From an uncultured Clostridia bacterium (GTDB lineage: Bacteria > Bacillota > Clostridia > UBA1381): 64,000 bases of DNA. The translations under genes were made by a program, and so were the position numbers. The number at the start of each line of letters is the position of its first letter. The stretch's first letter is position 1. Below are positions 1 to 64,000 of this stretch, piece after piece. A model generated the notes under the pieces. That model searched no databases. It was not told the origin of the DNA and saw only the letters and a list, made by a program, of their open reading frames with translations. The stretch lies in contig CANRJY010000004.1 in NCBI GenBank assembly GCA_947631085.1, positions 62,001 through 126,000 on the forward strand. The letters are read 5' to 3'.

Positions 1-2
1 TG

Positions 3-1217
3 ATTGCTATTACAATGATAAGTTCTTTGGCTGCCGTCCAGGCTTCTGACTTCAAGGAAGAGCAGCTTGCGAGACAGCAGCGTCTGAATGCCGCCGCAGA
101 AGCCGCAAGTATTACAATAGCCGAAAAGGGTATTACAGACGCGGTAAAGGGCGTGGCATTCACGACAAACGAGAACGACGCGGAAGCCGCTCAGGTTGAA
201 GCAGCGACTGCGGAAGAGGTAAACGCCAAAAGCTATCATCCGCTCGGGTACGTTACCCTTACGAGCGGTACCTTGAGCGTAAAAGCGGCTCCTTCGGCAA
301 ATGCCGAAACCGTGGACGAGCTTGATGCGTGTAAGGAAGTAGAGGTTCTCGAAAACTCCGAGGGCTGGTACAGAGTCTTGTATGACGGCGATAAGTCAGG
401 CTATGTCCCCAATGAATGTATATCGGCGGATAAATCCGACGCGGATTACGCCGCGATGAATTATGATAACTACAAATATGCACAGGTTAATGTTTTTGAT
501 AACGAGCTCAGAGTGCGCGAGGCGCCTTCGACAGATTCGGCGGTTATCGACACACTCGACGATCAAACGCAGGTAATAGTGCTTTGGGGTGAGGATGATT
601 TTATCCGTATATGCTACGGAGAAGAATATAAAGAAGGCTACGTCATAAACACCGCTTTGGAGTTTACCGGCGAGTGGGTTGAAAAATCCTATGTGGCCCA
701 GAAGCAGCAGGAGGTCGCGGAAGAAAAGGAAAGAAGAGAAAGAGAAGAACGCGAGGCGGCGGAAAGAGCGGCGCAGGCGGAAGCCGCGGCACGCAGAAGC
801 GGAAACGCTCCGTCGTCCGACGCAGACTCCGATCCCACTCCCGTTTCATCCTCGGGCGGACAGGCTATCGTGGATACGGCGATGCAGTATTTGGGAGTAC
901 CGTACGTTTGGGGCGGAACATCACCTTCCGGATTTGACTGTTCGGGTCTTGTTCAATATGTATGCAGAAAGAACGGCATCAGTGTGAGCCGCGTGGCGGC
1001 TGACCAACGCGGCGACGGAACATATGTTAGCCGTGACAATCTACAGCCCGGCGATTTGGTATTCTTCTCAAACGGAAGCAATATTCACCATGTGGGAATC
1101 TATGTGGGCAACGGAAATATGATACACGCGCCGCAGACAGGCGATGTTGTAAAGATTTCCTCAATAGAGACTCCATACAGAATTAATCAATATGCAGGTG
1201 CGGTAAGAGTGTGGTAA
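3..1217 (+). CDS. SH3b-SH3b-NlpC/P60 cell-wall hydrolase (5' end outside window)
   Basis: Secreted peptidoglycan endopeptidase of the NlpC/P60 family, expected to cut stem peptides in the wall. The frame is open to the left edge and the first codons read as the end of a signal peptide (hydrophobic run ending in AAVQA), so the true start lies outside; an internal ATG at 15 is not a credible start. Two bacterial SH3 domains occupy roughly visible residues 80-140 and 160-220. A charged E/K/R-rich linker follows (about 228-270), then the C-terminal NlpC/P60 domain (about 288-404) with catalytic Cys in FDCSGL and His residues in HHVGIYVG and MIHAP. Gene ends at a clear terminator. Family call is firm; the exact bond cleaved is not. 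Confidence 0.93.
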   Translation: MAITMISSLAAVQASDFKEEQLARQQRLNAAAEAASITIAEKGITDAVKGVAFTTNENDAEAAQVEAATAEEVNAKSYHPLGYVTLTSGTLSVKAAPSANAETVDELDACKEVEVLENSEGWYRVLYDGDKSGYVPNECISADKSDADYAAMNYDNYKYAQVNVFDNELRVREAPSTDSAVIDTLDDQTQVIVLWGEDDFIRICYGEEYKEGYVINTALEFTGEWVEKSYVAQKQQEVAEEKERREREEREAAERAAQAEAAARRSGNAPSSDADSDPTPVSSSGGQAIVDTAMQYLGVPYVWGGTSPSGFDCSGLVQYVCRKNGISVSRVAADQRGDGTYVSRDNLQPGDLVFFSNGSNIHHVGIYVGNGNMIHAPQTGDVVKISSIETPYRINQYAGAVRVW

Positions 1218-1219
1218 AA

Positions 1220-1269
1220 ACAAAACAGCGCCGGCGGAGTGAAATTCCCCGCCGGCAGGTTCTGTTTTA
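1220..1269 (+). terminator. Terminator of the NlpC/P60 gene
   Basis: Strong GC hairpin (GCCGGCGG paired with CCGCCGGC, 1230-1256) extended by an AAACAG/CTGTTT outer stem and ending in a T run, immediately after the stop codon. Confidence 0.75.
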
Positions 1270-1283
1270 TCATAGAGCACGGC

Positions 1284-1312
1284 GGGAGCTGCGATTGCAG
1301 CTCCCTTTTTTT
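1284..1312 (+). terminator. Second terminator-like hairpin
   Basis: GGGAGCTGC/GCAGCTCCC stem (1284-1292 with 1297-1305) followed by seven T. It may back up the preceding terminator or end a short unrecognised transcript. Confidence 0.7.
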
Positions 1313-1396
1313 GCAAATAACAGCAATTTTACATTATTTACATAATAAATTTACATTTCATTTACGGGCGCGTTTCAGTCCACGCTGTTCACGGAA

Positions 1397-1491
1397 TTAT
1401 CCACGCCATCGCGCTTGATTTTCCTTAAAATGCTTGCGTTGTTTTAAGTTATCCACGATTTTCTGTGAATAAGTGAATAACTTTATCCAAC
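1397..1491. other. Cluster of DnaA-box-like 9-mers upstream of glyS
   Basis: TTATCCACG occurs at 1397-1405 and 1449-1457. A perfect TTATNCACA match lies on the minus strand at 1464-1472, with weaker variants at 1472-1480 and 1483-1491. The surrounding 1313-1575 interval is AT-rich and holds no credible gene. Whether DnaA binds here is inference. Confidence 0.4.
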
Positions 1492-1575
1492 ATTCTCCGT
1501 TTACATAAGCCTTGTTCATACCGCCGCGGCATTATATGTATGGCACAATTTTTTGTTGCTTCCGGCAATATTTCC

Positions 1576-1604
1576 TTGACAAATATACTATATATTGGTA
1601 AAAT
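1576..1604 (+). promoter_or_regulatory. glyS promoter
   Basis: TTGACA (1576-1581), 17-bp spacer, TAAAAT (1599-1604), about 35 bp before the glyS start. No T-box antiterminator sequence is visible in the short leader. Confidence 0.75.
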
Positions 1605-1638
1605 AATGGTATATAATAAATAGTTATGAGGTGCATTT

Positions 1639-3030
1639 ATGAAGAATACAGAGAAAACAATGGATAAAATCGTCGCGCTTTGCAAGGGCAGGGGCTATGT
1701 ATACCCGGGAAGTGAGATTTACGGCGGTCTCGCCAATTCGTGGGATTACGGTCCTTTGGGCGTAGAGTTCAAAAATAACGTAAAAAGAGCTTGGTGGAAA
1801 AAATTTATCCAGGAGTCTAAATATAATGTCGGTCAGGACAGCGCTATTCTGATGAACCCCGAGGTTTGGGTCGCGTCGGGTCATGTGAGCGGATTTTCAG
1901 ACCCGCTTATGGACTGCAAAGAATGTAAATCCCGCCACAGAGCGGACAAGCTCATTGAGGATTTCGCGCACGAGCACGGCGAGGACATCACCGTTGACGG
2001 CTGGGCGAAGGACAAGATGCTCGCGTATATCGAGGAGCACAACATCGTATGTCCGAAGTGCGGCAAGCACAATTTCACGGACATACGCGAATTTAACCTG
2101 ATGTTCAAGACGTTCCAGGGCGTGACCGAGGACTCGTCGTCGGTCGTATATCTCCGTCCCGAAACGGCGCAGGGCATATTCGTAAACTTCAAAAGTGTGC
2201 AGAGAACGAGCCGCAAAAAAATCCCGTTCGGTATCGGACAGATAGGCAAGTCGTTCAGAAACGAGATAACTCCGGGCAACTTCATTTTCCGCACGCGCGA
2301 GTTTGAGCAGATGGAGCTTGAGTTTTTCTGCGCTCCCGGCACGGATCTCGAATGGCACGCATATTGGAAGGAATACTGCATGAACTTCCTCTTGAGCCTC
2401 GGCATGAAGGAGGAAAACCTTCGTTTCCGCGACCATTCGCCGGAGGAGCTGGCGTTCTACTCGAACGCTACCGCCGACATAGAGTTTATGTTTCCGTTCG
2501 GCTGGGGCGAGCTTTGGGGCATAGCCGACAGAACCGACTATGACTTAAAGCAGCATCAGGAGCATTCGGGCGAAAGCATGGAATACATCGACCCGACCAC
2601 AAACGAGCGCTATGTTCCCTACTGCATCGAGCCGTCGCTCGGCGCGGACAGAGTTGCTTTGGCGTTCCTTTGCGAGGCGTACGATGAGGAACAGCTCGAA
2701 GGCGGCGACAGCCGCGTAGTGCTGCATCTGCATCCGGCTTTGGCTCCCGTAAAGGCGGCGGTGCTTCCGCTTTCGAAAAAGCTCGACGAGGGCGCGACAG
2801 CCGTATACGAAATGCTCACAAAACACTTTAACTGCGAGTATGACAACGCCGGCTCGATCGGTAAGCGTTACCGCAGGCAGGACGAAATCGGTACCCCGTA
2901 TTGCATAACATTTGACTTCGACTCCCTTGAAGACAATGCTGTTACCGTTCGCGACAGAGACACAATGGAGCAGCAGAGAGTGAAAATTGAGGAATTGGAG
3001 ACGTTCCTTAATGATAAAATTAAATTTTAA
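1639..3030 (+). CDS. glyS: Glycine--tRNA ligase, homodimeric class II type
   Basis: Charges tRNA-Gly with glycine in the cytoplasm. At 463 residues it matches the single-chain homodimeric form used by many Clostridia and Actinobacteria rather than the alpha2-beta2 enzyme. Class II hallmarks are visible: the N-terminal [18 protein letters not shown] segment, [12 protein letters not shown] near residue 174, the motif 2 loop [10 protein letters not shown] near 209, and ATP-site motif 3 with [12 protein letters not shown] near 333. Paired CxxC sequences (CKECK about residue 93, CPKCGKH about 138) suggest a zinc-binding insertion. The ATG at 1639 has a weak Shine-Dalgarno (gaggtg) and a consensus promoter just upstream. 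mscL follows after 24 bp and may be cotranscribed. Confidence 0.97.
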
Positions 3031-3054
3031 AATACTTTAAGGGGGTTTTATACC

Positions 3055-3495
3055 ATGAAATTTTTTGATGAATTTAAGGAATTTATCGCAAAGGGCAACG
3101 CGATGGACATGGCTGTCGGCGTTGTAGTCGGCGGCGCGTTTACGGCGATAGTAAACTCGCTCGTTGAGGACATTATCAATCCGTTCCTGGGCTTTTTGGG
3201 CGGACTGGCTACAAAAGGAGCTAACGCCGTAGGCGCGGGCGGCGCTCTTTCGGAGGCTGAGTCGTTCTCCAGCTTCATGATTCCCGGCACGGAAATCGCT
3301 ATAGGCTCGTTTATCGGCGCGATTATTAATTTCCTTATCATGGCATTTGTAATTTTCTGCGTTGTTAAGGCTATTAACACAATGAAGGACAGAATGGAAA
3401 AAAAGACAGAAGCTCCCGCCGAGGAAGCTCCCACAGGACCTACTCAGGAGGAGCTGCTCACGGAAATACGCGACTTGCTGAAGAAAGACAAGTAA
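3055..3495 (+). CDS. mscL: Large-conductance mechanosensitive channel MscL
   Basis: Pentameric inner-membrane channel that opens under membrane tension to release solutes during osmotic downshock. 146 residues, usual length for MscL. The N-terminal amphipathic helix and first transmembrane pore helix are clear (FKEFIAKGNAMDMAVGVVVG, then GGAFTAIVNSLVEDIINP). The second transmembrane helix is IAIGSFIGAIINFLIMAFVIFCVV, followed by a charged C-terminal bundle helix EELLTEIRDLLKK. Strong RBS (aaggggg) before ATG 3055. It lies downstream of glyS and upstream of its own terminator. Confidence 0.97.
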   Translation: MKFFDEFKEFIAKGNAMDMAVGVVVGGAFTAIVNSLVEDIINPFLGFLGGLATKGANAVGAGGALSEAESFSSFMIPGTEIAIGSFIGAIINFLIMAFVIFCVVKAINTMKDRMEKKTEAPAEEAPTGPTQEELLTEIRDLLKKDK

Positions 3496-3561
3496 ATTAC
3501 GACGCGCATCGATCAATTATTCTTGCATCATAATTCAGCGGATATCGATAAGCTAATATTC

Positions 3562-3590
3562 GGGCGGATAATATCCGCCCTTATTTTTTT
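3562..3590 (+). terminator. mscL terminator
   Basis: GGGCGGATA/TATCCGCCC stem (3562-3570 with 3572-3580) followed by TTATTTTTTT. Confidence 0.85.
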
Positions 3591-3626
3591 GCAGACAAAA
3601 AAGTTATGATTTTTTAAAATTAATGC

Positions 3627-3655
3627 TTGACATTACCGGCTCATTATGTTAGAAT
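3627..3655 (+). promoter_or_regulatory. tRNA operon promoter
   Basis: TTGACA (3627-3632), 17-bp spacer, TAGAAT (3650-3655), 19 bp before the mature tRNA-Ser 5' end. Confidence 0.8.
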
Positions 3656-3674
3656 ATTCAAGTACGAGAAGCGT

Positions 3675-3763
3675 GGAGAAGTATCGAAGTGGTCATAACG
3701 AGCCGCACTCGAAATGCGGTCGTCCGCAAGGGCGCGTGGGTTCGAATCCCACCTTCTCCGCCA
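3675..3763 (+). tRNA. tRNA-Ser (CGA)
   Basis: Acceptor arms GGAGAAG (3675-3681) and CTTCTCC (3753-3759) pair perfectly, with discriminator G and encoded CCA (3761-3763). Anticodon stem CCGCA/TGCGG encloses loop CTCGAAA, giving anticodon CGA. The long variable arm (about 3718-3735) is the class II form expected for serine. The T arm carries GGTTCGAATCC. Confidence 0.95.
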
Positions 3764-3769
3764 GTCTAC

Positions 3770-3846
3770 CGAGATGTGGCTCAGTTTGGTAGAGCACTAC
3801 GTTCGGGACGTAGGGGCCGCAGGTTCAAATCCTGTCATCTCGACCA
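3770..3846 (+). tRNA. tRNA-Pro (CGG)
   Basis: Acceptor CGAGATG (3770-3776) pairs with CATCTCG (3836-3842), followed by encoded ACCA. Anticodon stem CTACG/CGTAG encloses TTCGGGA, anticodon CGG. It lies 6 bp after tRNA-Ser and is surely cotranscribed with it. Confidence 0.95.
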
Positions 3847-3854
3847 AAAACACA

Positions 3855-3897
3855 AACCGCATAAATGCTTTGAAATCAGACATTTATGCGGTTTTTT
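3855..3897 (+). terminator. tRNA operon terminator
   Basis: CCGCATAAATG (3857-3867) pairs with CATTTATGCGG (3881-3891), followed by six T. Confidence 0.85.
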
Positions 3898-3914
3898 ATC
3901 GGGAAGCCGCGGCT

Positions 3915-5405
3915 TTATTTTCGCATAAGCAGATTGGTAAGCATTATTCTGCCCTTTTTATAAAAGTATCTCGCATGTTCGAGCCTTTTGGCAAACGAGT
4001 AAAGTCTGTTTATTTTTTTCGCGTGTTTGACGGGGTCGGCTTCGCATCGCGTTACCGCGCGTTTCGTGCATGTGAATTGCAGACAAAATGTCATTTTATA
4101 CCACAAGTCGTTTTCCTCGGAGTTGTTTTGATGCCAATACGCGTCGAATTGCTCGTTCATCGGGGCGTACATTATTTTTTCGAGCTCATCGCTTGTAAGC
4201 TTACCCGAATTTACCGCCATGTCACATATATCGGTACCCGGGAGAAAATTCAGTCCGTGCAGCTGGAGTTCGAATCCCGATCTGAAATCCTTTACCAAAT
4301 AATAGGTATCCTTTAAATCTGCTGTTTCCTCAAACGGGTGCATCAGCATAAAATCAAAGCTGCACCAAAATATTTTCGCATCCTTTATCGCGTTGACCGA
4401 GTTGATTATATCGTCCCTCGTTTCATATCTGTGGAAAATGTCGCTCCGTATTCTGTCCGAGCCGGATTGGATACCCATAATTACCTCGGTAAGTCCCACC
4501 GATTTCAGTTTACGCAGCACCTCTTCATCGACCATTTTCGGGTGTGACCATATGGTAAACGGCATATTTATATGTTTTTTATATTCCTCGACAAACTCGT
4601 CCACCCAGCCGGGCAAATTCGGAAAAATTTCATCGTAAAAATGAATAAAGCTCAGTTTGCCACATTGTTTTTTCGCTTCTATCAGCTCCTCGATGACGCT
4701 TTTTACCGATCTTGTACGCACGCCCTTTATGCCGCGCGGCAGCATCTTGCGCAGATTATTACAACAGCAGTACGAGCAGGTAAACGGGCAGCCGCGCGAT
4801 GCTATCACCTCATAGCTCCTTGTGCTGAGCTGCGGGTCTCCGTAAATGATTTTGTCATGCTCGATAAACCGCGCTTCGCGGCTGTTTATCGTCGGCAATC
4901 CGTAATCGTCGATGGAATTTAAAATATTCCCCATTTCATTTTTGAAAATTTCGCCGCCGCGTCTGAAACAGAGTGACGGAATATTTTCGTAATCCGTATT
5001 ATTTTTGATCGCGTCGGCAAGCAGACATATATTGATTTCCCCGTCGCCGCGTATAACATAGTCAATTCCAAAATTCATCACGCGCTCGGGAAACATAGAC
5101 GCGAAAGCGCCTCCGGCGACAGTGGGAATATCGAAGCTTTCCGCAAGCATGTCCGTCACGCTCCGCACGGTGTCAAGATACATGGAGCTCATTACGGAAA
5201 GACCGATAAGCATCGGATTTTCACGCTCGATCTCGCCCTTGAGAATTTGCAGCTCGCGCTCGCTCGCCGGCTGCGGATGCTTGCTGTTGAAATCCTTGAA
5301 AAAAACGATTATCGTCCGATAACCCGCATTTTCGAGAGCCGTCTGCAAATATCGCACACCAAGCGCTTTTTTGTTGTAAAATGCGATTAATATTACAGTT
5401 TTCAT
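3915..5405 (-). CDS. B12-binding-domain radical SAM protein
   Basis: 496-residue enzyme with an N-terminal cobalamin-binding-like Rossmann domain (about 1-140, MKTVILIAFYNKKALGVRYL start, internal GLSVMSSMYLDTV) and a radical SAM core. The 4Fe-4S motif CPFTCSYC is near residues 205-212. The SAM-barrel strand I-M-G-I-Q-S-G-S-D-R follows in the second half. Members of this class methylate or rearrange substrates at unactivated carbons; the substrate here is unknown and no biosynthetic partner sits next to it. The start at 5405 has a GGGAGGG Shine-Dalgarno and a near-consensus promoter 48 bp upstream. Monocistronic and convergent with the tRNA operon. Confidence 0.85.
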   Translation of the reverse strand: MKTVILIAFYNKKALGVRYLQTALENAGYRTIIVFFKDFNSKHPQPASERELQILKGEIERENPMLIGLSVMSSMYLDTVRSVTDMLAESFDIPTVAGGAFASMFPERVMNFGIDYVIRGDGEINICLLADAIKNNTDYENIPSLCFRRGGEIFKNEMGNILNSIDDYGLPTINSREARFIEHDKIIYGDPQLSTRSYEVIASRGCPFTCSYCCCNNLRKMLPRGIKGVRTRSVKSVIEELIEAKKQCGKLSFIHFYDEIFPNLPGWVDEFVEEYKKHINMPFTIWSHPKMVDEEVLRKLKSVGLTEVIMGIQSGSDRIRSDIFHRYETRDDIINSVNAIKDAKIFWCSFDFMLMHPFEETADLKDTYYLVKDFRSGFELQLHGLNFLPGTDICDMAVNSGKLTSDELEKIMYAPMNEQFDAYWHQNNSEENDLWYKMTFCLQFTCTKRAVTRCEADPVKHAKKINRLYSFAKRLEHARYFYKKGRIMLTNLLMRK

Positions 5406-5452
5406 ACTTTCCCTCCCATTTGTTACAACTATTTATATATTCTGCACTTGCA

Positions 5453-5481
5453 ATTATACACTATTTTAACTGCGAATGCAA
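5453..5481 (-). promoter_or_regulatory. Promoter of the B12-radical SAM gene
   Basis: On the minus strand TTGCAT (5481-5476), 17-bp spacer and TATAAT (5458-5453). The remaining bases to 5617 show no gene and no other clear signal. Confidence 0.7.
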
Positions 5482-5616
5482 GTTGCATTTGTGAATTGTT
5501 TTTGAACTGTAATATTTGCTGTAAAATATAGTAAAAAAATGCTGTCGGAATGCGGCATGGTACCGATAGACGTTAATTATAAGCGGATAGGACAGCAGAA
5601 GGATTTATCCGATTAT

Positions 5617-5646
5617 TAAAAAACGGCGCCGAGCGCCGTTTTTTTA
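5617..5646 (-). terminator. rnpB terminator
   Basis: AACGGCGC/GCGCCGTT stem (5622-5629 with 5633-5640) with A and T runs on both sides, so it could act in either direction. It lies about 10 bases beyond the rnpB 3' end. Confidence 0.85.
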
Positions 5647-5655
5647 ATTTCAAAA

Positions 5656-6215
5656 TGCCGAGCAAATCTGTAAGCCGGGTTCTGTATTTGACGATTATCT
5701 ATCTCGGCGCATCGTTGCCGATACGCTCCAGCCTTGCGAGGGAAAACGCCGAGCAGGCTTAACTTTCCCAAAGTTGCTCCGAATGGGGTTTACACGGGAC
5801 TTCAGTCGCCATCGTCCCCGTGCGCTCTTACCGCACGTTTCCACACTTACCCGCATAAAATGCAAAAATGCTTGATTCCGCGTCAAAATCGAGTGCAGGT
5901 CGGTTTATGGGGTATCCGCCGCGTACTGAATGTACACATGGATCTTCGCAGACCAAGATGCGTCGATTTAAATGCGCGATTCCGCGTCAAAATCGAGTGC
6001 AGGTCGGTTGACGGGGTATCCGCCGCGTACTGAATGTACGCAAGGATGCGCCGGAGACCGAGATGTGCCGATTTTGGCGCGGAAGCGGGCGTTTTTTTTC
6101 TGTTGCACTATTTCCTTGGAGTCGCCTCCACCGGCCGTTAGCCGGCATTCCGCTCTGTGGAGCCCGGACTTTCCTCACTCTTATATTAAGAGCGCAATCG
6201 TCTGACTTACTCGGA
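5656..6215 (-). ncRNA. rnpB: RNase P RNA with an enlarged P12 region
   Basis: Catalytic RNA of ribonuclease P, which removes tRNA 5' leaders. On the minus strand the hallmark 5' core GAGGAAAGUCCGGGCUCC and the 3' core ACAGAACCCGGCUUA are intact, as is GUGCGGUAAGAGCGCAC. Helix P1 forms between 6204-6214 and 5658-5668 over 11 pairs, which fixes both ends to within a few bases. The length of about 560 nt is well above the usual 350-420. The excess lies in the P12 arm, where a 104-nt unit is present twice in tandem. The first arm pairs UUCCGCG with CGCGGAA and then a 12-of-13-bp helix; the second copy can form a similar but weaker arm. Confidence 0.95.
5874..6081 (-). repeat. Tandem duplication inside rnpB P12
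   Basis: Two 104-bp units, 5874-5977 and 5978-6081. They begin with an identical 32-bp stretch and share another identical block of about 25 bp, with divergence mainly in the last 45 bp of each unit. Confidence 0.85.
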
Positions 6216-6247
6216 TATTGCAATTATAAACCAATAAATACGCCTTG

Positions 6248-7453
6248 TCAACCGTTTATTTTCGCGGCGATCCTGTCAAGAATGACTTCCGCAACCTTGT
6301 CCTTCGTCATAATATCGAAGCTCTCCTCTCCCTCGGGAGTGATTACGGTTATGACGTTTGTATCGACTCCGAAGCCCGCGCCCGCGGTGTTTAAATCGTT
6401 TGAAACTATCATATCAAGATTTTTGCTCTCGAGCTTTTTCTTCGAATTTTCGACGGCATTTTCCGTTTCCATAGAAAATCCGCATAGGAACTGACCGTTC
6501 GGCTTGTGCTCGCCGAGATATTTTAAAATGTCCTTCGTCCTCTCAAGTTCAATCGACATATCCTCTCCGCTTTTCTTTATTTTATTGCCGCTCACGGTTT
6601 TGGGTCTGTAATCCGCGACAGCCGCCGCTTTTATTATCACGTCCATACCGTCCGACACGGACGTTACCGCATCGAACATATCCGCCGCGCTGACGGCGTT
6701 TATCACATTTACAAACAGCGGCGGTTCCGATTCGGTTTTTCCCTTGACAAGAGTCACCTCCGCGCCTCTGAGCATGGCGTTTTTCGCTATGGCAAAGCCC
6801 ATTTTTCCGCTTGAACGGTTTGTGATAAAACGCACAGGGTCAATCGCCTCGCATGTTGCTCCGGCGGTTACGAGTATCTTTTTACCCGCCAAATCCTTTT
6901 CGTGCGCTGTTTCTTTTAAAATATACTCAAACAAAACACTTTCCTCGGGCATCCTCCCGTCGCCGATATCGCCGTTTGCAAGCATACCCGTATCGGGTGT
7001 AACTATCTCATAGCCGTAGCCGGCGAGCTTTTTCAGATTATCCCGAACGATCGGATTATGATACATATTGTGATTCATAGCCGGAGCGATTATCTTTTTG
7101 CACGGACACGCCATAACCGTGGTCGTCAGCATATCGTCGGCTATTCCGTTCGCGATTTTTCCTATAACATTCGCGCTTGCCGGAGCAATCATAACCGCGT
7201 CCGCCTGCTTCGCAAGCGCGACGTGCTCCACGCTGTACTGAAAATTCCTGTCGAACGTGTCGATAAGGCACTTGTTGTTTGTGAGCGTTTCAAATGTTAT
7301 CGGATTTATAAAATTGGCGGCGTTTTTTGTCATAAGCACATGTACGGTACAGTGCTGCTTGACAAGCAGCCGCGCCAAATTCGCGGTTTTATACGCCGCG
7401 ATACTCCCCGTCACGCCCAAAAGAACGGTTTTTCCTTTCAGCATTTCCTTCAC
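6248..7453 (-). CDS. coaBC: Bifunctional phosphopantothenoylcysteine synthetase/decarboxylase
   Basis: Carries out two steps of coenzyme A synthesis: CTP-dependent joining of 4'-phosphopantothenate with cysteine (CoaB) and flavin-dependent decarboxylation to 4'-phosphopantetheine (CoaC). 401 residues, normal for the fusion. The CoaC half (about 1-185) shows GVTGSIAAYK, the substrate motif APAMNHNMYHNP and the flexible-flap region with GDIGDGRMPE. The CoaB half begins KILVTAGATCEAIDPVRFIT with NRSSGKMG, and later carries the dimer-interface lysine motif NKIKKS. The RBS gaaggaaa precedes ATG 7453. Its promoter region contains copy A of the 109-bp repeat. Confidence 0.97.
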   Translation of the reverse strand: MKEMLKGKTVLLGVTGSIAAYKTANLARLLVKQHCTVHVLMTKNAANFINPITFETLTNNKCLIDTFDRNFQYSVEHVALAKQADAVMIAPASANVIGKIANGIADDMLTTTVMACPCKKIIAPAMNHNMYHNPIVRDNLKKLAGYGYEIVTPDTGMLANGDIGDGRMPEESVLFEYILKETAHEKDLAGKKILVTAGATCEAIDPVRFITNRSSGKMGFAIAKNAMLRGAEVTLVKGKTESEPPLFVNVINAVSAADMFDAVTSVSDGMDVIIKAAAVADYRPKTVSGNKIKKSGEDMSIELERTKDILKYLGEHKPNGQFLCGFSMETENAVENSKKKLESKNLDMIVSNDLNTAGAGFGVDTNVITVITPEGEESFDIMTKDKVAEVILDRIAAKING

Positions 7454-7472
7454 CTCTGTTTGATTTTAGGTT

Positions 7473-7581
7473 ATTATACCATAACTGCAAGGCGGCACTG
7501 TCGCCGCAGCGTTATGATACAATGTTCTCTCAGGCGTCAAAAGCTTTGCTTTTGGTAACGCCGTGAGGTTATTATACCATA
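7473..7581 (-). repeat. 109-bp promoter-embedded repeat, copy A
   Basis: Reads on the minus strand and is identical to copy B over all 109 bp. Both ends are TATGGTATAAT. The inside can form two hairpins: GGCGT/ACGCC continuing into CAAAAGC/GCTTTTG, then CTGC/GCAG with GGCG/CGCC. The upstream TATAAT is the -10 of the coaBC promoter, so the hairpins would lie in the coaBC leader. Confidence 0.85.
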
Positions 7582-7599
7582 TATCGGGGCGAAAATCAA
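7571..7599 (-). promoter_or_regulatory. coaBC promoter sharing its -10 with repeat copy A
   Basis: Minus strand TTGATT (7599-7594), 17-bp spacer, TATAAT (7576-7571) with an extended -10 TGG. A second extended -10 TGGTATAAT lies at the downstream end of the repeat. Confidence 0.7.
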
Positions 7600-7634
7600 A
7601 TACAATTTCATAAGTGTCGTTCATGCGAAAAATC

Positions 7635-7663
7635 TTGACAAAGCCCCGTAAAAAGCGTATAAT
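7635..7663 (+). promoter_or_regulatory. Promoter of the ABC importer operon
   Basis: Perfect consensus: TTGACA (7635-7640), 17-bp spacer, TATAAT (7658-7663). Divergent from the coaBC promoter. Confidence 0.85.
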
Positions 7664-7669
7664 AAATAG

Positions 7670-7793
7670 CAGATTAGACGAGATTAGATAGAGGCGAGTT
7701 TTTGGTTGGGTGTAAATACGTCTTTTGTTCCTTCCGGCTTGTCGGAGGGCTTTTTCGTTTATTCAAAGAAATTATTAAAAAGGGGAGTTTTAT
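7670..7793 (+). promoter_or_regulatory. Attenuator-like leader of the ABC importer operon
   Basis: About 124 nt from the predicted transcription start to the first gene. It holds AGACG/CGTCT (7675-7679 with 7716-7720), which could close a folded domain. An intrinsic terminator-like hairpin follows (7730-7736 with 7743-7749, then CTTTTT) well before the start codon. GAGG at 7691-7694 could compete for the terminator arm. It matches no riboswitch or T-box class I can name. Confidence 0.5.
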
Positions 7794-8816
7794 ATGAAAA
7801 ACTTGAAAAAAATTATTGCTGTCGCGGCTGCTGCCGCGCTTTCGACAGCGGCTCTCGCGGGCTGCTCGGGCGGATCGACCACGGCTGACAATTCGGCTGA
7901 CACGGCTTCGACCGGCGAAACCTATAAGATTGGCGTTCTTCAGTACGCGGACCATCCGTCGCTCGACAACTGCCGCATAGGCTTTGAGGAGGGACTGAAG
8001 TCCGAGGGAATAGAGTGTGAGTTGACGACCCAGTCGGCGCAGGCGGACGACGCTACGAATACTCAGATAGCGCAGAACTTCGCGGCACAGAAGATGGATC
8101 TCGTTTGCGGTATCGCGACACCGTCGGCGCAGGCGGCGTACAACGCTTGCTTCGAGGCGGGTATTCCCGTTGTGTTTAACGCGGTTTCCGATCCGGTAGC
8201 GGCACAGCTTGCAAAGAGCGAAACCGAGGCTATGGATGGAATCACGGGCGTTTCCGACGCGCTGCCGGTTGACGAGCAGCTCAAGCTTATCCGCGAAATG
8301 ATGCCCGATGCTAAGAAAATCGGTATCATGTACACGACAAGCGAGGCTAACTCGGTTTCGACAATACAGTTATATAAGGAAAAGGCTCCGGAATACGACT
8401 TCGAGATCGTAGAGCAGGGCGTGTCGAACGCGGCTGAGATCCCGCAGGCTGCGGATTTGCTCGTTCAGCAGGTTGACTGCCTCTCGAACATGACGGACAA
8501 CACGGTTGTGGATAACCTTCCGGTGCTTCTCGAAAAGGCTAATGCGCAGGGTATTCCTGTATTCGGCTCGGAGGAGGAGCAGGTCGGCAACGGCTGCGTC
8601 GCTTCGGCGGGTATCGATTACGTCGAGCTCGGCAACAAGGCGGGCGTTATCGCGGCGAGAGTACTGAAGGGCGAGGACATCTCGACAATCCCGTATGAGA
8701 CAATGACCGAGAGCAAAATTACCGTAAACACAGACGCGGCTACTGCTGTAAACCTCGAAATTCCTCAGTCGATCATGGACAGAGCCGAGGTTAAGAACGC
8801 TCCCTCGGAAGCATGA
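7794..8816 (+). CDS. ABC importer substrate-binding lipoprotein
   Basis: Extracytoplasmic receptor, 340 residues, of the ABC_sub_bind family (type I periplasmic-binding fold), a family that includes Trp/Tyr-type TrpX receptors. Signal peptide MKKLKKIIAVAAAAALSTAA-like, with lipobox LAGC placing the lipidated Cys near residue 23, then an S/T/D-rich tether. The mature part shows the typical TYKIGVLQYADHPSLDNCRI opening and repeated Rossmann strands (KKIGIMYTTSEANS). RBS aaaggggag at 7780-7788. It overlaps the permease start by 4 bp (ATGA). The ligand cannot be read from sequence; an aromatic amino acid is only a family-based guess. Confidence 0.9.
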   Translation: MKNLKKIIAVAAAAALSTAALAGCSGGSTTADNSADTASTGETYKIGVLQYADHPSLDNCRIGFEEGLKSEGIECELTTQSAQADDATNTQIAQNFAAQKMDLVCGIATPSAQAAYNACFEAGIPVVFNAVSDPVAAQLAKSETEAMDGITGVSDALPVDEQLKLIREMMPDAKKIGIMYTTSEANSVSTIQLYKEKAPEYDFEIVEQGVSNAAEIPQAADLLVQQVDCLSNMTDNTVVDNLPVLLEKANAQGIPVFGSEEEQVGNGCVASAGIDYVELGNKAGVIAARVLKGEDISTIPYETMTESKITVNTDAATAVNLEIPQSIMDRAEVKNAPSEA

Positions 8817-9715
8817 TCGAGGCACTTATAATAGGCATACTGGAGCAGGGTTTTATATACGGCATCATGGCGATGGGCGTATATATTACATACACCATCC
8901 TGGACTTCCCCGACCTTTCGGTTGACGGAACATTTCCGCTTGGCATCGCGGTATGCTTTGTGATGATACGAAACGGCTTGAATCCCTGGCTCGCGCTTTT
9001 GGCGGCATTTGCCGCCGGAAGCCTTGCCGGAATGTTTACGGGCATATTTAACGTAAAACTGAAAATAAGAAATCTTCTCTGCGGTATTCTGACGATGACC
9101 GCGCTGTATTCGATAAATTACAGCATAGTCGGAAAAGCGTCGGACTTCCTTAGCATGGAATCGACAACGATTTTCTCAACCACGGCGGCGCTTTTCGGCG
9201 AGGGACATCTCGCGCTATATTCGAAGGTGATTGTCATTTTCGTAATCGCGATGATTGCAAAGCTTACGCTTGACTGGTACCTGAGGACTAAATCGGGATT
9301 TCTTCTGAGAAGCGTCGGAGACAACGAGGGACTTGTCATCACGCTCGCGCAGAATCCCGGAACTGTCAAGATTATCGGTCTGATGATTTCAAACGGGCTT
9401 GTGTCGCTCGCGGGAGCGGTTTACTGCCAGTACGGACGCGCGTTTAACGTAGGCTCGGGTACGGGTACTGTCGTTATGGGACTTGCTGCGGTCATTATCG
9501 GAATAACCGTGTTTAAGAAAATCAGGTTCCTGCGCGTGACGACGGGCGTCATTTTCGGTATGATTGTGTATAAGGCGTGTATTTCGATCGCGCTTTCCGC
9601 AGGACTGCGCTCGCAGGACACCAATCTTATGATTACGATTCTCTTCATCGCGACGCTTATGATTAACGAGTTTGTTCTGAAAAGAAAGAAAGCCGGGGTG
9701 AAGAAGGATGCTTAG
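8813..9715 (+). CDS. ABC importer permease
   Basis: 300-residue integral membrane protein of the branched-chain amino acid permease-like group (BPD_transp_2), with about eight hydrophobic segments. The first, ALIIGILEQGFIYGIMAMGV, is followed by the family opening YITYTILDFPDLSVDGTFPLG. The conserved cytoplasmic coupling segment before MISNGLVSLAGAVYCQYG is also visible. It forms the membrane channel of the importer with the flanking lipoprotein and ATPase. Translational coupling is likely, by overlaps of 4 bp upstream and 8 bp downstream. Confidence 0.9.
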   Translation: MIEALIIGILEQGFIYGIMAMGVYITYTILDFPDLSVDGTFPLGIAVCFVMIRNGLNPWLALLAAFAAGSLAGMFTGIFNVKLKIRNLLCGILTMTALYSINYSIVGKASDFLSMESTTIFSTTAALFGEGHLALYSKVIVIFVIAMIAKLTLDWYLRTKSGFLLRSVGDNEGLVITLAQNPGTVKIIGLMISNGLVSLAGAVYCQYGRAFNVGSGTGTVVMGLAAVIIGITVFKKIRFLRVTTGVIFGMIVYKACISIALSAGLRSQDTNLMITILFIATLMINEFVLKRKKAGVKKDA

Positions 9716-10481
9716 CTTATCGCATATTTACAAGACCTTCAACGTCGGCACGGTTGACGAAAAGGTACTGTTTTCGGACTTTAACCTCGAAATAAAGGAA
9801 GGCGAGTTCGTGGGCGTTATAGGCTCGAACGGCTCGGGCAAAACCACGATGCTAAATATCGTTTCTGGCGACGTCGTCCCCGACGGCGGAAGCGTTATTT
9901 TGGGCGGAAACGACATAACGCCAAAGAAAAATTTCAAGCGCGCCGAGAAAATAGGACGTGTTTTCCAAAATCCGTCGATGGGTACCTGTCCGTCAATGAC
10001 GATTTGGGAAAATTTATCCATCGCCGACAACAAGGGCAAGCGCTACGGCTTGGCGCGCGGCTTGAATCGACAGCGCAGGGATTTTTACCGTTCGCAGCTT
10101 GAGCTTCTCGGAATGGGACTCGAAAACAGGCTGGGTACTCCGGCGGGCGCGTTGTCGGGCGGGCAGAGACAGGCTCTCGCGCTAATTATGGCGACGATGA
10201 TCCGTCCCGATTTGCTGCTTCTCGACGAGCACACAGCCGCGCTCGACCCGAAATCGTCGGACACGGTCATGATGCTCACTGAAAAGGTTATCAAGGAAAA
10301 GAAAATCACGACGCTGATGGTCACGCACAACCTGCGCCACGCCGTAGAATACGGCACGCGCGCGATAATGATGCACGACGGCGGAATTATCATGGACGTG
10401 AGCGGCGAGGAGAAGGAAAAGAAAACGATCAACGATTATCTGACAGTATTCAACGAAATCAGCATTGAGTGCGGAAATTAA
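9708..10481 (+). CDS. ABC importer ATP-binding protein
   Basis: 257-residue ATPase that powers the importer. Walker A GSNGSGKTT is near residue 37, the Q-loop is VFQNPSMG, the signature is LSGGQRQ near 147, Walker B is LLLLDEHTAALD near 167, and the H-switch lies in MVTHNLRHA. Last gene of the operon: it overlaps the permease by 8 bp and ends 2 bp before a strong terminator. Confidence 0.93.
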   Translation: MLSLSHIYKTFNVGTVDEKVLFSDFNLEIKEGEFVGVIGSNGSGKTTMLNIVSGDVVPDGGSVILGGNDITPKKNFKRAEKIGRVFQNPSMGTCPSMTIWENLSIADNKGKRYGLARGLNRQRRDFYRSQLELLGMGLENRLGTPAGALSGGQRQALALIMATMIRPDLLLLDEHTAALDPKSSDTVMMLTEKVIKEKKITTLMVTHNLRHAVEYGTRAIMMHDGGIIMDVSGEEKEKKTINDYLTVFNEISIECGN

Positions 10482-10512
10482 AAAAGCTGCCGCTGCATGC
10501 GGCAGCTTTTTT
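10480..10512 (+). terminator. ABC importer operon terminator
   Basis: GCTGCCGC/GCGGCAGC stem (10486-10493 with 10499-10506) flanked by A and T runs. Confidence 0.9.
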
Positions 10513-10529
10513 GTATGCAGCCCGATTCA

Positions 10530-10645
10530 TAAAATAATCCGCAAGCCCCGCTATTCTGTCGGCGGCAACCTGTATTATTTAGGCTTTATTGTTTTATAAG
10601 CTCAATGACTCTGTTCCGAGGCGGCATTTGCCGCCTTCTTTTTAT
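10530..10645 (+). other. Gene-free interval ending in an orphan terminator
   Basis: No credible ORF. The interval between the operon terminator and 10620 ends in a strong hairpin, GGCGGCA/TGCCGCC (10620-10626 with 10629-10635), and TTCTTTTT. A poor -35 and a TAAAAT (about 10531-10536) could drive a small RNA of about 100 nt, but no known RNA class is recognised. From 10646 to 10849 I see only GC-rich inverted repeats around 10665-10715 and no gene. Confidence 0.3.
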
Positions 10646-10849
10646 ATAGTAATTTCTGTAATACCCGCAAGCGGGCGCGCCCGTTTTACCGCACGGCTGC
10701 GGGACTTGGTTTTTTATGTCATGGAAAAGGCTTCATATCGGGATATCCGCGGAATACATTACCATTGAAATACGTCCCTCAAAGTGCTATTATTTCTTTA
10801 CAGTCAAAAATTAAACTGATAAAAGACTTAAAGGAAAGGGTGAAGAAAA

Positions 10850-11617
10850 ATGTCAGTTATTCCATCGATTATTCTCTCCGCCGTGCTCGCGTGCGGCGGC
10901 TGTCCCGCGCCGAACTCAAACGCGGCTTGCGGTACATATGAAAGCCTTTGCGGGGTGAGAGAAATTTTATGCGGCATGGGCGTTGATTTCTGCCCGAACA
11001 CCGACTGCGGCTATATCGAAGATTTTTTAAACGATTATTTTAACTGCGGAAACCAAAATTCGGGAAACGGTCAGACCGCGCCTGTTCCCGAGATAACAAT
11101 CGCGCCCGCGTTACCCGAGGTTACTCCGCCGGCGATTCCGCAAATCACGCCGGAGCCCGCGTTACCCGAAGCAACAATGAAGCCGGTTATTCCCACAGCC
11201 GCTCCGACCCGCGCTCCGCAGGCGACGCAGGCTCCGCAGGGCGACAGCTCATATGCGTATCAGGTAGTCGAGCTTGTAAATCAGGAGCGCGCGAAATACG
11301 GACTTTCCGCTCTGTCCGCCGATGAAACACTGATGCGGGCGGCTCAGACTCGCGCGGTTGAAACCGTCAGAAGCTTCGCGCACACCAGACCCGACGGCTC
11401 AAACTTCAGTTCGGTTCTTTCCGAGTACGGCGTAAGCTACCGTTCGGCGGGCGAAAATATCGCGTACGGTCAGCGCACACCGCAGGAGGTAGTGACCGCG
11501 TGGATGAACTCGTCCGGTCACAGAGCGAACATTTTAAACAGCCGCTACGGCAAAATAGGCGTGGGCTGCTATAAAAACGGCAGCACATATTATTGGTCAC
11601 AGCTGTTTACGGATTGA
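10850..11617 (+). CDS. Exported CAP (SCP-like) domain protein
   Basis: 255 residues. The N-terminus is short, hydrophobic and unusually Cys-rich (MSVIPSIILSAVLACGGC), which may be a lipoprotein-type or atypical export signal; the next 60 residues carry six more Cys. A Pro-rich spacer (about 80-135) leads to a C-terminal CAP domain (about 140-255). The domain starts VVELVNQERAKYGLSAL and has the CAP cavity motifs FAHTRPDGS, GENIAYGQ, SSGHRANILN and the GVGCYKNGSTYYWSQLF end. The closest family role is the YkwD-like bacterial CAP proteins, whose biochemical activity is mostly unknown. An in-frame stop at 10841 fixes ATG 10850 as the first possible start; RBS aaggaaaggg. Confidence 0.88.
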   Translation: MSVIPSIILSAVLACGGCPAPNSNAACGTYESLCGVREILCGMGVDFCPNTDCGYIEDFLNDYFNCGNQNSGNGQTAPVPEITIAPALPEVTPPAIPQITPEPALPEATMKPVIPTAAPTRAPQATQAPQGDSSYAYQVVELVNQERAKYGLSALSADETLMRAAQTRAVETVRSFAHTRPDGSNFSSVLSEYGVSYRSAGENIAYGQRTPQEVVTAWMNSSGHRANILNSRYGKIGVGCYKNGSTYYWSQLFTD

Positions 11618-11631
11618 GTATAACATGACAC

Positions 11632-11677
11632 AAAAAACGGCATACCGCCTAAATTACGGTATGCCGTTTTGCTTTTT
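11632..11677. terminator. Bidirectional terminator between CAP and HU-like genes
   Basis: AAAACGGCATACCG (11634-11647) pairs with CGGTATGCCGTTTT (11657-11670), with A and T runs on either side. It serves the CAP gene and the convergent small gene. Confidence 0.85.
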
Positions 11678-11697
11678 TCGTACTTTGCAAATACTTA

Positions 11698-11871
11698 TTA
11701 CTGTTCGATTATTATTTTAAGTATTTTCTTCACGGTGTCAAACTGATTTTTTTGATTCTTTTCAAGAGACTCGCCTATCGCCTCCGTTGCCGCCTCAAGC
11801 GCCTTCAACGAATCGCTCTCCGAAAGACCCGTCTTTGCGGCTACCGCCGCCGCTAATTCCGCTTTGTTCAT
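11698..11871 (-). CDS. Half-length HU-like protein (57 aa)
   Basis: Small gene read on the minus strand. The first 36 residues (MNKAELAAAVAAKTGLSESD, then SLKALEAATEAIGESL) match the two N-terminal helices of HU/IHF-type histone-like proteins. From residue 37 the sequence becomes a K/Q-rich helix (EKNQKNQFDTVKKILKIIIE) and stops. The beta-sheet saddle and DNA-binding arms of a 90-residue HU are absent, and no remnant of them is seen downstream. It is not obviously decayed: GGAGGT Shine-Dalgarno, consensus promoter and shared terminator are all present. Function is unknown; it may dimerise with itself or with HU. No full-length HU lies in the window. Confidence 0.7.
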   Translation of the reverse strand: MNKAELAAAVAAKTGLSESDSLKALEAATEAIGESLEKNQKNQFDTVKKILKIIIEQ

Positions 11872-11924
11872 TTTTTTACCTCCTATGTATATTATTCACA
11901 GACATTTTATACCTGTTAATACAA

Positions 11925-11953
11925 ATTTTAGTATATTTTTCATAAAATGTCAA
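11925..11953 (-). promoter_or_regulatory. Promoter of the half-length HU-like gene
   Basis: Minus strand TTGACA (11953-11948), 17-bp spacer, TAAAAT (11930-11925). Confidence 0.75.
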
Positions 11954-12130
11954 TAGTTTATGCGATTTTATGGTAAAAAATTCATAAAAAATTCATAAAA
12001 TTACATATATATACAGCTGATTAATACTCATTGCGTCAAATAAAAAATCTTTATAAATAACGTAAAAACAAAACAAACTCCCGCCCAACGCCTCAATTTT
12101 GTACAATATACTGATTTTTCGCAAAAAATA

Positions 12131-12159
12131 TTGTAAAAAATGCGAAATGGGTGTATAAT
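12131..12159 (+). promoter_or_regulatory. typA promoter
   Basis: TTGTAA (12131-12136), 17-bp spacer, TATAAT (12154-12159), 30 bp before the start codon. Confidence 0.7.
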
Positions 12160-12189
12160 AGTCGCGGTTTGAGGAAAAGAGGTATAATT

Positions 12190-14019
12190 ATGACAAAAAG
12201 AGAAAATATACGCAATATCGCGATTATCGCGCACGTTGACCACGGCAAGACTACTCTCGTTGACGCGATGCTCGCGCAGAGCGGGACGTTTCGCGAGAAT
12301 GAGCAGGTCGAGGAGCGCGTTATGGACTCGAACGACCTTGAGCGCGAGCGCGGAATTACGATCTTAGCGAAAAACACGTCGCTTTGGTATAAGGGCGTGA
12401 AAATAAATATTATCGACACGCCGGGTCACGCTGATTTCGGCGGCGAGGTCGAGCGCGGACTGGAAATGGCGGACGGAGTGCTGCTGCTGGTGGACGCGTT
12501 CGAGGGATGTATGCCGCAGACGCGGTTTGTGCTGTCAAAGGCGCTGTCGCTGAATTTGCGTCCGATTATCGTCGTAAACAAGGTTGACCGCCCGAACGCG
12601 AGACCTTACGAGGTGGTTGACGAGGTGCTTGAATTATTCATAGACTTAGGCGCGTCCGAGGAGCAGCTCGATACGCCCGTAATTTACGCGTCGGGGCGCG
12701 ACGGCTGGGCTACTGCCGAGTACAATCCCGAGAAGCCGAACAAGGATCTGACGGCGCTTTTTGACTTGATTTTAAACGAAATCCCCTGCCCCGAGGGCGA
12801 GGACGACGGCCCGTTTCAGATGCTCGTTTCTAACATCGACTACGACGAGTACACCGGACGTATCGCGGTCGGCAAAATCCAGCGCGGCTCGATAAAAACA
12901 AATATGCAGCTTTCCGTGTGCCATCCCGACGGCAGGATAACGTCGGGTAAGGCGGCGAAGCTGTACGCGTTCGAGGGCATAGGCAGAACGGCGGTAGACG
13001 AAGCCGGCACGGGCGACGTTGTGGCGATTTCGGGCATGACCGATATAAATATAGGCGAAACGGTCTGCGACCCCGCCGCTCCCGAGCCGCTGCCGTTCGT
13101 GAAAATAGACGATCCCGTTCTGTCCATGACGTTCAGCGTAAACGACAGTCCGTTCGCGGGACAGGACGGCAAATTTGTAACCTCTCGGCACCTCCGCGAC
13201 AGGCTCTTCCGCGAGCTCGACTCGAACGTAAGTCTGCGCGTAGAGGAAACGGACACTACCGAGGCGTTCAAGGTTTCGGGCAGAGGAGAGCTGCATCTGT
13301 CGGTGCTTATCGAAAATATGCGCCGCGAGGGATACGAGTTCCAGGTTTCAAATCCGGTCGTAATTTACAAAACGATCAACGGAAAGCTGTGCGAGCCGAT
13401 TGAGCGTCTGACGGTCGATATTCCCGACGAGTACACCGGCGTCGTGATGGACAGCGTTATAAACCGCAAGGGCGAGATGACGAACATGACGCCCACCGCG
13501 CAAAACTACACGCGTCTCGAATTTCTCATTCCGTCGCGCGGGCTTATCGGCTACAGAAGCGAGCTTATGACCGCGACGAAGGGTACGGGCATTATAAACA
13601 GCATACTCGAATGCTACGAGCCGTACAAGGGCGATTTCCGCGGGCGCGGGCGCGGCGTTTTACTCGCGTGGGAAAACGGCACGACGATAACCTACGGCTT
13701 ATACAACGCCCAGGAGCGCGGAACGCTGTTTGTCGGCCCTAACGTGAAGGTGTACGAGGGAATGATCGTGGGCGAAAACGCGCGTTTGGAGGACGTTGTC
13801 GTAAACGTCTGCAAGCGCAAGCACGCGACAAACACGCGCGCGTCAGGCTCGGACGAGGCTCTGCGTCTCATTCCTCCGAAGGAAATGAGCTTGGAGCAGT
13901 GTCTTGATTTTATCGCCGACGACGAATTGCTTGAAGTGACCCCGAATCACCTTCGAATGAGAAAAAGAATTTTGGAAACAGATTTACGCGCAAAGGCTCG
14001 CGCGCATGGGAAAGCTTAA
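12190..14019 (+). CDS. typA: Ribosome-associated GTPase TypA/BipA
   Basis: Translational GTPase related to EF-G and LepA that binds the 70S ribosome and aids 50S assembly and stress adaptation. 609 residues. G1 AHVDHGKTT is near residue 15, the switch I region reads ERERGITILAKNTS, G3 is DTPGHADF near 76, and G4 is NKVD near 130. EF-G-like domains follow, and the C-terminal BipA-specific domain contains RGLIGYRSEL and the ribosome-contact loop KRKHATNTRASGSDEAL. The start at 12190 is chosen because AGAGGT lies 7 bp upstream; an ATG at 12151 lies inside the promoter. Confidence 0.97.
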   Translation: MTKRENIRNIAIIAHVDHGKTTLVDAMLAQSGTFRENEQVEERVMDSNDLERERGITILAKNTSLWYKGVKINIIDTPGHADFGGEVERGLEMADGVLLLVDAFEGCMPQTRFVLSKALSLNLRPIIVVNKVDRPNARPYEVVDEVLELFIDLGASEEQLDTPVIYASGRDGWATAEYNPEKPNKDLTALFDLILNEIPCPEGEDDGPFQMLVSNIDYDEYTGRIAVGKIQRGSIKTNMQLSVCHPDGRITSGKAAKLYAFEGIGRTAVDEAGTGDVVAISGMTDINIGETVCDPAAPEPLPFVKIDDPVLSMTFSVNDSPFAGQDGKFVTSRHLRDRLFRELDSNVSLRVEETDTTEAFKVSGRGELHLSVLIENMRREGYEFQVSNPVVIYKTINGKLCEPIERLTVDIPDEYTGVVMDSVINRKGEMTNMTPTAQNYTRLEFLIPSRGLIGYRSELMTATKGTGIINSILECYEPYKGDFRGRGRGVLLAWENGTTITYGLYNAQERGTLFVGPNVKVYEGMIVGENARLEDVVVNVCKRKHATNTRASGSDEALRLIPPKEMSLEQCLDFIADDELLEVTPNHLRMRKRILETDLRAKARAHGKA

Positions 14020-14067
14020 AAACTGCCTTCGATGATATGACATGAGGCAAGGTAATCAATAATTTAT

Positions 14068-14262
14068 ATGCACCCCAAAAGTCAGACGCTTTTGGAGGTG
14101 CATATTATTATGGGTAAAACAGGAAAAAACAACATTTATAATATTAATTACCGTAACAATGAAAGGCTTTCCATTAAATTAAAAGGAATGAGTCCGATTC
14201 AGCACCGAACTCATTCGCAAGCAATTTGATATTTATTTTTGTCCAAACCCGGGAGTTCATTT
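14068..14262 (+). mobile_element. Degenerate IS3-family remnant
   Basis: The left end (TGCACCCCAAAAGTCAGAC, from 14070) looks like an IS3/IS150-type terminal repeat. A degraded inverted copy is seen near 14241-14262 (about 11 of 20 positions). Between them only the last codons of a transposase remain. A small hairpin, CCAAAAG…CTTTTGG, sits at the left end. Confidence 0.5.
14110..14229 (+). pseudogene. IS3-family transposase C-terminal fragment
   Basis: A 39-codon frame, MGKTGKNN followed by YRNNERLSIKLKGMSPIQHR and a TGA. The second half is the conserved C-terminal end of IS3/IS150-type DDE transposases, which typically reads YNxxRIxxKLKGLSPxxYR. The DDE core and OrfA are missing, so the copy cannot be active. 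Confidence 0.6.
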
Positions 14263-14277
14263 CATAGTCCCCGTATT

Positions 14278-15639
14278 TTATTTCCCCATAGGTTTTATTA
14301 TCTTGTTATACAAATGCCGCATCGCGATAAGTCCGACCGCTATCGAGGCTACTTCCGCTATCGGGAACGCCCACCAGACGAGGTTTACGTTTCCGAACAG
14401 CGACAGCACATATGCCGCCGGAAGGAGCACAACAAGCTGACGGATTATCGACATTGTCATGCTCAAAATGCCGTTGCCCAACGCCTGGAACGTTGACGAA
14501 AGCACTACCGATATGCCCGCCGCGATAAAGCTTATGCTTATGATTTTGAGCGCCGGCACGCCTATCGAAAGCATATTTTCCGACGCGTCGAACAGCAGCA
14601 GCATTTTGTCCGGAATAATTTGAATAAGCGCGAAGCCCAAAAGCATTATTCCGACTGCGTAGCAAATTGCGAGCTTTATCGTTTTCATCATTCTGTCCTT
14701 ATTGCCCGCGCCGTAATTATACGAAACAATAGGCACCATGCCGTTGTTCAAGCCGAATACCGGCATGAACACGAAGCTTTGGAGCTTGAAATACACTCCG
14801 AACACCGCGACTGCCGTTGACGAGAACACAATCAGTATTTTGTTCAGTCCGAATGTCATAACGGAGCCTATCGCCGCCATTATCATCGACGGGATTCCGA
14901 CCGCGAGTATCGTTCTTATCATATAAAAATCGGGCTTTATGATTTGCTTCGGTATTATCCTTACCTCGTGATTTTTCTTGATATTGAGTATAAACGCGAA
15001 CAGCGCCGCGATTATCTGGCCGATCACCGTCGCTATCGCCGCGCCCGCGATACCGAATTTCGGACAGCCCAAAAGTCCGAAAATCATAATGGGGTCGAGG
15101 ATTATGTTTATCAGCGCTCCCGTAAGCTGCGTGAACATCGTAAGAAGCGTTCTGCCCGTCGCCTGGAGCATTCGCTCGAACGTGAACTGTCCGAAAATTC
15201 CGAACGAAAAAATCAATATGATCGTGAGATATTGAATGCCCAGCTCCGTGATTTCCTTCGACGCGTCCTGTGCATTGTAGAACACGCGCACCGCGAAAAT
15301 TCCCAAAAGCAGGAATATTATGTAGCTGACCGCCTCGAGGAAAATACCGTTGTTCGCGGACTTGTCCACCGCCTTCATGTTTTTCTGCCCGAGCGAGCGC
15401 GAGAGCACCGCGTTCATACCTACTCCCAAGCCCGACGCGACCGCTATCATGAGGTTCTGCATCGGGAATGCGAGCGACACGGCTGTCAGCGCGTCCTCCG
15501 AAATGCGCGCCACGAAAATGCTGTCAACAATGTTATACAAAGCCTGCACAAGCATAGAAATCATCATCGGAACCGCCATAGATATTAAAAGCCGATTGAC
15601 AGGCATAGTTCCCATTTTGTTTTCCTGTACGTTTTCCAA
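14278..15639 (-). CDS. MATE family efflux transporter
   Basis: 453-residue multidrug and toxin extrusion-type transporter with twelve predicted membrane helices in two MatE repeats. The N-terminus carries the family pattern MGTMPVNRLLISMAVPMMIS, then LYNIVDSIFVARISEDALTA and the VGMNAVLSRSLG loop. These pumps exchange cationic compounds for Na+ or H+; the substrate cannot be inferred. RBS aaggaga before ATG 15639. It diverges from the ABC exporter gene downstream. A second, only distantly similar MATE gene is at 43825-45162. Confidence 0.93.
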   Translation of the reverse strand: MENVQENKMGTMPVNRLLISMAVPMMISMLVQALYNIVDSIFVARISEDALTAVSLAFPMQNLMIAVASGLGVGMNAVLSRSLGQKNMKAVDKSANNGIFLEAVSYIIFLLLGIFAVRVFYNAQDASKEITELGIQYLTIILIFSFGIFGQFTFERMLQATGRTLLTMFTQLTGALINIILDPIMIFGLLGCPKFGIAGAAIATVIGQIIAALFAFILNIKKNHEVRIIPKQIIKPDFYMIRTILAVGIPSMIMAAIGSVMTFGLNKILIVFSSTAVAVFGVYFKLQSFVFMPVFGLNNGMVPIVSYNYGAGNKDRMMKTIKLAICYAVGIMLLGFALIQIIPDKMLLLFDASENMLSIGVPALKIISISFIAAGISVVLSSTFQALGNGILSMTMSIIRQLVVLLPAAYVLSLFGNVNLVWWAFPIAEVASIAVGLIAMRHLYNKIIKPMGK

Positions 15640-15728
15640 TTAAAATCTTCTCCTTTTGACAAAATTAAGCGTGTATTACTATTATAACGCGGTATATTTA
15701 TTATGTCAATAAATATAAGAAAAGTTGG

Positions 15729-15757
15729 TTGACACATACAAAAAAATGTTGTAAAAT
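15729..15757 (+). promoter_or_regulatory. Promoter of the ABC exporter gene
   Basis: TTGACA (15729-15734), 17-bp spacer, TAAAAT (15752-15757). Confidence 0.75.
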
Positions 15758-15790
15758 ATAGCCGATATTATGGGAAAGGAGCGATTCTCA

Positions 15791-17551
15791 ATGAGTGAAA
15801 AGCAGCCGATGAGGCTCGGCTATCTTATCAAACGGTTTGTGCCGTATTTCAAAAAATATAAATGGATCCTCGTTCTCGACCTGATCTGCGCCGCGCTCTC
15901 GACGGTGTGCGAGCTGGTATTCCCGATGCTCGTGCGGTACATAACGGATATGGGAATAAATGACATAGTCTCGCTGACAGTCGCGGTAATTATGAAAATC
16001 GGCGCGTTTTACCTTATCTTGCGTCTGATCGACGCGGCGGCGAATTTCTATATGGCAAACACCGGACACATCATGGGCGCGAAGCTCGAAACCGATATGC
16101 GAAGCGACCTGTTCAACCATCTCGAACGCCTTTCGCACGCGTATTATTCAGAGCACAAGATAGGTCAGATAATGGCGCGTATCACGTCGGATCTGTTCGA
16201 TATAACGGAGTTCGCGCACCACTGTCCCGAGGAGGTTTTCATCTGCGTTTTAAAAATCGTTGTATCGTTCGCGATTCTTTGCGGAATTAATATTCCCTTG
16301 ACGATCATAATTTTCGCGTCACTGCCGCTGGTGCTGTGCTTTGTAAAGTTTTTTAACACGCGTATGCGCCGCGCGTTTAAGTGGCAGCGCGACCAGATAG
16401 GCGAGATAAACTCGCAGGTCGAGGACTCGCTTTTGGGTATCCGCGTCGTGAAATCGTTCGCGAACGAGGGGATAGAATCGGAAAAATTTGAAAAGGGCAA
16501 CGAAAAATTCCTCGATGCGAAAAAGCTCGGCTATTTCTACATGGCGGGCTTTCAGACCTCGAACCGCTTTTTCGAGGGCGTTATGTATCTGATAGTAACG
16601 ATCGCGGGCGCGCTGTTTTTGATGAACGGCAAAATCGATCCCGCGGACTTCACGGCGTACCTGCTTTATGTGAGCACGCTTTTGGCGACGATACGCACAA
16701 TTATCCAGTTTACGGAGCAGTTCCAGCGCGGAATGACGGGTATCGAGCGTTTCCTCGAGGTAATGGACTCGCCCGTCGATATAAAGGACGCGCCGGACGC
16801 GGAGGATCTGACCGACGTTCAGGGCGCGATCAAGTTCGAAAACGTCAGCTTCCACTACAGCGACGACAACACAAATGTCCTGACGGGAATTGATCTTGAC
16901 ATCAAAAAGGGTGAAAGCGTAGCGCTCGTGGGGCCCTCGGGCGGCGGAAAAACCACGCTTTGCAGCCTTATCCCCCGCTTTTATGACGCAACCGAGGGGC
17001 GAATTTTAATAGACGGTCACGATATCAGGAAGGTTACGCTGCAATCTTTGAGAAACTCGGTCGGCGTGGTGCAGCAGGACGTGTACCTGTTCTCGGGAAC
17101 GGTGTTTGAAAATATCGAATACGGAATGCCGGGCGCGTCGCGCGAGGACGTGATAAAGGCGGCGAAGCGCGCGGGAGCGCACGAGTTTATATCCACCCTG
17201 CCGCGCGGCTACGACACATATGTGGGCGAGCGCGGAGTAAAGCTGTCGGGCGGACAGAAGCAGCGGATAAGCATAGCGAGAGTATTTTTGAAAAACCCGC
17301 CCGTCATAGTGCTCGACGAAGCGACGTCGGCGCTCGACAACGAGAGCGAAAAAATAGTCCAGGAGTCGCTCGAAGAGCTCGCGAAGGGCAGAACGGTATT
17401 CACGATAGCGCACCGCTTAACGACGATACGCAACGCTAATTTGATACTCGTTCTCACCGAAAACGGCATAGAGGAGCAGGGCACACACGCGGAGCTGATG
17501 GCAAAGGGTGGAATTTACAAGAGCCTTTACAGTATGTACGAGAATATGTAA
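15791..17551 (+). CDS. ABC exporter, fused membrane and ATPase domains
   Basis: 586-residue half-transporter of the MsbA/LmrA/YknU type that works as a homo- or heterodimer to export lipids, drugs or peptides. The type I exporter membrane domain (about 1-310) has six helices and the conserved loop GQIMARITSDLFDITEF. The nucleotide-binding domain (about 335-575) shows Walker A GPSGGGKTT, Q-loop VVQQDVYLFSGT, signature LSGGQKQR, Walker B VIVLDEATSALD and switch His in IAHRL. No partner half-transporter is adjacent, so homodimer is the simpler reading. The start at 15791 is preferred over 15770 because AAAGGAG sits 9 bp before it. Confidence 0.93.
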   Translation: MSEKQPMRLGYLIKRFVPYFKKYKWILVLDLICAALSTVCELVFPMLVRYITDMGINDIVSLTVAVIMKIGAFYLILRLIDAAANFYMANTGHIMGAKLETDMRSDLFNHLERLSHAYYSEHKIGQIMARITSDLFDITEFAHHCPEEVFICVLKIVVSFAILCGINIPLTIIIFASLPLVLCFVKFFNTRMRRAFKWQRDQIGEINSQVEDSLLGIRVVKSFANEGIESEKFEKGNEKFLDAKKLGYFYMAGFQTSNRFFEGVMYLIVTIAGALFLMNGKIDPADFTAYLLYVSTLLATIRTIIQFTEQFQRGMTGIERFLEVMDSPVDIKDAPDAEDLTDVQGAIKFENVSFHYSDDNTNVLTGIDLDIKKGESVALVGPSGGGKTTLCSLIPRFYDATEGRILIDGHDIRKVTLQSLRNSVGVVQQDVYLFSGTVFENIEYGMPGASREDVIKAAKRAGAHEFISTLPRGYDTYVGERGVKLSGGQKQRISIARVFLKNPPVIVLDEATSALDNESEKIVQESLEELAKGRTVFTIAHRLTTIRNANLILVLTENGIEEQGTHAELMAKGGIYKSLYSMYENM

Positions 17552-17567
17552 AAATCCTACAAATATA

Positions 17568-17606
17568 AAAATACCCGGCAAAGCTAATGCGATGCCGGGT
17601 TAATTT
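17568..17606. terminator. Bidirectional terminator
   Basis: ACCCGGCA (17573-17580) pairs with TGCCGGGT (17593-17600), with A and T tracts outside. It overlaps the stop codon of the convergent small gene. Confidence 0.75.
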
Positions 17607-17788
17607 TCATCTTCCGCGTTTTCTTCTTCAAGATTTTCCAAAGCCACACGCACGGCTTCGACAACAAATGCCGAAAACGTGCAGTCAAGCCCGCGTATTG
17701 AGTTTTCTACAGCCTCTATTACATCATCAGGGAAACGTATACATTTATTTGTAGCATGAGAAGCTATTGGGATTTTAAATTTTCTCAT
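17600..17788 (-). CDS. Small ribbon-helix-helix-like protein
   Basis: 62 residues. The pattern NKCIRFPDDVIEAVENSI, then a turn and FSAFVVEAVRVALENL, fits the beta-helix-helix layout of Arc/CopG/YlcI-type DNA-binding proteins, with the acidic tail EEENAEDEN. It could be an autoregulated repressor or an orphan antitoxin-like protein, but no toxin gene lies next to it. The start at 17788 is preferred because AAAGGAAG lies 8 bp before it; the upstream ATG at 17812 overlaps no RBS. Confidence 0.6.
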   Translation of the reverse strand: MRKFKIPIASHATNKCIRFPDDVIEAVENSIRGLDCTFSAFVVEAVRVALENLEEENAEDEN

Positions 17789-17901
17789 TTTTAATCTTCC
17801 TTTCAATAACATCGTGTAATGCTTATATTAATATTATTATACCGAAATATGCATTATTAATAAATATAAATAATTATATAGAAATTTATTAAATATTTGT
17901 A

Positions 17902-17930
17902 TTGCAAAATATAATGCGATGTGTTATAAT
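17902..17930 (+). promoter_or_regulatory. Promoter of the short lipoprotein gene
   Basis: TTGCAA (17902-17907), 17-bp spacer, TATAAT (17925-17930), 32 bp before the ATG. Confidence 0.7.
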
Positions 17931-17962
17931 GCATTTATAATTAAAGTATAGGAGAAAAGACT

Positions 17963-18115
17963 ATGAAAAAATTTTTTAGCGGAATTACTGCTTGTTTAAT
18001 AATGATGAGTCTTTTAACCGCATGCGGAAGCAAACCGGAGAAGGCTATTGTCGGTAGGTGGGACGGTTCTGAAGTGTTGGGACATAACACGCGTAAATAT
18101 TCGATATCCTCATAA
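17963..18115 (+). CDS. Truncated lipoprotein (50 aa), probably a broken gene
   Basis: MKKFFSGITACLIMMSLLTACG is a clean lipoprotein signal peptide with the lipidated Cys at about residue 21. It is followed by the typical mature start of lipocalin-like surface lipoproteins (KPEKAIVGRWDG). The frame stops after 50 codons, and no other frame downstream resembles a continuation before the next gene at 18157. Promoter and RBS (ggagaaaag) are intact. Either a 3' deletion has left only the export signal, or the short product is functional; I favour decay. Confidence 0.5.
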   Translation: MKKFFSGITACLIMMSLLTACGSKPEKAIVGRWDGSEVLGHNTRKYSISS

Positions 18116-18156
18116 AACGGGAAAAGAATACTGCAATACCTGTTTTCTTTCATGCC

Positions 18157-19095
18157 TTATAACATCTCCTTTTTTGCGCCCTGATATGTGTCGCGGCGTA
18201 CCATCAGCTTATCAATCTCGTTCATTACAACAAACTTTTTAAGGCTCCACAGCGGCCCTATCAGCGCGTTCCATCCCCCGTCGCCGGTTACACGCTGTAT
18301 TATCGTTTCGCTCGGGAACAGCTCGAGCTGGCTCACTATAATATCCGCGTATTCGTCAAGACTAAGCAGTTCAAATTCTCCGTTCAGGTATTGCTCCGCT
18401 ATTTTTGTGCCGCGCAGGACGTGCAGCAGATGCAGCTTTACACAATGCGGCTTGAGCCTCGCCACAGCCGCCGCGCTTTCCAGCATCATTTCCTTTGTTT
18501 CGCCGGGCAGTCCGTCAATTAGATGCACGCATACGTTTATTCCGCGTTCCTTCAGCTTTTCAAAGCCCTCCAAAAATTCCGCGTATGTATGACATCGGTT
18601 TATTCTTTCGCCCGTTTCGTCAAAAATCGTTTGCAAACCGAGCTCCGCTATAAGATATGTTCTGTTGTTAAGCTCCGACAGATATTCGAGCACATCATCC
18701 GCGAGACAGTCCGCGCGCGTGGCTATGCTCAGTCCCACAACTCCGTCCTGAGCGAGAACCGGTTCAAAGCGCTCGCGCAGAACGGACGCCGGAGCGTATG
18801 TGTTCGTGTGCGCCTGAAAATACGGGATGTACTTTGCCTCGGGCCATTTTTTATGCATGCGAGTTTTTATTTCATCAAACTGTTTAAGCAGACTGTCCGC
18901 CGGATTGCCGGCAAAATCGCCGCTGCCGTCAAGACAGTATGTGCAGCCGCCAAAGCCGCGCGTGCCGTCGATGTTCGGGCATGTAAATCCGGCGTTCAGC
19001 GCGATTTTGAACACCTTGCAGCCGAATTTTTCGCGGAGGTGGTAGTTCCATGTGTGATACCGTTTGTTATCGCTTGTGTACGGGAATTTATTCAT
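18157..19095 (-). CDS. Radical SAM protein, YhcC/TIGR01212 type
   Basis: 312 residues. It opens with NKFPYTSDNKRYHTWNYHLR, the hallmark of the YhcC family, then FGCKVFKIALNAGFTCPNID and the 4Fe-4S cysteines in GGCTYC. The barrel contains SIATRADCL and YLIAELGLQT, and the C-terminal part reads VCVHLIDGLPGETKEMM and HLLHVLRGTKIAEQY. Its enzymatic role is not established. The start at 19095 is selected because the family motif begins right there and GGAGCG lies upstream; longer in-frame starts to 19362 would overlap the next gene and add non-family sequence. Confidence 0.88.
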   Translation of the reverse strand: MNKFPYTSDNKRYHTWNYHLREKFGCKVFKIALNAGFTCPNIDGTRGFGGCTYCLDGSGDFAGNPADSLLKQFDEIKTRMHKKWPEAKYIPYFQAHTNTYAPASVLRERFEPVLAQDGVVGLSIATRADCLADDVLEYLSELNNRTYLIAELGLQTIFDETGERINRCHTYAEFLEGFEKLKERGINVCVHLIDGLPGETKEMMLESAAAVARLKPHCVKLHLLHVLRGTKIAEQYLNGEFELLSLDEYADIIVSQLELFPSETIIQRVTGDGGWNALIGPLWSLKKFVVMNEIDKLMVRRDTYQGAKKEML

Positions 19096-19174
19096 TCTTT
19101 TCGCTCCGTTTTCCTTTATTCCGATAAATATATCATACCACATAAGGCGCGGATATTCAACCGTTTTATACGCG

Positions 19175-19204
19175 AAAAGGCAGACGTGCGTCTGCCTTTT
19201 CACC
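19175..19204 (-). terminator. Terminator of the DUF1540 gene
   Basis: AAAAGGCAGAC (19175-19185) pairs with GTCTGCCTTTT (19190-19200). Confidence 0.75.
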
Positions 19205-19223
19205 GTTCTGAAATGATTTGACT

Positions 19224-19400
19224 TTACTTTTTTAACACAAACGAGTTGCAGTCTGTGCATTCTACCATAGTGGGATTTGATTCGTGAGTTCCCACCTGGA
19301 TTTTCGAAAGAGAACAATAGTCCTCCTTCTGACAGTGGTTGGCGCACTGCGTTACCGTGCACTGAATACTTTTGTTAGCATCTGTACAGCACTTATCCAT
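19224..19400 (-). CDS. DUF1540 Cys-rich protein
   Basis: 58 residues with evenly spaced Cys (IQCTVTQCANHC, DYCSLSKIQVG, VECTDCNSF), the pattern of DUF1540, a small family common in spore-formers and possibly metal-binding. The start at 19400 follows a perfect GGAGGT at 8 bp. Function unknown. It is a separate transcript from the radical SAM gene downstream because a terminator lies between. Confidence 0.8.
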   Translation of the reverse strand: MDKCCTDANKSIQCTVTQCANHCQKEDYCSLSKIQVGTHESNPTMVECTDCNSFVLKK

Positions 19401-19499
19401 AATAGCTACCTCCAATACTGCGCGGATTTTTCCGCCGTGATCTTACACTGTTATTATCCGCCGTTTGCGCGCTTAATATTAGAGGAAATTTTTTCAATT

Positions 19500-21818
19500 T
19501 TACAGGCTTTCCACCAGCCTTATCGCCGCCACCGACATATCGTCGGCAACCTCGTTGTGACTTTTCTGAACAGCCGCGGTTATCACCTCGTCAGCGAGCA
19601 TGTCCATAGTGTCATACGGCATTTTGATTTTTTTCTTTATCCATTCCGCGCGCACTCTGCCGTAGCCCGCCTCGGTTATTCCGTCGGAGAGCATCATTAT
19701 TATATCGCCGTCGCCGAGCTTTTTCATTTGACTTTGAATTTTAACGTCCGGCAGCATTCCCGCGGGCAGCGAGACGGAAAATACCGTTTCCACCGCGCCG
19801 CCTGTGTATATGTAGCTTTCCGCGCCGCCGATTTTATAAAAATCGGCTATGCCGGTCATAAGGTCTATGCAGAGAAGATCTATCGTGGAAAAGCATTCGC
19901 TGTCAAGCTTCAAACAAAGCGCGGAATTTATCATGTTTATCGCCGTACGGATACCGAAGCCGGATTGCAGAAACTCGCGAAGGAGCCGCAGCGTGATGTG
20001 GCTTTCCATAAGCGCCGCTCTGCCGCTGCCCATGCCGTCTGAAAGGATAGCGTACAGCTTATAGTCGTCTGTGGTGAACACAGTGAGACTGTCGCCGGAA
20101 ATTTCACTGTCATCGCGCGAAAGCTGGCGCGTGCCGATATCCACCGTATATCTCGGCTTCGACGCGAATTTCAGCAGACCGCCGCGCGACACGCTTTCGT
20201 AGCCTATCGGCGTTTCGAGAGCCATTGTCAGTATATCCGCAACGCGCTCGGTGTTCACGCCCAGTCCGACGCTGAGATACACCTCCAATCTTCCTCTTCC
20301 GCCTTCGATAACGCTTATTTCGCGCGGCGTTATACCCTGCTTGTCCAGCTCGTTTACAGCGGTCTCCTCCATGTCCTCGCGGAAAGAAAATCCTTCGCTT
20401 ATCTCTCTCGACATTTCCTCCATGAGTGATGACATTTCTCTGTACTGCCTCGCGACCAAATCGCGTCCCATAACCGCTTCTCCCGCGCGTATCTCATTTC
20501 TTTTGTGGAGCTCGTACACATGCGTAAATTCGAGCACAAACAGCTCCGTGTTAATACAGCGCTCCCGAAACGGCGGCGGAGCGGACGCGGCTGTTACGCT
20601 TCCGTCCGTCTCCATTGTATCCAAAAGCGCCATGACGCTTTTATATGTTTTTGTAAACTCCGACTGCCAGCACTTCTGCGCTCTCGGGCAGTCCGCGCAG
20701 ACACGGCGCGTGAGCTCGTCAAGTATGGCGCCCGCCTCTTTGCCGTACATCTTCAAACGCTTGTCCGACGCGGCGCAGAAACACTCCTCGAGACTGCGGA
20801 ACGCCTCTGACGAGCGCTCGAGCCGCATAGACAGATATTCCTTTACGCGCTCGTCCGTATCAATCGATTCTATCTGCAGCGATTTTGAGAAAAACGCGCC
20901 CATTCGCCCGTGAACGCGGCGCGGAGTCGCGATAAACAGAATAACCGCTATCGCGGTTTCGTATATTGAAAGCGACAGCGCGTCCGCGCCGCGCGCGTAC
21001 AGCATGGAAATTGCCGCGCCGCCGATAAAACCGAGCGCCGCGCCGACCTTACCGAAGGATTTTAAAAGACTTCCGAACAGCGCGCTCAATCCGTAAACGC
21101 CCATCATTACCATAGCGTTTGGCTCCGCCATCGCCGACATAAATCCGATGCAAAGCCCGCCGCTGCCCGCCGCCGCAAGCCCGCCGTGGAGCGCCATGCA
21201 CATCACCGCGTAGGACGCGAAAATATCCGCCGCATCTATGCCGTACGGAAGCGTTAAGCCGCGCATTCCCGTTATGAACACGCCCAGCGCCACCGCCACA
21301 GATACAAGCTCGTCCTGCGCCGCCTGACGGCGCTTTTTACGGCTTTCCATAAGTCTTTGAGCTTTTAAAAATATTATGTACATAATCGAGGAAATAAGCG
21401 CTTCCATAAGAAGCAGCATCATTTCGTACATCCCTATGTAATTGTACGCCATCACAGCCGCGCCGCCGATAAGCACCGAAGCTCCGCATGCCACCGATTC
21501 CAAAATTCTGCGGTTTATCCGCGCGGGAGTTTTTATCCTTGTAAAAATCCAAAACAGCAGCGCCGCCAAAAGGTATTTTATCACGCCTATTCCTGCTCCT
21601 GCGGTTATGAGCCCCAAACAAATCACCGCCACGCCTAAATATGCCACGCTTTTATCGAAGCACGCCGCGAACATCGACGCGCCGAACGGAAACGTGCCGA
21701 AAACGGACGCACGGCTCGCGAGAAACAGCAGAGCGCTTACGGGAACATCTCTCCACGCCGGAGCACGCAGCGCTTCAGCCGTATTTTTTGGTTCTATAAC
21801 TACATTAGGCTCACTCAT
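19500..21818 (-). CDS. spoIIE: Stage II sporulation protein E (PP2C phosphatase)
   Basis: Membrane serine phosphatase that dephosphorylates SpoIIAA to activate sigma-F in the forespore and takes part in polar septation. 772 residues, close to the usual 800. The N-terminal third is a bundle of about ten membrane helices. The central region carries the family segment DTDERVKEYLSMRLERSSEAF and a Cys cluster (CADCPRAQKCWQSEF). The C-terminal PP2C domain (about 560-772) shows metal-binding LSDGMGSGRAA and MLSDGITEAGYG. ATG 21818 has GGAGG 8 bp upstream; a TTG two codons earlier is too close to the RBS. Presence of spoIIE indicates endospore formation. Confidence 0.96.
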   Translation of the reverse strand: MSEPNVVIEPKNTAEALRAPAWRDVPVSALLFLASRASVFGTFPFGASMFAACFDKSVAYLGVAVICLGLITAGAGIGVIKYLLAALLFWIFTRIKTPARINRRILESVACGASVLIGGAAVMAYNYIGMYEMMLLLMEALISSIMYIIFLKAQRLMESRKKRRQAAQDELVSVAVALGVFITGMRGLTLPYGIDAADIFASYAVMCMALHGGLAAAGSGGLCIGFMSAMAEPNAMVMMGVYGLSALFGSLLKSFGKVGAALGFIGGAAISMLYARGADALSLSIYETAIAVILFIATPRRVHGRMGAFFSKSLQIESIDTDERVKEYLSMRLERSSEAFRSLEECFCAASDKRLKMYGKEAGAILDELTRRVCADCPRAQKCWQSEFTKTYKSVMALLDTMETDGSVTAASAPPPFRERCINTELFVLEFTHVYELHKRNEIRAGEAVMGRDLVARQYREMSSLMEEMSREISEGFSFREDMEETAVNELDKQGITPREISVIEGGRGRLEVYLSVGLGVNTERVADILTMALETPIGYESVSRGGLLKFASKPRYTVDIGTRQLSRDDSEISGDSLTVFTTDDYKLYAILSDGMGSGRAALMESHITLRLLREFLQSGFGIRTAINMINSALCLKLDSECFSTIDLLCIDLMTGIADFYKIGGAESYIYTGGAVETVFSVSLPAGMLPDVKIQSQMKKLGDGDIIMMLSDGITEAGYGRVRAEWIKKKIKMPYDTMDMLADEVITAAVQKSHNEVADDMSVAAIRLVESL

Positions 21819-21852
21819 TGTCAATTCCTCCCCATAATGATAAGCATAGATT

Positions 21853-21918
21853 ATTATAACATTTAAATAAGGGAAAATTTGTCATTTTTTATTGTCGAAT
21901 TAAAAAAATTTTTCGACA
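21853..21918 (-). promoter_or_regulatory. spoIIE promoter with Spo0A-box-like sites
   Basis: On the minus strand TGTCGAA (21918-21912) and its inverse TTCGACA (21899-21893) lie upstream of ATGACA (21885-21880), a 21-bp gap and TATAAT (21858-21853). TGTCGAA is the published 0A-box core, and long -35/-10 spacing is a known feature of Spo0A-activated sigma-A promoters such as spoIIG and spoIIE of Bacillus. Confidence 0.65.
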
Positions 21919-21945
21919 CTGTTTTCAAAAAACCGCTTTAATGTT

Positions 21946-21974
21946 TTGACAACGCGGCGAGGTTATGATATACT
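21946..21974 (+). promoter_or_regulatory. Promoter of the YfcE-type gene
   Basis: TTGACA (21946-21951), 17-bp spacer, TATACT (21969-21974). Confidence 0.8.
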
Positions 21975-22014
21975 GTATTCGAGAGCGGCAGACGTTTATC
22001 AAACGGAGGAATTT

Positions 22015-22485
22015 ATGAAACGAATTTTAATATTTTCGGACACGCACGGCAATATTGACGGTTGCTTGAATATAATAAAAAACACGCCGTCTGTGAGCGC
22101 GGTTCTTCACGCCGGAGACTGCGTCCGCGACGCGGAGGGAATAGAGGCGGCGTTTCCGTCGCTGAAGGTTTACTATGTAAAAGGCAATAACGATTTTTTC
22201 ACACGCGCGCCGGCGTCGCTGCTGATTCCGATAGGCGGCAAACGAATTTATCTCACGCACGGGCACGAGCAGCGCGTAAAATATGAGTTCAACTACACGA
22301 CCCTGACGGAACGCGCGGAAACGGTCAATGCCGATTTGGCGGTGTTCGGTCACACGCACGAGCCGTACACTGGCTATGCCGGAAAAATGATACTGCTGAA
22401 TCCCGGCAGCGCGTTGTTTACGCGCACATATGCGGTCGCGGAAATAGACGGGGACACGTTAAAAACTGCTATTCTTAATATGTAA
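22015..22485 (+). CDS. YfcE/MJ0936-type metallophosphoesterase
   Basis: 156-residue calcineurin-fold phosphodiesterase. Metal ligands are visible in order: SDTHGN (residues 8-13), HAGDCV, KGNND, THGHE and GHTHEP. The family includes E. coli YfcE, a phosphodiesterase active on model substrates; the natural substrate is unclear. The start at 22015 has GGAGGA upstream; the longer frame from 21946 begins in the promoter. Monocistronic with its own terminator. Confidence 0.93.
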   Translation: MKRILIFSDTHGNIDGCLNIIKNTPSVSAVLHAGDCVRDAEGIEAAFPSLKVYYVKGNNDFFTRAPASLLIPIGGKRIYLTHGHEQRVKYEFNYTTLTERAETVNADLAVFGHTHEPYTGYAGKMILLNPGSALFTRTYAVAEIDGDTLKTAILNM

Positions 22486-22486
22486 T

Positions 22487-22509
22487 ACGCGCCATAAGGC
22501 GCGTTTTTT
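22487..22509 (+). terminator. Terminator of the YfcE-type gene
   Basis: ACGCGCC/GGCGCGT stem (22487-22493 with 22498-22504) then six T. From here to 22740 I see only AT-rich sequence; a 62-codon frame at 22508-22696 has no RBS and no recognisable content. Confidence 0.85.
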
Positions 22510-22742
22510 GTGCATGATGCACAAAAAAGTATTTTATATTTTATGTTTTTTAATTTTGCTTACATTTCACAAAATTTTCGCGCTGTTATGCGAATTTTTT
22601 TGTATCAAAAAAAGTTTTTCGGCGCGTTTTCGTAGAAATACGGCTTGGATGGTTGTTTTTTGGATTTTTCAGACATATAATATATTATGCCGATAAAATA
22701 TTTTAATTTGAATGTGGGAAAACTGCATTCGAAAGCGAAAAA

Positions 22743-22767
22743 GGGACCGCATACCGGTCTCTTTTTT
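22743..22767. terminator. Terminator-like hairpin after ldh
   Basis: GGGACC (22743-22748) pairs with GGTCTC (22756-22761, one G-T pair), with A-rich and T-rich flanks. It probably ends ldh on the minus strand. Confidence 0.55.
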
Positions 22768-22779
22768 GTGCCGCCGTAT

Positions 22780-23721
22780 TTAAAAGCCTATCGACGCAAG
22801 ATTATTTTTTAATTTTTCCGCGCTCGCGCGAAGTCCGCTCAGCTCATTTTCGCTGAACGGTACGTCCATAATCCGCTCCACGCCGAAGCCCGAGAGCTGC
22901 ACGGGTACGCCCAAAGCCGCGCCGTTTATGCCGTACTCGCCCTCAAGTATCGCCGAAACTGTCAGAACGGAATTTTCAGAACCGGCTATGCACTCGACGA
23001 TCCGAGCGACAGCCGCCGCTATCGCATAGTATGTCGCGCCTTTTTTTCGTATGATCTCATACGCGGAATTTTTGACTTCCTCGTACATGGCGTTCAAGTC
23101 CTCGTCCGTACACCTTCCGTAATTTTCAAAAAAGCGTTTCATTCCTATTCCTGCTATATTTGTCACGCTCCACGCCGCGACCTCGCTGTCGCCGTGCTCG
23201 CCTATTACATAGGTGTGACAGTATCTCGCGTCAACACCGGTGTGGCGGCTTATGAGGTATTTGAGCCGCGAGGTATCGAGAACCGTACCCGAGCCTATCA
23301 CCTGCCCTTTCGGAAGCCCCGACAGCCTATACGACACATACGTCAGTATATCAACCGGATTTGTAACCGTTAGCAGTATCACATCCTCCGGCGCGTATTT
23401 CATCACGTTTCCTATCACGCTTTTGAAAACCGCCGCGTTGCGCTTTAGGAGATCTATTCTCGTTTCGCCGTCCTTTTGGTTCACGCCCGCCGCGATTATT
23501 ATAATATCCGCGCCCCGGCAGTCCGCCCAATCGCCGCTGTAGACGCTCACAGGCTTTACGAACGATATCCCGTGCGCCATATCGAGCGCGTCGCCGTCGG
23601 CTTTATCGCGGTTTATATCGATCAAAACTATTTCGCCGAACAATCCGCCGAGCATTATTGTATAAGCGGTCGTGGAGCCGACCAGTCCCGCGCCGACCAC
23701 GACAATTTTTCCACGAAGCAT
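22780..23721 (-). CDS. ldh: L-lactate dehydrogenase
   Basis: NADH-linked reduction of pyruvate to L-lactate, regenerating NAD+ in fermentation. 313 residues. The Rossmann GAGLVGS motif is at residues 9-15 and NAD-binding Asp in LIDINRDK. The specificity loop reads NQKDGETR, with Gln rather than the Arg of malate dehydrogenase. The substrate Arg lies in DTSRLKYL and the catalytic His in IGEHGDSE. RBS AAAGGAC before ATG 23721. A MITE sits only 26 bp upstream of the start, so the ldh promoter must lie within or beyond that insertion. Confidence 0.95.
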   Translation of the reverse strand: MLRGKIVVVGAGLVGSTTAYTIMLGGLFGEIVLIDINRDKADGDALDMAHGISFVKPVSVYSGDWADCRGADIIIIAAGVNQKDGETRIDLLKRNAAVFKSVIGNVMKYAPEDVILLTVTNPVDILTYVSYRLSGLPKGQVIGSGTVLDTSRLKYLISRHTGVDARYCHTYVIGEHGDSEVAAWSVTNIAGIGMKRFFENYGRCTDEDLNAMYEEVKNSAYEIIRKKGATYYAIAAAVARIVECIAGSENSVLTVSAILEGEYGINGAALGVPVQLSGFGVERIMDVPFSENELSGLRASAEKLKNNLASIGF

Positions 23722-23747
23722 TTTTGATGCGTCCTTTCTTGGTTGGT

Positions 23748-23943
23748 GATAAATTATGATTTAGCGCGCCCAATAGCCTTCCCCTTTCAGGGGAAGGGGG
23801 ACCGCGAAGCGGTGGATGAGGTGGAACGCGCTGACCTGAAGGCGGCGTAAACATTCAATGCGCCACAAACAACCTCATCAGTCAGCTGCGCTGACAGCTT
23901 CCCCTACTAGGGGAAGCCTTTCGCAGATAAATCATAATTTATC
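23748..23943. mobile_element. MITE-like palindromic element R1
   Basis: 196 bp bounded by a perfect 16-bp inverted repeat, GATAAATTATGATTTA (23748-23763) and its complement (23928-23943). The interior is a set of hairpins: CTTCCCC…GGGGAAG, GACCGCGAAGCGGT, GTCAGCTGCGCTGAC and CTTCCCCTACTAGGGGAAG. It shares its ends and its CCCCTACTAGGGG hairpin with R2. No transposase is encoded and no clear target duplication is seen. Confidence 0.75.
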
Positions 23944-24034
23944 TCAATTTTTATTATCTCTCCCGCATAAAAATTTATTCAAAAAACAAATAACCCGCCC
24001 CGTTTTTGTATATACTGTTATCGGGGGCGAAGCT

Positions 24035-24451
24035 ATGAAAAAATTTCTTGAATATTTTATTTTATTCTCCTTCGGCGGGATAATCTATATTCTGATCGAG
24101 CTTATTTGGCGCGGACGCTCGCATTGGTCGATGTTTGTCCTCGGCGGGCTTTGCTTTATTCTCATCGGCGCGCTTAACGAAAAATGCCGCGGGAAAGCGC
24201 CGCTTTTCGTGCAGTCGCTTTTCGGCGCGTTTATTATAACCGTGCTCGAATTCGTGACGGGATATATAGTAAATATCAAACTCGGGCTTAATGTTTGGAA
24301 CTATTATGACGTGCCGTTTAATATTCTCGGTCAGGTGTGTCTGCCATATACGGTTTTTTGGTTTTTTCTCAGCCCCGTTTGCGTGATCGCGGACGATTAT
24401 ATGCGCGAGGCGTTTTTCGGCGAAGCGAGACCGACATATAAAATTTTTTAG
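24035..24451 (+). CDS. Putative ABC-transporter type IV-like membrane protein
   Basis: 138 residues with four hydrophobic helices, starting MKKFLEYFILFSFGGIIYIL. The segments IELIWRGRSHWSMFVLGGLC and VLEFVTGYIVNIKLGLNVWN resemble the small putative permeases of the PF06541 type common in Clostridia. The internal ATG at 24035 is used because the 59 codons before it run through the MITE. Its 3' end overlaps the convergent AEC gene by 4 bp. Role unknown. Confidence 0.7.
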   Translation: MKKFLEYFILFSFGGIIYILIELIWRGRSHWSMFVLGGLCFILIGALNEKCRGKAPLFVQSLFGAFIITVLEFVTGYIVNIKLGLNVWNYYDVPFNILGQVCLPYTVFWFFLSPVCVIADDYMREAFFGEARPTYKIF

Positions 24452-25392
24452 GACAGCACAGTCATCAGATAATACACCAAAGGAAGCGTGGCGAGGCTTG
24501 CTATCGTCGTTATGAACGCGCCCTCGGCGGAGTAGGTCACGTCGCCGTTGTATTCGGTCGCGACTATGGTGAGTATCGTCGCGGTCGGAATTGCCGCCTG
24601 GAGAATTATTACATGCTTTACCGTTTCGTCTATGTTTAAGAGCTTGAACGCGAATATTAAAATCATAGGTAAAATCAGCATTTTAACCGCCGTCAGCACA
24701 AAAAGCGGGATGCGTTTGTATATGCGTTTAAAGTCCACTCCCGCGAGCGTTCCTCCGATAAAAAGCATCGAGAGATACGTCGTTGTGCCGCCTATTCCGT
24801 TTAACACATCTCCGACGACTCCGGTAAATTTCCATCCGAAAATCATCATTATAAACGAAATTACAAAACCTATCGTCGCGGGATTTACGAGGTTTTTGAG
24901 GTTTTTGCGTATCGACGTTTCCGCGCTGTTGATCGACGCCATTTTGTATACGCCGAGCGTCCATAGGTAAAGGTCGTTCATCATCGCGTAAACAGCGGCG
25001 TATAAAAGCCCTTCAGCGCCGTAAAGCTCCTGTATCAGCGGGTATGCCATGAACACTACGTTTCCGAACGCGTACATACTCGAATACACTATCGCGCGCT
25101 TTTTTTCCATTTTGAAGACGCGCGAAAAAACCGTTCCGACTATCCACATTATTCCTATCACAACAAGCGCGATACCCGCCAAGATAAAGCAGTTCGCGAC
25201 CTTTTCCGCGTCCATGTCCATTTTCGTAAGCGACGTTACCACAAGCACGGGAAGCGTTATTCTGATTATGATTTTCGAAAGCGCGTTTTTCTGCTCCGTC
25301 GTTATATATCCCGTTTTGACGCACACAAAGCCTATCAGCATCGCAAGACCGAGCGTCAATATGCTGTTTACTATCGTATTAAATCCGCTCAT
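24448..25392 (-). CDS. AEC family transporter (auxin efflux carrier-like)
   Basis: 314 residues with about ten hydrophobic segments in the AEC/MdcF arrangement. The N-terminal LGLAMLIGFVCVKTGYITTE and the first-repeat SKIIIRITLPVLVVTSLTKM are typical, as is AIPTATILTIVATEYNGD near residue 270. Bacterial members move malate, malonate or related organic acids. It lies 9 bp downstream of hpt on the same strand and is probably cotranscribed with it, though no functional link is evident. Confidence 0.87.
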   Translation of the reverse strand: MSGFNTIVNSILTLGLAMLIGFVCVKTGYITTEQKNALSKIIIRITLPVLVVTSLTKMDMDAEKVANCFILAGIALVVIGIMWIVGTVFSRVFKMEKKRAIVYSSMYAFGNVVFMAYPLIQELYGAEGLLYAAVYAMMNDLYLWTLGVYKMASINSAETSIRKNLKNLVNPATIGFVISFIMMIFGWKFTGVVGDVLNGIGGTTTYLSMLFIGGTLAGVDFKRIYKRIPLFVLTAVKMLILPMILIFAFKLLNIDETVKHVIILQAAIPTATILTIVATEYNGDVTYSAEGAFITTIASLATLPLVYYLMTVLS

Positions 25393-25401
25393 AATCCGAA
25401 A

Positions 25402-25950
25402 TTACTCCTTGCCTCCGTATACTCTCGGCTGAAGAACGCCTATATACGGCAGATTTCTGTATTTTTCGTCGTAGTCAAGACCGTAGCCCACTACAAACTC
25501 GTCGGGGATCTCCGCGCCTATGTACTCGGCTTCGATTTCCACCTCGCGTCTGCTCGGCTTCGAAAGGAGCGCGCAGATTTTTACGCTTGCGGGTCCGCGG
25601 TCCTTTAACATTTTCTTCAAACCCGCGAGCGTGTTGCCGCTGTCGATTATGTCCTCGATAAGAAGCAGGTGTTTTCCCCCAATATCATTTTCCAAATCCT
25701 TTTTGATTTTTACTTGACCCGTCGATTTCGAGCCGCTGCCGTAGCTCGAAGCCTGTATGAAATCGAGCCTTATCGGCATATCGAGCTTGCGTATCAAATC
25801 GGCCGCGAACGTGAGACTGCCCTTTAACACCACGCCGACTATGATCTCCTCGCCGCCGTAGTCCGCGTTTATGCGCGCGGCAAGCCTGCTCACTGTTTCG
25901 GCAATTTCTTTCTCGGAAAAGAGTATGTATTTAATATCGTCTTTATTCAT
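25402..25950 (-). CDS. hpt: Hypoxanthine phosphoribosyltransferase
   Basis: Salvage of hypoxanthine and guanine to IMP and GMP using PRPP. 182 residues. Type I PRTase signatures: VVLKGSLTFAADLIRKL, the PRPP-binding loop LLIEDIIDSGNTL near residue 104, and KVKICALLSKPSRR and VVGYGLDYDEKYRNLPYIG near the C-terminus. The start at 25950 follows AAGGGGG by 8 bp; the ORF extends 11 codons further upstream without an RBS. First gene of a two-gene unit with the AEC transporter. Confidence 0.95.
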   Translation of the reverse strand: MNKDDIKYILFSEKEIAETVSRLAARINADYGGEEIIVGVVLKGSLTFAADLIRKLDMPIRLDFIQASSYGSGSKSTGQVKIKKDLENDIGGKHLLLIEDIIDSGNTLAGLKKMLKDRGPASVKICALLSKPSRREVEIEAEYIGAEIPDEFVVGYGLDYDEKYRNLPYIGVLQPRVYGGKE

Positions 25951-26059
25951 CAAAATTACCCCCTTTTGTCTATTGTACCACACATTACCGCAGCTTTTAA
26001 AGCTTTTTTTGAAATTTTTTTGTTTTTATAGGGAATTATAGTTTCGGGAGGTGGCGGAA

Positions 26060-26863
26060 TTGAAAAAAATACTTATATGCTTTCTTCTTTTTGCGCTTAT
26101 CATTCCGTGCGCCGTCCTTGCCGGCGGCGCGGAAACCGAGCCGCGCGAATATCGGTTTGCGGACGCTCTGAACGATTTCGCTCCGGAGGAGCTCGACAAA
26201 ATCCACGCGCTTCTCGCAGCCTGCGCCGACGTTATGGAATTTGATTCGAAAAACCCCGATTATGACGCGCTTATGCTCTATATTCTCAACTCGCACGAAA
26301 ATTTCCGGCTTCTGACCGAGCTTGACCCGAAAACGGCGCAAAGCGCGCCGCAGTCCGGTCTCGGCGGCATAACGCTTGTTGACGGCGAATTTATAGACTA
26401 TATACTCACAAACATATTTGACGTAAATCCCGAGCATCCCGATGTGCAGGCGCTTTCTTCCCGCGGATTTTGCTATTCCGGAGATTACTATTATTATGTT
26501 GATAAATATTTTTACTTTTCAACCGACAAAATTGAAATAAAAGCGCTTTATGATCTCGGCGGAGGGACATATTATACCGTGTTTACAGATATTTACACCG
26601 AAAACGGCATATCCGAGCCCGAGTACAGCTTCGCCGTCATACGCGCAGGCGGAGAGTACGGCTATCAGATCCTCCGAATCGGAATGGGGCTAGATCCGCC
26701 GCCCGAATCGGAGATCCTTAAATACGCGCCGGATATTGCCACTCCCGAGCCGGCTGAAAATTCCGCGCGCAAAACCGCGCTTTTAGGCAGCGCCGTCCTG
26801 CTTGGCGCGGCGGCGTCAGCTGTCGGACTTATTCTCGTTTTCAAAAAAGCAATCGACCGTTAA
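26060..26863 (+). CDS. Secreted, C-terminally anchored protein of unknown function
   Basis: About 267 residues. The N-terminus MKKILICFLLFALIIPCAVLA-like is a signal peptide and the last 25 residues form a membrane helix with a KKAIDR tail, so the bulk is extracellular. The ectodomain is acidic and Tyr-rich (YSGDYYYYVDKYFYF); no family is recognised. A TTG start at 26060 is favoured because GGGAGGTGG ends 5 bp before it and it begins the signal peptide; GTG 26051 overlaps the RBS. Its last 48 bp overlap the convergent heparinase-like gene. Confidence 0.65.
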   Translation: MKKILICFLLFALIIPCAVLAGGAETEPREYRFADALNDFAPEELDKIHALLAACADVMEFDSKNPDYDALMLYILNSHENFRLLTELDPKTAQSAPQSGLGGITLVDGEFIDYILTNIFDVNPEHPDVQALSSRGFCYSGDYYYYVDKYFYFSTDKIEIKALYDLGGGTYYTVFTDIYTENGISEPEYSFAVIRAGGEYGYQILRIGMGLDPPPESEILKYAPDIATPEPAENSARKTALLGSAVLLGAAASAVGLILVFKKAIDR

Positions 26864-28441
26864 ATCACGCGCGCAGCCGCAAAGCGTTACGGTAAAATCA
26901 ATCGTGTAAATCGTTTCGAGATATCCCCTGTGGTTTTTTACCTCATGCGCGCTTACCTGCGGCTCCGCAAAATCGGAACGAACGGTCAGATCTCTTATCC
27001 GCGCTGCGCCGTCTGTAATTTCAGGCTTTATTGGGGACACTAAACGCTCCGTTATTTTGTGTCCCCCTTTTTCAAACAAAAAACTGTCGGTTATGGTTAC
27101 TCCGCCGTCCGATACCGAAAAAAGGCGTTTAATATTCCGAAGTCCCTCCGCGCGGTACACATCCGTCATATCGACCTTAAATAAATCGTTTTCGACGCTT
27201 GGGACTGACTTTCCGCCGCCCTGCTCCGCACCGTCGATTATAGGCACGCTGTGACCCCGCGACGAGGTGTAGAAATAGGTGTAACGTTTTTCCGCGAAGT
27301 AGTCCTGAGTATATTCTCCGGCGCCAGGGTCGCATATAAGCTGACCGTTATCGTCCGCTATTATAAAAGCGCCCGCATCGTTGTGATTATGCGGCTCGTA
27401 ATTATTTCCGGCTTTGGCGGCGAACGAAAATTTTTCCCGCCTGTCAATGTACCATTGAGCGTCGGGAAAATATATTTTTCCCGTCTTTGGTTCATCCCGC
27501 TTGATTTCAGCGTTCCCCCATATGAATGAACGGTAATACGGCGCCCAGCGGCAGCAATCGTCATAGTCGCGTCTGTATTTTTTGTCGGGCATTTCTATCT
27601 CGCTGCCGAAACGCGCTTTCAAGAAGCATGTATAACCGAAGTTAAATCCGGCTGTAAGGGAGCAGTCCGAAAAGCTGACCGCTGTATTTTTCCGCAAGGA
27701 TAAATGCTGCCGGCACTTCGCTATCGCGCGGACCTTTTCATTGTCAATCAGGTTTGTGCCGTCGAACCTTTCGAGCATCTCGGCGAAACACAAAAAATAC
27801 CCGAAGCCGTAGCTCCAATAGTCCGCGCCCTCGAGACATATTCCGTCCGCGCCGTAGCCGCTCAGGAAGCAGTTCATTGTTTTAAGCAGCCTGCTCTTTA
27901 CAGCGGGAAAGCGTTCCGCGAACGCGGTCATATACGTCATTCCCACGCATCCGCCGCATACCGCCGCCCAGTTGTGGTTTGCCGCTTCCCATCCGAATTT
28001 ATTGTTTTCATAAGGCACGATAATGCGGCGCTCTATTTCCGAATTTACACGCTGTTTGAGCGTCTCATCCATGTCGGCGAGCGAGCATATTTCACTCAAC
28101 GCCTGTCCGGTTTCCGCCGAAAACAAGTCTATCACCGTTTCGGGAGTTTTACTGTCCCCTATATGCGCCGGCAGCGCCCATGTAAATTCATCGCATATCG
28201 CGCTTATTATTTTTTCAAGCTCGTTTTTGTGTCCCCCGTATATAAGATGCATCATCGCTCGTGATATAAGACAGCCGCGCCGCGCAAAATATTCGTTTTC
28301 ATAATTTAATCTGTTTCCGTTCAGAGAAAATTCGTTGAAATTATCCCTGTTCAGCTCGTAGCCGTCAAAATCCTTAAAACGCTCGTATAAAGCGCGCAAA
28401 TCCTCAAGCTGTTCGGGCAGCAGTCTTTTGTTTATAATCAT
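26816..28441 (-). CDS. Heparinase II/III-like polysaccharide lyase
   Basis: 541 residues. An alpha-helical toroid occupies the first 350 (with AANHNWAAVCGGCVGMTYMT) and a C-terminal beta-sandwich carries NYEPHNHNDAGAFIIADDNG, LICDPGAGEYTQDYF and SRGHSVPIIDG. That is the heparinase II/III-like layout, with metal- and substrate-site His residues. No signal peptide is seen, suggesting intracellular action on imported uronic-acid oligosaccharides. It overlaps the upstream GH3 gene by 4 bp (ATGA), so the two act together. The substrate is unknown. A REP-like inverted repeat lies inside the coding sequence (27033-27066). Confidence 0.83.
   Translation of the reverse strand: MIINKRLLPEQLEDLRALYERFKDFDGYELNRDNFNEFSLNGNRLNYENEYFARRGCLISRAMMHLIYGGHKNELEKIISAICDEFTWALPAHIGDSKTPETVIDLFSAETGQALSEICSLADMDETLKQRVNSEIERRIIVPYENNKFGWEAANHNWAAVCGGCVGMTYMTAFAERFPAVKSRLLKTMNCFLSGYGADGICLEGADYWSYGFGYFLCFAEMLERFDGTNLIDNEKVRAIAKCRQHLSLRKNTAVSFSDCSLTAGFNFGYTCFLKARFGSEIEMPDKKYRRDYDDCCRWAPYYRSFIWGNAEIKRDEPKTGKIYFPDAQWYIDRREKFSFAAKAGNNYEPHNHNDAGAFIIADDNGQLICDPGAGEYTQDYFAEKRYTYFYTSSRGHSVPIIDGAEQGGGKSVPSVENDLFKVDMTDVYRAEGLRNIKRLFSVSDGGVTITDSFLFEKGGHKITERLVSPIKPEITDGAARIRDLTVRSDFAEPQVSAHEVKNHRGYLETIYTIDFTVTLCGCARDLTVDCFFENENKSDS
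27033..27066. repeat. REP-like inverted repeat inside the lyase gene
   Basis: GGGGACACTAAA pairs with TTTTGTGTCCCC around a short loop. The half-site GTGTCCCC or TGTCCCC recurs in this gene near 28153 and 28232 and in the GH3 gene near 28583, 29443 and 29472, usually encoding G-D-T-K or G-G-H-K. Confidence 0.5.
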
Positions 28442-30582
28442 TTTACAACCAACTCCGCAGTTAAATATTCCTCGCTGTTTTTTCCAACCATTATCTCAAA
28501 AACGCCGCTTTCGATTACACGTTCGCATTTCGCGTTCACAAGAGAGAGCGCCTCGGGCTCTATCTCGAACGAAACCGTTTTAGTGTCCCCCGCGTTTATT
28601 CTGACCCTTTCAAATCCGCAGAGCTGTTTCACGGGCGTTAGTATGCTGCTGATTTTATCATTTATATAAAGCTGCACCGTTTCGGTGCCGTCAATATCGC
28701 TTATATTTGTCACGTCAACGCTGACCCTGACCGATTCTCCCTTTTCCATTTCCGTTTTCGACAGGCGGATGTTTTTGTACTCAAATTCCGAATAGGACAG
28801 CCCGTACCCGAAATCATACACGTTCCCCGCTTCAATGTCAACGTATTTGCCGCCGTGCCAGCCGTCGTATCGGTTATAATAGCACGGGGTCTGAGCGCTG
28901 TGGCGCGGGAATGAAATCGGCAGTCTGCCGCTCGGATTAAGCTTTCCCGCGATAATTTCCGCCGCGGCAAGTCCGCCGTAGTCGCCGCCGTTAAACATCT
29001 CTATGAGCGCATCACAGTTATTTTTAAGCCACTCGGCGCACAGCGGTTTTCCGTTTACAAGCACGGCTATAAGCGGTTTTCCTGTCGCTTTTAATCGTTT
29101 GAGAAGCTCCGTCTGCGGCGCCGTCAAAGACAGGTCTGCGCGGTCGCGGTATTCTCCGTTTATCGCGAGGCAATCGCCCACAACAGCCACGACCGCGTCG
29201 GCGCACTCGGCAAGCGAAACGGCTTCTTCGACCGCTTTATCGTCCGCCTCCAACACGCCGCAGCCCTTGCCGTAAAGGATTTCGGCTTTCGGAAAAACCT
29301 CCTTTATTCCGCGCAGGACAGTGTAATAATCCCCCTTCGCTTCAACTTCATCTTTCCATTCGGGATGACTGAAAAATGTCCAGTCTCCGTATTGGGCGCG
29401 TATATCGTCGGCGTTGGGACCTATTACCGCAATAGTTTTTGTGTCCCCGCTTAACGGCAAAACTTTTGTGTCCCCTATTGATTTGTTTTCAAGCAGCACC
29501 GCGCACTCCCGCGCCGAGCGCAGATTTAGTTCTTTGTGCTCCTCGCACGCTATAGTGCCGCGCGGGGGACGCTTCTTCCCGTCAAAAAGACCAAGTTTAA
29601 ACTTGACAGTCAAAATCCGCCTTACGGCGTCGTTTACGCGAGCCATATCAATCTCGCCGCCGCGCATGAGTTCAAGCAGACAATCATAAAACTCGGGCGT
29701 GTTCATGCTCATATCGTTTCCGGCTTCAACCGCCAGTTTAGACGCTTGCTTTAAATTCTCCGCCGCGTGCTGCTTCGTCACAAGCGAGCGCACGTTTTCC
29801 CAGTCGGTCACGACAAAGCCCTCAAAGCCAAGCTCTTCCTTCAGAATTTCCGTAAGCATGCGTCTGTTCGCGCTCAGCGGAGACGCGTCAATAGAGCCGT
29901 ACGCGGTCATGACAGTTCCGCAGCCGGCGCGGACAGCCTTTTCAAACGGCGGCAGAAAAACCTCGCGTATCTTGCGCTCGGTCACTTCGCTGTCATACGC
30001 ATCCCGTCCGCCGGTTGCCTCGCCGTAGGCTATATAGTGCTTTGCGCAGGCGGTTATCATATTATCCGCCTGATAGCCCTTGATTATCGCTTCACCCATC
30101 TCTCCCGCGAGATACGGATCCTCGCCGAATGTCTCGTCAATTCTGCCCCAGCGTAGATCCCTGCCGAGACAGAGCACCGGCGAAAAAGTCCAGTCGATTC
30201 CGTCGGCGGCGGCTTCCAGAGCCGTGGCGCGTCCTATTTCGTATATCAAGCTACGGTCAAACGAGCACGCCATAGCGAGCTGCGACGGGAACACGACCGC
30301 GCCGTTTAAGAGCGCGTGACCGTGAATTGCATCTATGCCGAAAATCGGCGGTATTTTAAGGCGCGTTTTTTGAGCGGCGGCGCGCAGTTTGTCTGTTTCC
30401 TCTCCCGTAACGTGCAGATAAGAGCCGACTCCCAGGCGCTGAAAACGCTCGTAATCCTCCGCGCTTACCGCGTTGTAGCTTATCTGCAGAAGCTGAGCGG
30501 CTTTTTCCTCATCGGTCATTTCCTCCAAAAGCAGCTGCGCGCGCTCCTCGCAGGCGAGACTTGTATCCATGTATTTTTCCAT
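28438..30582 (-). CDS. Glycoside hydrolase family 3 beta-glycosidase
   Basis: 714 residues in the GH3 order: an N-terminal (alpha/beta)8 barrel with FGIDAIHGHALLNGAVVFPSQ and FSPVLCLGRDLRWGRIDETF, the nucleophile Asp in GFVVTDWENV, the acid/base alpha-beta domain (CLAINGEYRDRADL), and the C-terminal fibronectin III-like domain. Active on beta-glucosides, beta-xylosides or related sugars; specificity is not readable. Lacking a signal peptide, it probably acts in the cytoplasm on oligosaccharides together with the overlapping lyase. ATG 30582 follows GGGAGA by 7 bp; the TTG upstream overlaps the RBS. Confidence 0.94.
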   Translation of the reverse strand: MEKYMDTSLACEERAQLLLEEMTDEEKAAQLLQISYNAVSAEDYERFQRLGVGSYLHVTGEETDKLRAAAQKTRLKIPPIFGIDAIHGHALLNGAVVFPSQLAMACSFDRSLIYEIGRATALEAAADGIDWTFSPVLCLGRDLRWGRIDETFGEDPYLAGEMGEAIIKGYQADNMITACAKHYIAYGEATGGRDAYDSEVTERKIREVFLPPFEKAVRAGCGTVMTAYGSIDASPLSANRRMLTEILKEELGFEGFVVTDWENVRSLVTKQHAAENLKQASKLAVEAGNDMSMNTPEFYDCLLELMRGGEIDMARVNDAVRRILTVKFKLGLFDGKKRPPRGTIACEEHKELNLRSARECAVLLENKSIGDTKVLPLSGDTKTIAVIGPNADDIRAQYGDWTFFSHPEWKDEVEAKGDYYTVLRGIKEVFPKAEILYGKGCGVLEADDKAVEEAVSLAECADAVVAVVGDCLAINGEYRDRADLSLTAPQTELLKRLKATGKPLIAVLVNGKPLCAEWLKNNCDALIEMFNGGDYGGLAAAEIIAGKLNPSGRLPISFPRHSAQTPCYYNRYDGWHGGKYVDIEAGNVYDFGYGLSYSEFEYKNIRLSKTEMEKGESVRVSVDVTNISDIDGTETVQLYINDKISSILTPVKQLCGFERVRINAGDTKTVSFEIEPEALSLVNAKCERVIESGVFEIMVGKNSEEYLTAELVVK

Positions 30583-30679
30583 TTTTTTATCTCCCAAATT
30601 TTTATTTCTTTTATATTACCACTATTTACTTTTTTTTGCAAGAGTGATATAATGTTTCGGTACGAAAGGAGATTTCAGC

Positions 30680-31684
30680 ATGATAATAAGCATAAAAAAG
30701 GCTATATTGCATATACTTGACGCAAATTCGGGCATAACCGTTTTTTCCGACGCGGAGCTTGACGTGAGCGACGCTTCGGTTAACGCGTTTATTACGAAGC
30801 ATATCGAAAAAATCTATGACGACGCCGCTCTGCGCTCAGGCGAATTTACCGACAGCAGCGGTTTTAAATATCATCTGAACGAATATCTCGGCGGGAACGA
30901 AAGCTTTCAGCAGATGTCGCTCTTTATCGCCGAGCGGGTTTACGACGGCATAAGTCAAGCCGAAAAGACCGAGTCGTGCGATATTCTCGTGTGTCATTGT
31001 CTCGCCGACGAGCGCGATACTATCGCTGTTTTAAAGCTGGACAATAAAATAGGCTTCACGCACCAAATCTCGCAGGAAAACGGAAAAATTGCAAATTCGC
31101 TTATAAATCATTACGCGATCCTGCCGACTACCTCGCAAAAAATAAGCGAGTGCGCGTTTGTGCGGACGGGGGATCTCACAATTCGATATAAGGGCAAAAA
31201 CCGCACCATTGACGGTGAAAAAACCGATTTGATCGGCGAGCTTCTTCTCGAGTGCGTTTATGATATTTCACCGAGGGAGTCCGCGAACGCCGTAAATAAA
31301 ATAGCAAAACGCGTGACCGTTGAAAACGGCGGCGACAGCATTGAAACAAAAGCGAAACTCAAAAAGTTCATAACGGAAAACGCGGTTGATGAAGAATACA
31401 TAGAAACCGACGCGGTAGCCGAAGCGGTGTTCGACGGCAGACCCGTTATGCGCGAAGAGTTCCGCGAGCAGATGGAGCAGGCAAACGTGCCGAAACGCGT
31501 CGAGAAGAACAAATATGTGACAAAGAAAATGTGCTCAAACATAAAGCTCGTGACGGACACAGGCGTGGAGCTCACGTTCCCCGCGGAATATTACAGGGAC
31601 AGCAAATATTTGGAGATAATCAACAACGAGGACGGCACTATCTCCATTCAAATCAACAATATCGGCGAAGTCATAAACAAATAG
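30680..31684 (+). CDS. Nucleoid-associated protein, NdpA/YejK type
   Basis: 334 residues of the 37-kDa nucleoid-associated family (PF04245). The N-terminal motif IISIKKAILHILDANSG is characteristic, followed by FITKHIEKIYDDA, then the middle segment CHCLADERDTIAVLKLD and a C-terminal half ending in a small beta-strand domain. YejK binds double-stranded DNA in E. coli; the role in Firmicutes is unknown. RBS aaaggagat before ATG 30680, with a TATAAT about 30 bp upstream. Monocistronic. Confidence 0.85.
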   Translation: MIISIKKAILHILDANSGITVFSDAELDVSDASVNAFITKHIEKIYDDAALRSGEFTDSSGFKYHLNEYLGGNESFQQMSLFIAERVYDGISQAEKTESCDILVCHCLADERDTIAVLKLDNKIGFTHQISQENGKIANSLINHYAILPTTSQKISECAFVRTGDLTIRYKGKNRTIDGEKTDLIGELLLECVYDISPRESANAVNKIAKRVTVENGGDSIETKAKLKKFITENAVDEEYIETDAVAEAVFDGRPVMREEFREQMEQANVPKRVEKNKYVTKKMCSNIKLVTDTGVELTFPAEYYRDSKYLEIINNEDGTISIQINNIGEVINK

Positions 31685-31709
31685 AAATCCCCATATTATG
31701 GGGATTTCT
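31685..31709. terminator. Hairpin between convergent genes
   Basis: AAATCCCCATA pairs with TATGGGGATTT, adjoining both the ndpA-type stop and the nitroreductase stop. The T tract is short. Confidence 0.55.
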
Positions 31710-31711
31710 GT

Positions 31712-32284
31712 TTACAGCTTAATTAAAACCTCGTCAAGCGGGCGCTTGGGGACGTTTAGGACTTTGTCTTCGTCCATAAAATATTTCACATTCCCGTCCG
31801 TCATCTCCACAGCCTTGCTCTCCTGCGCCGGATAGCCTGCCGCGAGAAGATATACAAGAGAATATTTCTCCGGCAAGTTCAAAATATCCGTCAATGCCGA
31901 TCTGTCTATCGCGCCGAGCCAGCAGGTGGCAAGGCCTTTTTCCTCGGCGGCAAGCATCATTGTCGTGACAGCCGCGCCCGCATCCGTTTCAAACATTCCG
32001 TTCGGTTTTATTTCCCGATCGCCCAAAACCGCGATATACGCCGCCGGACGCTCGTTCTCTTTCGGCGCTCCGTCCGCAAGATAGCCCGCCCATTTGATTG
32101 ACGGAAACATCAGATCGAGCGTATTTTTATCATCTATTACAGCAAATTTCAACGGCTGCATATTCGCTCCGAACGCAGCCATCCGCGCGCAGTCTACAAG
32201 ACCTACAAGCATTTCTTTCTCTACCTTTTCCTGTTTGAATTTGCGGATTGTGCGTCTTTTCATTATGGCTTCGTATACATTCAT
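31712..32284 (-). CDS. Nitroreductase family oxidoreductase
   Basis: 190 residues, FMN-dependent NAD(P)H oxidoreductase fold. N-terminal NVYEAIMKRRTIRKFKQEKV is the classic FMN-phosphate-binding start. GANMQPLKFAVIDD and AGAAVTTMMLAAEEKGLATCW are the dimer and flavin segments. The natural substrate is unknown; related clostridial proteins reduce nitro compounds or quinones. Start at 32284, RBS gaggag. Convergent with the nucleoid-associated gene and divergent from the decarboxylase. Confidence 0.9.
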   Translation of the reverse strand: MNVYEAIMKRRTIRKFKQEKVEKEMLVGLVDCARMAAFGANMQPLKFAVIDDKNTLDLMFPSIKWAGYLADGAPKENERPAAYIAVLGDREIKPNGMFETDAGAAVTTMMLAAEEKGLATCWLGAIDRSALTDILNLPEKYSLVYLLAAGYPAQESKAVEMTDGNVKYFMDEDKVLNVPKRPLDEVLIKL

Positions 32285-32352
32285 TTTTATGTGCTCCTCT
32301 CTTTTTTCTGTCTACAGTATATCACATTTATGTTAAATTTTCAATGAAAACC

Positions 32353-32381
32353 TTTACATATGTTCGTTTTTTTTGTATAAT
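32353..32381 (+). promoter_or_regulatory. Promoter of the decarboxylase-recD2 unit
   Basis: TTTACA (32353-32358), 17-bp spacer, TATAAT (32376-32381). Confidence 0.75.
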
Positions 32382-32410
32382 TAATTCAGAAATTATAAGG
32401 AGACCCGCAG

Positions 32411-33772
32411 ATGAATGCACCTTTATACAACAAACTGACCGATTATCACAAAGAAAACAGAATATCCTTTGCGATGCCGGGTCACAAAAACGGACGCGGA
32501 CTCGCGGATAATTTAATAGAGTGCGACGTTACCGAGCTGGACGCGACGGACAACCTCCATCGCCCGCGCGGTGCGGTTAAAGAGGCGCAGCGCCTTCTCG
32601 CCGACCTTTACGGCGCGGAAAAAAGCTATATTTTAACTTGCGGCTCCACAGCCGGAATACAGGCTATGCTCGCGTCCGCGCTCCGCCCCGATGAAACACT
32701 GCTGGCTGCCGCGGACTGCCATATGAGCGTAATAAATACATGCGCGCTGCTCGGAATAAAACTTCGTTTGGCGCGGCGCCCGCTCGATGAAGCGTTCAAT
32801 ATCCCATCGGGCGAGCCCGATATTGAAAGGGCGCTCGATCGTTATGATGATATAAAAGCGGTGCTTGTGACCTCGCCGACATATTACGGCATCTGCGCCG
32901 ATATACCGTCGATTGCGAAGATGTGCCATTCCCGCGGCATACCGCTGCTTGTGGACGAAGCCCACGGCGCGCATTTCGGCGCGTGCGAAAAACTTCCGAG
33001 GAGCGCTGTTACTTTGGGCGCAGACGCTGTTTGTCAAAGCGCGCATAAAACGCTCAATGCGCTGACCGGAGCGGCGTATCTGCATATAAACGGCAGTCTT
33101 TTGAACCGCGCGAGATTGGAGAGCGCGCTTTCAATGTTTCAGACCTCAAGCCCGTCTTACGTCATAGCCGCGTCAGCCGACGCGGCGCGCTCGGAGCTTG
33201 AACACGGCGGCGGCTGGGAACGCGCCTGCGATCTGTCAGCCGAATTTCGCCGCGCGGTTTCGGGAAACACTAATATAAAAGTTTTGGAAAACGATGATAT
33301 TACGCGAATCGTTCTCAGCTTCGCCGCATACGACACAACCGGCTTTGCCGTAAGCGCGGAATTGGCTGAAAATTACGGAATAGACATTGAAATGGCGGAT
33401 TTATCAAATATAGTTCTTATCGCGACGGCATCCTCCGACGCGGAGGACTTCGCGGCTGTGTTTGACGCGCTTTGGAAAATTACGCGCGGGCTCGGTGAGC
33501 GCAAAAACCCGATTAAAACAGGGCAGCCCCCGCAATACGAATGTATTATTGACCCGCAAGCCGCTTTTTTCGGAAAAAGAACCGCGGTCGATCTTGAGCA
33601 TAGCGAAAACCGCACGTCTTGCGTCACGATAACCGCGTATCCGCCCGGAACGCCTATCGTGTGCATGGGAGAGCAAATAACGCGCGAGCATATAGAATAT
33701 ATAAAACGCCTTAAAAATACAGGCGCGGAAATAACCGGAATAAACAACGAAGAAATTGAGGTCCTGATATGA
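32411..33772 (+). CDS. Orn/Lys/Arg decarboxylase (PLP, YaaO/SpeA type)
   Basis: 453 residues, fold type I PLP enzyme making a polyamine precursor or cadaverine. The N-terminus FAMPGHKNGRGL, then VTELDATDNLHRPRGAVKEA and LTCGSTAGIQAM, follows the short Firmicute decarboxylases. The PLP lysine lies in SAHKTLNALTGAAYLH near residue 217, with LLVDEAHGAHFG as the Asp/His active-site strand. The C-terminal domain has the substrate region CVTITAYPPGTPIVCMGEQI. Arginine, lysine and ornithine cannot be told apart by eye. It overlaps recD2 by 4 bp, an unusual pairing. Confidence 0.92.
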   Translation: MNAPLYNKLTDYHKENRISFAMPGHKNGRGLADNLIECDVTELDATDNLHRPRGAVKEAQRLLADLYGAEKSYILTCGSTAGIQAMLASALRPDETLLAAADCHMSVINTCALLGIKLRLARRPLDEAFNIPSGEPDIERALDRYDDIKAVLVTSPTYYGICADIPSIAKMCHSRGIPLLVDEAHGAHFGACEKLPRSAVTLGADAVCQSAHKTLNALTGAAYLHINGSLLNRARLESALSMFQTSSPSYVIAASADAARSELEHGGGWERACDLSAEFRRAVSGNTNIKVLENDDITRIVLSFAAYDTTGFAVSAELAENYGIDIEMADLSNIVLIATASSDAEDFAAVFDALWKITRGLGERKNPIKTGQPPQYECIIDPQAAFFGKRTAVDLEHSENRTSCVTITAYPPGTPIVCMGEQITREHIEYIKRLKNTGAEITGINNEEIEVLI

Positions 33773-36003
33773 GCGACGGAATAACCTTAACGGGTACGGT
33801 GGACGAGATAATATTTTCAAATCCCGACAACGGATATATGATTTGTATGATCGACAGCGCCGAAGAAGGGCTTTTCACCGCAACCGGTTACATGCCGTAT
33901 GTTACCGAAGGAGAGCGCGTGGCTCTCACCGGCGGGTGGGTTATGCATCCCGATTACGGCGAACAATTTAAAATAAGCTATTATGAAACCATTATGCCCT
34001 CGGACGAGGAGTCTATTTTAAAATATCTCTCGTCCGGCATAGTAAAGGGCATACGCGAGGTTACGGCGAGGAAGCTCGTCGAATACTTCGGCGCGGACAT
34101 TTTCAATGTTATGCTTACCGAGCCGGAGCGGCTCGCGGAGGTTAAGGGGATAAGCCTCGAAAAAGCGAAAAAAATCGGCGAATCCTACAGCGAATTGCAG
34201 TCCGTGCAGGGAATCGTTATGTTTTTGCAGCAATATAATGTTTCGGCAAATATGGCGGTCAAGGTGCATAATGTGCTCGGTTCGGGCGCTGTGGACGCGA
34301 TCAAAGCAAACCCGTATATTCTCGCCGACAGAGTTGAGGGCATAGGCTTCAGGACTTCCGACACGATCGCGTTCAATATGGGAATACCGAAAAACAGCAT
34401 GTTCCGTATCCGCTCCGGTATTAAATATATAATGCAGGAGGCGGCGTATACGAGCGGGCATACATATCTCCCGAAGCAGCTTCTTTCGGAGCACGCGGCT
34501 CACACTCTGAGCATCGACGAAAACGAAGCGGACGCCGCTCTCGCTGAGCTTGCCGCGGAGCGCGAGATTTTTCTCGACCGCGTTGAAAACACAAACGTAT
34601 GTTATCTTTTCGGCTACTATGACGCGGAAATGTATATAGCGCGGCGCATGCACAGCATGGCAAATCATCCGCCCAAGATTACGCTTACCGAAAAGAAAGC
34701 GGAAAACGCAATCTACGCGATTGAGACGGAGCAAAATATAGAGCTGGCTCCGGAGCAGCGCGACGCGGCGTTCACCGCGCTCACGTCGGACTGCATGGTG
34801 TTGACGGGCGGTCCCGGAACGGGCAAAACAACCGCTATTAACACTATAATAGAGCTTTTGGAAAATTTAAAACTCTCCATAGCCCTCGCCGCGCCCACAG
34901 GCAGAGCCGCAAAAAGGCTGAGCGAGGTCACCGGACGCGAGGCGAAAACAATTCACCGCCTTCTCGGCACGCAGATGAGCGCCGGAAACGTCCACACCTT
35001 CGTCCATAACGAGGACAATCCGCTTACCGCGGACGTGATAATTCTCGACGAGGTCAGCATGGTTGACACGCTGCTGATGGCGTCGTTTCTCAAAGCCGTA
35101 AAATTCGGCGCGCGGCTAATTCTTGTCGGCGACAGCGACCAGCTCCCATCGGTAGGCGCGGGCAACGTCCTGCGGGACATAGTCGACAGCGGCGTTGTGC
35201 CGGTAATAAAGCTCACGAAAATTTTTCGGCAGGCGGAGGAAAGTCTTATAATCGTAAACGCGCACAGAATAAACCGCGGCGAGCTGCCGGATCTGTCCTC
35301 GAGGACAAACGATTTCTTTTTTCTGCGCAGACAAAACGCGGAGCAGGCGGCTTTTACCGTTACGGATTTATATAAAAACAGACTTCCGAAAAGCTACGGC
35401 ATAGACCCGATATCCGATATACAGGTGCTTTCGCCGACAAAAAAGGGCGTTACGGGAACGGTAAATCTCAACAAGCTTTTGCAGCTTCATATAAATCCGC
35501 CGTCGCCGGAAAAACCGGAGCACATATACGGCGGAACGATTTTCCGCACAGGCGATAAGGTCATGCAGACGAAGAATAATTATGATATCGTGTATTCGCG
35601 TATCGACGGTGAGGACGGAACGGGAATTTTCAACGGCGATATGGGAATTATAAAGGAAATAAACGAGCCGGACAAATATATGACAATAGTGTTTGACGAG
35701 GACAAGGAAGTGGATTACCCTTTCGCTGCGCTTGACGAGCTTGATTTGGCATACGCTGTAACTGTACACAAAAGCCAGGGAAACGAGTTTCCGTTTGTGA
35801 TAATGCCCGTATGCAGTTTTTCACCGATGCTGATGAACAGAAATTTGCTCTACACAGCCGTCACGCGCGCAAAGGATATGGTGATTCTTGTCGGAAGCGA
35901 AAAAACGGTTCAAAATATGACGCTCAGCACCCGCTTTGACGATAGATTTACCGGACTGAGCGAAAAGCTTAATATGATAAAAAAAGCGCAAAAGTCTTCC
36001 TGA
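33769..36003 (+). CDS. recD2: RecD2 family ATP-dependent DNA helicase
   Basis: 744-residue superfamily 1B 5'-3' helicase that works without RecBC in DNA repair and replication-fork maintenance. An N-terminal OB-like domain starts GTVDEIIFSNPDNGYMICMI. Tandem helix-hairpin-helix elements follow (GIREVTARKLVEYFG, ADRVEGIGFRTSDTI). The helicase core has Walker A LTGGPGTGKTTAINT near residue 345, Walker B VIILDEVSMVDTLLM, LVGDSDQLPSVGAGNVL, and motif V/VI AVTVHKSQGNEF and LLYTAVTRAK. ATGA overlap with the decarboxylase suggests translational coupling. Confidence 0.95.
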   Translation: MSDGITLTGTVDEIIFSNPDNGYMICMIDSAEEGLFTATGYMPYVTEGERVALTGGWVMHPDYGEQFKISYYETIMPSDEESILKYLSSGIVKGIREVTARKLVEYFGADIFNVMLTEPERLAEVKGISLEKAKKIGESYSELQSVQGIVMFLQQYNVSANMAVKVHNVLGSGAVDAIKANPYILADRVEGIGFRTSDTIAFNMGIPKNSMFRIRSGIKYIMQEAAYTSGHTYLPKQLLSEHAAHTLSIDENEADAALAELAAEREIFLDRVENTNVCYLFGYYDAEMYIARRMHSMANHPPKITLTEKKAENAIYAIETEQNIELAPEQRDAAFTALTSDCMVLTGGPGTGKTTAINTIIELLENLKLSIALAAPTGRAAKRLSEVTGREAKTIHRLLGTQMSAGNVHTFVHNEDNPLTADVIILDEVSMVDTLLMASFLKAVKFGARLILVGDSDQLPSVGAGNVLRDIVDSGVVPVIKLTKIFRQAEESLIIVNAHRINRGELPDLSSRTNDFFFLRRQNAEQAAFTVTDLYKNRLPKSYGIDPISDIQVLSPTKKGVTGTVNLNKLLQLHINPPSPEKPEHIYGGTIFRTGDKVMQTKNNYDIVYSRIDGEDGTGIFNGDMGIIKEINEPDKYMTIVFDEDKEVDYPFAALDELDLAYAVTVHKSQGNEFPFVIMPVCSFSPMLMNRNLLYTAVTRAKDMVILVGSEKTVQNMTLSTRFDDRFTGLSEKLNMIKKAQKSS

Positions 36004-36057
36004 AAAGGAATGCTTCATATTCAATTATTCCGCTAAAGCCGTCGGAGCATTTCCGAG

Positions 36058-36079
36058 AGCGTGCGAAAATGCGCTTTTT
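36058..36079 (+). terminator. Possible terminator after recD2
   Basis: A short AGCG…CGCT stem around GTGCGAAAATGC, followed by TTTTTG. Confidence 0.4.
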
Positions 36080-36133
36080 GTCATGTAATTTTTAAGTATA
36101 TTGAGGAAAATAATATATCTTTTCAATAAGGGG

Positions 36134-36162
36134 TTGAAAAATCCAAAACTTTGTTGTATAAT
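36134..36162 (+). promoter_or_regulatory. Promoter of the HAD phosphatase gene
   Basis: TTGAAA (36134-36139), 17-bp spacer, TATAAT (36157-36162). Confidence 0.75.
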
Positions 36163-36180
36163 AAACTCAGAGGTGATTAT

Positions 36181-36813
36181 GTGAAGGGCGCGATTTTTGA
36201 CGTTGACGGAACGCTGCTTGATTCAATGACCGTATGGTACAACATCACGAAACAGTTTTTTAAGGACCATGGATTGGTCATGACCGACGCGGACGCGGAA
36301 ATGTACAAGGAAATGACGCTTGAGGAATCTCTTCCGCTGATAAGGGACAGGTTCGTGCAGGATATGGATATCGATGAAGTGTGGACAGAGTTCCGCCGTC
36401 TCGCCGGAATTGAGTATGACACCACTATCGAACTGAAGCCTTACGCGAAGGAGTATATCGAAAAGCTTCGCGGGGACGGCGTGAAAATTGCCGTAGCCAC
36501 TTCAGGGTACGAGCGGCTGTGCAAATCGGCATTCCGTCGGCTCGGTATCGACGGATATATCGACGCTTACGCGTTTTCAAGCGAGGTCGGCGTCAATAAG
36601 GGTAATCCCGACATATATCTCCTCGCGGCGGAGAGACTGGGCGTAAGCCCGACGGAATGTGTTGTATACGAGGATATTATTTTGGGTATAAACGGCGCGA
36701 AAAAAGCGGGATTTGAAACATGCGCCGTATACGACGACACAAACGCCGCGCAAACAGATGAGCTTAAACGGCTTTCCGACCATTATATTACGGGGTGGAA
36801 GGAATTGCTGTAG
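36181..36813 (+). CDS. HAD superfamily hydrolase, beta-phosphoglucomutase-like
   Basis: 210 residues. Motif I FDVDGTLLDSMTVW (nucleophile and acid Asp near residues 6-8), a helical cap with AEMYKEMTLEES, motif II VATSGYE, the motif III lysine in VNKGNPDIYLLAAERLG, and motif IV VYEDIILGINGAKKAG. It dephosphorylates or isomerises a small phospho-sugar; the specific substrate is unknown. A GTG start at 36181 is taken because GAGGTGATT lies just upstream; the longer ATG at 36151 would overlap the -10 region. Confidence 0.9.
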   Translation: MKGAIFDVDGTLLDSMTVWYNITKQFFKDHGLVMTDADAEMYKEMTLEESLPLIRDRFVQDMDIDEVWTEFRRLAGIEYDTTIELKPYAKEYIEKLRGDGVKIAVATSGYERLCKSAFRRLGIDGYIDAYAFSSEVGVNKGNPDIYLLAAERLGVSPTECVVYEDIILGINGAKKAGFETCAVYDDTNAAQTDELKRLSDHYITGWKELL

Positions 36814-36824
36814 AGCTATAAACA

Positions 36825-36859
36825 AAAATACTGCCGTCATCAAACAGCAGTATTTTTTT
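36825..36859. terminator. Bidirectional terminator
   Basis: AATACTGC (36827-36834) pairs with GCAGTATT (36847-36854), then a T run. It serves the HAD gene and, on the minus strand, the PadR-PspC operon. Confidence 0.75.
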
Positions 36860-36877
36860 GCTTTATTTTACTTTATT

Positions 36878-37060
36878 TTAAGCCTGCGGCATAATGATAG
36901 CCGCGACAATATACGCTATGATCATCGTTCCGAACGATAAACACGAAATCAGAACAAGCGCCAAACGTATAAGAGTCGGGTCTATGTTGAAATACTCCGC
37001 AATTCCGCCGCACACTCCGCAAATCATTTTATCCTGCGAGCTTCTGAATAGTCTTTTCAT
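36878..37060 (-). CDS. PspC domain membrane protein
   Basis: 60 residues. MKRLFRSSQDKMICGVCGGI and AEYFNIDPTLIRLALVLISC form the PspC signature, with one following membrane helix ending in AAIIMPQA. PspC-type proteins take part in envelope-stress sensing; in Firmicutes they often sit with LiaF-like and PadR genes, as here. Last gene of the minus-strand operon that begins with padR; 12 bp after the preceding gene. Confidence 0.9.
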   Translation of the reverse strand: MKRLFRSSQDKMICGVCGGIAEYFNIDPTLIRLALVLISCLSFGTMIIAYIVAAIIMPQA

Positions 37061-37072
37061 ATGAATACCTCC

Positions 37073-37372
37073 TTAAAAAATATCACTGAAATCCGCGTCT
37101 ATATCCGGATTTTCTTCCAGCCAATCTTCTATTCTGTCCTCAAAATCATCTTCATAACGATCGTCATAACGGTCGTCGTACCAATCATCATCTCTGCGAT
37201 TGTTGTTAAAATGCACGCCGTGCGAATCGATCCTGAAGTTAAATCCGCCGCCAATGTTCTGCGCCACGGCGTCAGGCTTCGCATTCAGCGCAATTCCGCC
37301 GAAAATCATGCACAGACCGACCAATATAAACGCCGCAGCCACAATTAAAGCTGTTTTCGCCGCTGTTTTCAT
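37073..37372 (-). CDS. Small membrane protein with acidic tail
   Basis: 99 residues. An N-terminal membrane helix (AAKTALIVAAAFILVGLCMIF) is followed by a short linker and a very acidic, Asp/Tyr-rich C-terminal tail (RRDDDWYDDRYDDRYEDDFE). No family assigned. It overlaps the upstream HAAS gene by 4 bp and so belongs to the padR operon. Confidence 0.75.
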   Translation of the reverse strand: MKTAAKTALIVAAAFILVGLCMIFGGIALNAKPDAVAQNIGGGFNFRIDSHGVHFNNNRRDDDWYDDRYDDRYEDDFEDRIEDWLEENPDIDADFSDIF

Positions 37373-37965
37373 GTGTTTTGCCTCCTAATCCGTTTTGAAC
37401 CGAAATTTACAATCTTTTTTATAAACCACGGTATAAGTTTGACCGCGATATATACCGCCAGCAGCGTCAGCGCAAGACCGATCCCGAACATCAGGAAGCC
37501 TATGCCGCATTCCAAAATTACATTCGCAAACCCAAGACCGGAAAACAAACCCTTAAGCACCACGGCGGCTCCGCTTAACCATATCGTTATTCCCCCGAAT
37601 AGCATCATAAGGTAAATACCGATTATAACCGCGACAAACGCCATTATCAGACTGCCCGCGAAAATCGCCGCGGGGATAAGTATAGGCGATAATATCACGA
37701 GTATCACAACAATGATCCATACGTTATTTCTCTTTTTCACAGGCTGCGCCGCGCTTTCGGGAGCCGCCCCGCCGCGCGGAACAAGATTATTGGCGTAGTA
37801 GTTTTTCGCGGCGTCCCGAGGATTTCCGAGCCGAGCGGCAACCTCTTCTTCGCTTTGATTTCCGGCAAAATAGCTTTCAAAATATCTCTCCGCCGCGTCT
37901 ATATCGCTTTTCGGCAGAAAACCGAGCTCGCTGCGTACCGCCGCTAAAAATTCATATTTTGTCAA
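37369..37965 (-). CDS. HAAS-domain (DUF1700-like) membrane protein
   Basis: 198 residues. The N-terminal HAAS domain MTKYEFLAAVRSELGFLPKS, with SYFAGNQSEEEVAARLGNPR, is the signature of DUF1700 proteins, which are almost always encoded next to PadR regulators. Four hydrophobic segments follow. Function in signalling is unproven. It shares the HAAS domain with the preceding gene, suggesting duplication or interaction. Confidence 0.88.
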   Translation of the reverse strand: MTKYEFLAAVRSELGFLPKSDIDAAERYFESYFAGNQSEEEVAARLGNPRDAAKNYYANNLVPRGGAAPESAAQPVKKRNNVWIIVVILVILSPILIPAAIFAGSLIMAFVAVIIGIYLMMLFGGITIWLSGAAVVLKGLFSGLGFANVILECGIGFLMFGIGLALTLLAVYIAVKLIPWFIKKIVNFGSKRIRRQNT

Positions 37966-37995
37966 GATTTATCAACTCCTTTATTTCTGCGTCAT

Positions 37996-39027
37996 TCAGG
38001 CAAATGTTATTTTTATCTCACCCATGCCGCAGTCCGCGTTTATATTGTGGAATGCGCCGGTATTTTCATCTATTTTACCCGAGGCGGTTATCGTTCTGTC
38101 GCCGATCGTCACGCGTCCCAGTCCGACGCTCGCGTGTCTGTTAAAATCGCTCTGCGGATTTTTCAGATTTATTTCCACGCTGCCCGCTCCGCATCTCACA
38201 TCCACGCCGCCGTTGACGCTCAAATCCGCTTTGACGCTTCCCGTTCCGCATTTAATATCTGCTTTTTGAGCAAAAACATTCTCGGTTTCCGCGCGTCCCG
38301 CGCCCACGTTCACGCAGGCGGAGTATGACGTTATGTCCTTTATCAGCAAATCGCCCGCGCCCAAGCTTACAAAAAGCTCTTTTGCCGCAAAGCCCTCAGG
38401 CACCGTCACCGATATTATCCCTCCGCTGTTTTCGGCGTCTATATACCACACGCCGCCGCGGATAAAGCTTCCTATACCGTCGCCATCAATGCCGAACGAC
38501 GTTCCCTTGCGCAGAACGTACTTACCCGCGCCGAGCTTCATATTTACCGAAGAAATATCCGAACACGTCTCTCCTCCGGCGGCGCGCACAACAGCGTTTC
38601 CCGATGAGTTTCTGTCACGCAGGACCTTGATAACTATCGCGATCAACGCCAAAACCACAAGCACGCACAACATACTCGGGAGCCTGTGCAGCACGCCTCT
38701 TACAATCGGCATTCCGAATCCGATTATAAGAATACCCAACAGCACATACAGCCACACCGGCGCCTTACGTCTGCCGCCGGCTTCGGCTGTTTGCGTGTAC
38801 GCGTTTTTCGAAACAAGCTCGCCACCTGTCACGGGCTTTTTGTCATAATATTCCTTTTTAAAATCCTCCGCCACCTTTTGAGGCGAACCCATAAGCGCGG
38901 TAACGTCGCCCTCCGCGCCCGCTTCGCTTATATACTCGTCGTAGTAGCGGATAGCCTCGTCAAGCTCATCGGCAGGCAAAGCTGCTAATTCCCTCCGAAG
39001 CGCGTCTAAAAATTCCTGCTTGTTCAT
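37996..39027 (-). CDS. HAAS-domain protein with DUF4097/LiaF-like beta-helix
   Basis: 343 residues. The HAAS domain at the N-terminus (KQEFLDALRRELAALPADEL, with VTALMGSPQKVAEDFKKEYY) is followed by two membrane helices (about 95-135). The extracytoplasmic or cytoplasmic beta-helical region has repeats such as IKCGTGSVKADLSVNG and VRCGAGSVEINL, typical of DUF4097/LiaF-type envelope-stress proteins. It overlaps padR by 4 bp. Probably a membrane-stress component controlled by the PadR repressor. Confidence 0.88.
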   Translation of the reverse strand: MNKQEFLDALRRELAALPADELDEAIRYYDEYISEAGAEGDVTALMGSPQKVAEDFKKEYYDKKPVTGGELVSKNAYTQTAEAGGRRKAPVWLYVLLGILIIGFGMPIVRGVLHRLPSMLCVLVVLALIAIVIKVLRDRNSSGNAVVRAAGGETCSDISSVNMKLGAGKYVLRKGTSFGIDGDGIGSFIRGGVWYIDAENSGGIISVTVPEGFAAKELFVSLGAGDLLIKDITSYSACVNVGAGRAETENVFAQKADIKCGTGSVKADLSVNGGVDVRCGAGSVEINLKNPQSDFNRHASVGLGRVTIGDRTITASGKIDENTGAFHNINADCGMGEIKITFA

Positions 39028-39338
39028 TTGCCGCTTCCCTCCACTATATCACTTATTTTGCTTTTATATGCCGACCATTCGCGCCGGTACAGACCGAGCT
39101 GCTGTTTTCCCTTGTCAGTAATCCGATAATACCGCCTGTTCCTGCCCGAAAACTCCCTGTCATATATTTCAAGGCATTCGTCCTTTTGGAGTCTGCGAAG
39201 TACCGGATAAAGCGTTGACTCTGAAACTTCCAAGGAATCGTGTAGTATACGCGTTATTTCATAGCCGTAGGTATCCCCCTTTTCCGCAATCGCCAGCACG
39301 AGCGTATCAAGAAGCGCGGCCGTTATATTGAATATCAC
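39024..39338 (-). CDS. PadR family transcriptional regulator
   Basis: 104 residues. Winged-helix pattern LDTLVLAIAEKGDTYGYEIT, then VSESTLYPVLRRLQKDECLE and NRRYYRITDKGKQQL, as in small PadR-s2 regulators. It should repress its own five-gene operon running to 36878. A GTG start at 39338 is used: the nearby ATG frame closes at once, and AAAGGA lies about 10 bp upstream. Confidence 0.9.
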   Translation of the reverse strand: MIFNITAALLDTLVLAIAEKGDTYGYEITRILHDSLEVSESTLYPVLRRLQKDECLEIYDREFSGRNRRYYRITDKGKQQLGLYRREWSAYKSKISDIVEGSGK

Positions 39339-39373
39339 GCAATCACCATCCTTTATACTTTATCTACAACAAT

Positions 39374-39402
39374 ACTATATCACATATAATATCATTTGTC
39401 AA
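39374..39402 (-). promoter_or_regulatory. padR operon promoter
   Basis: Minus strand TTGACA (39402-39397), 17-bp spacer, TATAGT (39379-39374). The spacer is rich in ATAT dyads that could be a PadR operator. Confidence 0.75.
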
Positions 39403-39441
39403 CAATTTATGTTTAATTTTCACCTAAATTTTCAATTTATA

Positions 39442-39471
39442 TTGATTTTTGCTATTCCTATATGGTATAAT
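39442..39471 (+). promoter_or_regulatory. Promoter of the RpiB-like gene sharing its -10 with repeat copy B
   Basis: TTGATT (39442-39447), 18-bp spacer, TATAAT (39466-39471) with extended -10 TGG. Confidence 0.65.
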
Positions 39472-39569
39472 AACCTCACGGCGTTACCAAAAGCAAAGCT
39501 TTTGACGCCTGAGAGAACATTGTATCATAACGCTGCGGCGACAGTGCCGCCTTGCAGTTATGGTATAAT
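39461..39569 (+). repeat. 109-bp promoter-embedded repeat, copy B
   Basis: Identical to copy A, in the opposite chromosomal orientation. TATGGTATAAT at both ends (39461-39471 and 39559-39569) leaves one -10-like site upstream and one downstream of the two internal hairpins. Confidence 0.85.
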
Positions 39570-39623
39570 GATTTCAGAAAATATTGTTTAACAACAAAAT
39601 AAATAAAGAAAGAGGTAAACAAA

Positions 39624-40259
39624 ATGAAAATTGCATTAATCAACGAAAACAGCCAAGCCGCGAAGAACGGCGTTATTTTTGAAACGCTCAAAAAGGTTGT
39701 TGAACCGTTAGGTCACGAGGTATTTAACTACGGTATGTATTCCGCGGACGACGAGGCACAGCTTACATATGTTCAGATTGGTATTTTGGCGTCAATTCTT
39801 TTAAACTCCGGCGCGGCTGATCTTGTAATCACAGGCTGCGGCACAGGCGAGGGCGCTTGCCTTGCGTGCAACGCGTTCCCGGGTGTTCTCTGCGGTCACG
39901 TTGTTGACCCGACAGACGCTTATCAGTTCACGCAGGTTAACAACGGCAACTGCATCGCTATGCCTTTCGCAAAGGGCTGGGGCTGGGGCGCTGAGCTCAA
40001 CCTCCAGTATGTATTCGAAAAGCTGTTTGTTGAAGAATGGGGCGGCGGATATCCGAAGGAAAGAGCTGTTCCCGAGCAGAGAAACGCAAAAATCCTCAAC
40101 GAGGTAAAGAAGATTACCCACAGAGACCTTCTCGACATTCTGCCCAAGCTCGACCAGGATTTGGTAAAGGGCGCCGTTGCGGGCGAGCATTTCAAGGAGA
40201 TGTTCTTTGCAAACTGCAAGTGCGACAAAATCGCGGAATATGTTAAAACAATCGCGTAA
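39624..40259 (+). CDS. RpiB/LacA/LacB family sugar-phosphate isomerase
   Basis: 211 residues. It opens KIALINENSQAAKNGVIFET and has the active-site region LVITGCGTGEGACLACNAFPGVLCGH, where the Cys-Gly-Thr-Gly pattern matches the RpiB/LacAB catalytic loop. NGNCIAMPFAKGWGWGAELN and a C-terminal extension distinguish it from ordinary RpiB (about 150 aa). Ribose-5-phosphate or galactose-6-phosphate isomerisation is the family activity; the true substrate is uncertain. RBS aaagaggt. Expression probably starts at the repeat-embedded promoter about 150 bp upstream, giving a structured leader. Confidence 0.87.
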   Translation: MKIALINENSQAAKNGVIFETLKKVVEPLGHEVFNYGMYSADDEAQLTYVQIGILASILLNSGAADLVITGCGTGEGACLACNAFPGVLCGHVVDPTDAYQFTQVNNGNCIAMPFAKGWGWGAELNLQYVFEKLFVEEWGGGYPKERAVPEQRNAKILNEVKKITHRDLLDILPKLDQDLVKGAVAGEHFKEMFFANCKCDKIAEYVKTIA

Positions 40260-40292
40260 TAAAATGCACAAGTCCGTAAAAAAGGACAATAG

Positions 40293-40324
40293 AAAAATTC
40301 CCCCTGATATCAAGGGGGAATTTT
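40293..40324 (+). terminator. Terminator of the RpiB-like gene
   Basis: AAAATTCCCCC (40294-40304) pairs with GGGGGAATTTT (40314-40324). From 40325 to 40643 no gene is recognised. One hairpin near 40504-40530 (ACTGACATCC/GGATGTCAGT) may terminate the convergent flavodiiron gene. Confidence 0.8.
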
Positions 40325-40643
40325 AATTTCAAAAAGTTATAAACACATAAGTAAATACGAAAGAGAAATATTAACTCTAAACGCTCAGGAACTAACTTTG
40401 ATGGAAATCGGAGGATCGTACGGATTCAGTACACGCAAGTACACCATTTCATGCTGAGTGCATCCACTTCTGCAACCTTCGTATCCAACCAAAACAAAAC
40501 TGACATCCCTGAAACAAGGATGTCAGTTCGTTTCTTAATTAAATATTCTACATCAAACCGCTTTTTTTACTGTCTGAACAATCCGAGACAGTTCATAAAA
40601 TGATACGCTCTTTTCCATGCTTTTGTAAATTGCTGTTTCAGCT

Positions 40644-42434
40644 TCATCCAATCGGCTCAAAATCCGCCGCGCCGTGCTTGCAGAGCGGGCAGATGAAATC
40701 ATCGGGCAGCTCGTCGCCCTCATATACATAGCCGCATACCTTGCAGACGAAGCCCTTCTTGCCCTCCGTCTGCGGCTTCGGCTTTACGTTGTTCTGATAG
40801 TATGTGTACGTCATAGTTTCAACCGGCGAAATTACGCGCGACTCCGTTATCGAGCAGATAAACATTCCGTGCGTGTCGAGGTCGATATACTTCTCGACTT
40901 TAAGCGACATGAACGAGTTTATATACTGCGGCAGGAACGCGAGACCGTTGTCGGATCTGAGCGGCGTTATATCCTTGAATTTATCCGCTGTTCTTCCACT
41001 CTGGAAGCCGAACGTTTCAAACACGCTGAACGGAGCGTCGGTCGAGAGGCAGTTCAGGTTCATTATTCCCGTCTGCTTTATGACGTGGTGCGAATAATTT
41101 TCCTTGTTTATCGTCACCGCGATACGGTTCGGGGTGTTCGTGACCTGGCTTACCGTGTTTACGATAAGACCGTTATCCTTCTTGCCGTCGTGCGACGTTA
41201 CGACGTATAAGCCGTAGCCTATGTTAAAGAGCGCGCTTAAATCGTTCTTGTTCGCGGTTTCATTACGCTGCGCTATATACTCGCGGCAGAGCTCGTCCGC
41301 GAGAGCGTCAAGCTGAGCTGTGCTTGTCTCGTCGAGCGCCGATTTGATTTGAACGTGCGCGTCGGTGAACGTGATATTTTTGCATTCCTCGAGCATCTTT
41401 TTCATGGTTTTAGCCGCCATCGGCGCCCATGTGCCGTTTTCAACAAGGCCTATCGTGCGGTTCCTGAAATTGCGCTCGGTCAGGTGGTTGATAAATTCGC
41501 GCATGAACGGGAAAATGTCGGCGTTGTATGTTGTGGTCGCAAGCACGATTTTGCCGTATCTGAACGCGTCCTCGACCGCCTCAGCCATATCGCAGCGAGC
41601 GAGATCGTTTACGACTACCTTCGGGCAGCCGCGCTCTGTCAGCTTATCCGCGAGCATCTCAACAGCCTTCTTCGTGTGACCGTAAACAGACGTGTACGCA
41701 ATCATAATGCCGTCGGTTTCAATTCCGTATGACGACCATGTGTTGTAAAGACCGAGATAATATCCCAAATTCGATGTAAGCACAGGCCCGTGGAGCGGGC
41801 AGATGATTTGAATATCAAGCCCCGCCGCCTTTTTGAGCAAATTCTGCACCTGCGCGCCGTATTTGCCTACTATACCGATATAGTAGCGTCTCGCCTCGCA
41901 AGCCCAGTCCTCGTCAACGTCGAGCGCTCCGAATTTGCCGAAGCCGTCGGCTGAGAACAGTACCTTATCCGTGCTGTCGTACGTCACGATAACCTCGGGC
42001 CAGTGAACCATAGGAGCGGCTACAAACGTGAATGTATGCTTGCCCGTAGTGAGCGTATCGCCCTCGGCAACAACCATTCTTCTGTCCTCGTACTCCGTGC
42101 CGAAGAACTGCTTCATCATTGTGAACGCCTTCGCGCTCGAAACGATCGTGGTGTTCTTGTAGGTGTTCATAAAATTCGCGATATTAGCGCTGTGATCCGG
42201 CTCCATGTGCTGAATTATCAGATAATCCGGCTCGCGGTTACCTATGGCGTTTTGGATATTGTCGAGCCACTGGTGGGTAAAGCGCGCGTCAACGGTATCG
42301 AATATAGTGATTTTGTCATCGAGCACCGCGTACGAGTTATACGCCATGCCGTTGGGAACGACGTACTGACCCTCGAACAGGTCAACGTCATGGTCGTTTA
42401 CGCCTATATATTTTATGTCCTTTGTGATTTCCAT
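40644..42434 (-). CDS. Flavodiiron protein fused to flavin reductase and rubredoxin
   Basis: 596 residues that reduce O2 (to water) and/or NO in anaerobes. A metallo-beta-lactamase-like diiron domain (about 1-245) has the metal motif HMEPDHSANI. A flavodoxin domain (about 255-395) starts IMIAYTSVYGHTKKA. A flavin-reductase-like domain (about 400-540) contains TNTPNRIAVTINKENYSHH. A C-terminal rubredoxin (about 555-596) carries two CxxC knuckles, CKVCGYVY and CPLCKHG. This puts the whole electron chain on one polypeptide. The start at 42434 follows GGGAGGA by 9 bp; an in-frame ATG at 42464 precedes the RBS. Confidence 0.95.
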   Translation of the reverse strand: MEITKDIKYIGVNDHDVDLFEGQYVVPNGMAYNSYAVLDDKITIFDTVDARFTHQWLDNIQNAIGNREPDYLIIQHMEPDHSANIANFMNTYKNTTIVSSAKAFTMMKQFFGTEYEDRRMVVAEGDTLTTGKHTFTFVAAPMVHWPEVIVTYDSTDKVLFSADGFGKFGALDVDEDWACEARRYYIGIVGKYGAQVQNLLKKAAGLDIQIICPLHGPVLTSNLGYYLGLYNTWSSYGIETDGIMIAYTSVYGHTKKAVEMLADKLTERGCPKVVVNDLARCDMAEAVEDAFRYGKIVLATTTYNADIFPFMREFINHLTERNFRNRTIGLVENGTWAPMAAKTMKKMLEECKNITFTDAHVQIKSALDETSTAQLDALADELCREYIAQRNETANKNDLSALFNIGYGLYVVTSHDGKKDNGLIVNTVSQVTNTPNRIAVTINKENYSHHVIKQTGIMNLNCLSTDAPFSVFETFGFQSGRTADKFKDITPLRSDNGLAFLPQYINSFMSLKVEKYIDLDTHGMFICSITESRVISPVETMTYTYYQNNVKPKPQTEGKKGFVCKVCGYVYEGDELPDDFICPLCKHGAADFEPIG

Positions 42435-42540
42435 TTTGTTTTCCTCCCTGATTAAATTTTCCATATTTATATTATAATGTCGCGTGTAAAGATTGTCAAG
42501 AAGTTAACGAAACTTTTATATATATCCTTGAATTTTTATG

Positions 42541-42570
42541 AAAAAAATATCGGGACTCGCTCCCCGACAT
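42541..42570 (-). terminator. pdxY terminator
   Basis: On the minus strand TCGGG…CCCGA around GAGCGAG, followed by TATTTTTTT. Confidence 0.65.
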
Positions 42571-43409
42571 TATTTTTTGCACATATCTATAAGCTCCGGC
42601 AGACATTCCTCAAATTTCACGCCGTACCAGTGATCCTTTTCATGCCCCAGCGTATGCTTGATACATTCCACCGTGAAGTCGACCGCGATTTTTATTGACT
42701 TTCCCATGTCGAAGCCGAGAGCGAGCGCGCCGCTTATCACGCTTGAAAAAACGTCGCCGGTGCTGTGGAAATACCCGGGTATATTTTCGCTGAAATAGCC
42801 CGAAAATTCGCCCGTTTCACGGTTATACGACATAACTCCCTGCGTGTTTTTATTAAAGCTCACGCCCGTCAGCACGGTTATCTTTGTTCCCAGCTCCGAC
42901 AAACGCATAAGCAGGTTTTTTATATACTCTTCATCGTAGCCCTCGCCTATGTATTCCTCGCCGAGCAGCAGAGCCGCCTCCGTAAGATTTGGCAAAATCA
43001 CGTCCGCCTTTTCGCAGAGCTTCCGCATCTCCGCCGCGAACTCGTTGGTAAATCCCGCGTAAAACCTGCCCTTGTCGCCCATGACGGGATCGACTATCAT
43101 CAGATTGTCTCCCGTTTTGAAATCGTCAAAAAAGTCCGACACGATTTTTATTTGCTCAAATGAGCCGAGATATCCGGTATATACCGCGTCAAACTTGATA
43201 TCGAGCTGCTTCCAGTGCCGCGAAATATCCGGAATATCAAAGGTAAGGTCGCGGTAGGTATATCCGGTAAATCCGCCGGTATGCGTGGAAAGCACCGCCG
43301 TAGGCACAGCGCATGCCTCTATTCCCATAGCGGAAATAATCGGCAGCGCCACCGTAAGCGAGCATTTCCCGAAGCATGAGATATCCTGTATTGTAACAAT
43401 TCGTTTCAT
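42570..43409 (-). CDS. pdxY: Pyridoxal/pyridoxamine kinase
   Basis: 279 residues, ribokinase-like kinase that phosphorylates B6 vitamers for PLP salvage. Opening VTIQDISCFGKCSLTVALPI, TAVLSTHTGGFTGYTYRDL and the VDPVMGDKGRFY strand are typical. The anion-hole motif reads HSTGDVFSSV, with Ser where GTGD is usual. The start at 43409 (MKRIVTIQD) follows TTGGAG; the five-codon longer frame lacks an RBS. Its promoter region lies next to the type I toxin locus, which runs in the opposite direction. Confidence 0.9.
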   Translation of the reverse strand: MKRIVTIQDISCFGKCSLTVALPIISAMGIEACAVPTAVLSTHTGGFTGYTYRDLTFDIPDISRHWKQLDIKFDAVYTGYLGSFEQIKIVSDFFDDFKTGDNLMIVDPVMGDKGRFYAGFTNEFAAEMRKLCEKADVILPNLTEAALLLGEEYIGEGYDEEYIKNLLMRLSELGTKITVLTGVSFNKNTQGVMSYNRETGEFSGYFSENIPGYFHSTGDVFSSVISGALALGFDMGKSIKIAVDFTVECIKHTLGHEKDHWYGVKFEECLPELIDMCKK

Positions 43410-43530
43410 CAAATCAAACTCCAATTTTCATAATAGGGATTACATTGTATATCATTTTCCGTCCGGTGTCAACAAAATATGTCCGTGTTTGTTCAATTAT
43501 TTCAGTTTTTATACAATACAATTACTTATA

Positions 43531-43559
43531 TTGACATAATTCGATAATTTTCATATACT
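43531..43559 (+). promoter_or_regulatory. Type I toxin promoter
   Basis: TTGACA (43531-43536), 17-bp spacer, TATACT (43554-43559). Predicted start about 43566. Confidence 0.85.
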
Positions 43560-43570
43560 TGTTTTGTCGG

Positions 43571-43592
43571 CACTTCCGCAGGGAAGGAGGTG
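43571..43592 (+). promoter_or_regulatory. 5' stem hiding the toxin Shine-Dalgarno
   Basis: CACTTCC (43571-43577) pairs with GGAGGTG (43586-43592) through seven pairs including one G-U, burying the entire ribosome binding site. A shorter CTTCC/GGAAG stem is an alternative. Confidence 0.7.
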
Positions 43593-43620
43593 AAACGCGT
43601 GGGTATCATCATTTCGCTTA
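43589..43620 (+). repeat. Direct repeat DR1 over the toxin start
   Basis: 32 nt covering the end of the Shine-Dalgarno, the GTG start and the first codons. It matches DR2 (43737-43768) at about 26 of 32 aligned positions, including GGTGAA/CGCGT, ATCATCATTT and GCTTA. Confidence 0.8.
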
Positions 43621-43691
43621 TTACGTCCGTCGCAGCAGGTATTATATCGCACTATATCTGCAAGTGGCTTGACGGACGCGCCGGCAAATAA
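43599..43691 (+). CDS. Fst/Ldr-like type I toxin peptide (30 aa)
   Basis: GTG start, then GIIISLITSVAAGIISHYIC and KWLDGRAGK. A single hydrophobic helix ends in a charged tail with the pattern A-G-I-x5-I-x2-W-L-D-x-R-x2-K, which aligns with the Ldr/Fst core (A-G-I-x5-I-x2-W-L-N-x-R-x-K in Ldr). Products of this family insert in the membrane and are toxic when overexpressed. A very strong Shine-Dalgarno (GGAAGGAGGTG) 6 bp from the start is sequestered in a 5' stem. A consensus promoter lies 40 bp upstream and a bidirectional terminator 5 bp downstream. A convergent antisense RNA gene completes the locus. Confidence 0.8.
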   Translation: MGIIISLITSVAAGIISHYICKWLDGRAGK

Positions 43692-43695
43692 GCAC

Positions 43696-43730
43696 AAAAA
43701 AGCACGGAGAGTCGCACCTCTCCGTGTTTT
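43696..43730. terminator. Bidirectional terminator shared by toxin and antitoxin RNAs
   Basis: CACGGAGAG (43703-43711) pairs with CTCTCCGTG (43718-43726). Six A precede it and four T follow, so it stops transcription from both sides. Confidence 0.85.
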
Positions 43731-43736
43731 CATTTT

Positions 43737-43768
43737 GGTGAACGCGTATAATTATCATCATTTGCTTA
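43737..43768 (+). repeat. Direct repeat DR2 within the antitoxin gene
   Basis: Second copy of the toxin start-region sequence, placed just downstream of the terminator and upstream of the convergent promoter. Confidence 0.8.
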
Positions 43769-43780
43769 CCAATCACCTAT

Positions 43781-43809
43781 ATTATACTATCTCAAAATCG
43801 CTTTGTCAA
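43781..43809 (-). promoter_or_regulatory. Antitoxin RNA promoter
   Basis: Minus strand TTGACA (43809-43804), 17-bp spacer, TATAAT (43786-43781): full consensus, facing the toxin gene and stronger than the toxin promoter. Confidence 0.85.
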
Positions 43810-43824
43810 TACATTCCGTAAACA

Positions 43825-45162
43825 TTACACCACTTTTTTGCACCACTTGTTGCTGAAATAGTAGACGGTGCAAATTATAATCGCGCTTATCGTGCCTGTG
43901 GGCGTGGATATGCCCACTCCGAGAAGCCCGAGCCCGAGCGTCCTCGCGCAGAATATCGCCACCGGAACACGCGCGATGACGGACGAAAATATTGACGGTA
44001 TCATCGTAAAAAGCGTATGTCCCGAGCCGTTGCATAAGCCGTTTAAAGGGAAAATCAGCGCCACAAGCAGATAATCGCACGCCGTTACACGCAGATACGG
44101 CAGCGCCTCGCTTATTACCGCTCCGTCGTCTATGAGCAGTCCAAGCAAAAATTCGGGGAAAAGCTGAACGATCGTAAACATGACCGCGCCTATCGCAAGT
44201 CCTGCGAGTATGCCGTGTTTTAACACGCTTCTCGCGCGGTCGAATTTCTCCGCGCCGACATTCTGTCCCACCATTGACGAAACCGACGTTCCTATCGCGC
44301 TTGCGGGCATCTGCGCGAAATTGTTTATTTTCGCCGCCAAAGCCACGCCCGAAGCCGCGTTTACGCCGAGACTGTTCGTTATCGACGAAACGATTAAAAA
44401 GCCGCCCGAAACAATAGCGCTCTGCACCGCCCCGGGCAGCCCGAGCTTTAAAATATCCGCCGCTTTTTTGGGGATTATCCTAAAAGAGGACGGCTTGAAA
44501 TCAAATATAAATCCGCGCATTTTAAGGAAGAACACGCATCCGAAAAGCGCCGCCGCCTGCGCGATAACAGTCGCGAGAGCCGCTCCCGCCACGCCCGTAT
44601 CCAATATTCCAACGAAAATCAAATCGAGACCTATATTCAAAAAGCAAGAGCCTATCCCGAAATACATTGGCGTTTTCGAGTCGCCCAGACCTCTCAGCAC
44701 CGAGCATACCGAATTATACCCGAAAATAAAAACGGATCCCGCCATACAAACTGAAAAATACGCTTTCGTCTGCAAAAACGCCTCGGGCGGCGTGTTCAAA
44801 AGCCTTAGTATATTATCGCACAAAAGCAGCATGACAACGGTAAAAATCACAGCCAGCGCAGCCATTATCCCAAACGTCGTGCCGATGGTCTCCTTTATAT
44901 CCTTATCGCTTTTCATTCCCGCATACTGCGCAGTCATAATCGCGCCGCCGTTGCACAGTCCTATAACGGTAAATGTGACAGTGTTGGTTATGCTTCCGCT
45001 TATAGACGCTCCCGCCACGCCCGCGGTGCCGCAGAAATGACTTACCACCATAATATCGGCGATATTATAAAGCGACTGAATAAGATTTGTAAGAAAAAAC
45101 GGAATTGAAAACCGCAGAAGCATTTTCGGAATACTTCCCGTTGTAAAATCGCTCACGCCCAT
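43825..45162 (-). CDS. MATE family efflux transporter
   Basis: 445 residues with twelve membrane helices. It begins FTTGSIPKMLLRFSIPFFLT and continues LYNIADIMVVSHFCGTAGVA, the usual MATE N-terminal repeat, mirrored by LGLPGAVQSAIVSGGFLIVS in the second. Substrate unknown. It differs clearly from the MATE protein at 14278-15639. The gene ends 16 bp before the antitoxin RNA promoter, so read-through into the toxin-antitoxin locus is possible. Confidence 0.92.
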   Translation of the reverse strand: MGVSDFTTGSIPKMLLRFSIPFFLTNLIQSLYNIADIMVVSHFCGTAGVAGASISGSITNTVTFTVIGLCNGGAIMTAQYAGMKSDKDIKETIGTTFGIMAALAVIFTVVMLLLCDNILRLLNTPPEAFLQTKAYFSVCMAGSVFIFGYNSVCSVLRGLGDSKTPMYFGIGSCFLNIGLDLIFVGILDTGVAGAALATVIAQAAALFGCVFFLKMRGFIFDFKPSSFRIIPKKAADILKLGLPGAVQSAIVSGGFLIVSSITNSLGVNAASGVALAAKINNFAQMPASAIGTSVSSMVGQNVGAEKFDRARSVLKHGILAGLAIGAVMFTIVQLFPEFLLGLLIDDGAVISEALPYLRVTACDYLLVALIFPLNGLCNGSGHTLFTMIPSIFSSVIARVPVAIFCARTLGLGLLGVGISTPTGTISAIIICTVYYFSNKWCKKVV

Positions 45163-45241
45163 ACCGAAAATCCCTTCCTTCCCTAAAATCTACGGATAAT
45201 TCTACCATAAACGGGACGAGCGGTCAATAGTAAATCTGAAC

Positions 45242-45280
45242 AAAAACCGGCGGGCAAAGCATGCCGCTTTGCCGCCGGTG
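45242..45280 (-). terminator. Terminator of the SLH protein gene
   Basis: Long stem ACCGGCGG.CAAAGC/GCTTTG.CCGCCGGT (45246-45260 with 45266-45279), with a T run on the minus strand. Confidence 0.85.
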
Positions 45281-45306
45281 CCATAAATATATTATTAAAG
45301 GAGGTT

Positions 45307-47334
45307 TTACCTCGTGAGGTACCTGTAGATCATACACGCCGCCTCCGCGCGCGTCATATTGTTTTCGGGATTGAAATGTCCGTTATCGTCACCCTCTATT
45401 ACCTTCATTCCGTACAGAATCGCGATATAGCCTATATTATTTTTCACATCGTCAAACGGCGTGGTATAGATCCCCTCAAGCTTTGCGTACTTTTCCGCGC
45501 CCATCATGCGTACTGTCATGATCGCCGCGGTTTCGCGTGTGAGCGGAGTATCGTCCGCGCGCTTGTCTGCTTCGAGTATACCGCGCCGCGCCGCCACCGA
45601 GTAGATACCGTCATTATCCGCATATTCCGCATACAAGCCGAAGGTTTTCGACAGCAGATACAGAAAATCCTTCTGCGTGATTTTCTCGTCGGGCTTGAAC
45701 GCGCCTCCCGTGAAACCGATTCCGTAATCCGCGAGAGTTTTGATCCTTTCCTCGGCATAATGACCGTCAATATCACTGTAAACAAGCTCGGCTGTTTCGT
45801 TTTCGTACGGCTCGTTCCGATAATTCACAAGCTCGCCCGTAAACGGATTTGCCATCGGCGAATAATCGTTTATCATATACACCGGCTGCGAAGCATATCC
45901 GTTTTTGGTATTATACGTCAGATATTTAACATCATAACCCGCCGCGTCAAGCATCTTATCAGCCGCGTCCTCCGCGCTCATAGCGCCGCTTACCGACGGA
46001 AACTCCACCTTGCTGTACCGTCTGCCGTAATATGTGAGCCTTCCGCTGTTGTCAACGCTTATGCTTATCGTATCGCCGAGAACCTTAACGCCGTTCACGA
46101 TACGCGTATACGTCCCCGCGTTCACGCCGTCCTCTATGTACTTGTACTCGGATTTCACGCTGCCAGCGAGAGCTTCAAAAACCTTATCCTCGGCAGCTCT
46201 TCTATCTTCCTCGCTAAGCTCTGTTTCCTCGATGCTGTTATTGCTTCTGTCATAGCGCCAAAAGTCGGTTATTTCGCCTGTTTTCGCGTCCGCGCTCACA
46301 CCCGCGCCGAAATTTTCGCCGATGAACGTAAGCGAATAAGTATAGCTGTCTTTATCGTAATAATCTCTGCCCAAACTTATCGAACCGAGCGCAATACCCT
46401 CGGGAATAGCCAGTGTCTCGTTAGCTCTTATCCGCGCTTCGATATCCGCCTTGGAAATAAGTCCCGCTATCTTATCAAGCTCCGCTTCCTCGACTTTTGA
46501 GAGTCCCTTGTCAGCCGAGCTGCCGCCCGAAGCAGACTGCGATTCCGCCATAGGAGCCGCCGCGTCGTTTGTCATGCCGTATTTATCAATTTCGGGAACT
46601 TCAAAAACCTCGCCCGTAAGCGCGTCGATATACTTATCGGGCGTTTTCTCGACATACGCGGGGAACATAACAATTTTATCGTCATCGCTGTAACTCATAT
46701 AAACAAGCTCCGTACCAAGCTTCTCCGCATACGCCTTCTTCGCCGCGTCCGCGCTGATTTTATTTGAAATATCCGCAAATTCCGCGGGCGTATAATTCAG
46801 ATACACATCAGACACACTTCCGTCCTCACGGCTGACGCGCACATTTCCCATATCGCCGTAAACCTGAATGCCGTTTACGATACGCTTCACATCGAACCGA
46901 TAATCGTAATTAAGCGCTCCGCCGCCGTCGGAATCCTCAACGACAAACTCGCCCTTCCTGTCGGGATTGAGCTTATCGACAAACGCCTGCGCCGCCGCCC
47001 TTGCCTCGGCGAGAGAAATTTTCGGCAGCGAAACATCGCCGCTGTATCCCGCATCGCCGCTTTTATAGCAGGTGTATGATGTTATAACGTCGTCGCTGTT
47101 ATAGCCCACAAACACTGCATTTCCGTCGTCGTCCGACCAGTTGAAGCGATATTCGGTATAGCCGTTATTTTCCGAATAATCACTCGAAAAATCGGTATAC
47201 TCGTCCGATATCCCCGCTCTCGCCTTAATGGAAGGCAGCAGCTTTTCCACCGCGTCGTCGGCCGCGAACGCCGGAGCCACCGCCGAAACCGCCATAACCG
47301 CGCCGAGCAGCAAAGCCGTCAATCTTTTTTTCAT
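45307..47334 (-). CDS. Secreted PepSY/YcdB-like protein with SLH repeats
   Basis: 675 residues. Signal peptide MKKRLTALLLGAVMAVSAVA, cleaved near AFA|ADD. Two YcdB/PepSY-like units follow (about 30-240 and 285-490), each with a VNGIQVYGD or VNGVKVLGDTISISVD strand. The C-terminus carries S-layer-homology repeats (about 510-675: DIDGHYAEERIKTLADYGIGFTG and FNPENNMTRAEAACMIYRYL). SLH modules bind secondary cell-wall polymers, so the protein is probably displayed on the wall; PepSY domains often inhibit or regulate peptidases. The start at 47334 is preferred because AAAGGA lies 8 bp upstream. Confidence 0.87.
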   Translation of the reverse strand: MKKRLTALLLGAVMAVSAVAPAFAADDAVEKLLPSIKARAGISDEYTDFSSDYSENNGYTEYRFNWSDDDGNAVFVGYNSDDVITSYTCYKSGDAGYSGDVSLPKISLAEARAAAQAFVDKLNPDRKGEFVVEDSDGGGALNYDYRFDVKRIVNGIQVYGDMGNVRVSREDGSVSDVYLNYTPAEFADISNKISADAAKKAYAEKLGTELVYMSYSDDDKIVMFPAYVEKTPDKYIDALTGEVFEVPEIDKYGMTNDAAAPMAESQSASGGSSADKGLSKVEEAELDKIAGLISKADIEARIRANETLAIPEGIALGSISLGRDYYDKDSYTYSLTFIGENFGAGVSADAKTGEITDFWRYDRSNNSIEETELSEEDRRAAEDKVFEALAGSVKSEYKYIEDGVNAGTYTRIVNGVKVLGDTISISVDNSGRLTYYGRRYSKVEFPSVSGAMSAEDAADKMLDAAGYDVKYLTYNTKNGYASQPVYMINDYSPMANPFTGELVNYRNEPYENETAELVYSDIDGHYAEERIKTLADYGIGFTGGAFKPDEKITQKDFLYLLSKTFGLYAEYADNDGIYSVAARRGILEADKRADDTPLTRETAAIMTVRMMGAEKYAKLEGIYTTPFDDVKNNIGYIAILYGMKVIEGDDNGHFNPENNMTRAEAACMIYRYLTR

Positions 47335-47427
47335 CCATATCATCCTTTCTTTTACAGATTTTGTTCTTATATATTATTAGACGTACAAATTCAAAAAAAA
47401 GTTCCCGATTTTTGAAAAAAATTTTAC

Positions 47428-47586
47428 AAATTATGATTTAGCGGAATAAACCCCTCAATCAGCTTCGCTGACAGCTCCCCTAGTAGGGGAGCCAAATGTG
47501 TAAGCCTCCCCTACTAGGGGAGGTGGCGCCATAGGCGTCGGAGGGGTTTGTGCGGCACATTACAATACACCGCTAAATCATAATTT
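47428..47586. mobile_element. MITE-like palindromic element R2
   Basis: 159 bp with a perfect 17-bp inverted repeat, AAATTATGATTTAGCGG (47428-47444) and its complement (47570-47586). The interior hairpins include CAGCTTCGCTG, CTCCCCTAGTAGGGGAG, CTCCCCTACTAGGGGAG and GGCGCCATAGGCGTC. Its ends match R1. The right end overlaps the 3' end of nfo. Confidence 0.78.
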
Positions 47587-48411
47587 ACACGCCTCCCGCA
47601 ATATACATATCTCCCGCGCGTACCCGTCCAATTCGTTCGGGGTTTCCAAAATAAACGGCAAACCCTTTAGTCTCGAATTATTAACAATCCGCGCAATCGC
47701 ATCAAACCCGAGCGCGCCGTCCCCGATTTTCTCGTGCCTGTCCTTGTGGCTCTCGAACGGATTCTTGCTGTCGTTTACATGAACAGCCTTCAGTCTGTCC
47801 AATCCTATCACGCGGTCAAAATCGTCCAAAACCCCGTCGAGATTATTCACAATATCATACCCCGCGTCGTAAACGTGGCAGGTGTCGAGACACACGCCGA
47901 GCTTGTCCTTAAGTTCCGTACGGTCTATGATTTCCTTGAGTTCCTCAAACGAGCGTCCTATTTCCGATCCCTTGCCCGCCATGGTTTCCAAAAGAACCGT
48001 GGTCGTCATATCGGGCTTAAGTACGGCGTTAAGCTGTTTCGCTATCAATTCGATACCCAAATCCACGCCCTGACCCACATGACTGCCGGGGTGGAAATTA
48101 TATAGTTGATTCGGCGTATACTCCATGCGCGCCAAATCGTCCGCCATGGTATTGAGCGCAAATTCGCGCGTAGCCTCCTTATCGGAGCATGGATTTAGCG
48201 TATACGGAGCGTGCGCGACGATTTTAGCAAAATTATTTTCCTCGGCGAACGCGATAAACGCCTTAACGTCGTCGGGATCGATCGCCTTAGCCGCTCCTCC
48301 GCGCGGATTGCGTGTAAAAAACTGAAACGTGTCCGCCCCGATGGATTTCGCGGTTTCCCCCATATTCAAATATCCCTTGGAAGATGATAAATGACATCCT
48401 ATATGCAGCAT
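47578..48411 (-). CDS. nfo: Deoxyribonuclease IV (endonuclease IV)
   Basis: AP endonuclease of base excision repair, cutting 5' to abasic sites. 277 residues with three-zinc-site motifs: [59 protein letters not shown] and FILETPNEL. Start ATG 48411 with initial [12 protein letters not shown]. The last two codons and the stop (K, L, TGA) are read from the terminal repeat of element R2, so the insertion has replaced the native C-terminal codons without harming the conserved core. Confidence 0.96.
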
Positions 48412-48521
48412 AATAATTCCCCCCTGTATTTTTTATATAATAAAATTATAGTATAAATCCCGACTAAAATCAATATCGGATTTAAAATAACCGTTAAAAA
48501 GACATATAAGTTACGAAGTAA

Positions 48522-48553
48522 CAAAAAGAGCCGCGACAAAAATGCCGCGGCTT
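48522..48553 (-). terminator. Terminator of the sortase operon
   Basis: AGCCGCG (48529-48535) pairs with CGCGGCT (48546-48552), with a T run on the minus strand. Confidence 0.8.
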
Positions 48554-48563
48554 CGAATATCAT

Positions 48564-49322
48564 TTAATTAAGCTGTGTGACCTTACCCTGCACAACATAG
48601 CGCGCATTGTCAAAGCTGTATGCGCACGTTGACAGCGTTACTATATTATCCGCCGTAGACATCGGCAGCCATGACGTGTCTATTCTTGACTGCGCCCATC
48701 TGTTCTGAAGATAATTTCCGTAAGTCTGCTCCGTGTCGAAGAAAATTGTGAACGCGTCCGAATTGCCCTGCGTCTCATAGCTTGCAAACACATCTATTTT
48801 ATAGCTATGATCCTTTGTGAGGTAGTACATCACAGGATGCTGCTCGTAATACCACTGCTCGTCATAATTCTGCAGCGATGCGAACATGGTTCCGTTCTTC
48901 ATGTTGTGTCCGTATAAAATCGTATTCACATCCGACAAATCGGGCGAATTTAACGCGTCCATGAAAATCGCGCCCGATGAATTTGTCTGATTATCGTAAA
49001 GACGGTTCAGATAATATGAATTATCGGTGCTCTGAACAACGGGATAATTTATCGGCGTACCCGCGCAGTAAAGCCATCCAACAACATTGGCGTTTATATC
49101 CGCAAGCAGCTCGAAATTAACGTCTATCGGAGCGGCGCCGCCCGCTCCTTCCGTCACATACAGCTCGCTTCCCGACGGAGATACCATAATATCCGCCAGC
49201 CTGCTGTATTCCTCCTCGCCCTGCTTATACTCATAGCCGATTCTTATCGCCTGTCCTAATGACAACACGCATGCTGACACACATAGAACGGCGATTGTTC
49301 CGAAAATCATTTTCTTTTTCAT
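48564..49322 (-). CDS. Class B sortase
   Basis: 252-residue membrane-anchored transpeptidase that links surface proteins to the wall. N-terminal helix KKKMIFGTIAVLCVSACVLS. Class B features are VVGWLYCAGTPINYPVVQST and DNSYYLNRLYDNQTNSSGAI. Catalytic His lies in ILYGHNMKNGTMF, Cys in VTLSTCAYSF near residue 233 and Arg in DNARYVVQGK. It is encoded 21 bp downstream of a giant protein carrying a TPKTGD sorting signal, so that protein is the obvious substrate. Start at 49322 with RBS ggagggtat. Confidence 0.93.
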   Translation of the reverse strand: MKKKMIFGTIAVLCVSACVLSLGQAIRIGYEYKQGEEEYSRLADIMVSPSGSELYVTEGAGGAAPIDVNFELLADINANVVGWLYCAGTPINYPVVQSTDNSYYLNRLYDNQTNSSGAIFMDALNSPDLSDVNTILYGHNMKNGTMFASLQNYDEQWYYEQHPVMYYLTKDHSYKIDVFASYETQGNSDAFTIFFDTEQTYGNYLQNRWAQSRIDTSWLPMSTADNIVTLSTCAYSFDNARYVVQGKVTQLN

Positions 49323-49343
49323 TTTTATACCCTCCTATGTGAG

Positions 49344-52300
49344 TTAGTCACGTTTCTTCATGAACATATATATTGATATGAGCGCGCCTGTGGCAAATAA
49401 TACCGAGAGCGTTATCCAAAGAACCGGCATATTATTGTCTCCGGTTTTCGGCGTATTGTTTTCCGGCGGACCAATCTGCCATCTCGGCGGTATTATCTCG
49501 CTGTCGGAAGGAACTGCCGTCGCTTCCGGACTTGTTTCGATAATTACTGACGGCGCCGCCGTCGGAGACGGAGCCTGTGTGACCGGTATGGCCGTAACTG
49601 TCGGCGCGGTCGGCGCGGGTGTTGACATGCTCGGTACCGAAGTAGCAGCCGGAGCGGCTGTCGGCGTTGGAGTTGCCCATGTCGTTACCGGTGTTTGCGT
49701 CGGCACGGGCGTTGCTGTCTGCATCGGAGTCAGTGTCGGCGCGGGTGTAGGCGTTGACGCCGGTTTAAATCCGCCTCCGCCGCCCGAGCTCGGTCTCCTT
49801 GTCGGTGACGCTGTCGCGGACGGAGTTGAATGCGGCGCCGCCGTCGGCGTCGTGGTCGGATTAACCGTCGGATGCGGAACGGATGTCGGCTTTATGGTTG
49901 GTGATGCCGTCGGATTTGACGGATCGTGTCCTCCGGGATCTTGCGTCGGAGCCAAAGTGCCGTTTGGCTCCGGCGTTTTTGCGTCCGGCGTTGCCGTCGG
50001 AACGGGAGTCGCCGTCGGTGCCGGTGTAGGCGTTGGCGTCGGAGTTGGCGTCGGTGTAGGTGTTGCTGTCGGAGCTGCCGTCGGCGTTGCTGTCGGTGTT
50101 GGCTCCGGCGTTGCTGTCGGATTTACAGTCGGTGATACCGTCGGATTTGACGGATCGTGTCCTCCGGGATCTTGCGTCGGAGCCAAAGTGCCGCTCGGTT
50201 CAGGCGTTTCTGCGTCCGGCGTTGCCGTCGGCGTTGGCGTTGGTTCAGGTGTAATCTCGGGCGTTGCCGTCGGTGTCGCTTCGGGAGCGGCGGACGGTGA
50301 CGCTGTCGGCGTCGGTACCGGTGTTGCAGTCGGCGTCGGTGCCGGAGCGGTCGATGGCTCGGGCTCAACATAAGTATTCACATAAGCCGCCGCGTTTACA
50401 CTGCTGCCGGAGTCGGAAATCGTGCCGCTTCCGCTGCCGGTCACCTTCGACGTGTAATTGTCAGCCGCTGTTTCGCTTACTTTATATTCCGTACCCGTCG
50501 GTATATCCTTTATTGTGATATATTCTCCATCTTTCAGCGTGACAGAAGCCGCGCCGTCCGTAAACGTTATCTTTTTCTCCGCTCCCGTCGGAATGCCGTT
50601 TACGGATGTGGGATCACCCTCGTAATCGTACGTTTTGTTCACGTCGCTGCCGTCGAGAGTTATCGTAAATGTAAACGCTCTGTCCGCGTCGCTCGACGGC
50701 GCGTTCACAACCGTTTTGCTGATTGACAGGGCTGTCGGGTCGATACTCGCGCTTACCTGCGCCATAGCATAACGCCTGTCAATATATTTCTTGCCGGATT
50801 CCCCCGCGTTCTTTGTTCCTATTTTGATCGTGCCGCCTGTATAGGGAGCCGCAAAATCACTTATGCTGTGCGAGCCTGCCTCCGTTTCCGGATGAAGTAT
50901 TTCATCGGCTGTCTTGGTATCCGCTTTGAACGTGGTAAATGTGCCGTCCGCGCCGTCGGCAAGCGCGCCCGACGTAATACCGCCGAACCTTATGCCGAAT
51001 CCTTCGCCGCTCACCGGCACTACCTCATACTCGCCCTGAGGCAGACCGTATTTTCCGTAACCGCTGTTGTACGTTATCGAAACCGGAACCGTAACCGCAT
51101 CGGGATCTTCCTCCGGCGTTTCGGGGACGGCGTAGCTTGCGGTATACGTTCCTATTTCCTCATCCCCTGCCGCGTTTTTCTTAACAAGCTTCGCCTTATA
51201 TGTAACGGTCTGACCCGCCGCGTAAGTCTGTAAATATTTCACAACATCCGGCGGAAGTACCATTTCAAACGCGACCTCGCCGCTGACGATGTTGGTCGTT
51301 TTCAGACCCGCGCCTTCGGCGGTCGTCTGTTCGCTGCCCGAAACGGGCTTGAAGCTCTCTTCCCACGGATATACGGCTGTGCTCGTGTCGTCTACCGTTT
51401 TTTCCTCCTTGACAAGCGCCGCGTCCGCTTCCGCTCTTGTCTCATGTTCATCCGATATATACTTAACTGTCAGCTTGGACTGTCTTTGATTTGTGTCCGC
51501 CGTTACGCCCTGATTTTCGGCTTTCTCCCATTTGAATTGAATCTTTCCGAGCTTGTCGCCTTCATGATTTTCTCCGCCCGTTTGCGTGGTCGGCTCTTCT
51601 CCCGCTTCCGAGAGATAGTAATAATCATACTCCTTCACTTGTTTAGCCGGATCGGTCTCCAAGGCGGCGGCGACAATTTCCTGAACTATAGCGTCAAATG
51701 TCGTACCGTTTTCTTCGGCGTATCGTTTCAGATATTCCCAATACCACGAGTTTTTATCTTCGCCCGCGAAATTATCTCTTATCGCTTCGCCGAGCTCCTT
51801 CGCCGCGCCGTCGTCGCTGAACGTCTCACCCATGAATATTACGTCCCGCTCTTCGGGAATTTTCATTTCGGGAATTTTTACATTGACAGCCGTTCTCGGG
51901 AATCCCTTTGACGGGAGATCCGTTATATCGTCAGTGTCATCGTCTATTTTTCGCTGCGCATCGTCGGTACCCGAGGTTGCGTTGGTTCCCGGATCCTTTT
52001 CGGAGAACACATAGTTTTCAAGCTCTAAGTTGCCGTTCGTGAGAACCGCGTTGCCGCCGATGAAGTCGTCCTTCGCCTTGATCTTGATCTGCGCATTCCA
52101 TACGCCGAGCGTGCCTACATCCTCCGAGCAGCCCGGGATCGTCGCGCTTGTCCACTCGAGGTAGTACATACCTTTTTCGGTATCATAGCGAAGTATCGCG
52201 CGGTATCCTTCTATCTTACTGTTGCTGCTAAGATTTATAGCATATCCTTCCGGATGCGTTTCTTTTATATCCTCTTCTACCGTGTCTATAGTGATCTTGC

Positions 52301-55300
52301 CGTCCTTTTCGAGCTTCCATACTCTGTCGTCCGAGTCAACGAGGTTGAATCTCGGGTCAATATAATCCTTTATCGTATACTCATCGAGATTGTCGGCAAT
52401 TCGGTTAACGATGTTCTCCGAGAACGCGTCCGTAATTTCCTTTGACGTGTTTCCCTCGAATACATTCGTGTATTGCTCCACACCCTCCTCATATGCTTTT
52501 GAATCGTAGTTCGCGGGTATTTTTTCGCTATTGTATTCCTCGCCCGCGATTGCGGCAAGGAATTGGATAGCCTGGTTGTAGTCCACCGAGCCGCGCGTTA
52601 CTGTACCGCCGGAAAGCATTACGCAAAGGATTTCGTAGCCCTCATCTTCGCGAAGCTCCTTTGCCTGTTTGACCGCATCAAGCGCGTCAGGATTTTCCGG
52701 ATCAAGTAAGTTTGTTATTTCTTTTCCTTTTTCTAAAGCGTCTGCAAGCTCGGTGTCCTTACCGTCCGTGAACAGGATAATATACTTTTTCGTACCCTCC
52801 TCCGGCGCGCCTTCCGAATCTTTCAGATATGTGTTAAACGTCGTAAATCCCGCGCTTGTCGATGTGTTACCCGTCAGCACATAATTGTATTGTCCGCCGT
52901 TGTTCGCCGAAACGCCGTCTTTGTGAGTATCACCGTTCTCGCGGCTCAGAATCGAAATAGCGGCGGTGGGATCCGTCGTCCAGTCGAGGAGCTTAAATTT
53001 CTCGTATTCACTCTCATGACCTTCATCAAAGGTATCTTCGGTGGTGGTGTAACGCTTCGTGCTGAATCGTACCGCCGATATGCGGCTGTCGGGCGACGCC
53101 TCGTTAAGCTTTGTCGCGAACAATCCGAGCGCGTGCTGAAGCACCTCCGACTTAACTCTCGTCGTATCTGCCTTATAATATACATGCGACCAGCCGTTCG
53201 CATCCATACCGTTCTGACCGGTACTGTAGAAGCAGCAGAGATGTCCCTGATCGTCAAGGAAGAACTTTATAGGCTCGAACTGCTTCGGCTCATAGTAATA
53301 ATACCCGCCCGTCGGTTCATTCTTGCCGTCCGTAATTTCGGAATTGAGCTTACCCTCCGCAGTTACTTCTGCTGTGTCGGTTGTATAGCCGTTGTAATAG
53401 TACCGTCTATTTTCACCCACGTCAGTTCTGAGCGCGTCCATTGTTTTCGCCGTGCCGACCTCAAGAATATCCGCCCAGTGCGAGGTTGACGTTACATAGT
53501 ACCAGCCCGCTCTGTCGTTCGGTTCCGCGGCGGCTATATTATCTTGAAGCATAGCCGTCGCCGCGCCGCCGGAATTGGCGCTGAAATACGCTAATCCGCC
53601 CTCCGGCGTAAGCGTCCACGGCTGCGCCTGCTGCACGCCGTCAGCCTTGACGCTGTCATTATTCTGATAGTTGTCGTATAATTTTTTAACATCAGGCTCC
53701 GACAGAGCCGTGTCGAATATGTATACGTTGTCAACAAATATATCCTGTCCGTCGTAGCTGTCTTTAATTCCGTTAAGCACAACCCGCCATGTACCGGTTT
53801 TTTCTACATCGCCACTTGTCGAATTTTCAGCATCGCTAAGAACGACTCCGTTTTCGTATACCTGCACATGTTCGGTATTTCCATCGGTTTTGTTGAAAAC
53901 AAGAGTGTATGTTATAGTTTCTTTATCTTGAATAATTTTTTTAAACCTTTTTTCATTATAAAGGTTGCCGTTTTCCGGAGCAGTACCTGATAATCCATGT
54001 CCGATTTTCAATCGTTCATTACTGGGGCCATCATCTCGCCATACATTGACAAATTCTTTACCCGAATTGTTTTCAAGCGGTCCGATGTATATAAGCTGGT
54101 CGGTTTTTGTGGATGATAAAGTTTGTGATTCATCATTCTTTTTTCCTTGACTTTTACTCGATTTCAAGTTAAATGATATGGTGAAATTATCTCCAAGCTC
54201 TCCGCTGAGAAGCAAGCCCTTGTCTTGAGCAGTGTCCTCAGCTTTATATGACACGTTTAATCCGTTGGCTTCACTGAATTTTAATCCGTGCGTTTCTTCT
54301 CCTGTTTCTTCCTGTGTGTTGAAATTGAAGGCTTCACCTTCAACAGTTGCGGAATTAACCGCCGGCGCGTGTTCATGTTTTAATCTGTTTACAGTCCACG
54401 ACCGTGTATGTCCCTCTTCAAGCGTCACTGCCTGTTGAAAATCATAATAGCTTAAAAGGTGGTTTTTTTCGGGAGTTTCGGAATAGCCCGGCATTTCATC
54501 GCCCGTATGCTGTATGGCTGCACCGTCCCAGTAGCCGATAGGAACATATTCGTTTGTGCTTGGGCGCTTGTCGAATATGTAATAGCTGTAGCCGGTGTAG
54601 CTGAGCGGTGAATTGTCTGTGTTTTTGGTCGGATCGTCGTTTTCGCCTATTGGGTCTTGAAGAACGTTTTTGACTTCTTCGTCCGTAAGGATATAGTCCG
54701 TCATATCGGTTCCGCTCGTAACTCCATCCATTTTGACTTTCTTTGCAATAAAATCATCAGTGCTGCTGCCAATATCCCTGTCATCCGCTGTGATCTTACT
54801 AAATCCCGTGTCCGTGTCGCTGTCTCCCGCAGACGAGAACGCCATACTTCCCGAAGCGTCGAGAATAAGACCTACGTCCGCCTTATTGTTGCCGACGAAC
54901 CAGGACTCCAAGTCAAGCTGATATATGCGCTTTTCCTCGTCTATAACGGAAGCAGTTTTATCCGTGTGCAAGCCCGATGTGGTCTTGTAAACCTTAGTGT
55001 CGTTAAGCGGAGTGGAATCCCAGTTAATTGAACTATTTCCGTTTACTTTAATTTCCTCGTCACTTAAGCGCTGCTCTACTATCTCTTGCGCCGCTTCACG
55101 ATTTTCCTCGGTGCTATTTATATATTTCTCTGTGGCGGGATCAGCAATAGGCTTACCCGATATATCCGTGCCGCTCTCAGTCGTTCCGTTTGGATAGCCC
55201 CAAACGAAAGCAACGTCATGTTCTGGATTCGGGGTGGCTCCTCCGTCAGTACCGCCGTAAACCGCGTCGTCTTTCGAGCCGTTAACGTATATATCCGCGC

Positions 55301-55760
55301 TGTCGTAGAACGCGTGAGCCTTGACGACTCTGATTTTCGGGTCATATTTTATAATCATCCGATTATTTTCGTTGTCAATATTTACCGCATCCTGTCCCGC
55401 GGAAACCGAAAATCCCTTAAATTTGTGATCACCGTTAAGGGGCTTTATTATAATAGTGCCGTCTTCTTCGCTTATGTCTCCATCTTCAATGTTTGATCCG
55501 TCGGAACCGGATTCGACGTCATATGTAATGTCATAGTTATCGTCCGCGATTTTTTTAATAGTCGCAGTGAACGTTTGCTCCGGCTCATCCGTATCGAGAT
55601 CGCTGTACCAGTGCCTTACTATGATTTGCATATCCTGATATGCTTCTTCATCCGCCGAAACGGGCAGCGCGATATTCATCATGGAAATAAGCGTACACAA
55701 ACAAACAAGTCCCGAAATGCCGCGGCGAAAAGCCGCTTTTGTTAAAAACTTTCTTTTCAT
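49344..55760 (-). CDS. Giant VWA-LamG surface adhesin with sortase signal
   Basis: 2138 residues. The signal peptide ends near PVSA|DEE (about 45). The VWA domain begins with the MIDAS motif DASGS at about 301. A long insert (about 320-880) follows, including a LamG-like jelly roll at about 515-695. The VWA then resumes: RISAVRFSTK about 890, MIDAS Thr near 965, FTDGKDTE near 997. Several beta-rich stretches follow, then a Cna-B/DUF7601-like domain (about 1675-1792, starting ISKTVVNAPSSDADRAFTFT). A Pro/Thr-rich stalk (about 1793-2080) leads to TPKTGD, a hydrophobic helix and KKRD. Likely a wall-anchored adhesin or pilus tip. The start at 55760 follows AAGGAGAA by 8 bp. Confidence 0.9.
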   Translation of the reverse strand: MKRKFLTKAAFRRGISGLVCLCTLISMMNIALPVSADEEAYQDMQIIVRHWYSDLDTDEPEQTFTATIKKIADDNYDITYDVESGSDGSNIEDGDISEEDGTIIIKPLNGDHKFKGFSVSAGQDAVNIDNENNRMIIKYDPKIRVVKAHAFYDSADIYVNGSKDDAVYGGTDGGATPNPEHDVAFVWGYPNGTTESGTDISGKPIADPATEKYINSTEENREAAQEIVEQRLSDEEIKVNGNSSINWDSTPLNDTKVYKTTSGLHTDKTASVIDEEKRIYQLDLESWFVGNNKADVGLILDASGSMAFSSAGDSDTDTGFSKITADDRDIGSSTDDFIAKKVKMDGVTSGTDMTDYILTDEEVKNVLQDPIGENDDPTKNTDNSPLSYTGYSYYIFDKRPSTNEYVPIGYWDGAAIQHTGDEMPGYSETPEKNHLLSYYDFQQAVTLEEGHTRSWTVNRLKHEHAPAVNSATVEGEAFNFNTQEETGEETHGLKFSEANGLNVSYKAEDTAQDKGLLLSGELGDNFTISFNLKSSKSQGKKNDESQTLSSTKTDQLIYIGPLENNSGKEFVNVWRDDGPSNERLKIGHGLSGTAPENGNLYNEKRFKKIIQDKETITYTLVFNKTDGNTEHVQVYENGVVLSDAENSTSGDVEKTGTWRVVLNGIKDSYDGQDIFVDNVYIFDTALSEPDVKKLYDNYQNNDSVKADGVQQAQPWTLTPEGGLAYFSANSGGAATAMLQDNIAAAEPNDRAGWYYVTSTSHWADILEVGTAKTMDALRTDVGENRRYYYNGYTTDTAEVTAEGKLNSEITDGKNEPTGGYYYYEPKQFEPIKFFLDDQGHLCCFYSTGQNGMDANGWSHVYYKADTTRVKSEVLQHALGLFATKLNEASPDSRISAVRFSTKRYTTTEDTFDEGHESEYEKFKLLDWTTDPTAAISILSRENGDTHKDGVSANNGGQYNYVLTGNTSTSAGFTTFNTYLKDSEGAPEEGTKKYIILFTDGKDTELADALEKGKEITNLLDPENPDALDAVKQAKELREDEGYEILCVMLSGGTVTRGSVDYNQAIQFLAAIAGEEYNSEKIPANYDSKAYEEGVEQYTNVFEGNTSKEITDAFSENIVNRIADNLDEYTIKDYIDPRFNLVDSDDRVWKLEKDGKITIDTVEEDIKETHPEGYAINLSSNSKIEGYRAILRYDTEKGMYYLEWTSATIPGCSEDVGTLGVWNAQIKIKAKDDFIGGNAVLTNGNLELENYVFSEKDPGTNATSGTDDAQRKIDDDTDDITDLPSKGFPRTAVNVKIPEMKIPEERDVIFMGETFSDDGAAKELGEAIRDNFAGEDKNSWYWEYLKRYAEENGTTFDAIVQEIVAAALETDPAKQVKEYDYYYLSEAGEEPTTQTGGENHEGDKLGKIQFKWEKAENQGVTADTNQRQSKLTVKYISDEHETRAEADAALVKEEKTVDDTSTAVYPWEESFKPVSGSEQTTAEGAGLKTTNIVSGEVAFEMVLPPDVVKYLQTYAAGQTVTYKAKLVKKNAAGDEEIGTYTASYAVPETPEEDPDAVTVPVSITYNSGYGKYGLPQGEYEVVPVSGEGFGIRFGGITSGALADGADGTFTTFKADTKTADEILHPETEAGSHSISDFAAPYTGGTIKIGTKNAGESGKKYIDRRYAMAQVSASIDPTALSISKTVVNAPSSDADRAFTFTITLDGSDVNKTYDYEGDPTSVNGIPTGAEKKITFTDGAASVTLKDGEYITIKDIPTGTEYKVSETAADNYTSKVTGSGSGTISDSGSSVNAAAYVNTYVEPEPSTAPAPTPTATPVPTPTASPSAAPEATPTATPEITPEPTPTPTATPDAETPEPSGTLAPTQDPGGHDPSNPTVSPTVNPTATPEPTPTATPTAAPTATPTPTPTPTPTPTPAPTATPVPTATPDAKTPEPNGTLAPTQDPGGHDPSNPTASPTIKPTSVPHPTVNPTTTPTAAPHSTPSATASPTRRPSSGGGGGFKPASTPTPAPTLTPMQTATPVPTQTPVTTWATPTPTAAPAATSVPSMSTPAPTAPTVTAIPVTQAPSPTAAPSVIIETSPEATAVPSDSEIIPPRWQIGPPENNTPKTGDNNMPVLWITLSVLFATGALISIYMFMKKRD
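49900..50231 (-). repeat. Repeated stalk module in the adhesin gene
   Basis: A 101-bp block at 49900-50000 recurs at 50131-50231 with few differences. It encodes the stalk module ending TLAPTQDPGGHDPSNPT and is separated by simple T-P repeats. Such blocks can recombine and change stalk length. Confidence 0.8.
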
Positions 55761-55821
55761 AACCCGTGTTCTCCTTTTATCCAAATTCATGCATTTTTAT
55801 AAAATTTTCCTGTTTTCTTTC

Positions 55822-55886
55822 GTAAAACAACAATGTTTTGCGAAAGTACGAATAGAACAAGATTTTGCAAAACAACAATGTTTTGC
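55822..55886. promoter_or_regulatory. Two palindromes in the adhesin leader
   Basis: AAAACAACAATGTTTT at 55824-55839 and GCAAAACAACAATGTTTTGC at 55867-55886, 45 bp apart. Both lie in the leader of the adhesin gene; a third related site, AAAACATTGTTGTTTT, is at 56249-56264. Confidence 0.6.
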
Positions 55887-56027
55887 TAATGAAAAAATCC
55901 ACAATTATATATAAAATGTTATCATATTTTCGCAAAAAAATCAATCAAAATTTATTAAATTTGTATGTGCAGAATGTAAAAATTTATTATAGTGTTTTGT
56001 GCAATATGCAATATAAATCCAATTTTC

Positions 56028-56055
56028 ATTATATTATTAACCTATTTACCGTCAA
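56028..56055 (-). promoter_or_regulatory. Likely adhesin-sortase operon promoter
   Basis: Minus strand TTGACG (56055-56050), 16-bp spacer, TATAAT (56033-56028). This implies a 5' leader of about 260 nt. Between 56056 and 56300 I see no convincing gene. Confidence 0.5.
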
Positions 56056-56319
56056 AATGTGGTCAGGAAACTTGAGCGCGGTCAACGCGCAGACTCTCCG
56101 ATAACACTGATTGCTGCCCGCTTGTCTGCCCGCGCGCAGACGGATAGGACATGGAAATTCATATTTTAAAAGCACGATTCGCCGTCATTTATTTGGTCGC
56201 AAAATCCGAATAACGACGCTGTAATGCCCGTATCGACGACGTTTTCATAAAACATTGTTGTTTTGCGAAATTCTTTTTTGCCGTATATTTTAAAGATGTC
56301 TTAAAAAGATACTTCTTTC

Positions 56320-56348
56320 TTGACAAAATACCCCGAATGTGGTATAAT
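56320..56348 (+). promoter_or_regulatory. Promoter of the ThyX-like gene sharing its -10 with repeat copy C
   Basis: TTGACA (56320-56325), 17-bp spacer, TATAAT (56343-56348): full consensus, with an extended -10 TGG. Confidence 0.8.
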
Positions 56349-56409
56349 AACCTCACGGCGTTACCAAAAGCAAAGCTTTTGACGCCTGAGAGAACATTGT
56401 ATTATAACG
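56339..56409 (+). repeat. Promoter-embedded repeat, truncated copy C
   Basis: 71 bp matching copies A and B with two differences (TGTGG for TATGG, GTATTAT for GTATCAT). It keeps the left end and the first hairpin but lacks the second hairpin and the right TATGGTATAAT. Confidence 0.8.
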
Positions 56410-56435
56410 CCAAGCAAATTCAAGGAGCGAAAAAA

Positions 56436-57089
56436 ATGAAATTTGAAAATACCGAAATCTATGGCTTCAAAAGCGCCCTGCGCGGTATGCGCAATCCGTT
56501 GGAATCATGGGCGAAAAACGATACAGTCGAGGAAAACGGAAACGTCACGATCGGCGAAAACGACTTGTCCCTCGCGCGCCGCCTTATAAAATCGGGTAGC
56601 GAGCACCGTAAATTCATGCGCCAAATTTTCGTGTCCGTCGATATAACGGGGCCTCTTTACTGGTGGAAGGAGTTCGACACATACAAGGTAGGCACGGTCG
56701 CGAACAGCACCTCGACAATGCACAAGTTAGCGTCCACTCCGATCACTCTCGATTGCTTTGAAATCGACGATTACGACGGCTCGCTTACATACGAGAGCGG
56801 AGAGCTGTCGGGTATAATAAACAAGCATATCGAATTTCTTGAGGAAATGCGCGTAAAATACCTCGAAACAAAGGACAAAGCCTACTGGAAGGAGCTTATC
56901 CGCTGGCTGCCCTCGTCGTGGCAGCAGACGCGCACGGTTACGATGTCGTACGAAAACCTGCTCGCGATGTGCTCGAAGGGACAGCGGAGAAACCATAAAT
57001 TGACGGAATGGTCGGTATCGTTCATAAATTGGGCGCGCACGCTCCCCTACGCGCAGGAGCTTATTTTCGGAGACGAGCTTGATGACTGA
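56436..57089 (+). CDS. ThyX-like protein, probable thymidylate synthase relative
   Basis: 217 residues. The segment RQIFVSVDITGPLYWWKEFD followed by TYKVGTVANSTSTMHKL is reminiscent of the N-x-x-S nucleotide-binding region of flavin-dependent thymidylate synthases, though the strict RHRxxSxNExSxR motif is absent. Overlap with a dihydrofolate reductase gene supports a folate/dTMP role. A looser reading is a conserved protein of unknown function. The start at 56436 follows AAGGAGCG; the 33 codons before it are repeat sequence. The promoter lies about 90 bp upstream inside the repeat. Confidence 0.55.
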   Translation: MKFENTEIYGFKSALRGMRNPLESWAKNDTVEENGNVTIGENDLSLARRLIKSGSEHRKFMRQIFVSVDITGPLYWWKEFDTYKVGTVANSTSTMHKLASTPITLDCFEIDDYDGSLTYESGELSGIINKHIEFLEEMRVKYLETKDKAYWKELIRWLPSSWQQTRTVTMSYENLLAMCSKGQRRNHKLTEWSVSFINWARTLPYAQELIFGDELDD

Positions 57090-57576
57090 AATGAATTTAA
57101 TCGCCGCCGTTGACGAAAAAAACGGCATAGGCAGGGATAATATGCTGCTTTTTCACATACCCGAGGACATGAAGCGCTTCCGCTCCCTCACAATGGGCGC
57201 GGCTGTCGTGATGGGCGGAAAAACCATGCGGTCATTACCGAATCAAAAGCCGCTCGAAGGGCGCGAAAACATAGTTCTGACGCGCGATAAAGACTTTTCC
57301 GCGGACGGGTTCACTGTCTGCAATTCAGTTGATGATTTGTTTGAAATTTTAAAAACATCGGATAAACCGATTTTCGTAATAGGCGGCGGAGAAATTTATT
57401 CGCTGCTTCTGCCGTACTGCTCGCGCGCGTATATAACGCATATCGACGCGGACGGGCACGCGGATACGTTTTTTCCCGATTTTGGAACGAAATGGCGGCT
57501 TGCTAGCCAATCGGAAACGCGCGAATATAACGGCATAAAATACCGATTTTGTGAATACGAAAGGACAGCCCGCTGA
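57082..57576 (+). CDS. folA: Dihydrofolate reductase
   Basis: NADPH-dependent reduction of dihydrofolate to tetrahydrofolate. 164 residues: LIAAVDEKNGIGRDNMLLFH (substrate pocket), DMKRFRSLTMGAAVVMGGKT (NADPH site), LEGRENIVLTRD and FVIGGGEIYSLLLPYC. The active-site acid Asp sits in the usual HIPEDMKRF helix. ATG 57082 overlaps the end of the ThyX-like gene by 8 bp and has GGAG 9 bp upstream; TTG 57079 is an alternative. It forms a two-gene operon for folate and deoxythymidylate metabolism. Confidence 0.95.
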   Translation: MTEMNLIAAVDEKNGIGRDNMLLFHIPEDMKRFRSLTMGAAVVMGGKTMRSLPNQKPLEGRENIVLTRDKDFSADGFTVCNSVDDLFEILKTSDKPIFVIGGGEIYSLLLPYCSRAYITHIDADGHADTFFPDFGTKWRLASQSETREYNGIKYRFCEYERTAR

Positions 57577-57591
57577 GCTGCCCTTTTTATT
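57558..57591. terminator. Terminator between folA and mnmE
   Basis: AAGGACAGC/GCTGCCCTT (with one mismatch pair) spans the folA stop codon and is followed by TTT; convergent with mnmE. Confidence 0.6.
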
Positions 57592-58936
57592 ATTTCCCCA
57601 CGCAAAATTCGTGGAAAATAGCGTTTACTATATCGTCAGACACGGTTTCGCCCGTGATTTCGCCCAACGCCTGTATCGCTATGTTGATATCTATCGAAAC
57701 TATATCCGAGGGTATTCCCGCGTCGAGCGCTTCGACCGTCCTCGAAAGCGCCCGCTCCGCCTCAAAAAGCGCGGTTTTGTGGCGCATATTCGTGACCGCC
57801 GCTCCGTCTCCGGCTGTCATGCCGAGGTTGAACATTTGCTTTACCTTTTCTTTAAATTCGTCAATTCCCTCGCCCGTTTTCGCGCTTATAGCTATCGCGC
57901 CCTCGGGCATTTGCGAAGGCTCTTGCAGGTCGGTTTTGTTCACGAGTATGATACGCTTTTTGCCCTCGGTTTCTTCGAGTATTTTTTTATCCTCGTCGTC
58001 GGGCGGCGCGCTCGCGTCAAATACGGCTATCACAAGGTCGGCTGTTTCTATTGATTTTCTCGAACGCTCCACGCCGATTTTCTCAACCGCGTCGGACGTG
58101 TCGCGTATTCCCGCCGTGTCCTCGAGTATAAGCGGCACTCCGTCGAGATTTATATATTCCTCTATGACATCGCGCGTAGTTCCCGCAACGTCGGTTACGA
58201 TCGCGCGCTCCGCTCCCGCGAGACGGTTGAGAAGCGACGATTTGCCCACGTTCGGCTTGCCCGCTATCGACGCGCGTATTCCCTCGCGGATTATCCTGCC
58301 GCTGTCGGCTGTGGCTAAAAGCCTTTGCGCCATACCGCGGCACTCGTCGGCGGTGTTTCGTATGTCGTCGATTGTTATATCCTCCAAATCCTCGTCGGGG
58401 TAGTCTATCGTCACCTGCATCTGCGCCGCGAGATGGACCAGCTTTTCGCGTATCGCCGCTATTTCCCTCGAGAGCGAGCCTTCAAGCTGCGATAAAGCGC
58501 TCCGCCTTGAAAGCTCAGTTTTCGCGTTTATTATATCAATTACCGCCTCGGCTTGGGACAGATCTATTCTGCCGTTTAAAAACGCGCGCTTCGTAAACTC
58601 GCCGGGTTCAGCCATAACAGCTCCCGCGCGGAGCACCGTCTCAAGAACCGCTCTTGCCGCCGTGCCGCCGCCGTGAGTACTTATTTCAACAACGTCCTCG
58701 CGAGTGAACGTCCTCGGCGCGCGCATGAGCGTCACGAGTACCTCGTCCACATTTTCGCCGTCCGCATTTTTTATAAATCCGTAATGAACGGTGTGCGTCG
58801 GAGAATTGCAAATCTTGTCCCTGCCGTAAAAAACTTTGTCCGCTATCGTTACCGCGTCCGCGCCGCTTATGCGTATCACGGCAATTCCGCCCGTTCCGGG
58901 GGCGGTTGAGATCGCCGCTATGGTTCTGTCAGTCAT
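57590..58936 (-). CDS. mnmE: tRNA modification GTPase MnmE (TrmE)
   Basis: Works with MnmG to install cmnm5 groups on wobble uridines of several tRNAs. 448 residues: an N-terminal tetrahydrofolate-binding domain (IAAISTAPGTGGIAVIRISG), the helical segment EPGEFTKRAFLNGRIDLSQA, the GTPase domain with GKPNVGKSSLLN near residue 222 and DVAGTTRDVIEE, then NKTD, and the C-terminal FCVGK with the invariant Cys. No mnmG, jag or rpmH lies nearby, so this is not the common oriC arrangement. It overlaps the PHP gene by 4 bp. Confidence 0.97.
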   Translation of the reverse strand: MTDRTIAAISTAPGTGGIAVIRISGADAVTIADKVFYGRDKICNSPTHTVHYGFIKNADGENVDEVLVTLMRAPRTFTREDVVEISTHGGGTAARAVLETVLRAGAVMAEPGEFTKRAFLNGRIDLSQAEAVIDIINAKTELSRRSALSQLEGSLSREIAAIREKLVHLAAQMQVTIDYPDEDLEDITIDDIRNTADECRGMAQRLLATADSGRIIREGIRASIAGKPNVGKSSLLNRLAGAERAIVTDVAGTTRDVIEEYINLDGVPLILEDTAGIRDTSDAVEKIGVERSRKSIETADLVIAVFDASAPPDDEDKKILEETEGKKRIILVNKTDLQEPSQMPEGAIAISAKTGEGIDEFKEKVKQMFNLGMTAGDGAAVTNMRHKTALFEAERALSRTVEALDAGIPSDIVSIDINIAIQALGEITGETVSDDIVNAIFHEFCVGK

Positions 58937-59781
58937 TGTCTTTGTAATCTCTCCTTCATTCCTTCAAGTATGCCGAGAGGCGCGCCGTTCGTGTCGCCTA
59001 TGTCAACGCCGGGGCGGTTGCCGCCGTGGAAGTCACTGCCGCCCGTCGGGATCAAATCAAGCTCCGCGCATACCTTTAAGCACGTTTTCACATAATCCGC
59101 CGTGTAATCGCTGTAATAGCACTCCGCCCCGTCAAGACCGTATTCCTTTAATTTGCCGAGAAGCTCCTTAAGCTCGTCCTCGGTTTTCGCGATATAAACG
59201 GGATGCGCCAAAACAGCAAGCCCGCCCGCGCTTTTTATCATCTCTATGCACTCGGCGGGACGGTAGGAAAGTCTCGGAACGTAACATTCCTTCCCCTTGC
59301 CGAGATATTTGTCGAACGCCTCCTGCGTCGTTTTAACGTATCCCTTTTTCACCATAGCGATCGCCATATGCGCGCGCCCCGTGTTTTCGAGCGTGCCGCC
59401 GTCCTTTTGGGAGGTCAGGTCGCCGTCGGTTATATCAAATCCGTGCTCGCGCAGTACCTTTGTCATCGCGACATTTCTGTCCGTACGCGAGGTTTGCAGA
59501 GCGCGTAACTTCCTTGCGAAATTTTCGTCCTTATAGTCCATGAAATAGCCCAAAATGTGCATTTCCGACGCGTATTTCGCGCTTAACTCAACGCCGCTTA
59601 CGGCTTTTATTTCCTGTCTTTCACATTCGGCGAAAAACTCGTCCAGCCCGCCGACGCTGTCATGGTCGGTGAGCGAAAGGACGGTTATACCGAGTTTTTT
59701 CGCGTGACGCACAAGCTCCGACGGAGACAAAGTTCCGTCGGAGGCAGTGGAATGCGTATGCAAATCAATCTTACTTCTCAT
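58933..59781 (-). CDS. PHP-domain phosphatase
   Basis: 282 residues of the YciV/RNase AM-like PHP group, which hydrolyse 3',5'-bisphosphonucleosides or trim RNA 5' ends. Metal ligands appear in order: [51 protein letters not shown] and [12 protein letters not shown]. Start at 59781 overlaps nrdR by 11 bp. Gene order nrdR, PHP gene, mnmE on one strand implies one transcript. Confidence 0.93.
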
Positions 59782-60226
59782 TTATAAGCTCCTGCAATTC
59801 GTTCATAAAGGTGTGAATATCCTCAAACCGCTTATATACCGAGGCAAAGCGGACATACGCGACCTCGTCGAGATTTTTGAGCTTATCCATAACCTTCTCG
59901 CCTATCGTAGCGCTGTCTACCTCGCGTTCCATTGACTGGTACAGCTCGCTTTCGATATCGTCCGCGATTTTCTCCATCTGAGAAAGTGAAACGGGACGCT
60001 TCTCGCACGCGGTTATTATACCCTTCAAAACCTTTTCGCGGTTATACTGTTGTCTTGACTGATCCTTTTTGATTACCACCAGTGAAATCGATTCCAGCTT
60101 CTCGTATGTAGTAAAGCGTTTCTGACATTTCAGACACTCGCGTCTGCGCCTGATAGCGTTGCTTTCATCGGTCGGTCTGGAATCTATGACTTTGCTTTCA
60201 ACAAAGCCGCAGTACGGACATTTCAT
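59771..60226 (-). CDS. nrdR: Transcriptional repressor NrdR
   Basis: Nucleotide-sensing repressor of ribonucleotide reductase genes. 151 residues. Zinc ribbon [20 protein letters not shown] followed by [17 protein letters not shown], then the ATP-cone ([32 protein letters not shown]). No nrd genes are in the window, and I could not see convincing NrdR-box pairs near its own promoter. First gene of the nrdR, PHP, mnmE unit. Confidence 0.97.
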
Positions 60227-60341
60227 CTAATTTTCCTCCAAAATCGCGCTTGCGCGTTTATTTGTAATATTATGTATTATTATACAATATTTTTTACAGT
60301 ATTTCAAGAAAAATTTTTCCTGTTTTCGGGAAAAACCGATT

Positions 60342-60590
60342 TTATTTCAGTTTTCCCTGCTCGTACAGTCTCACGAGCACCACATCGTCGCCCACGACCT
60401 CGATCGCGCTCCACGGTATGACCAACTCGCCGCCGAAGATACGCTTAATAAAACAGCCGCGTCTCGGTACGATAACGGCTTCAACATTACCCGTGCTTTC
60501 GTTTATTTCCACATCGCGTATAAATCCGATGCGCTCGGCTGTTTTAATATTGATGACCTCCTTTTGTCTGAGCTTATGACCTCTGAACAT
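60342..60590 (-). CDS. YlmC/YmxH family PRC-barrel protein
   Basis: 82 residues. LRQKEVINIKTAERIGFIRD and GGELVIPWSAIEVVGDDVVL are the hallmarks of the YlmC/YmxH family, a small PRC-barrel protein common to endospore formers. The start at 60590 follows GGGAGGCG; a longer frame begins inside a terminator stem. Function in sporulation is inferred from family distribution only. Confidence 0.88.
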   Translation of the reverse strand: MFRGHKLRQKEVINIKTAERIGFIRDVEINESTGNVEAVIVPRRGCFIKRIFGGELVIPWSAIEVVGDDVVLVRLYEQGKLK

Positions 60591-60605
60591 ATATCGCGCC
60601 TCCCG

Positions 60606-60640
60606 CAAAAAAACTCTCATACTATTTTGTATGAGAGTTC
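60606..60640 (-). terminator. Terminator downstream of the coiled-coil gene
   Basis: AACTCTCATAC (60612-60622) pairs with GTATGAGAGTT (60629-60639), with a T run on the minus strand. It ends just before the ylmC-type gene, which may depend on read-through or an embedded promoter. Confidence 0.8.
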
Positions 60641-60647
60641 TTCATTT

Positions 60648-60980
60648 TTATTCCCTGTTTGAGCGCGGAGAAACCTGCTGTGCCTGAGGCGTCGCGGCAG
60701 GCTCGGGCGTGATCATCGGACGCGCGGCAAGCTCCGCCTGAAGCGCGTCGATTGTCGCTTGCTTTTCGTCGAGCTGCACATTTAAGTCGTCTATAAGCTG
60801 CTTAAGCTGCACGTTTTCCTGCACCGCTGCGGATATAGTTTCGCGCTCGCCGTCCATACCGCCGGCTATGATCCCGATTACCGCCACGGCGACGATCAGA
60901 GCCGCAGCGATACATAACACGACTATCAGAGCCTTTTTCTTTCCCTTTTTATTTATTTCTTTATATAAGGTGTTTGCCAT
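60648..60980 (-). CDS. Membrane-anchored coiled-coil protein, unknown function
   Basis: 110 residues. A Lys-rich N-terminus (NKKGKKKALIVVLCIAAALI) leads into one membrane helix, then a heptad-like coiled coil (VQENVQLKQLIDDLNVQLDE, then KQATIDALQAELAA) and a Pro/Gln-rich tail. The topology is a small protein with a parallel coiled coil outside or inside the membrane. Rough resemblance to FtsL/FtsB-like division proteins is only in shape. It follows addA by 26 bp on the same strand. Confidence 0.7.
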   Translation of the reverse strand: MANTLYKEINKKGKKKALIVVLCIAAALIVAVAVIGIIAGGMDGERETISAAVQENVQLKQLIDDLNVQLDEKQATIDALQAELAARPMITPEPAATPQAQQVSPRSNRE

Positions 60981-61006
60981 GTCCGTTTATTCCTTTCAAA
61001 TTCATG

Positions 61007-64000
61007 CTAATCTAATTCTACCACACTTTTAACGGAAAATAAATATAAATATTTCTTTTTTACGGATTTTTTTGTGATTTTTTCAATCGCGTCCGCGTAA
61101 AGCTGCAGCTGTATTCGATATTTTTCCGCAATTTTGTGCGCCGTTTCGGCTGTGCAGCGGTCTGTTTTATAGTCCACAAGCACAACTTCTCCGTCCTCCT
61201 CGAACCAGCAGTCTATTATACCCTGCAAAATGACGGTCTCGCCGGAATATTCGCCGCCGAGCTTTGCGTCATAGACGTTTGCCGGAATTTCTATTTGAAA
61301 GCTGCTTTCGCGGTAAAGTCTATCCGCCGCGAGCATTCGCCGCCCCAAATCGGACTCGAACAGCTCCGCGATCTGTTCTTCCATTTTCGGAACGAACTCG
61401 GCGCGTTCACCGGCTGCGGTTTTTTCCGCGCTGTCGGAGCCGTACACGCCGCTGACCGTTTCCGCGTCGAGCCGTCCTTCGCGTATAAGGCGCTCGGTTT
61501 CCTCGCGAACGGCGGCGGGTATATCGTCGGCTTCCCGTATTTTTCCCAAATCAATATCAGCCATTACGCCGTGATACATCGTGCCTATTTCGCTCGCCGC
61601 GATTTTATCCTCCATAAATTTAGGCTTCTTAGCCATATACGAATAATCAAACTCGCTGCGGCGCGCCTCGAACAGCTCCTCGCCGCCGATATATTCCGCC
61701 ATCTGCTTTATCGCCGACACAGAGGTCTTCGACGGCACGCTTCCGCTTTCGGGGTACATATACTTAAAATCAAGCATTCTGCCGACTGCTTCCGTAAGCT
61801 CCGCGCTCGGCTCGCTGTATTTGATCTCATTCGCGGTTCCCGCCTCGGTTTCGTCGGAAACGGAATCAGTTGTCACCAGTTTCCATGTATTCGGATGTCT
61901 CATGGCGGCGGGGACTATCCAATCGGCGAAGCAGCGCGCCTCCGCCGCGTCGTCCGGATCCATAACGCCGTATATATCGGTCATATTTTTCCATCTCGCG
62001 ATCTGCTCATCACGCTTTTCCTCACTTGTGTAACGGAACGCGGATGTCACGATGAGCTTTTCCCGAGCGCGCGTAAGAGCAACATAGAGTATTCGCATTG
62101 TCTCGGAAATCTCCTCGTCTCGGCGGGCGCTTCGCACGATGCTTTTCATAACGGTGTCGCGGTAAAAGCTTTTTTCGGCGTTTACATACGACATTCCGAA
62201 GCCCAGCTCCTTATGCAGCAGTATTCGCGGTTCACGCCGCTCGACGTTTATCCGCTTGCCGGCTCCCGCCAAAAAAACAATCGGAAATTCCAGCCCCTTA
62301 CTTTTGTGTATCGTCATGATCCGCACCACATCATGGCTTTCGCCGATAAGCTTCGCGCCGCTTATATCCGCGCTGCGGCTTTGCAGACGTTCGATGTATT
62401 TTGTAAAATTAAAAAGTCCTCTGAAGCCTGCCGCCTCATACTGCCGCGCGCGCTCGTACAGCAGCTTCAGGTTCGCCTGTGCCTCAAATCCGCCCTCGAG
62501 CGCGCCCATGAAGTCGTAAATTCCGGTTTCCTCATAGAGCGTCCATATAAGATTCGCCGCGGATTTGCGCTTTGTGTAACCGCGCCAGCGTTCGAGATTT
62601 TTGATAAGCAACGAGCATTTCGCGCGTATTCCCTCATCGGCGCCGTTTTCGGAATACGCCTTTACCGCGTCGTAAACGGAACGTCTGTCTCGCGAATGTA
62701 TCCTCACGAGCGCAAGCTCGTTATCGGTAAACCCACCGATCGGGGAGCGCATGACCGCCGCAAGAGGTATGTCCTGAAGATGGTTTATTATAACGGAGAT
62801 AAGCGAGAGCATAAGCACTATTTCGCGCTTTTCAAAGTAGTCCTCCACCTCGACAAACGCCGGTATGCCTTTATCGGAGAGCGCGCGCAGATATGTGTCC
62901 GCGCTGCCGCGCACCGCTCTTGAAAGAATGGTTATATCCTTGTAGCTTGCGTTTCTGTACCGTCCAAGCTCCTTGTCGAAAATCTTATATCCGCCGTTTA
63001 TCAGCTCGTTTATGCGGTCCGCGATATAGCGCGCCTCGATGTAATCGCGGTTGCCGCCCTCGCCGTCCGCGCTGAGCATTATGCAGTGCATTTCCGTCGC
63101 GTGGTCCGTATCCTCCGCGCCCTCCGGATAACACTCCCGCTCCTTGTCCCGCACAATCAGCTCATCGCCCTCGTAAACAACATCGCCTATGCGGTCGGAC
63201 ATAACGCTTGAAAAAAGATCGTTCACGCTTTCGAGTATCTCCGTACGGCTTCTGAAATTCTGCGATAAAACTATCCTTCTGCCGCCATCGCCGTTCGCAT
63301 ACGCGCGGCTTTTGCGCTTGAAAATATCCGGATCGCCGCCGCGAAACGCGTAAATGCTCTGCTTCAAATCGCCGACCATGAAAATATTCTTCTTATCTCT
63401 CGAAATACTCTCAAAAATCGCGTCCTGCAGACCGTTTGTGTCCTGATACTCGTCTATTAAAATCTCGTCGTATTTATTTATATACTCGTTTCTGATGCTT
63501 TCGTTTTCCGAAAACAGCCTGTATGTCAGATGCTCGATATCGGAAAACTCCTTTACGCCGCGCGCGTCCTTTTTCGCCGCGAAACGCGCGTTAAATTCCC
63601 TGACAAGCCATATTATATCATCGAGCGTCTTTTTCATTGACGCCCCGTCGAGACTCTCGTCGAAATCCGCCGCGTTTTTATCCACAACGCACGCCGCGCG
63701 GAACTGCTTTTTCAGCTCGTTGCGTTTTGTCAATATATAATCCCATTCCTCGTCGGACGCGAGCTTTGTTTTCGACTTGTTCCTGCGCGTGAGATTGTCC
63801 ATGCCGCCCGTCGGACGAATATATTTTTCGTAAAACTCGCACGCCTCCGAGCGGTCTTTGACCGCCTCAAGAGTTTTCGCGGCATCGCAGCACAGTTTTA
63901 TTCCCGTCCACAGCTCCGCCCAATAGCGCGCCGCGTTTTCGTCGCTTTTGAGAATATCGTCTATGTCCTCGTAAGCGGGCATTTTTCCGGAGCATATTTT
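61007..64000 (-). CDS. addA: ATP-dependent helicase/nuclease subunit A (5' end outside window)
   Basis: UvrD-like helicase and nuclease of the AddAB complex, which processes double-strand breaks for RecA. 997 visible residues and the frame is open past the right edge, so the Walker A motif is missing from view. Visible helicase motifs: EYQDTNGLQDAIF (motif II), VGDLKQSIYAFRGGDP (motif III), LSQNFRSRTEIL (motif IV), VRIMTIHKSKGLEFPIVFL (motif V) and LYVALTRAREKL (motif VI). The C-terminal RecB-type nuclease has VVLVDYKTDR and YRIQLQLYADAIE. addB should lie upstream, outside the window. Confidence 0.96.
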   Translation of the reverse strand, partial: KICSGKMPAYEDIDDILKSDENAARYWAELWTGIKLCCDAAKTLEAVKDRSEACEFYEKYIRPTGGMDNLTRRNKSKTKLASDEEWDYILTKRNELKKQFRAACVVDKNAADFDESLDGASMKKTLDDIIWLVREFNARFAAKKDARGVKEFSDIEHLTYRLFSENESIRNEYINKYDEILIDEYQDTNGLQDAIFESISRDKKNIFMVGDLKQSIYAFRGGDPDIFKRKSRAYANGDGGRRIVLSQNFRSRTEILESVNDLFSSVMSDRIGDVVYEGDELIVRDKERECYPEGAEDTDHATEMHCIMLSADGEGGNRDYIEARYIADRINELINGGYKIFDKELGRYRNASYKDITILSRAVRGSADTYLRALSDKGIPAFVEVEDYFEKREIVLMLSLISVIINHLQDIPLAAVMRSPIGGFTDNELALVRIHSRDRRSVYDAVKAYSENGADEGIRAKCSLLIKNLERWRGYTKRKSAANLIWTLYEETGIYDFMGALEGGFEAQANLKLLYERARQYEAAGFRGLFNFTKYIERLQSRSADISGAKLIGESHDVVRIMTIHKSKGLEFPIVFLAGAGKRINVERREPRILLHKELGFGMSYVNAEKSFYRDTVMKSIVRSARRDEEISETMRILYVALTRAREKLIVTSAFRYTSEEKRDEQIARWKNMTDIYGVMDPDDAAEARCFADWIVPAAMRHPNTWKLVTTDSVSDETEAGTANEIKYSEPSAELTEAVGRMLDFKYMYPESGSVPSKTSVSAIKQMAEYIGGEELFEARRSEFDYSYMAKKPKFMEDKIAASEIGTMYHGVMADIDLGKIREADDIPAAVREETERLIREGRLDAETVSGVYGSDSAEKTAAGERAEFVPKMEEQIAELFESDLGRRMLAADRLYRESSFQIEIPANVYDAKLGGEYSGETVILQGIIDCWFEEDGEVVLVDYKTDRCTAETAHKIAEKYRIQLQLYADAIEKITKKSVKKKYLYLFSVKSVVELD

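What the first reader, a model, noticed from the sequence alone, without database searches (positions are those of the whole stretch)
5874..6081. RNase P RNA carries two tandem P12-like arms
A 104-bp unit is present twice in the P12 region of rnpB, raising the RNA to about 560 nt. The catalytic core, P1 and the terminal motifs are intact. The RNA-proximal copy forms UUCCGCG/CGCGGAA plus a 12-of-13-bp helix; the other can form a weaker arm. The loops have diverged more than the stems, suggesting the duplication is retained and folded rather than a fresh slip.
Basis: partly seen in the sequence, partly recalled or inferred. Interest (0 to 1): 0.6.

Follow-up and report, generated by a model that had tools for sequence, protein, structure and literature searches.

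The report
Mobile hairpin repeats inside RNase P RNA
In a gut-type bacterium, two tandem copies of a short hairpin-forming repeat, apparently mobile and found throughout related genomes, sit in the tip of one arm of the gene for the tRNA-cutting RNA of RNase P; such insertions have precedents, but this repeat family is not in the RNA family library that was searched.

Summary
The repeat is real. rnpB (6213-5655, minus strand) is complete: RF00010, 242 bits, model 1-367, 559 nt, with two ~104-nt units in P12. Its promoter-like and terminator-like sequences are intact, so it is probably expressed. Each unit is a copy of a dispersed ~104-117-nt hairpin element. An independently built covariance model finds both copies (E 1e-6 and 1e-3). 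The genome has about 18 further copies. The only congener searched has 5-6 copies but none in rnpB. The element occurs in 55 of 70 genomes of the bacterial family and patchily elsewhere in the class. Pattern matches also find it in Patulibacter (Actinomycetota). It is absent from Rfam 15. Fourteen of 17 modelled pairs show compensatory changes. One strand folds better in 92 of 94 copies. It usually lies antisense, directly at a stop codon, within ordinary operons. One site is empty in three relatives. Other copies also form ~107-nt tandem arrays, so the rnpB doubling is typical of the element. G006 has a copy in P12 in the opposite orientation. The effect on RNase P is probably near neutral (inferred). 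Precedents exist: Rickettsia palindromic elements in M1 RNA, and cyanobacterial STRR in P12 (recalled). The mobilising enzyme is unknown.

The parts
5655..6213 (-). rnpB, class A RNase P RNA, 559 nt, complete
   Evidence: RF00010 242.1 bits, model 1-367, E 1.5e-77; only rnpB match in the assembly
5876..5979 (+). hairpin element copy A (distal in the RNA), antisense to rnpB, partly degraded in its 3' arm
   Evidence: R1 match 5895-5968, E 0.0014; fold -37.8 on + strand
5980..6084 (+). hairpin element copy B (proximal in the RNA), antisense to rnpB, near-perfect stem
   Evidence: R1 match 5999-6075, E 1.2e-6; fold -65.8 on + strand, z -9.6 (both for 5980-6081)
5850..5856 (-). 3' strand of the host P12 stem and adjoining bases
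   Evidence: CMscan alignment; read directly
6085..6091 (-). 5' strand of the host P12 stem (CGCCCGC)
   Evidence: CMscan alignment; fold of the P12 region
6223..6251 (-). promoter-like TTGACA-17-TATAAT just upstream of rnpB
   Evidence: read; a consensus match, not a test of function
5618..5644 (-). intrinsic terminator-like hairpin plus T run downstream of rnpB
   Evidence: inverted repeat, 12 nt, 100%; fold

Best explanation
The two units in P12 are copies of an interspersed, apparently mobile hairpin element of ~104-117 nt. One copy landed, antisense, in the P12 tip of the single rnpB gene after the split from the sequenced congener. A second copy arose in tandem, as this element often does elsewhere. 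The insert lengthens a peripheral arm away from the catalytic core, and because it is itself a hairpin it folds back on P12 and is tolerated. Shown: element identity, dispersal, tandem habit, conserved fold, one empty site at another locus, an uninterrupted P12 in the congener. Inferred: mobility as the cause of the dispersal, near-neutral effect on RNase P, order of events. Unknown: the mobilising enzyme.
For: Model R1, built from 21 sequences of other genomes, finds both copies: E 1.2e-6 and 0.0014. Pattern scan: 19 of 70 family genomes. R1 in the family: 55 of 70 genomes at E<=0.01. G000 has 18 further places with model R3 (8 of them in its training set, 10 new; 17 of 18 at E<=1e-4), and G001 has 5 at E<=1e-4, none in rnpB. 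The congener's P12 is a plain short stem. Tandem arrays: period 107, 106, 109, ~107 in other families. A 106-bp copy in G018 is missing at the matching site in G020, G024 and G021. Compensatory changes in 14 of 17 pairs, 97.5% of cells paired, 0 of 500 shuffles. G006 carries a copy in P12 in the other orientation, R1 E 1.3e-6.
Against: No rnpB empty site at strain level: the congener's P12 stem differs in sequence. No target-site duplication could be fixed. No transposase was identified. Copy A matches R2 weakly (E 0.082). The rnpB subfamily differs in its outer stem from the commonest types. With R1, the first searches found only 4 G000 places at E<=0.01 and none in G001.
Confidence: 0.85

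Rival explanations
1. Local tandem duplication of a P12 segment kept because both arms help RNase P fold or work.
For: Both copies can fold in the transcript (z -4.9 and -2.9); two-arm fold -90.3 kcal/mol.
Against: The unit is found throughout this and related genomes outside rnpB. Its fold is better on the strand opposite to rnpB. The apex did not diverge (0 of 16) while one arm did (14 of 47).
Confidence: 0.07
2. The dispersed element is an immobile, vertically inherited functional RNA or 3'-end structure (for example a terminator or mRNA stabiliser), and rnpB acquired one by recombination.
For: Strong covariation. 62 of 94 copies have the stop codon of an antisense-lying gene within 20 nt of the element edge, and 60 of 94 lie between two genes both antisense to the folding strand. 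Neighbours are ordinary operon genes.
Against: Copy number varies from 0 to more than 50 among relatives; near-identical copies within one genome; an empty site; presence in P12 in both orientations.
Confidence: 0.2
3. The elements are integron attC sites (hairpin of the bottom strand next to stop codons).
For: Placement at stop codons and folding of the antisense strand.
Against: An integron integrase above the curated cut-off was found in 0 of 70 genomes. Copies are scattered, not arrays of cassettes. Flanking genes look like old operon partners, such as aconitase large/small parts and PTPS/radical SAM pairs. Core boxes do not fit the recalled attC consensus by eye.
Confidence: 0.02
4. Assembly or binning artefact of a metagenome-assembled genome.
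For: Draft assembly, 67 contigs, 83% complete; no reads available.
Against: The copies differ at 16 of 105 aligned columns. The gene is uninterrupted in a 168-kb contig. The same kind of insert is seen in P12 of G006.
Confidence: 0.04

Closest known systems
Rickettsia palindromic elements (RPE) in M1 RNA and tmRNA
   Same: Small (105-146 bp) palindromic repeats inserted in the RNase P RNA gene and thought neutral (passages of PMC2229807, citing Ogata 2002)
   Different: Different lineage and context as far as described in the passages read; RPE also sit in frame inside proteins. Sequence not compared directly here.
STRR repeats in P12 of heterocystous cyanobacteria (Vioque 1997)
   Same: Repeats invade and lengthen P12 and are dispensable for catalysis (content recalled; title and the remark that P12 is sometimes dispensable seen in PMC2858038)
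   Different: STRR are runs of very short units (recalled), not a single ~104-nt structured hairpin
MITEs such as RUP, ERIC and NEMIS
   Same: ~100-200 bp, long stem-loops, high copy number, termini often with TA (passages of PMC2229807)
   Different: Here internal mismatches and an apex are conserved with strand-specific G-U pairing; no parent transposase known
REP elements with RAYT (Y1) transposases
   Same: Intergenic palindromes; GTAG REPs can supply stop codons (passage of PMC3733652)
   Different: Several times longer (REPs 20-40 bp in the abstract of PMC3733652). Y1_Tnp was not found in G034 and G069, which are 98% complete and rich in copies.

Membership tests
Bacterial RNase P RNA class A (RF00010) | score above the gathering cut-off over the whole model | tested here: met
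   242.1 against 100 bits, 1-367
Bacterial RNase P RNA class A (RF00010) | catalytic activity | not testable with these tools
   needs biochemistry
Any Rfam 15 family (for the inserted element) | match to a covariance model | tested here: not met
   0 matches at E<=5 for 5850-6100; in 8 loci holding other copies one chance-like overlap, mir-932, E 2.1, far under its cut-off
MITE-like small mobile repeat | 100-200 bp stem-loop with inverted termini in many copies | tested here: met
MITE-like small mobile repeat | presence/absence at matching sites | tested here: met
   one site, G018 against G020, G024, G021
MITE-like small mobile repeat | target-site duplication | tested here: inconclusive
   type I copies end TA..TA; no duplication could be fixed
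MITE-like small mobile repeat | parent transposase | not tested
   only Y1_Tnp and integron integrase were searched
REP/RAYT | Y1 transposase in the genome | tested here: not met
   Y1_Tnp in 34 of 70 genomes but not in G000, G034 or G069
Integron attC | integron integrase | tested here: not met
   0 of 70 over the cut-off
Integron attC | antisense-strand hairpin directly after a stop codon | tested here: met
Rickettsia palindromic element | sequence homology to RPE | not tested
   no RPE sequence was compared

The most novel reading that the evidence does not exclude
An uncatalogued class of ~110-nt mobile hairpins shared between Clostridia and Actinomycetota is moved by an unidentified enzyme that reads one folded strand with its conserved purine-rich internal mismatch. 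It inserts, oriented, next to stop codons and occasionally into hairpin tips of structured RNA genes, making RNase P P12 a recurrent landing site.
Probability: 0.3. Interest if true: 0.75.

Novelty: new variant of a known kind. Interest (0 to 1): 0.5.

Why it matters
It turns an apparent oddity of one ribozyme into evidence of an abundant, strongly covarying hairpin repeat family that is absent from Rfam 15. Its placement is unusual: one strand, at stop codons, inside housekeeping operons. rnpB gives a clear example of a small, apparently mobile hairpin invading an essential structured RNA. The family also offers a tractable question: which enzyme moves a hairpin that folds best on one strand.

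Tried and rejected
Own-genome BLAST of the insert found nothing beyond rnpB at a useful E-value; only structure-based models revealed the copies. An exact 31-nt pattern had no match in genome contigs. RAYT/REP was rejected on Y1_Tnp and integrons on the integrase model. A dense cassette array was rejected: 18 rows (some the same place on both strands) in 165,822 bases. A Shine-Dalgarno-specific target was considered from G055 flanks and G018 L253 but is not general, because stop-codon proximity is the stronger rule. P12 inserts of G034 and G031 look similar at the apex by eye, but models R1 and R2 did not support them, so they are not counted; G049's insert is not supported either. No match in the plasmid collection or viral contigs. 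Paper searches listed no paper that I recognised as describing this element; most subscription journals are not held.

Dropped rows: 3 of the pattern matches (L078, L079, L082) were left out as not hairpin-like before A1. A1 used 21 of the remaining sequences. A2 used 47 of 83 after removing near-duplicates, and the strand of L120 and L147 was set by hand to that of the model. In one search, 5 repeated places were removed, leaving 94. In one search, 16 of 19 stretches fold like the element and 3 (L158, L167, L169) look like chance. Copies within a genome are not independent. The ORF calls are from a simple home-made caller.

Full report
What is there. rnpB occupies 6213-5655 on the minus strand: RF00010, 242 bits, all 367 model positions, 559 nt. 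It is the only rnpB match in the assembly. A TTGACA-17-TATAAT promoter-like sequence lies upstream and a perfect terminator-like hairpin with T run lies downstream. The insertion in P12 is two ~104-nt units, 5876-5979 and 5980-6084, 92% identical over 78 nt. The transcript can form two arms (-90.3 kcal/mol) or one giant arm (-91.0), which is a tie.

The strand clue. Both units fold better on the plus strand, antisense to rnpB: copy B -65.8 against -43.8 kcal/mol, copy A -37.8 against -33.7. Shuffle z-scores are -9.6 and -4.9 for copy B, -2.9 and -2.9 for copy A. This pointed to an element with its own folding strand.

The element family. A motif seen in the insert (GCAGGTCG, 25-55 nt, CGAGATG) occurs in 19 of 70 genomes of the bacterial family, 32 matches against 3 for the reversed control pattern. 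An alignment of 21 copies (window excluded) gave 15 of 23 pairs with compensatory changes. Model R1 found the element in 55 of 70 family genomes at E<=0.01, with up to 52 matches in one genome, where at most 52 candidates per genome were scored; 56 were listed for G034 at E<=1 in a laxer search. It found both rnpB copies at E 1.2e-6 and 0.0014. On 47 diverse copies, 97.5% of cells in 17 pairs form standard pairs, 14 pairs show changes on both sides, and 0 of 500 shuffles reach any of the five measures; slid controls give 29-58%. G-U pairs outnumber A-C mismatches 104 to 5. The folding strand is the more stable one in 92 of 94 copies. Nothing in Rfam matches the window element at E<=5. In eight loci with other copies the only overlap was a chance-like mir-932 match, E 2.1 and far under its cut-off.

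This genome and its congener. A model fitted to this genome's own copies (R3, which includes the rnpB copies) lists 22 rows in G000: the two rnpB copies, two opposite-strand duplicates and 18 further places, 10 of which were not in the training set. It lists 6 rows in G001, five at E<=1e-4, none in rnpB. With R1, G001 had none. G001's P12 is a plain short stem. All 12 newly listed copies examined fold better on the model strand, and four are ~149-nt branched variants.

Where copies sit. Of 94 copies with flanking genes called, 60 lie between two genes that are both antisense to the folding strand and 3 between two sense genes; in 221 random non-coding windows the counts were 64 and 78. In 62 of 94 the stop codon of the antisense-lying gene is within 20 nt of the element edge. 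In G000 and G001 the neighbours are ordinary genes: Pfam domains of SpoIVA, glutamate synthase, aconitase large and small parts, PTPS/radical SAM, ribosomal L1 and others (10 proteins each). This is unlike gene cassettes.

Mobility. In G018 a 106-bp copy (TAACGTG..CACGTTA) is absent from the aligned site in G020, G024 and G021. One site was tested, and the aligned flanks are only about 70% identical. Within G055 copies are near-identical through the element and diverge at its right edge. Tandem arrays of ~106-109 nt occur at several loci and in other families, so the doubling in rnpB is what this element does elsewhere. Distribution is patchy: 0 of 25 genomes from other families of the order at E<=1e-4, but 22 of 391 genomes across the class at E<=1e-6, 10 of them outside the family. 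A pattern scan of named genomes returned 19 stretches, 16 of which fold like the element: rumen or gut-type Clostridia MAGs, six Patulibacter stretches and two other Actinomycetota. I found no element-bearing plasmid or viral contig by the one search of each.

P12 as a landing site. Of 57 full-length rnpB matches in the family, five exceed 380 nt (G000 559, G006 454, G034 424, G031 390, G049 382). Models support the element in G000 and, in the opposite orientation, G006 (R1 E 1.3e-6; R2 E 0.0013). They do not support it in G034, G031 or G049. Over 59 rnpB loci searched with R2, the only matches inside rnpB were those of G000 and G006; two others lay outside the gene. Two recurrences are suggestive, not proof, of preference.

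What it probably does to RNase P. P12 is peripheral (established knowledge of the RNA's layout). One study says its role is variable and sometimes dispensable, citing cyanobacteria (passages of PMC2858038). Another paper treats its loss as highly unusual (passages of PMC8172020). [quoted passage not shown] I infer a near-neutral extension.

Known precedents. Rickettsia palindromic elements are reported in M1 RNA and tmRNA (passages of PMC2229807). Cyanobacterial STRR lengthen P12 and are not needed for catalysis; I recall this from Vioque 1997, which is not held. The kind of event is therefore known; the element and its lineage appear new within the searches made. REP/RAYT and integron explanations failed on their enzymes. 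The mobiliser is unknown.

Limits.

Noticed in passing
G000 C1:63085-63233 and C1:60688-60837; G001 C16:12767-12915 and C14:16477-16626 (L310, L311, L294, L298): Branched ~149-nt variants of the element carrying an extra GGACAC..GTGTCC side arm.
   Followed up: partly
L153, L156, L159, L162, L163, L164: G+C-rich versions of the same hairpin in Patulibacter, with the same conserved core and placed at gene ends in several cases.
   Followed up: partly
L201-L214 (G055): Copies are mostly followed, in gene sense, by a second small GCCGCC..GGCGGC hairpin and a Shine-Dalgarno-like GGAGG before the next start codon.
   Followed up: partly
window 5876-6084: The two rnpB copies differ almost only in one arm (14 of 47 columns, against 2 of 58 in the rest); no explanation was tested, gene conversion is possible.
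   Followed up: no
window 50013-50345: Cluster of short tandem repeats of 12-36 nt units, possibly a repetitive protein-coding region.
   Followed up: no
window 3675-3846: tRNA-Ser(CGA) and tRNA-Pro(CGG) side by side on the plus strand.
   Followed up: no

Follow-up and report, generated by a model that had tools for sequence, protein, structure and literature searches.

The window, by which we mean the whole 64-kb stretch of DNA analysed here, carries three copies of a short repeat, each of which starts at a promoter -10 box, as an earlier sequence-only reading had proposed. Copies A (7473–7581, minus strand) and B (39461–39569, plus strand) are 100% identical over 109 bp, in agreement with that reading; copy C (99% identity to A and B over 71 bp, hairpin 2 absent) is truncated as claimed, but its start lies at 56340, one base later than the 56339 originally given. 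All three begin with TGGTATAAT, the first TATAAT is preceded by a -35 box at a distance of 17–18 bp, and the second TGGTATAAT reported for A and B is present in both. A covariance model of hairpin 1 returned exactly three matches in the window, namely A, B and C, at E = 1.9e-21 each.

On the minus strand, copy A follows a host -35 box, TTGATT (7594–7599), which lies 17 bp from TATAAT, and a host target, the extended -10 TATGGTATAAT (7571–7581), assigned from sequence and from empty orthologous coaBC promoters in relatives. Directly 3′ of this target lies the inserted 98-bp unit (AACC...TATAAT, 7473–7570; sequence, genome-wide search and covariance model), made up of hairpin 1 (module M1, with a 3-nt bulge, 7529–7567; covariation, fold and covariance model) and hairpin 2 (module M2, ATTG...TAAT, 7473–7523; fold of the identical copy B and pair covariation). 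The downstream gene (6248–7444, minus strand) matches PF02441 and PF04127, bearing out its earlier label, coaBC. Copy B, on the plus strand, has its -35 box TTGATT (39442–39447) 18 bp from TATAAT, followed by the target TATGGTATAAT (39461–39471; sequence, and empty in three relatives described below) and the 98-bp unit (39472–39569; sequence, genome-wide search, fold and covariance model), with hairpin 1 at 39475–39513 (covariation and fold) and hairpin 2 at 39519–39569 (fold and pair covariation); the 5′ arm of the latter, ATTGTATCATA, is complementary to TATGNTATAAT when wobbles are allowed. Matches to PF02502 and PF12408 place the next gene (39624–40259, plus strand) in the RpiB/LacAB family, as had been suggested. 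Copy C, also on the plus strand, combines TTGACA (56320–56325) 17 bp from TATAAT, the target TGGTATAAT (56340–56348; sequence, and empty in one relative) and a hairpin-1 module alone, ending in TATTATAACGCC (56349–56410; sequence, genome-wide search and covariance model). The gene behind it (56436–57089, plus strand) had been called ThyX-like, a label that found no backing, as a Pfam search of the gene gave no match. From an ATG in the -10 region, its reading frame continues uninterrupted across the hairpin-1 module (56337–57089), and the product might in principle be extended at the N terminus by copy C. The window also holds a palindromic MITE-like repeat of ~160 bp (47429–47590; ends AAATTATGATTTAGCGG and CCGCTAAATCATAATTT, core CCCCTCC/GGAGGGG), of which the same genome has at least six more copies at 93–97%; a relative of this repeat lies upstream of the ortholog of the gene behind copy C in another genome (G001, L297). 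RNase P RNA class A and two tRNA genes occupy 5655–6213 (minus strand) and 3675–3843 (plus strand).

A unit of 98 nt, placed after the host TATAAT, consists of AAC, hairpin 1 (CTCACGGCG...CGCCTGAG, with a one-sided 3-nt bulge), AGAAC and hairpin 2 (ATTGTATCATAAC...GTTATGGTATAAT), ending in TATAAT; in general form it reads 5′-AAC, hairpin 1 (CTCACG...GAG, asymmetric 3-nt bulge), (AG)AAC, hairpin 2 (ATTGNNNCAT...ATGNNNTAAT)-3′. Folded as single-stranded DNA, the plus strand of copy B forms exactly these two hairpins (z = -5.8), whereas in the minus-strand fold hairpin 2 stops short of TATAAT. Hairpin 1 covaries strongly, with two-sided changes in 10 of 16 pairs and 96.8% paired versus 83% after shuffling, and every measure beats all 500 shuffles and all slid controls. 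The outer pairs of hairpin 2 covary as well (96 combinations; 528 Watson–Crick pairs versus 364 ± 10 shuffled), and its middle varies almost without constraint from array to array and from species to species. In a strand test by wobble pairs the two hairpins disagree: hairpin 1 has A–C in 25 cases and G–T in 16, without an RNA-type G–U bias, and hairpin 2 leans to G–T. The right end of the element pairs with the start of its own hairpin 2, and because the element thus brings its own right end, an ordinary target duplication is unnecessary; a 6-bp duplication of TATAAT is still conceivable, as TATAAT stands at both ends. The ends AACCTC... and ...TATAAT are not mutual inverted repeats, which sets the unit apart from classical MITEs. 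An autonomous element carrying cargo between the two hairpins was also considered and rejected, since distances to the right end cluster at ~40–50 and ~70–80 nt and leave no room for an ORF.

The two hairpins behave as modules, with hairpin 1 alone in copy C and at L018, and hairpin 2 alone at L016 and L017. In several species a third, longer module, CTTTGCGCGCCACTG...GCAGTCTGCAAATATATGATA, stands in place of hairpin 2 (L048:1277–1780, L059, L085 and L175). On two contigs of the source genome (C14 and C31), tandem copies have an overlap of exactly 11 bp, TATGNTATAAT, and arrays reach up to six units; unit numbers are underestimates because many draft contigs end inside arrays (G029 and G009: L045, L049, L057, L060 and L062). 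The invariance of AACCTCA and GAGAACATT is not counted as evidence, because the patterns used to find the loci contain both words and so produce it in part.

A genome-wide search yielded 19 matches on 11 contigs of the source genome (best E-value 1.4e-51), and a pattern scan of GTDB genomes located the core in at least 115 stretches of other clostridial genomes. Among the matches listed, carriers are, by record title, nearly all Ruminococcaceae/Oscillospiraceae-type clostridia, including Ruminococcus, Acutalibacter, Neglectibacter, Anaeromassilibacillus, Faecalispora and other genera. Distribution is patchy within the order of the source genome, where the exact core occurs in 12 of 95 genomes and 4 of 27 genera (0 matches for a reversed control pattern), and copy number rises to 38 in one isolate. 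The exact core was absent from the viral contigs of IMG/VR, and the core from the plasmids searched. One unit lies behind TTGACA-17-TATAAT on an unverified phage contig from human faeces (L357, MT835596.1, 14540–14580), a possible vehicle between hosts. The element matched nothing in Rfam, either at the gathering threshold or at E ≤ 5, neither its sequence nor a description was found in open-access literature text, and the family seems undescribed so far.

To which sequence the first TATAAT belongs is indicated by its surroundings. Of 134 non-redundant first units, 54 have TTG at exactly 17 bp upstream (other spacings, 1–10 each), versus 1 of 49 internal units, and the left junction is TATAAT in 151 of 156 first units, a count partly biased by the search word, versus 44 of 100 internal junctions; given these differences, the first TATAAT is the host's. 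When the search pattern demanded AT alone at that place, 31 of 32 arrays from two related species (Anaeromassilibacillus senegalensis, G061, and Clostridium sp. D33t1, G066) still started at TATAAT. The trinucleotide TGN precedes TATAAT at 126 of 151 first sites, versus 11.5% of background TATAAT words, and the next ORF runs in the same direction in 94 of 125 cases by a crude ORF caller. Background TGNTATAAT words have a -35 box about as often (38%) as element sites do, and one clean insertion (L316/L332) lies at a gene's stop codon, without a -35. Both observations suggest that what is targeted is most likely the word TRTGNTATAAT in the DNA rather than promoter activity; since this word occurs mostly in promoters, insertions would fall into -10 boxes.

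Relatives have empty sites. At the copy B locus, the syntenic orthologous promoters of three genomes (G005, G019 and G014) read TTGCAA-17-TATAAT without the element; at the copy C locus, one genome (G022) has TTTACA-17-TATTAT and the same TGG without it; and the coaBC upstream regions of four genomes (G005, G003, G002 and G022) contain TATAAT without it. The close species pair G061/G066, with flanks about 90% identical (probe identity 87–96%), provides four clean empty sites (L243/L343, L316/L332, L319/L342 and L242/L337), at which one species has an array and its empty partner a single TATAAT from which the flank continues directly, with no covariance-model match in any of the four empty partners. 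Because the empty sites keep a single TATAAT, insertion occurred directly 3′ of a pre-existing one. Sites common to the pair differ in the number and kind of units (L248/L309, L250/L313, L252/L317 and L247/L310). These comparisons demonstrate, at the level of sequence, that the unit sits directly 3′ of a pre-existing TATAAT, in one orientation and with TRTGNTATAAT preferred. The original proposal of a mobile element that targets -10 sites is thus upheld by the empty orthologous promoters, the clean empty sites and the 17-bp TTG spacing, and neither of the outcomes named beforehand as speaking against it, matches mostly outside promoters or a leader at all orthologous promoters, appeared.

The repeat can be explained in several ways, of which a conserved cis-regulatory leader RNA spread by duplication with promoters is the most improbable. 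In its favour, covariation is strong and most copies follow a promoter whose transcript would include them from the first bases onward; yet the downstream genes are unrelated (coaBC and the rpiB family by Pfam; dinB-, radA-, rimM- and MATE-like genes by eye), orthologous promoters lack the element, its distribution within the order is patchy, hairpin 1 shows no preference for G–U, and Rfam offers no match, so that this reading is disfavoured. A serious but still unlikely competitor is that a site-specific recombinase of the tyrosine type, or host recombination, moves the same mobile element as a cassette: a circle junction GTTATGNTATAAT|AACC would recombine with the host word TATGNTATAAT through their shared core, which would flank the unit with direct repeats of the core and build tandem arrays resembling those of integron cassettes. 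The exactly 11 bp common to tandem units fit this account, as do the bulged hairpins, which look like folded attC sites, and Xer-type recombinases, to our knowledge universal, would leave no missing enzyme to explain. The base before TATAAT also bears on this question. In single-unit insertions it is the same left and right in 20 of 31 cases (expected 9.5 ± 2.4), in line with the cassette account, and the host base is complementary to base 7 of the 5′ arm of hairpin 2 at 87 of 136 independent first sites, versus 58.2 ± 5.3 with shuffled arms; positions beside arm base 7 barely vary or show little. One genome (G029) follows the pairing rule at 11 of 11 sites (six with an A-arm and T, five with a T-arm and G), whereas in the source genome four A-arm copies have G, not T, before TATAAT, against the rule, and at L319 the host base is unpaired with the arm. 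The base match suggests either base-paired target choice or recombination in the shared 11-bp core. Against the cassette account, many internal junctions are GGAATAAT or GATTGAAT instead of TATAAT, so core identity is not kept, the left base at the informative clean empty sites L243 and L319 is that of the empty site and not of the element, and the attC consensus GTTRRRY is not evident by eye.

The search for a mobilising enzyme bears on a further reading, that the repeats are IS200/IS605 derivatives proper (PATEs), now relics that change by recombination only, many carriers having lost the Y1 transposase. Subterminal hairpins, the lack of terminal inverted repeats and of target duplication, a position 3′ of a short word and the presence of Y1_Tnp (PF01797) in 10 of the 20 carriers searched all speak for it. 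We nevertheless regard it as improbable, though less so than a riboregulator. Y1_Tnp was absent from the other 10, including the source genome and four isolates with 14–38 copies, so that several carriers with the largest copy numbers have no Y1 gene; no ends resembling the unit beyond chance were seen at the Y1 loci examined in carriers; and identical copies and array turnover indicate recent activity. As this test for a cognate enzyme or related ends failed, IS200/IS605 membership is not shown. An IS605 right-end likeness in one genome (G014, GTGAGGTT) was judged coincidental because TnpA and TnpB are missing from most carriers searched. Derivation from IS110 (PF02371 in 2 of 12 carriers) or IS91 (PF04986 in 1 of 12) was likewise rejected. 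By eye, no recombinase recurs beside the elements, and the largest neighbour clusters look like transporters.

Among known systems, integron cassettes form tandem arrays behind a promoter, with bulged hairpin recombination sites (attC) of core consensus GTTRRRY; the element shares the arrays behind a promoter and a bulged hairpin but is non-coding, and that core was not seen by eye. Correia elements and other MITEs contribute promoter parts of their own and are bounded by terminal inverted repeats. The element is similarly a small non-coding repeat near promoters, but at its sites the host promoter pre-exists and is kept. REPs and REPINs have conserved bases at the hairpin foot and are probably moved in trans by RAYTs, which are members of the Y1_Tnp family, and REPs are not known to target a promoter word. 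REPIN populations contain palindromic units in large numbers (PMC8049555); the element is also palindromic and numerous, with conserved hairpin-foot bases and probable movement in trans, but its target is a promoter word and Y1_Tnp is absent from many carriers. PMC3049150, which summarises small non-coding promoter-creating repeats (Correia elements and MITEs), describes the BOX elements of Streptococcus pneumoniae as modular, intergenic, hairpin-forming small repeats whose module number varies between strains. Compared by the module logic of that account alone, the element is also modular with variable tandem numbers, but its modules and sequence appear to differ, and the passages on BOX consulted report no fixed insertion place in the -10 box. 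PATEs carry palindromes close to their ends, lack terminal inverted repeats and target duplication, and insert 3′ of a short word (PMC3119063), and IS200/IS605 elements share subterminal hairpins, insertion 3′ of a short word and the lack of target duplication (PMC7290912). Folds and covariation reveal subterminal palindromes without terminal inverted repeats in the element, empty sites show that it enters 3′ of a fixed short word and duplicates no target, and it is too short to code and has a fixed orientation behind that word. It differs from PATEs in that no cognate Y1 transposase or autonomous parent was found, in a target of 6–11 bp versus 4–5 bp, in its regular tandem arrays and in the coincidence of its targets with promoter -10 boxes. 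By logic, the element appears closest to PATEs and IS200/IS605 ends, and for its modular arrays to BOX elements.

We therefore favour, with a probability of roughly 0.6, the reading that the repeat is a transposase-less, PATE-like mobile palindromic element of clostridia, non-coding and built of two hairpins. Against it stand the enzyme searches, which gave no candidate common to the carriers searched, and the sites that break the pairing rule. Its anatomy would fit a mechanism in which an enzyme acting in trans recognises the folded hairpins and cuts at the joint TATAAT|AAC, after which the excised unit would be pasted behind a target chosen in part by pairing with the hairpin-2 5′ arm, a step suggested by the base match described above, much as guide bases at the hairpin foot recognise the target in IS608 (PMC3119063, PMC7290912). 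Such an insertion would leave the host -35 and -10 intact and add a hairpin leader to the transcript, and arrays would grow mainly through local unit duplication. More tentatively, the elements may represent a new class of transposase-less elements in which the hairpin-2 arm is a DNA guide pairing with TRTGNTATAAT, with a single-strand transposase or recombinase dropping the unit into the -10, possibly at melted promoters, and building tandem leader arrays before many clostridial genes.

A mobile element aiming at the -10 box could reach many promoters while destroying none, and would equip each host gene with a similar 5′ leader. In common gut bacteria, this amounts to a natural experiment on how promoters and leaders evolve. 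A further guided insertion system could come to light through the mobilising enzyme and the apparent base match of the element with its target.
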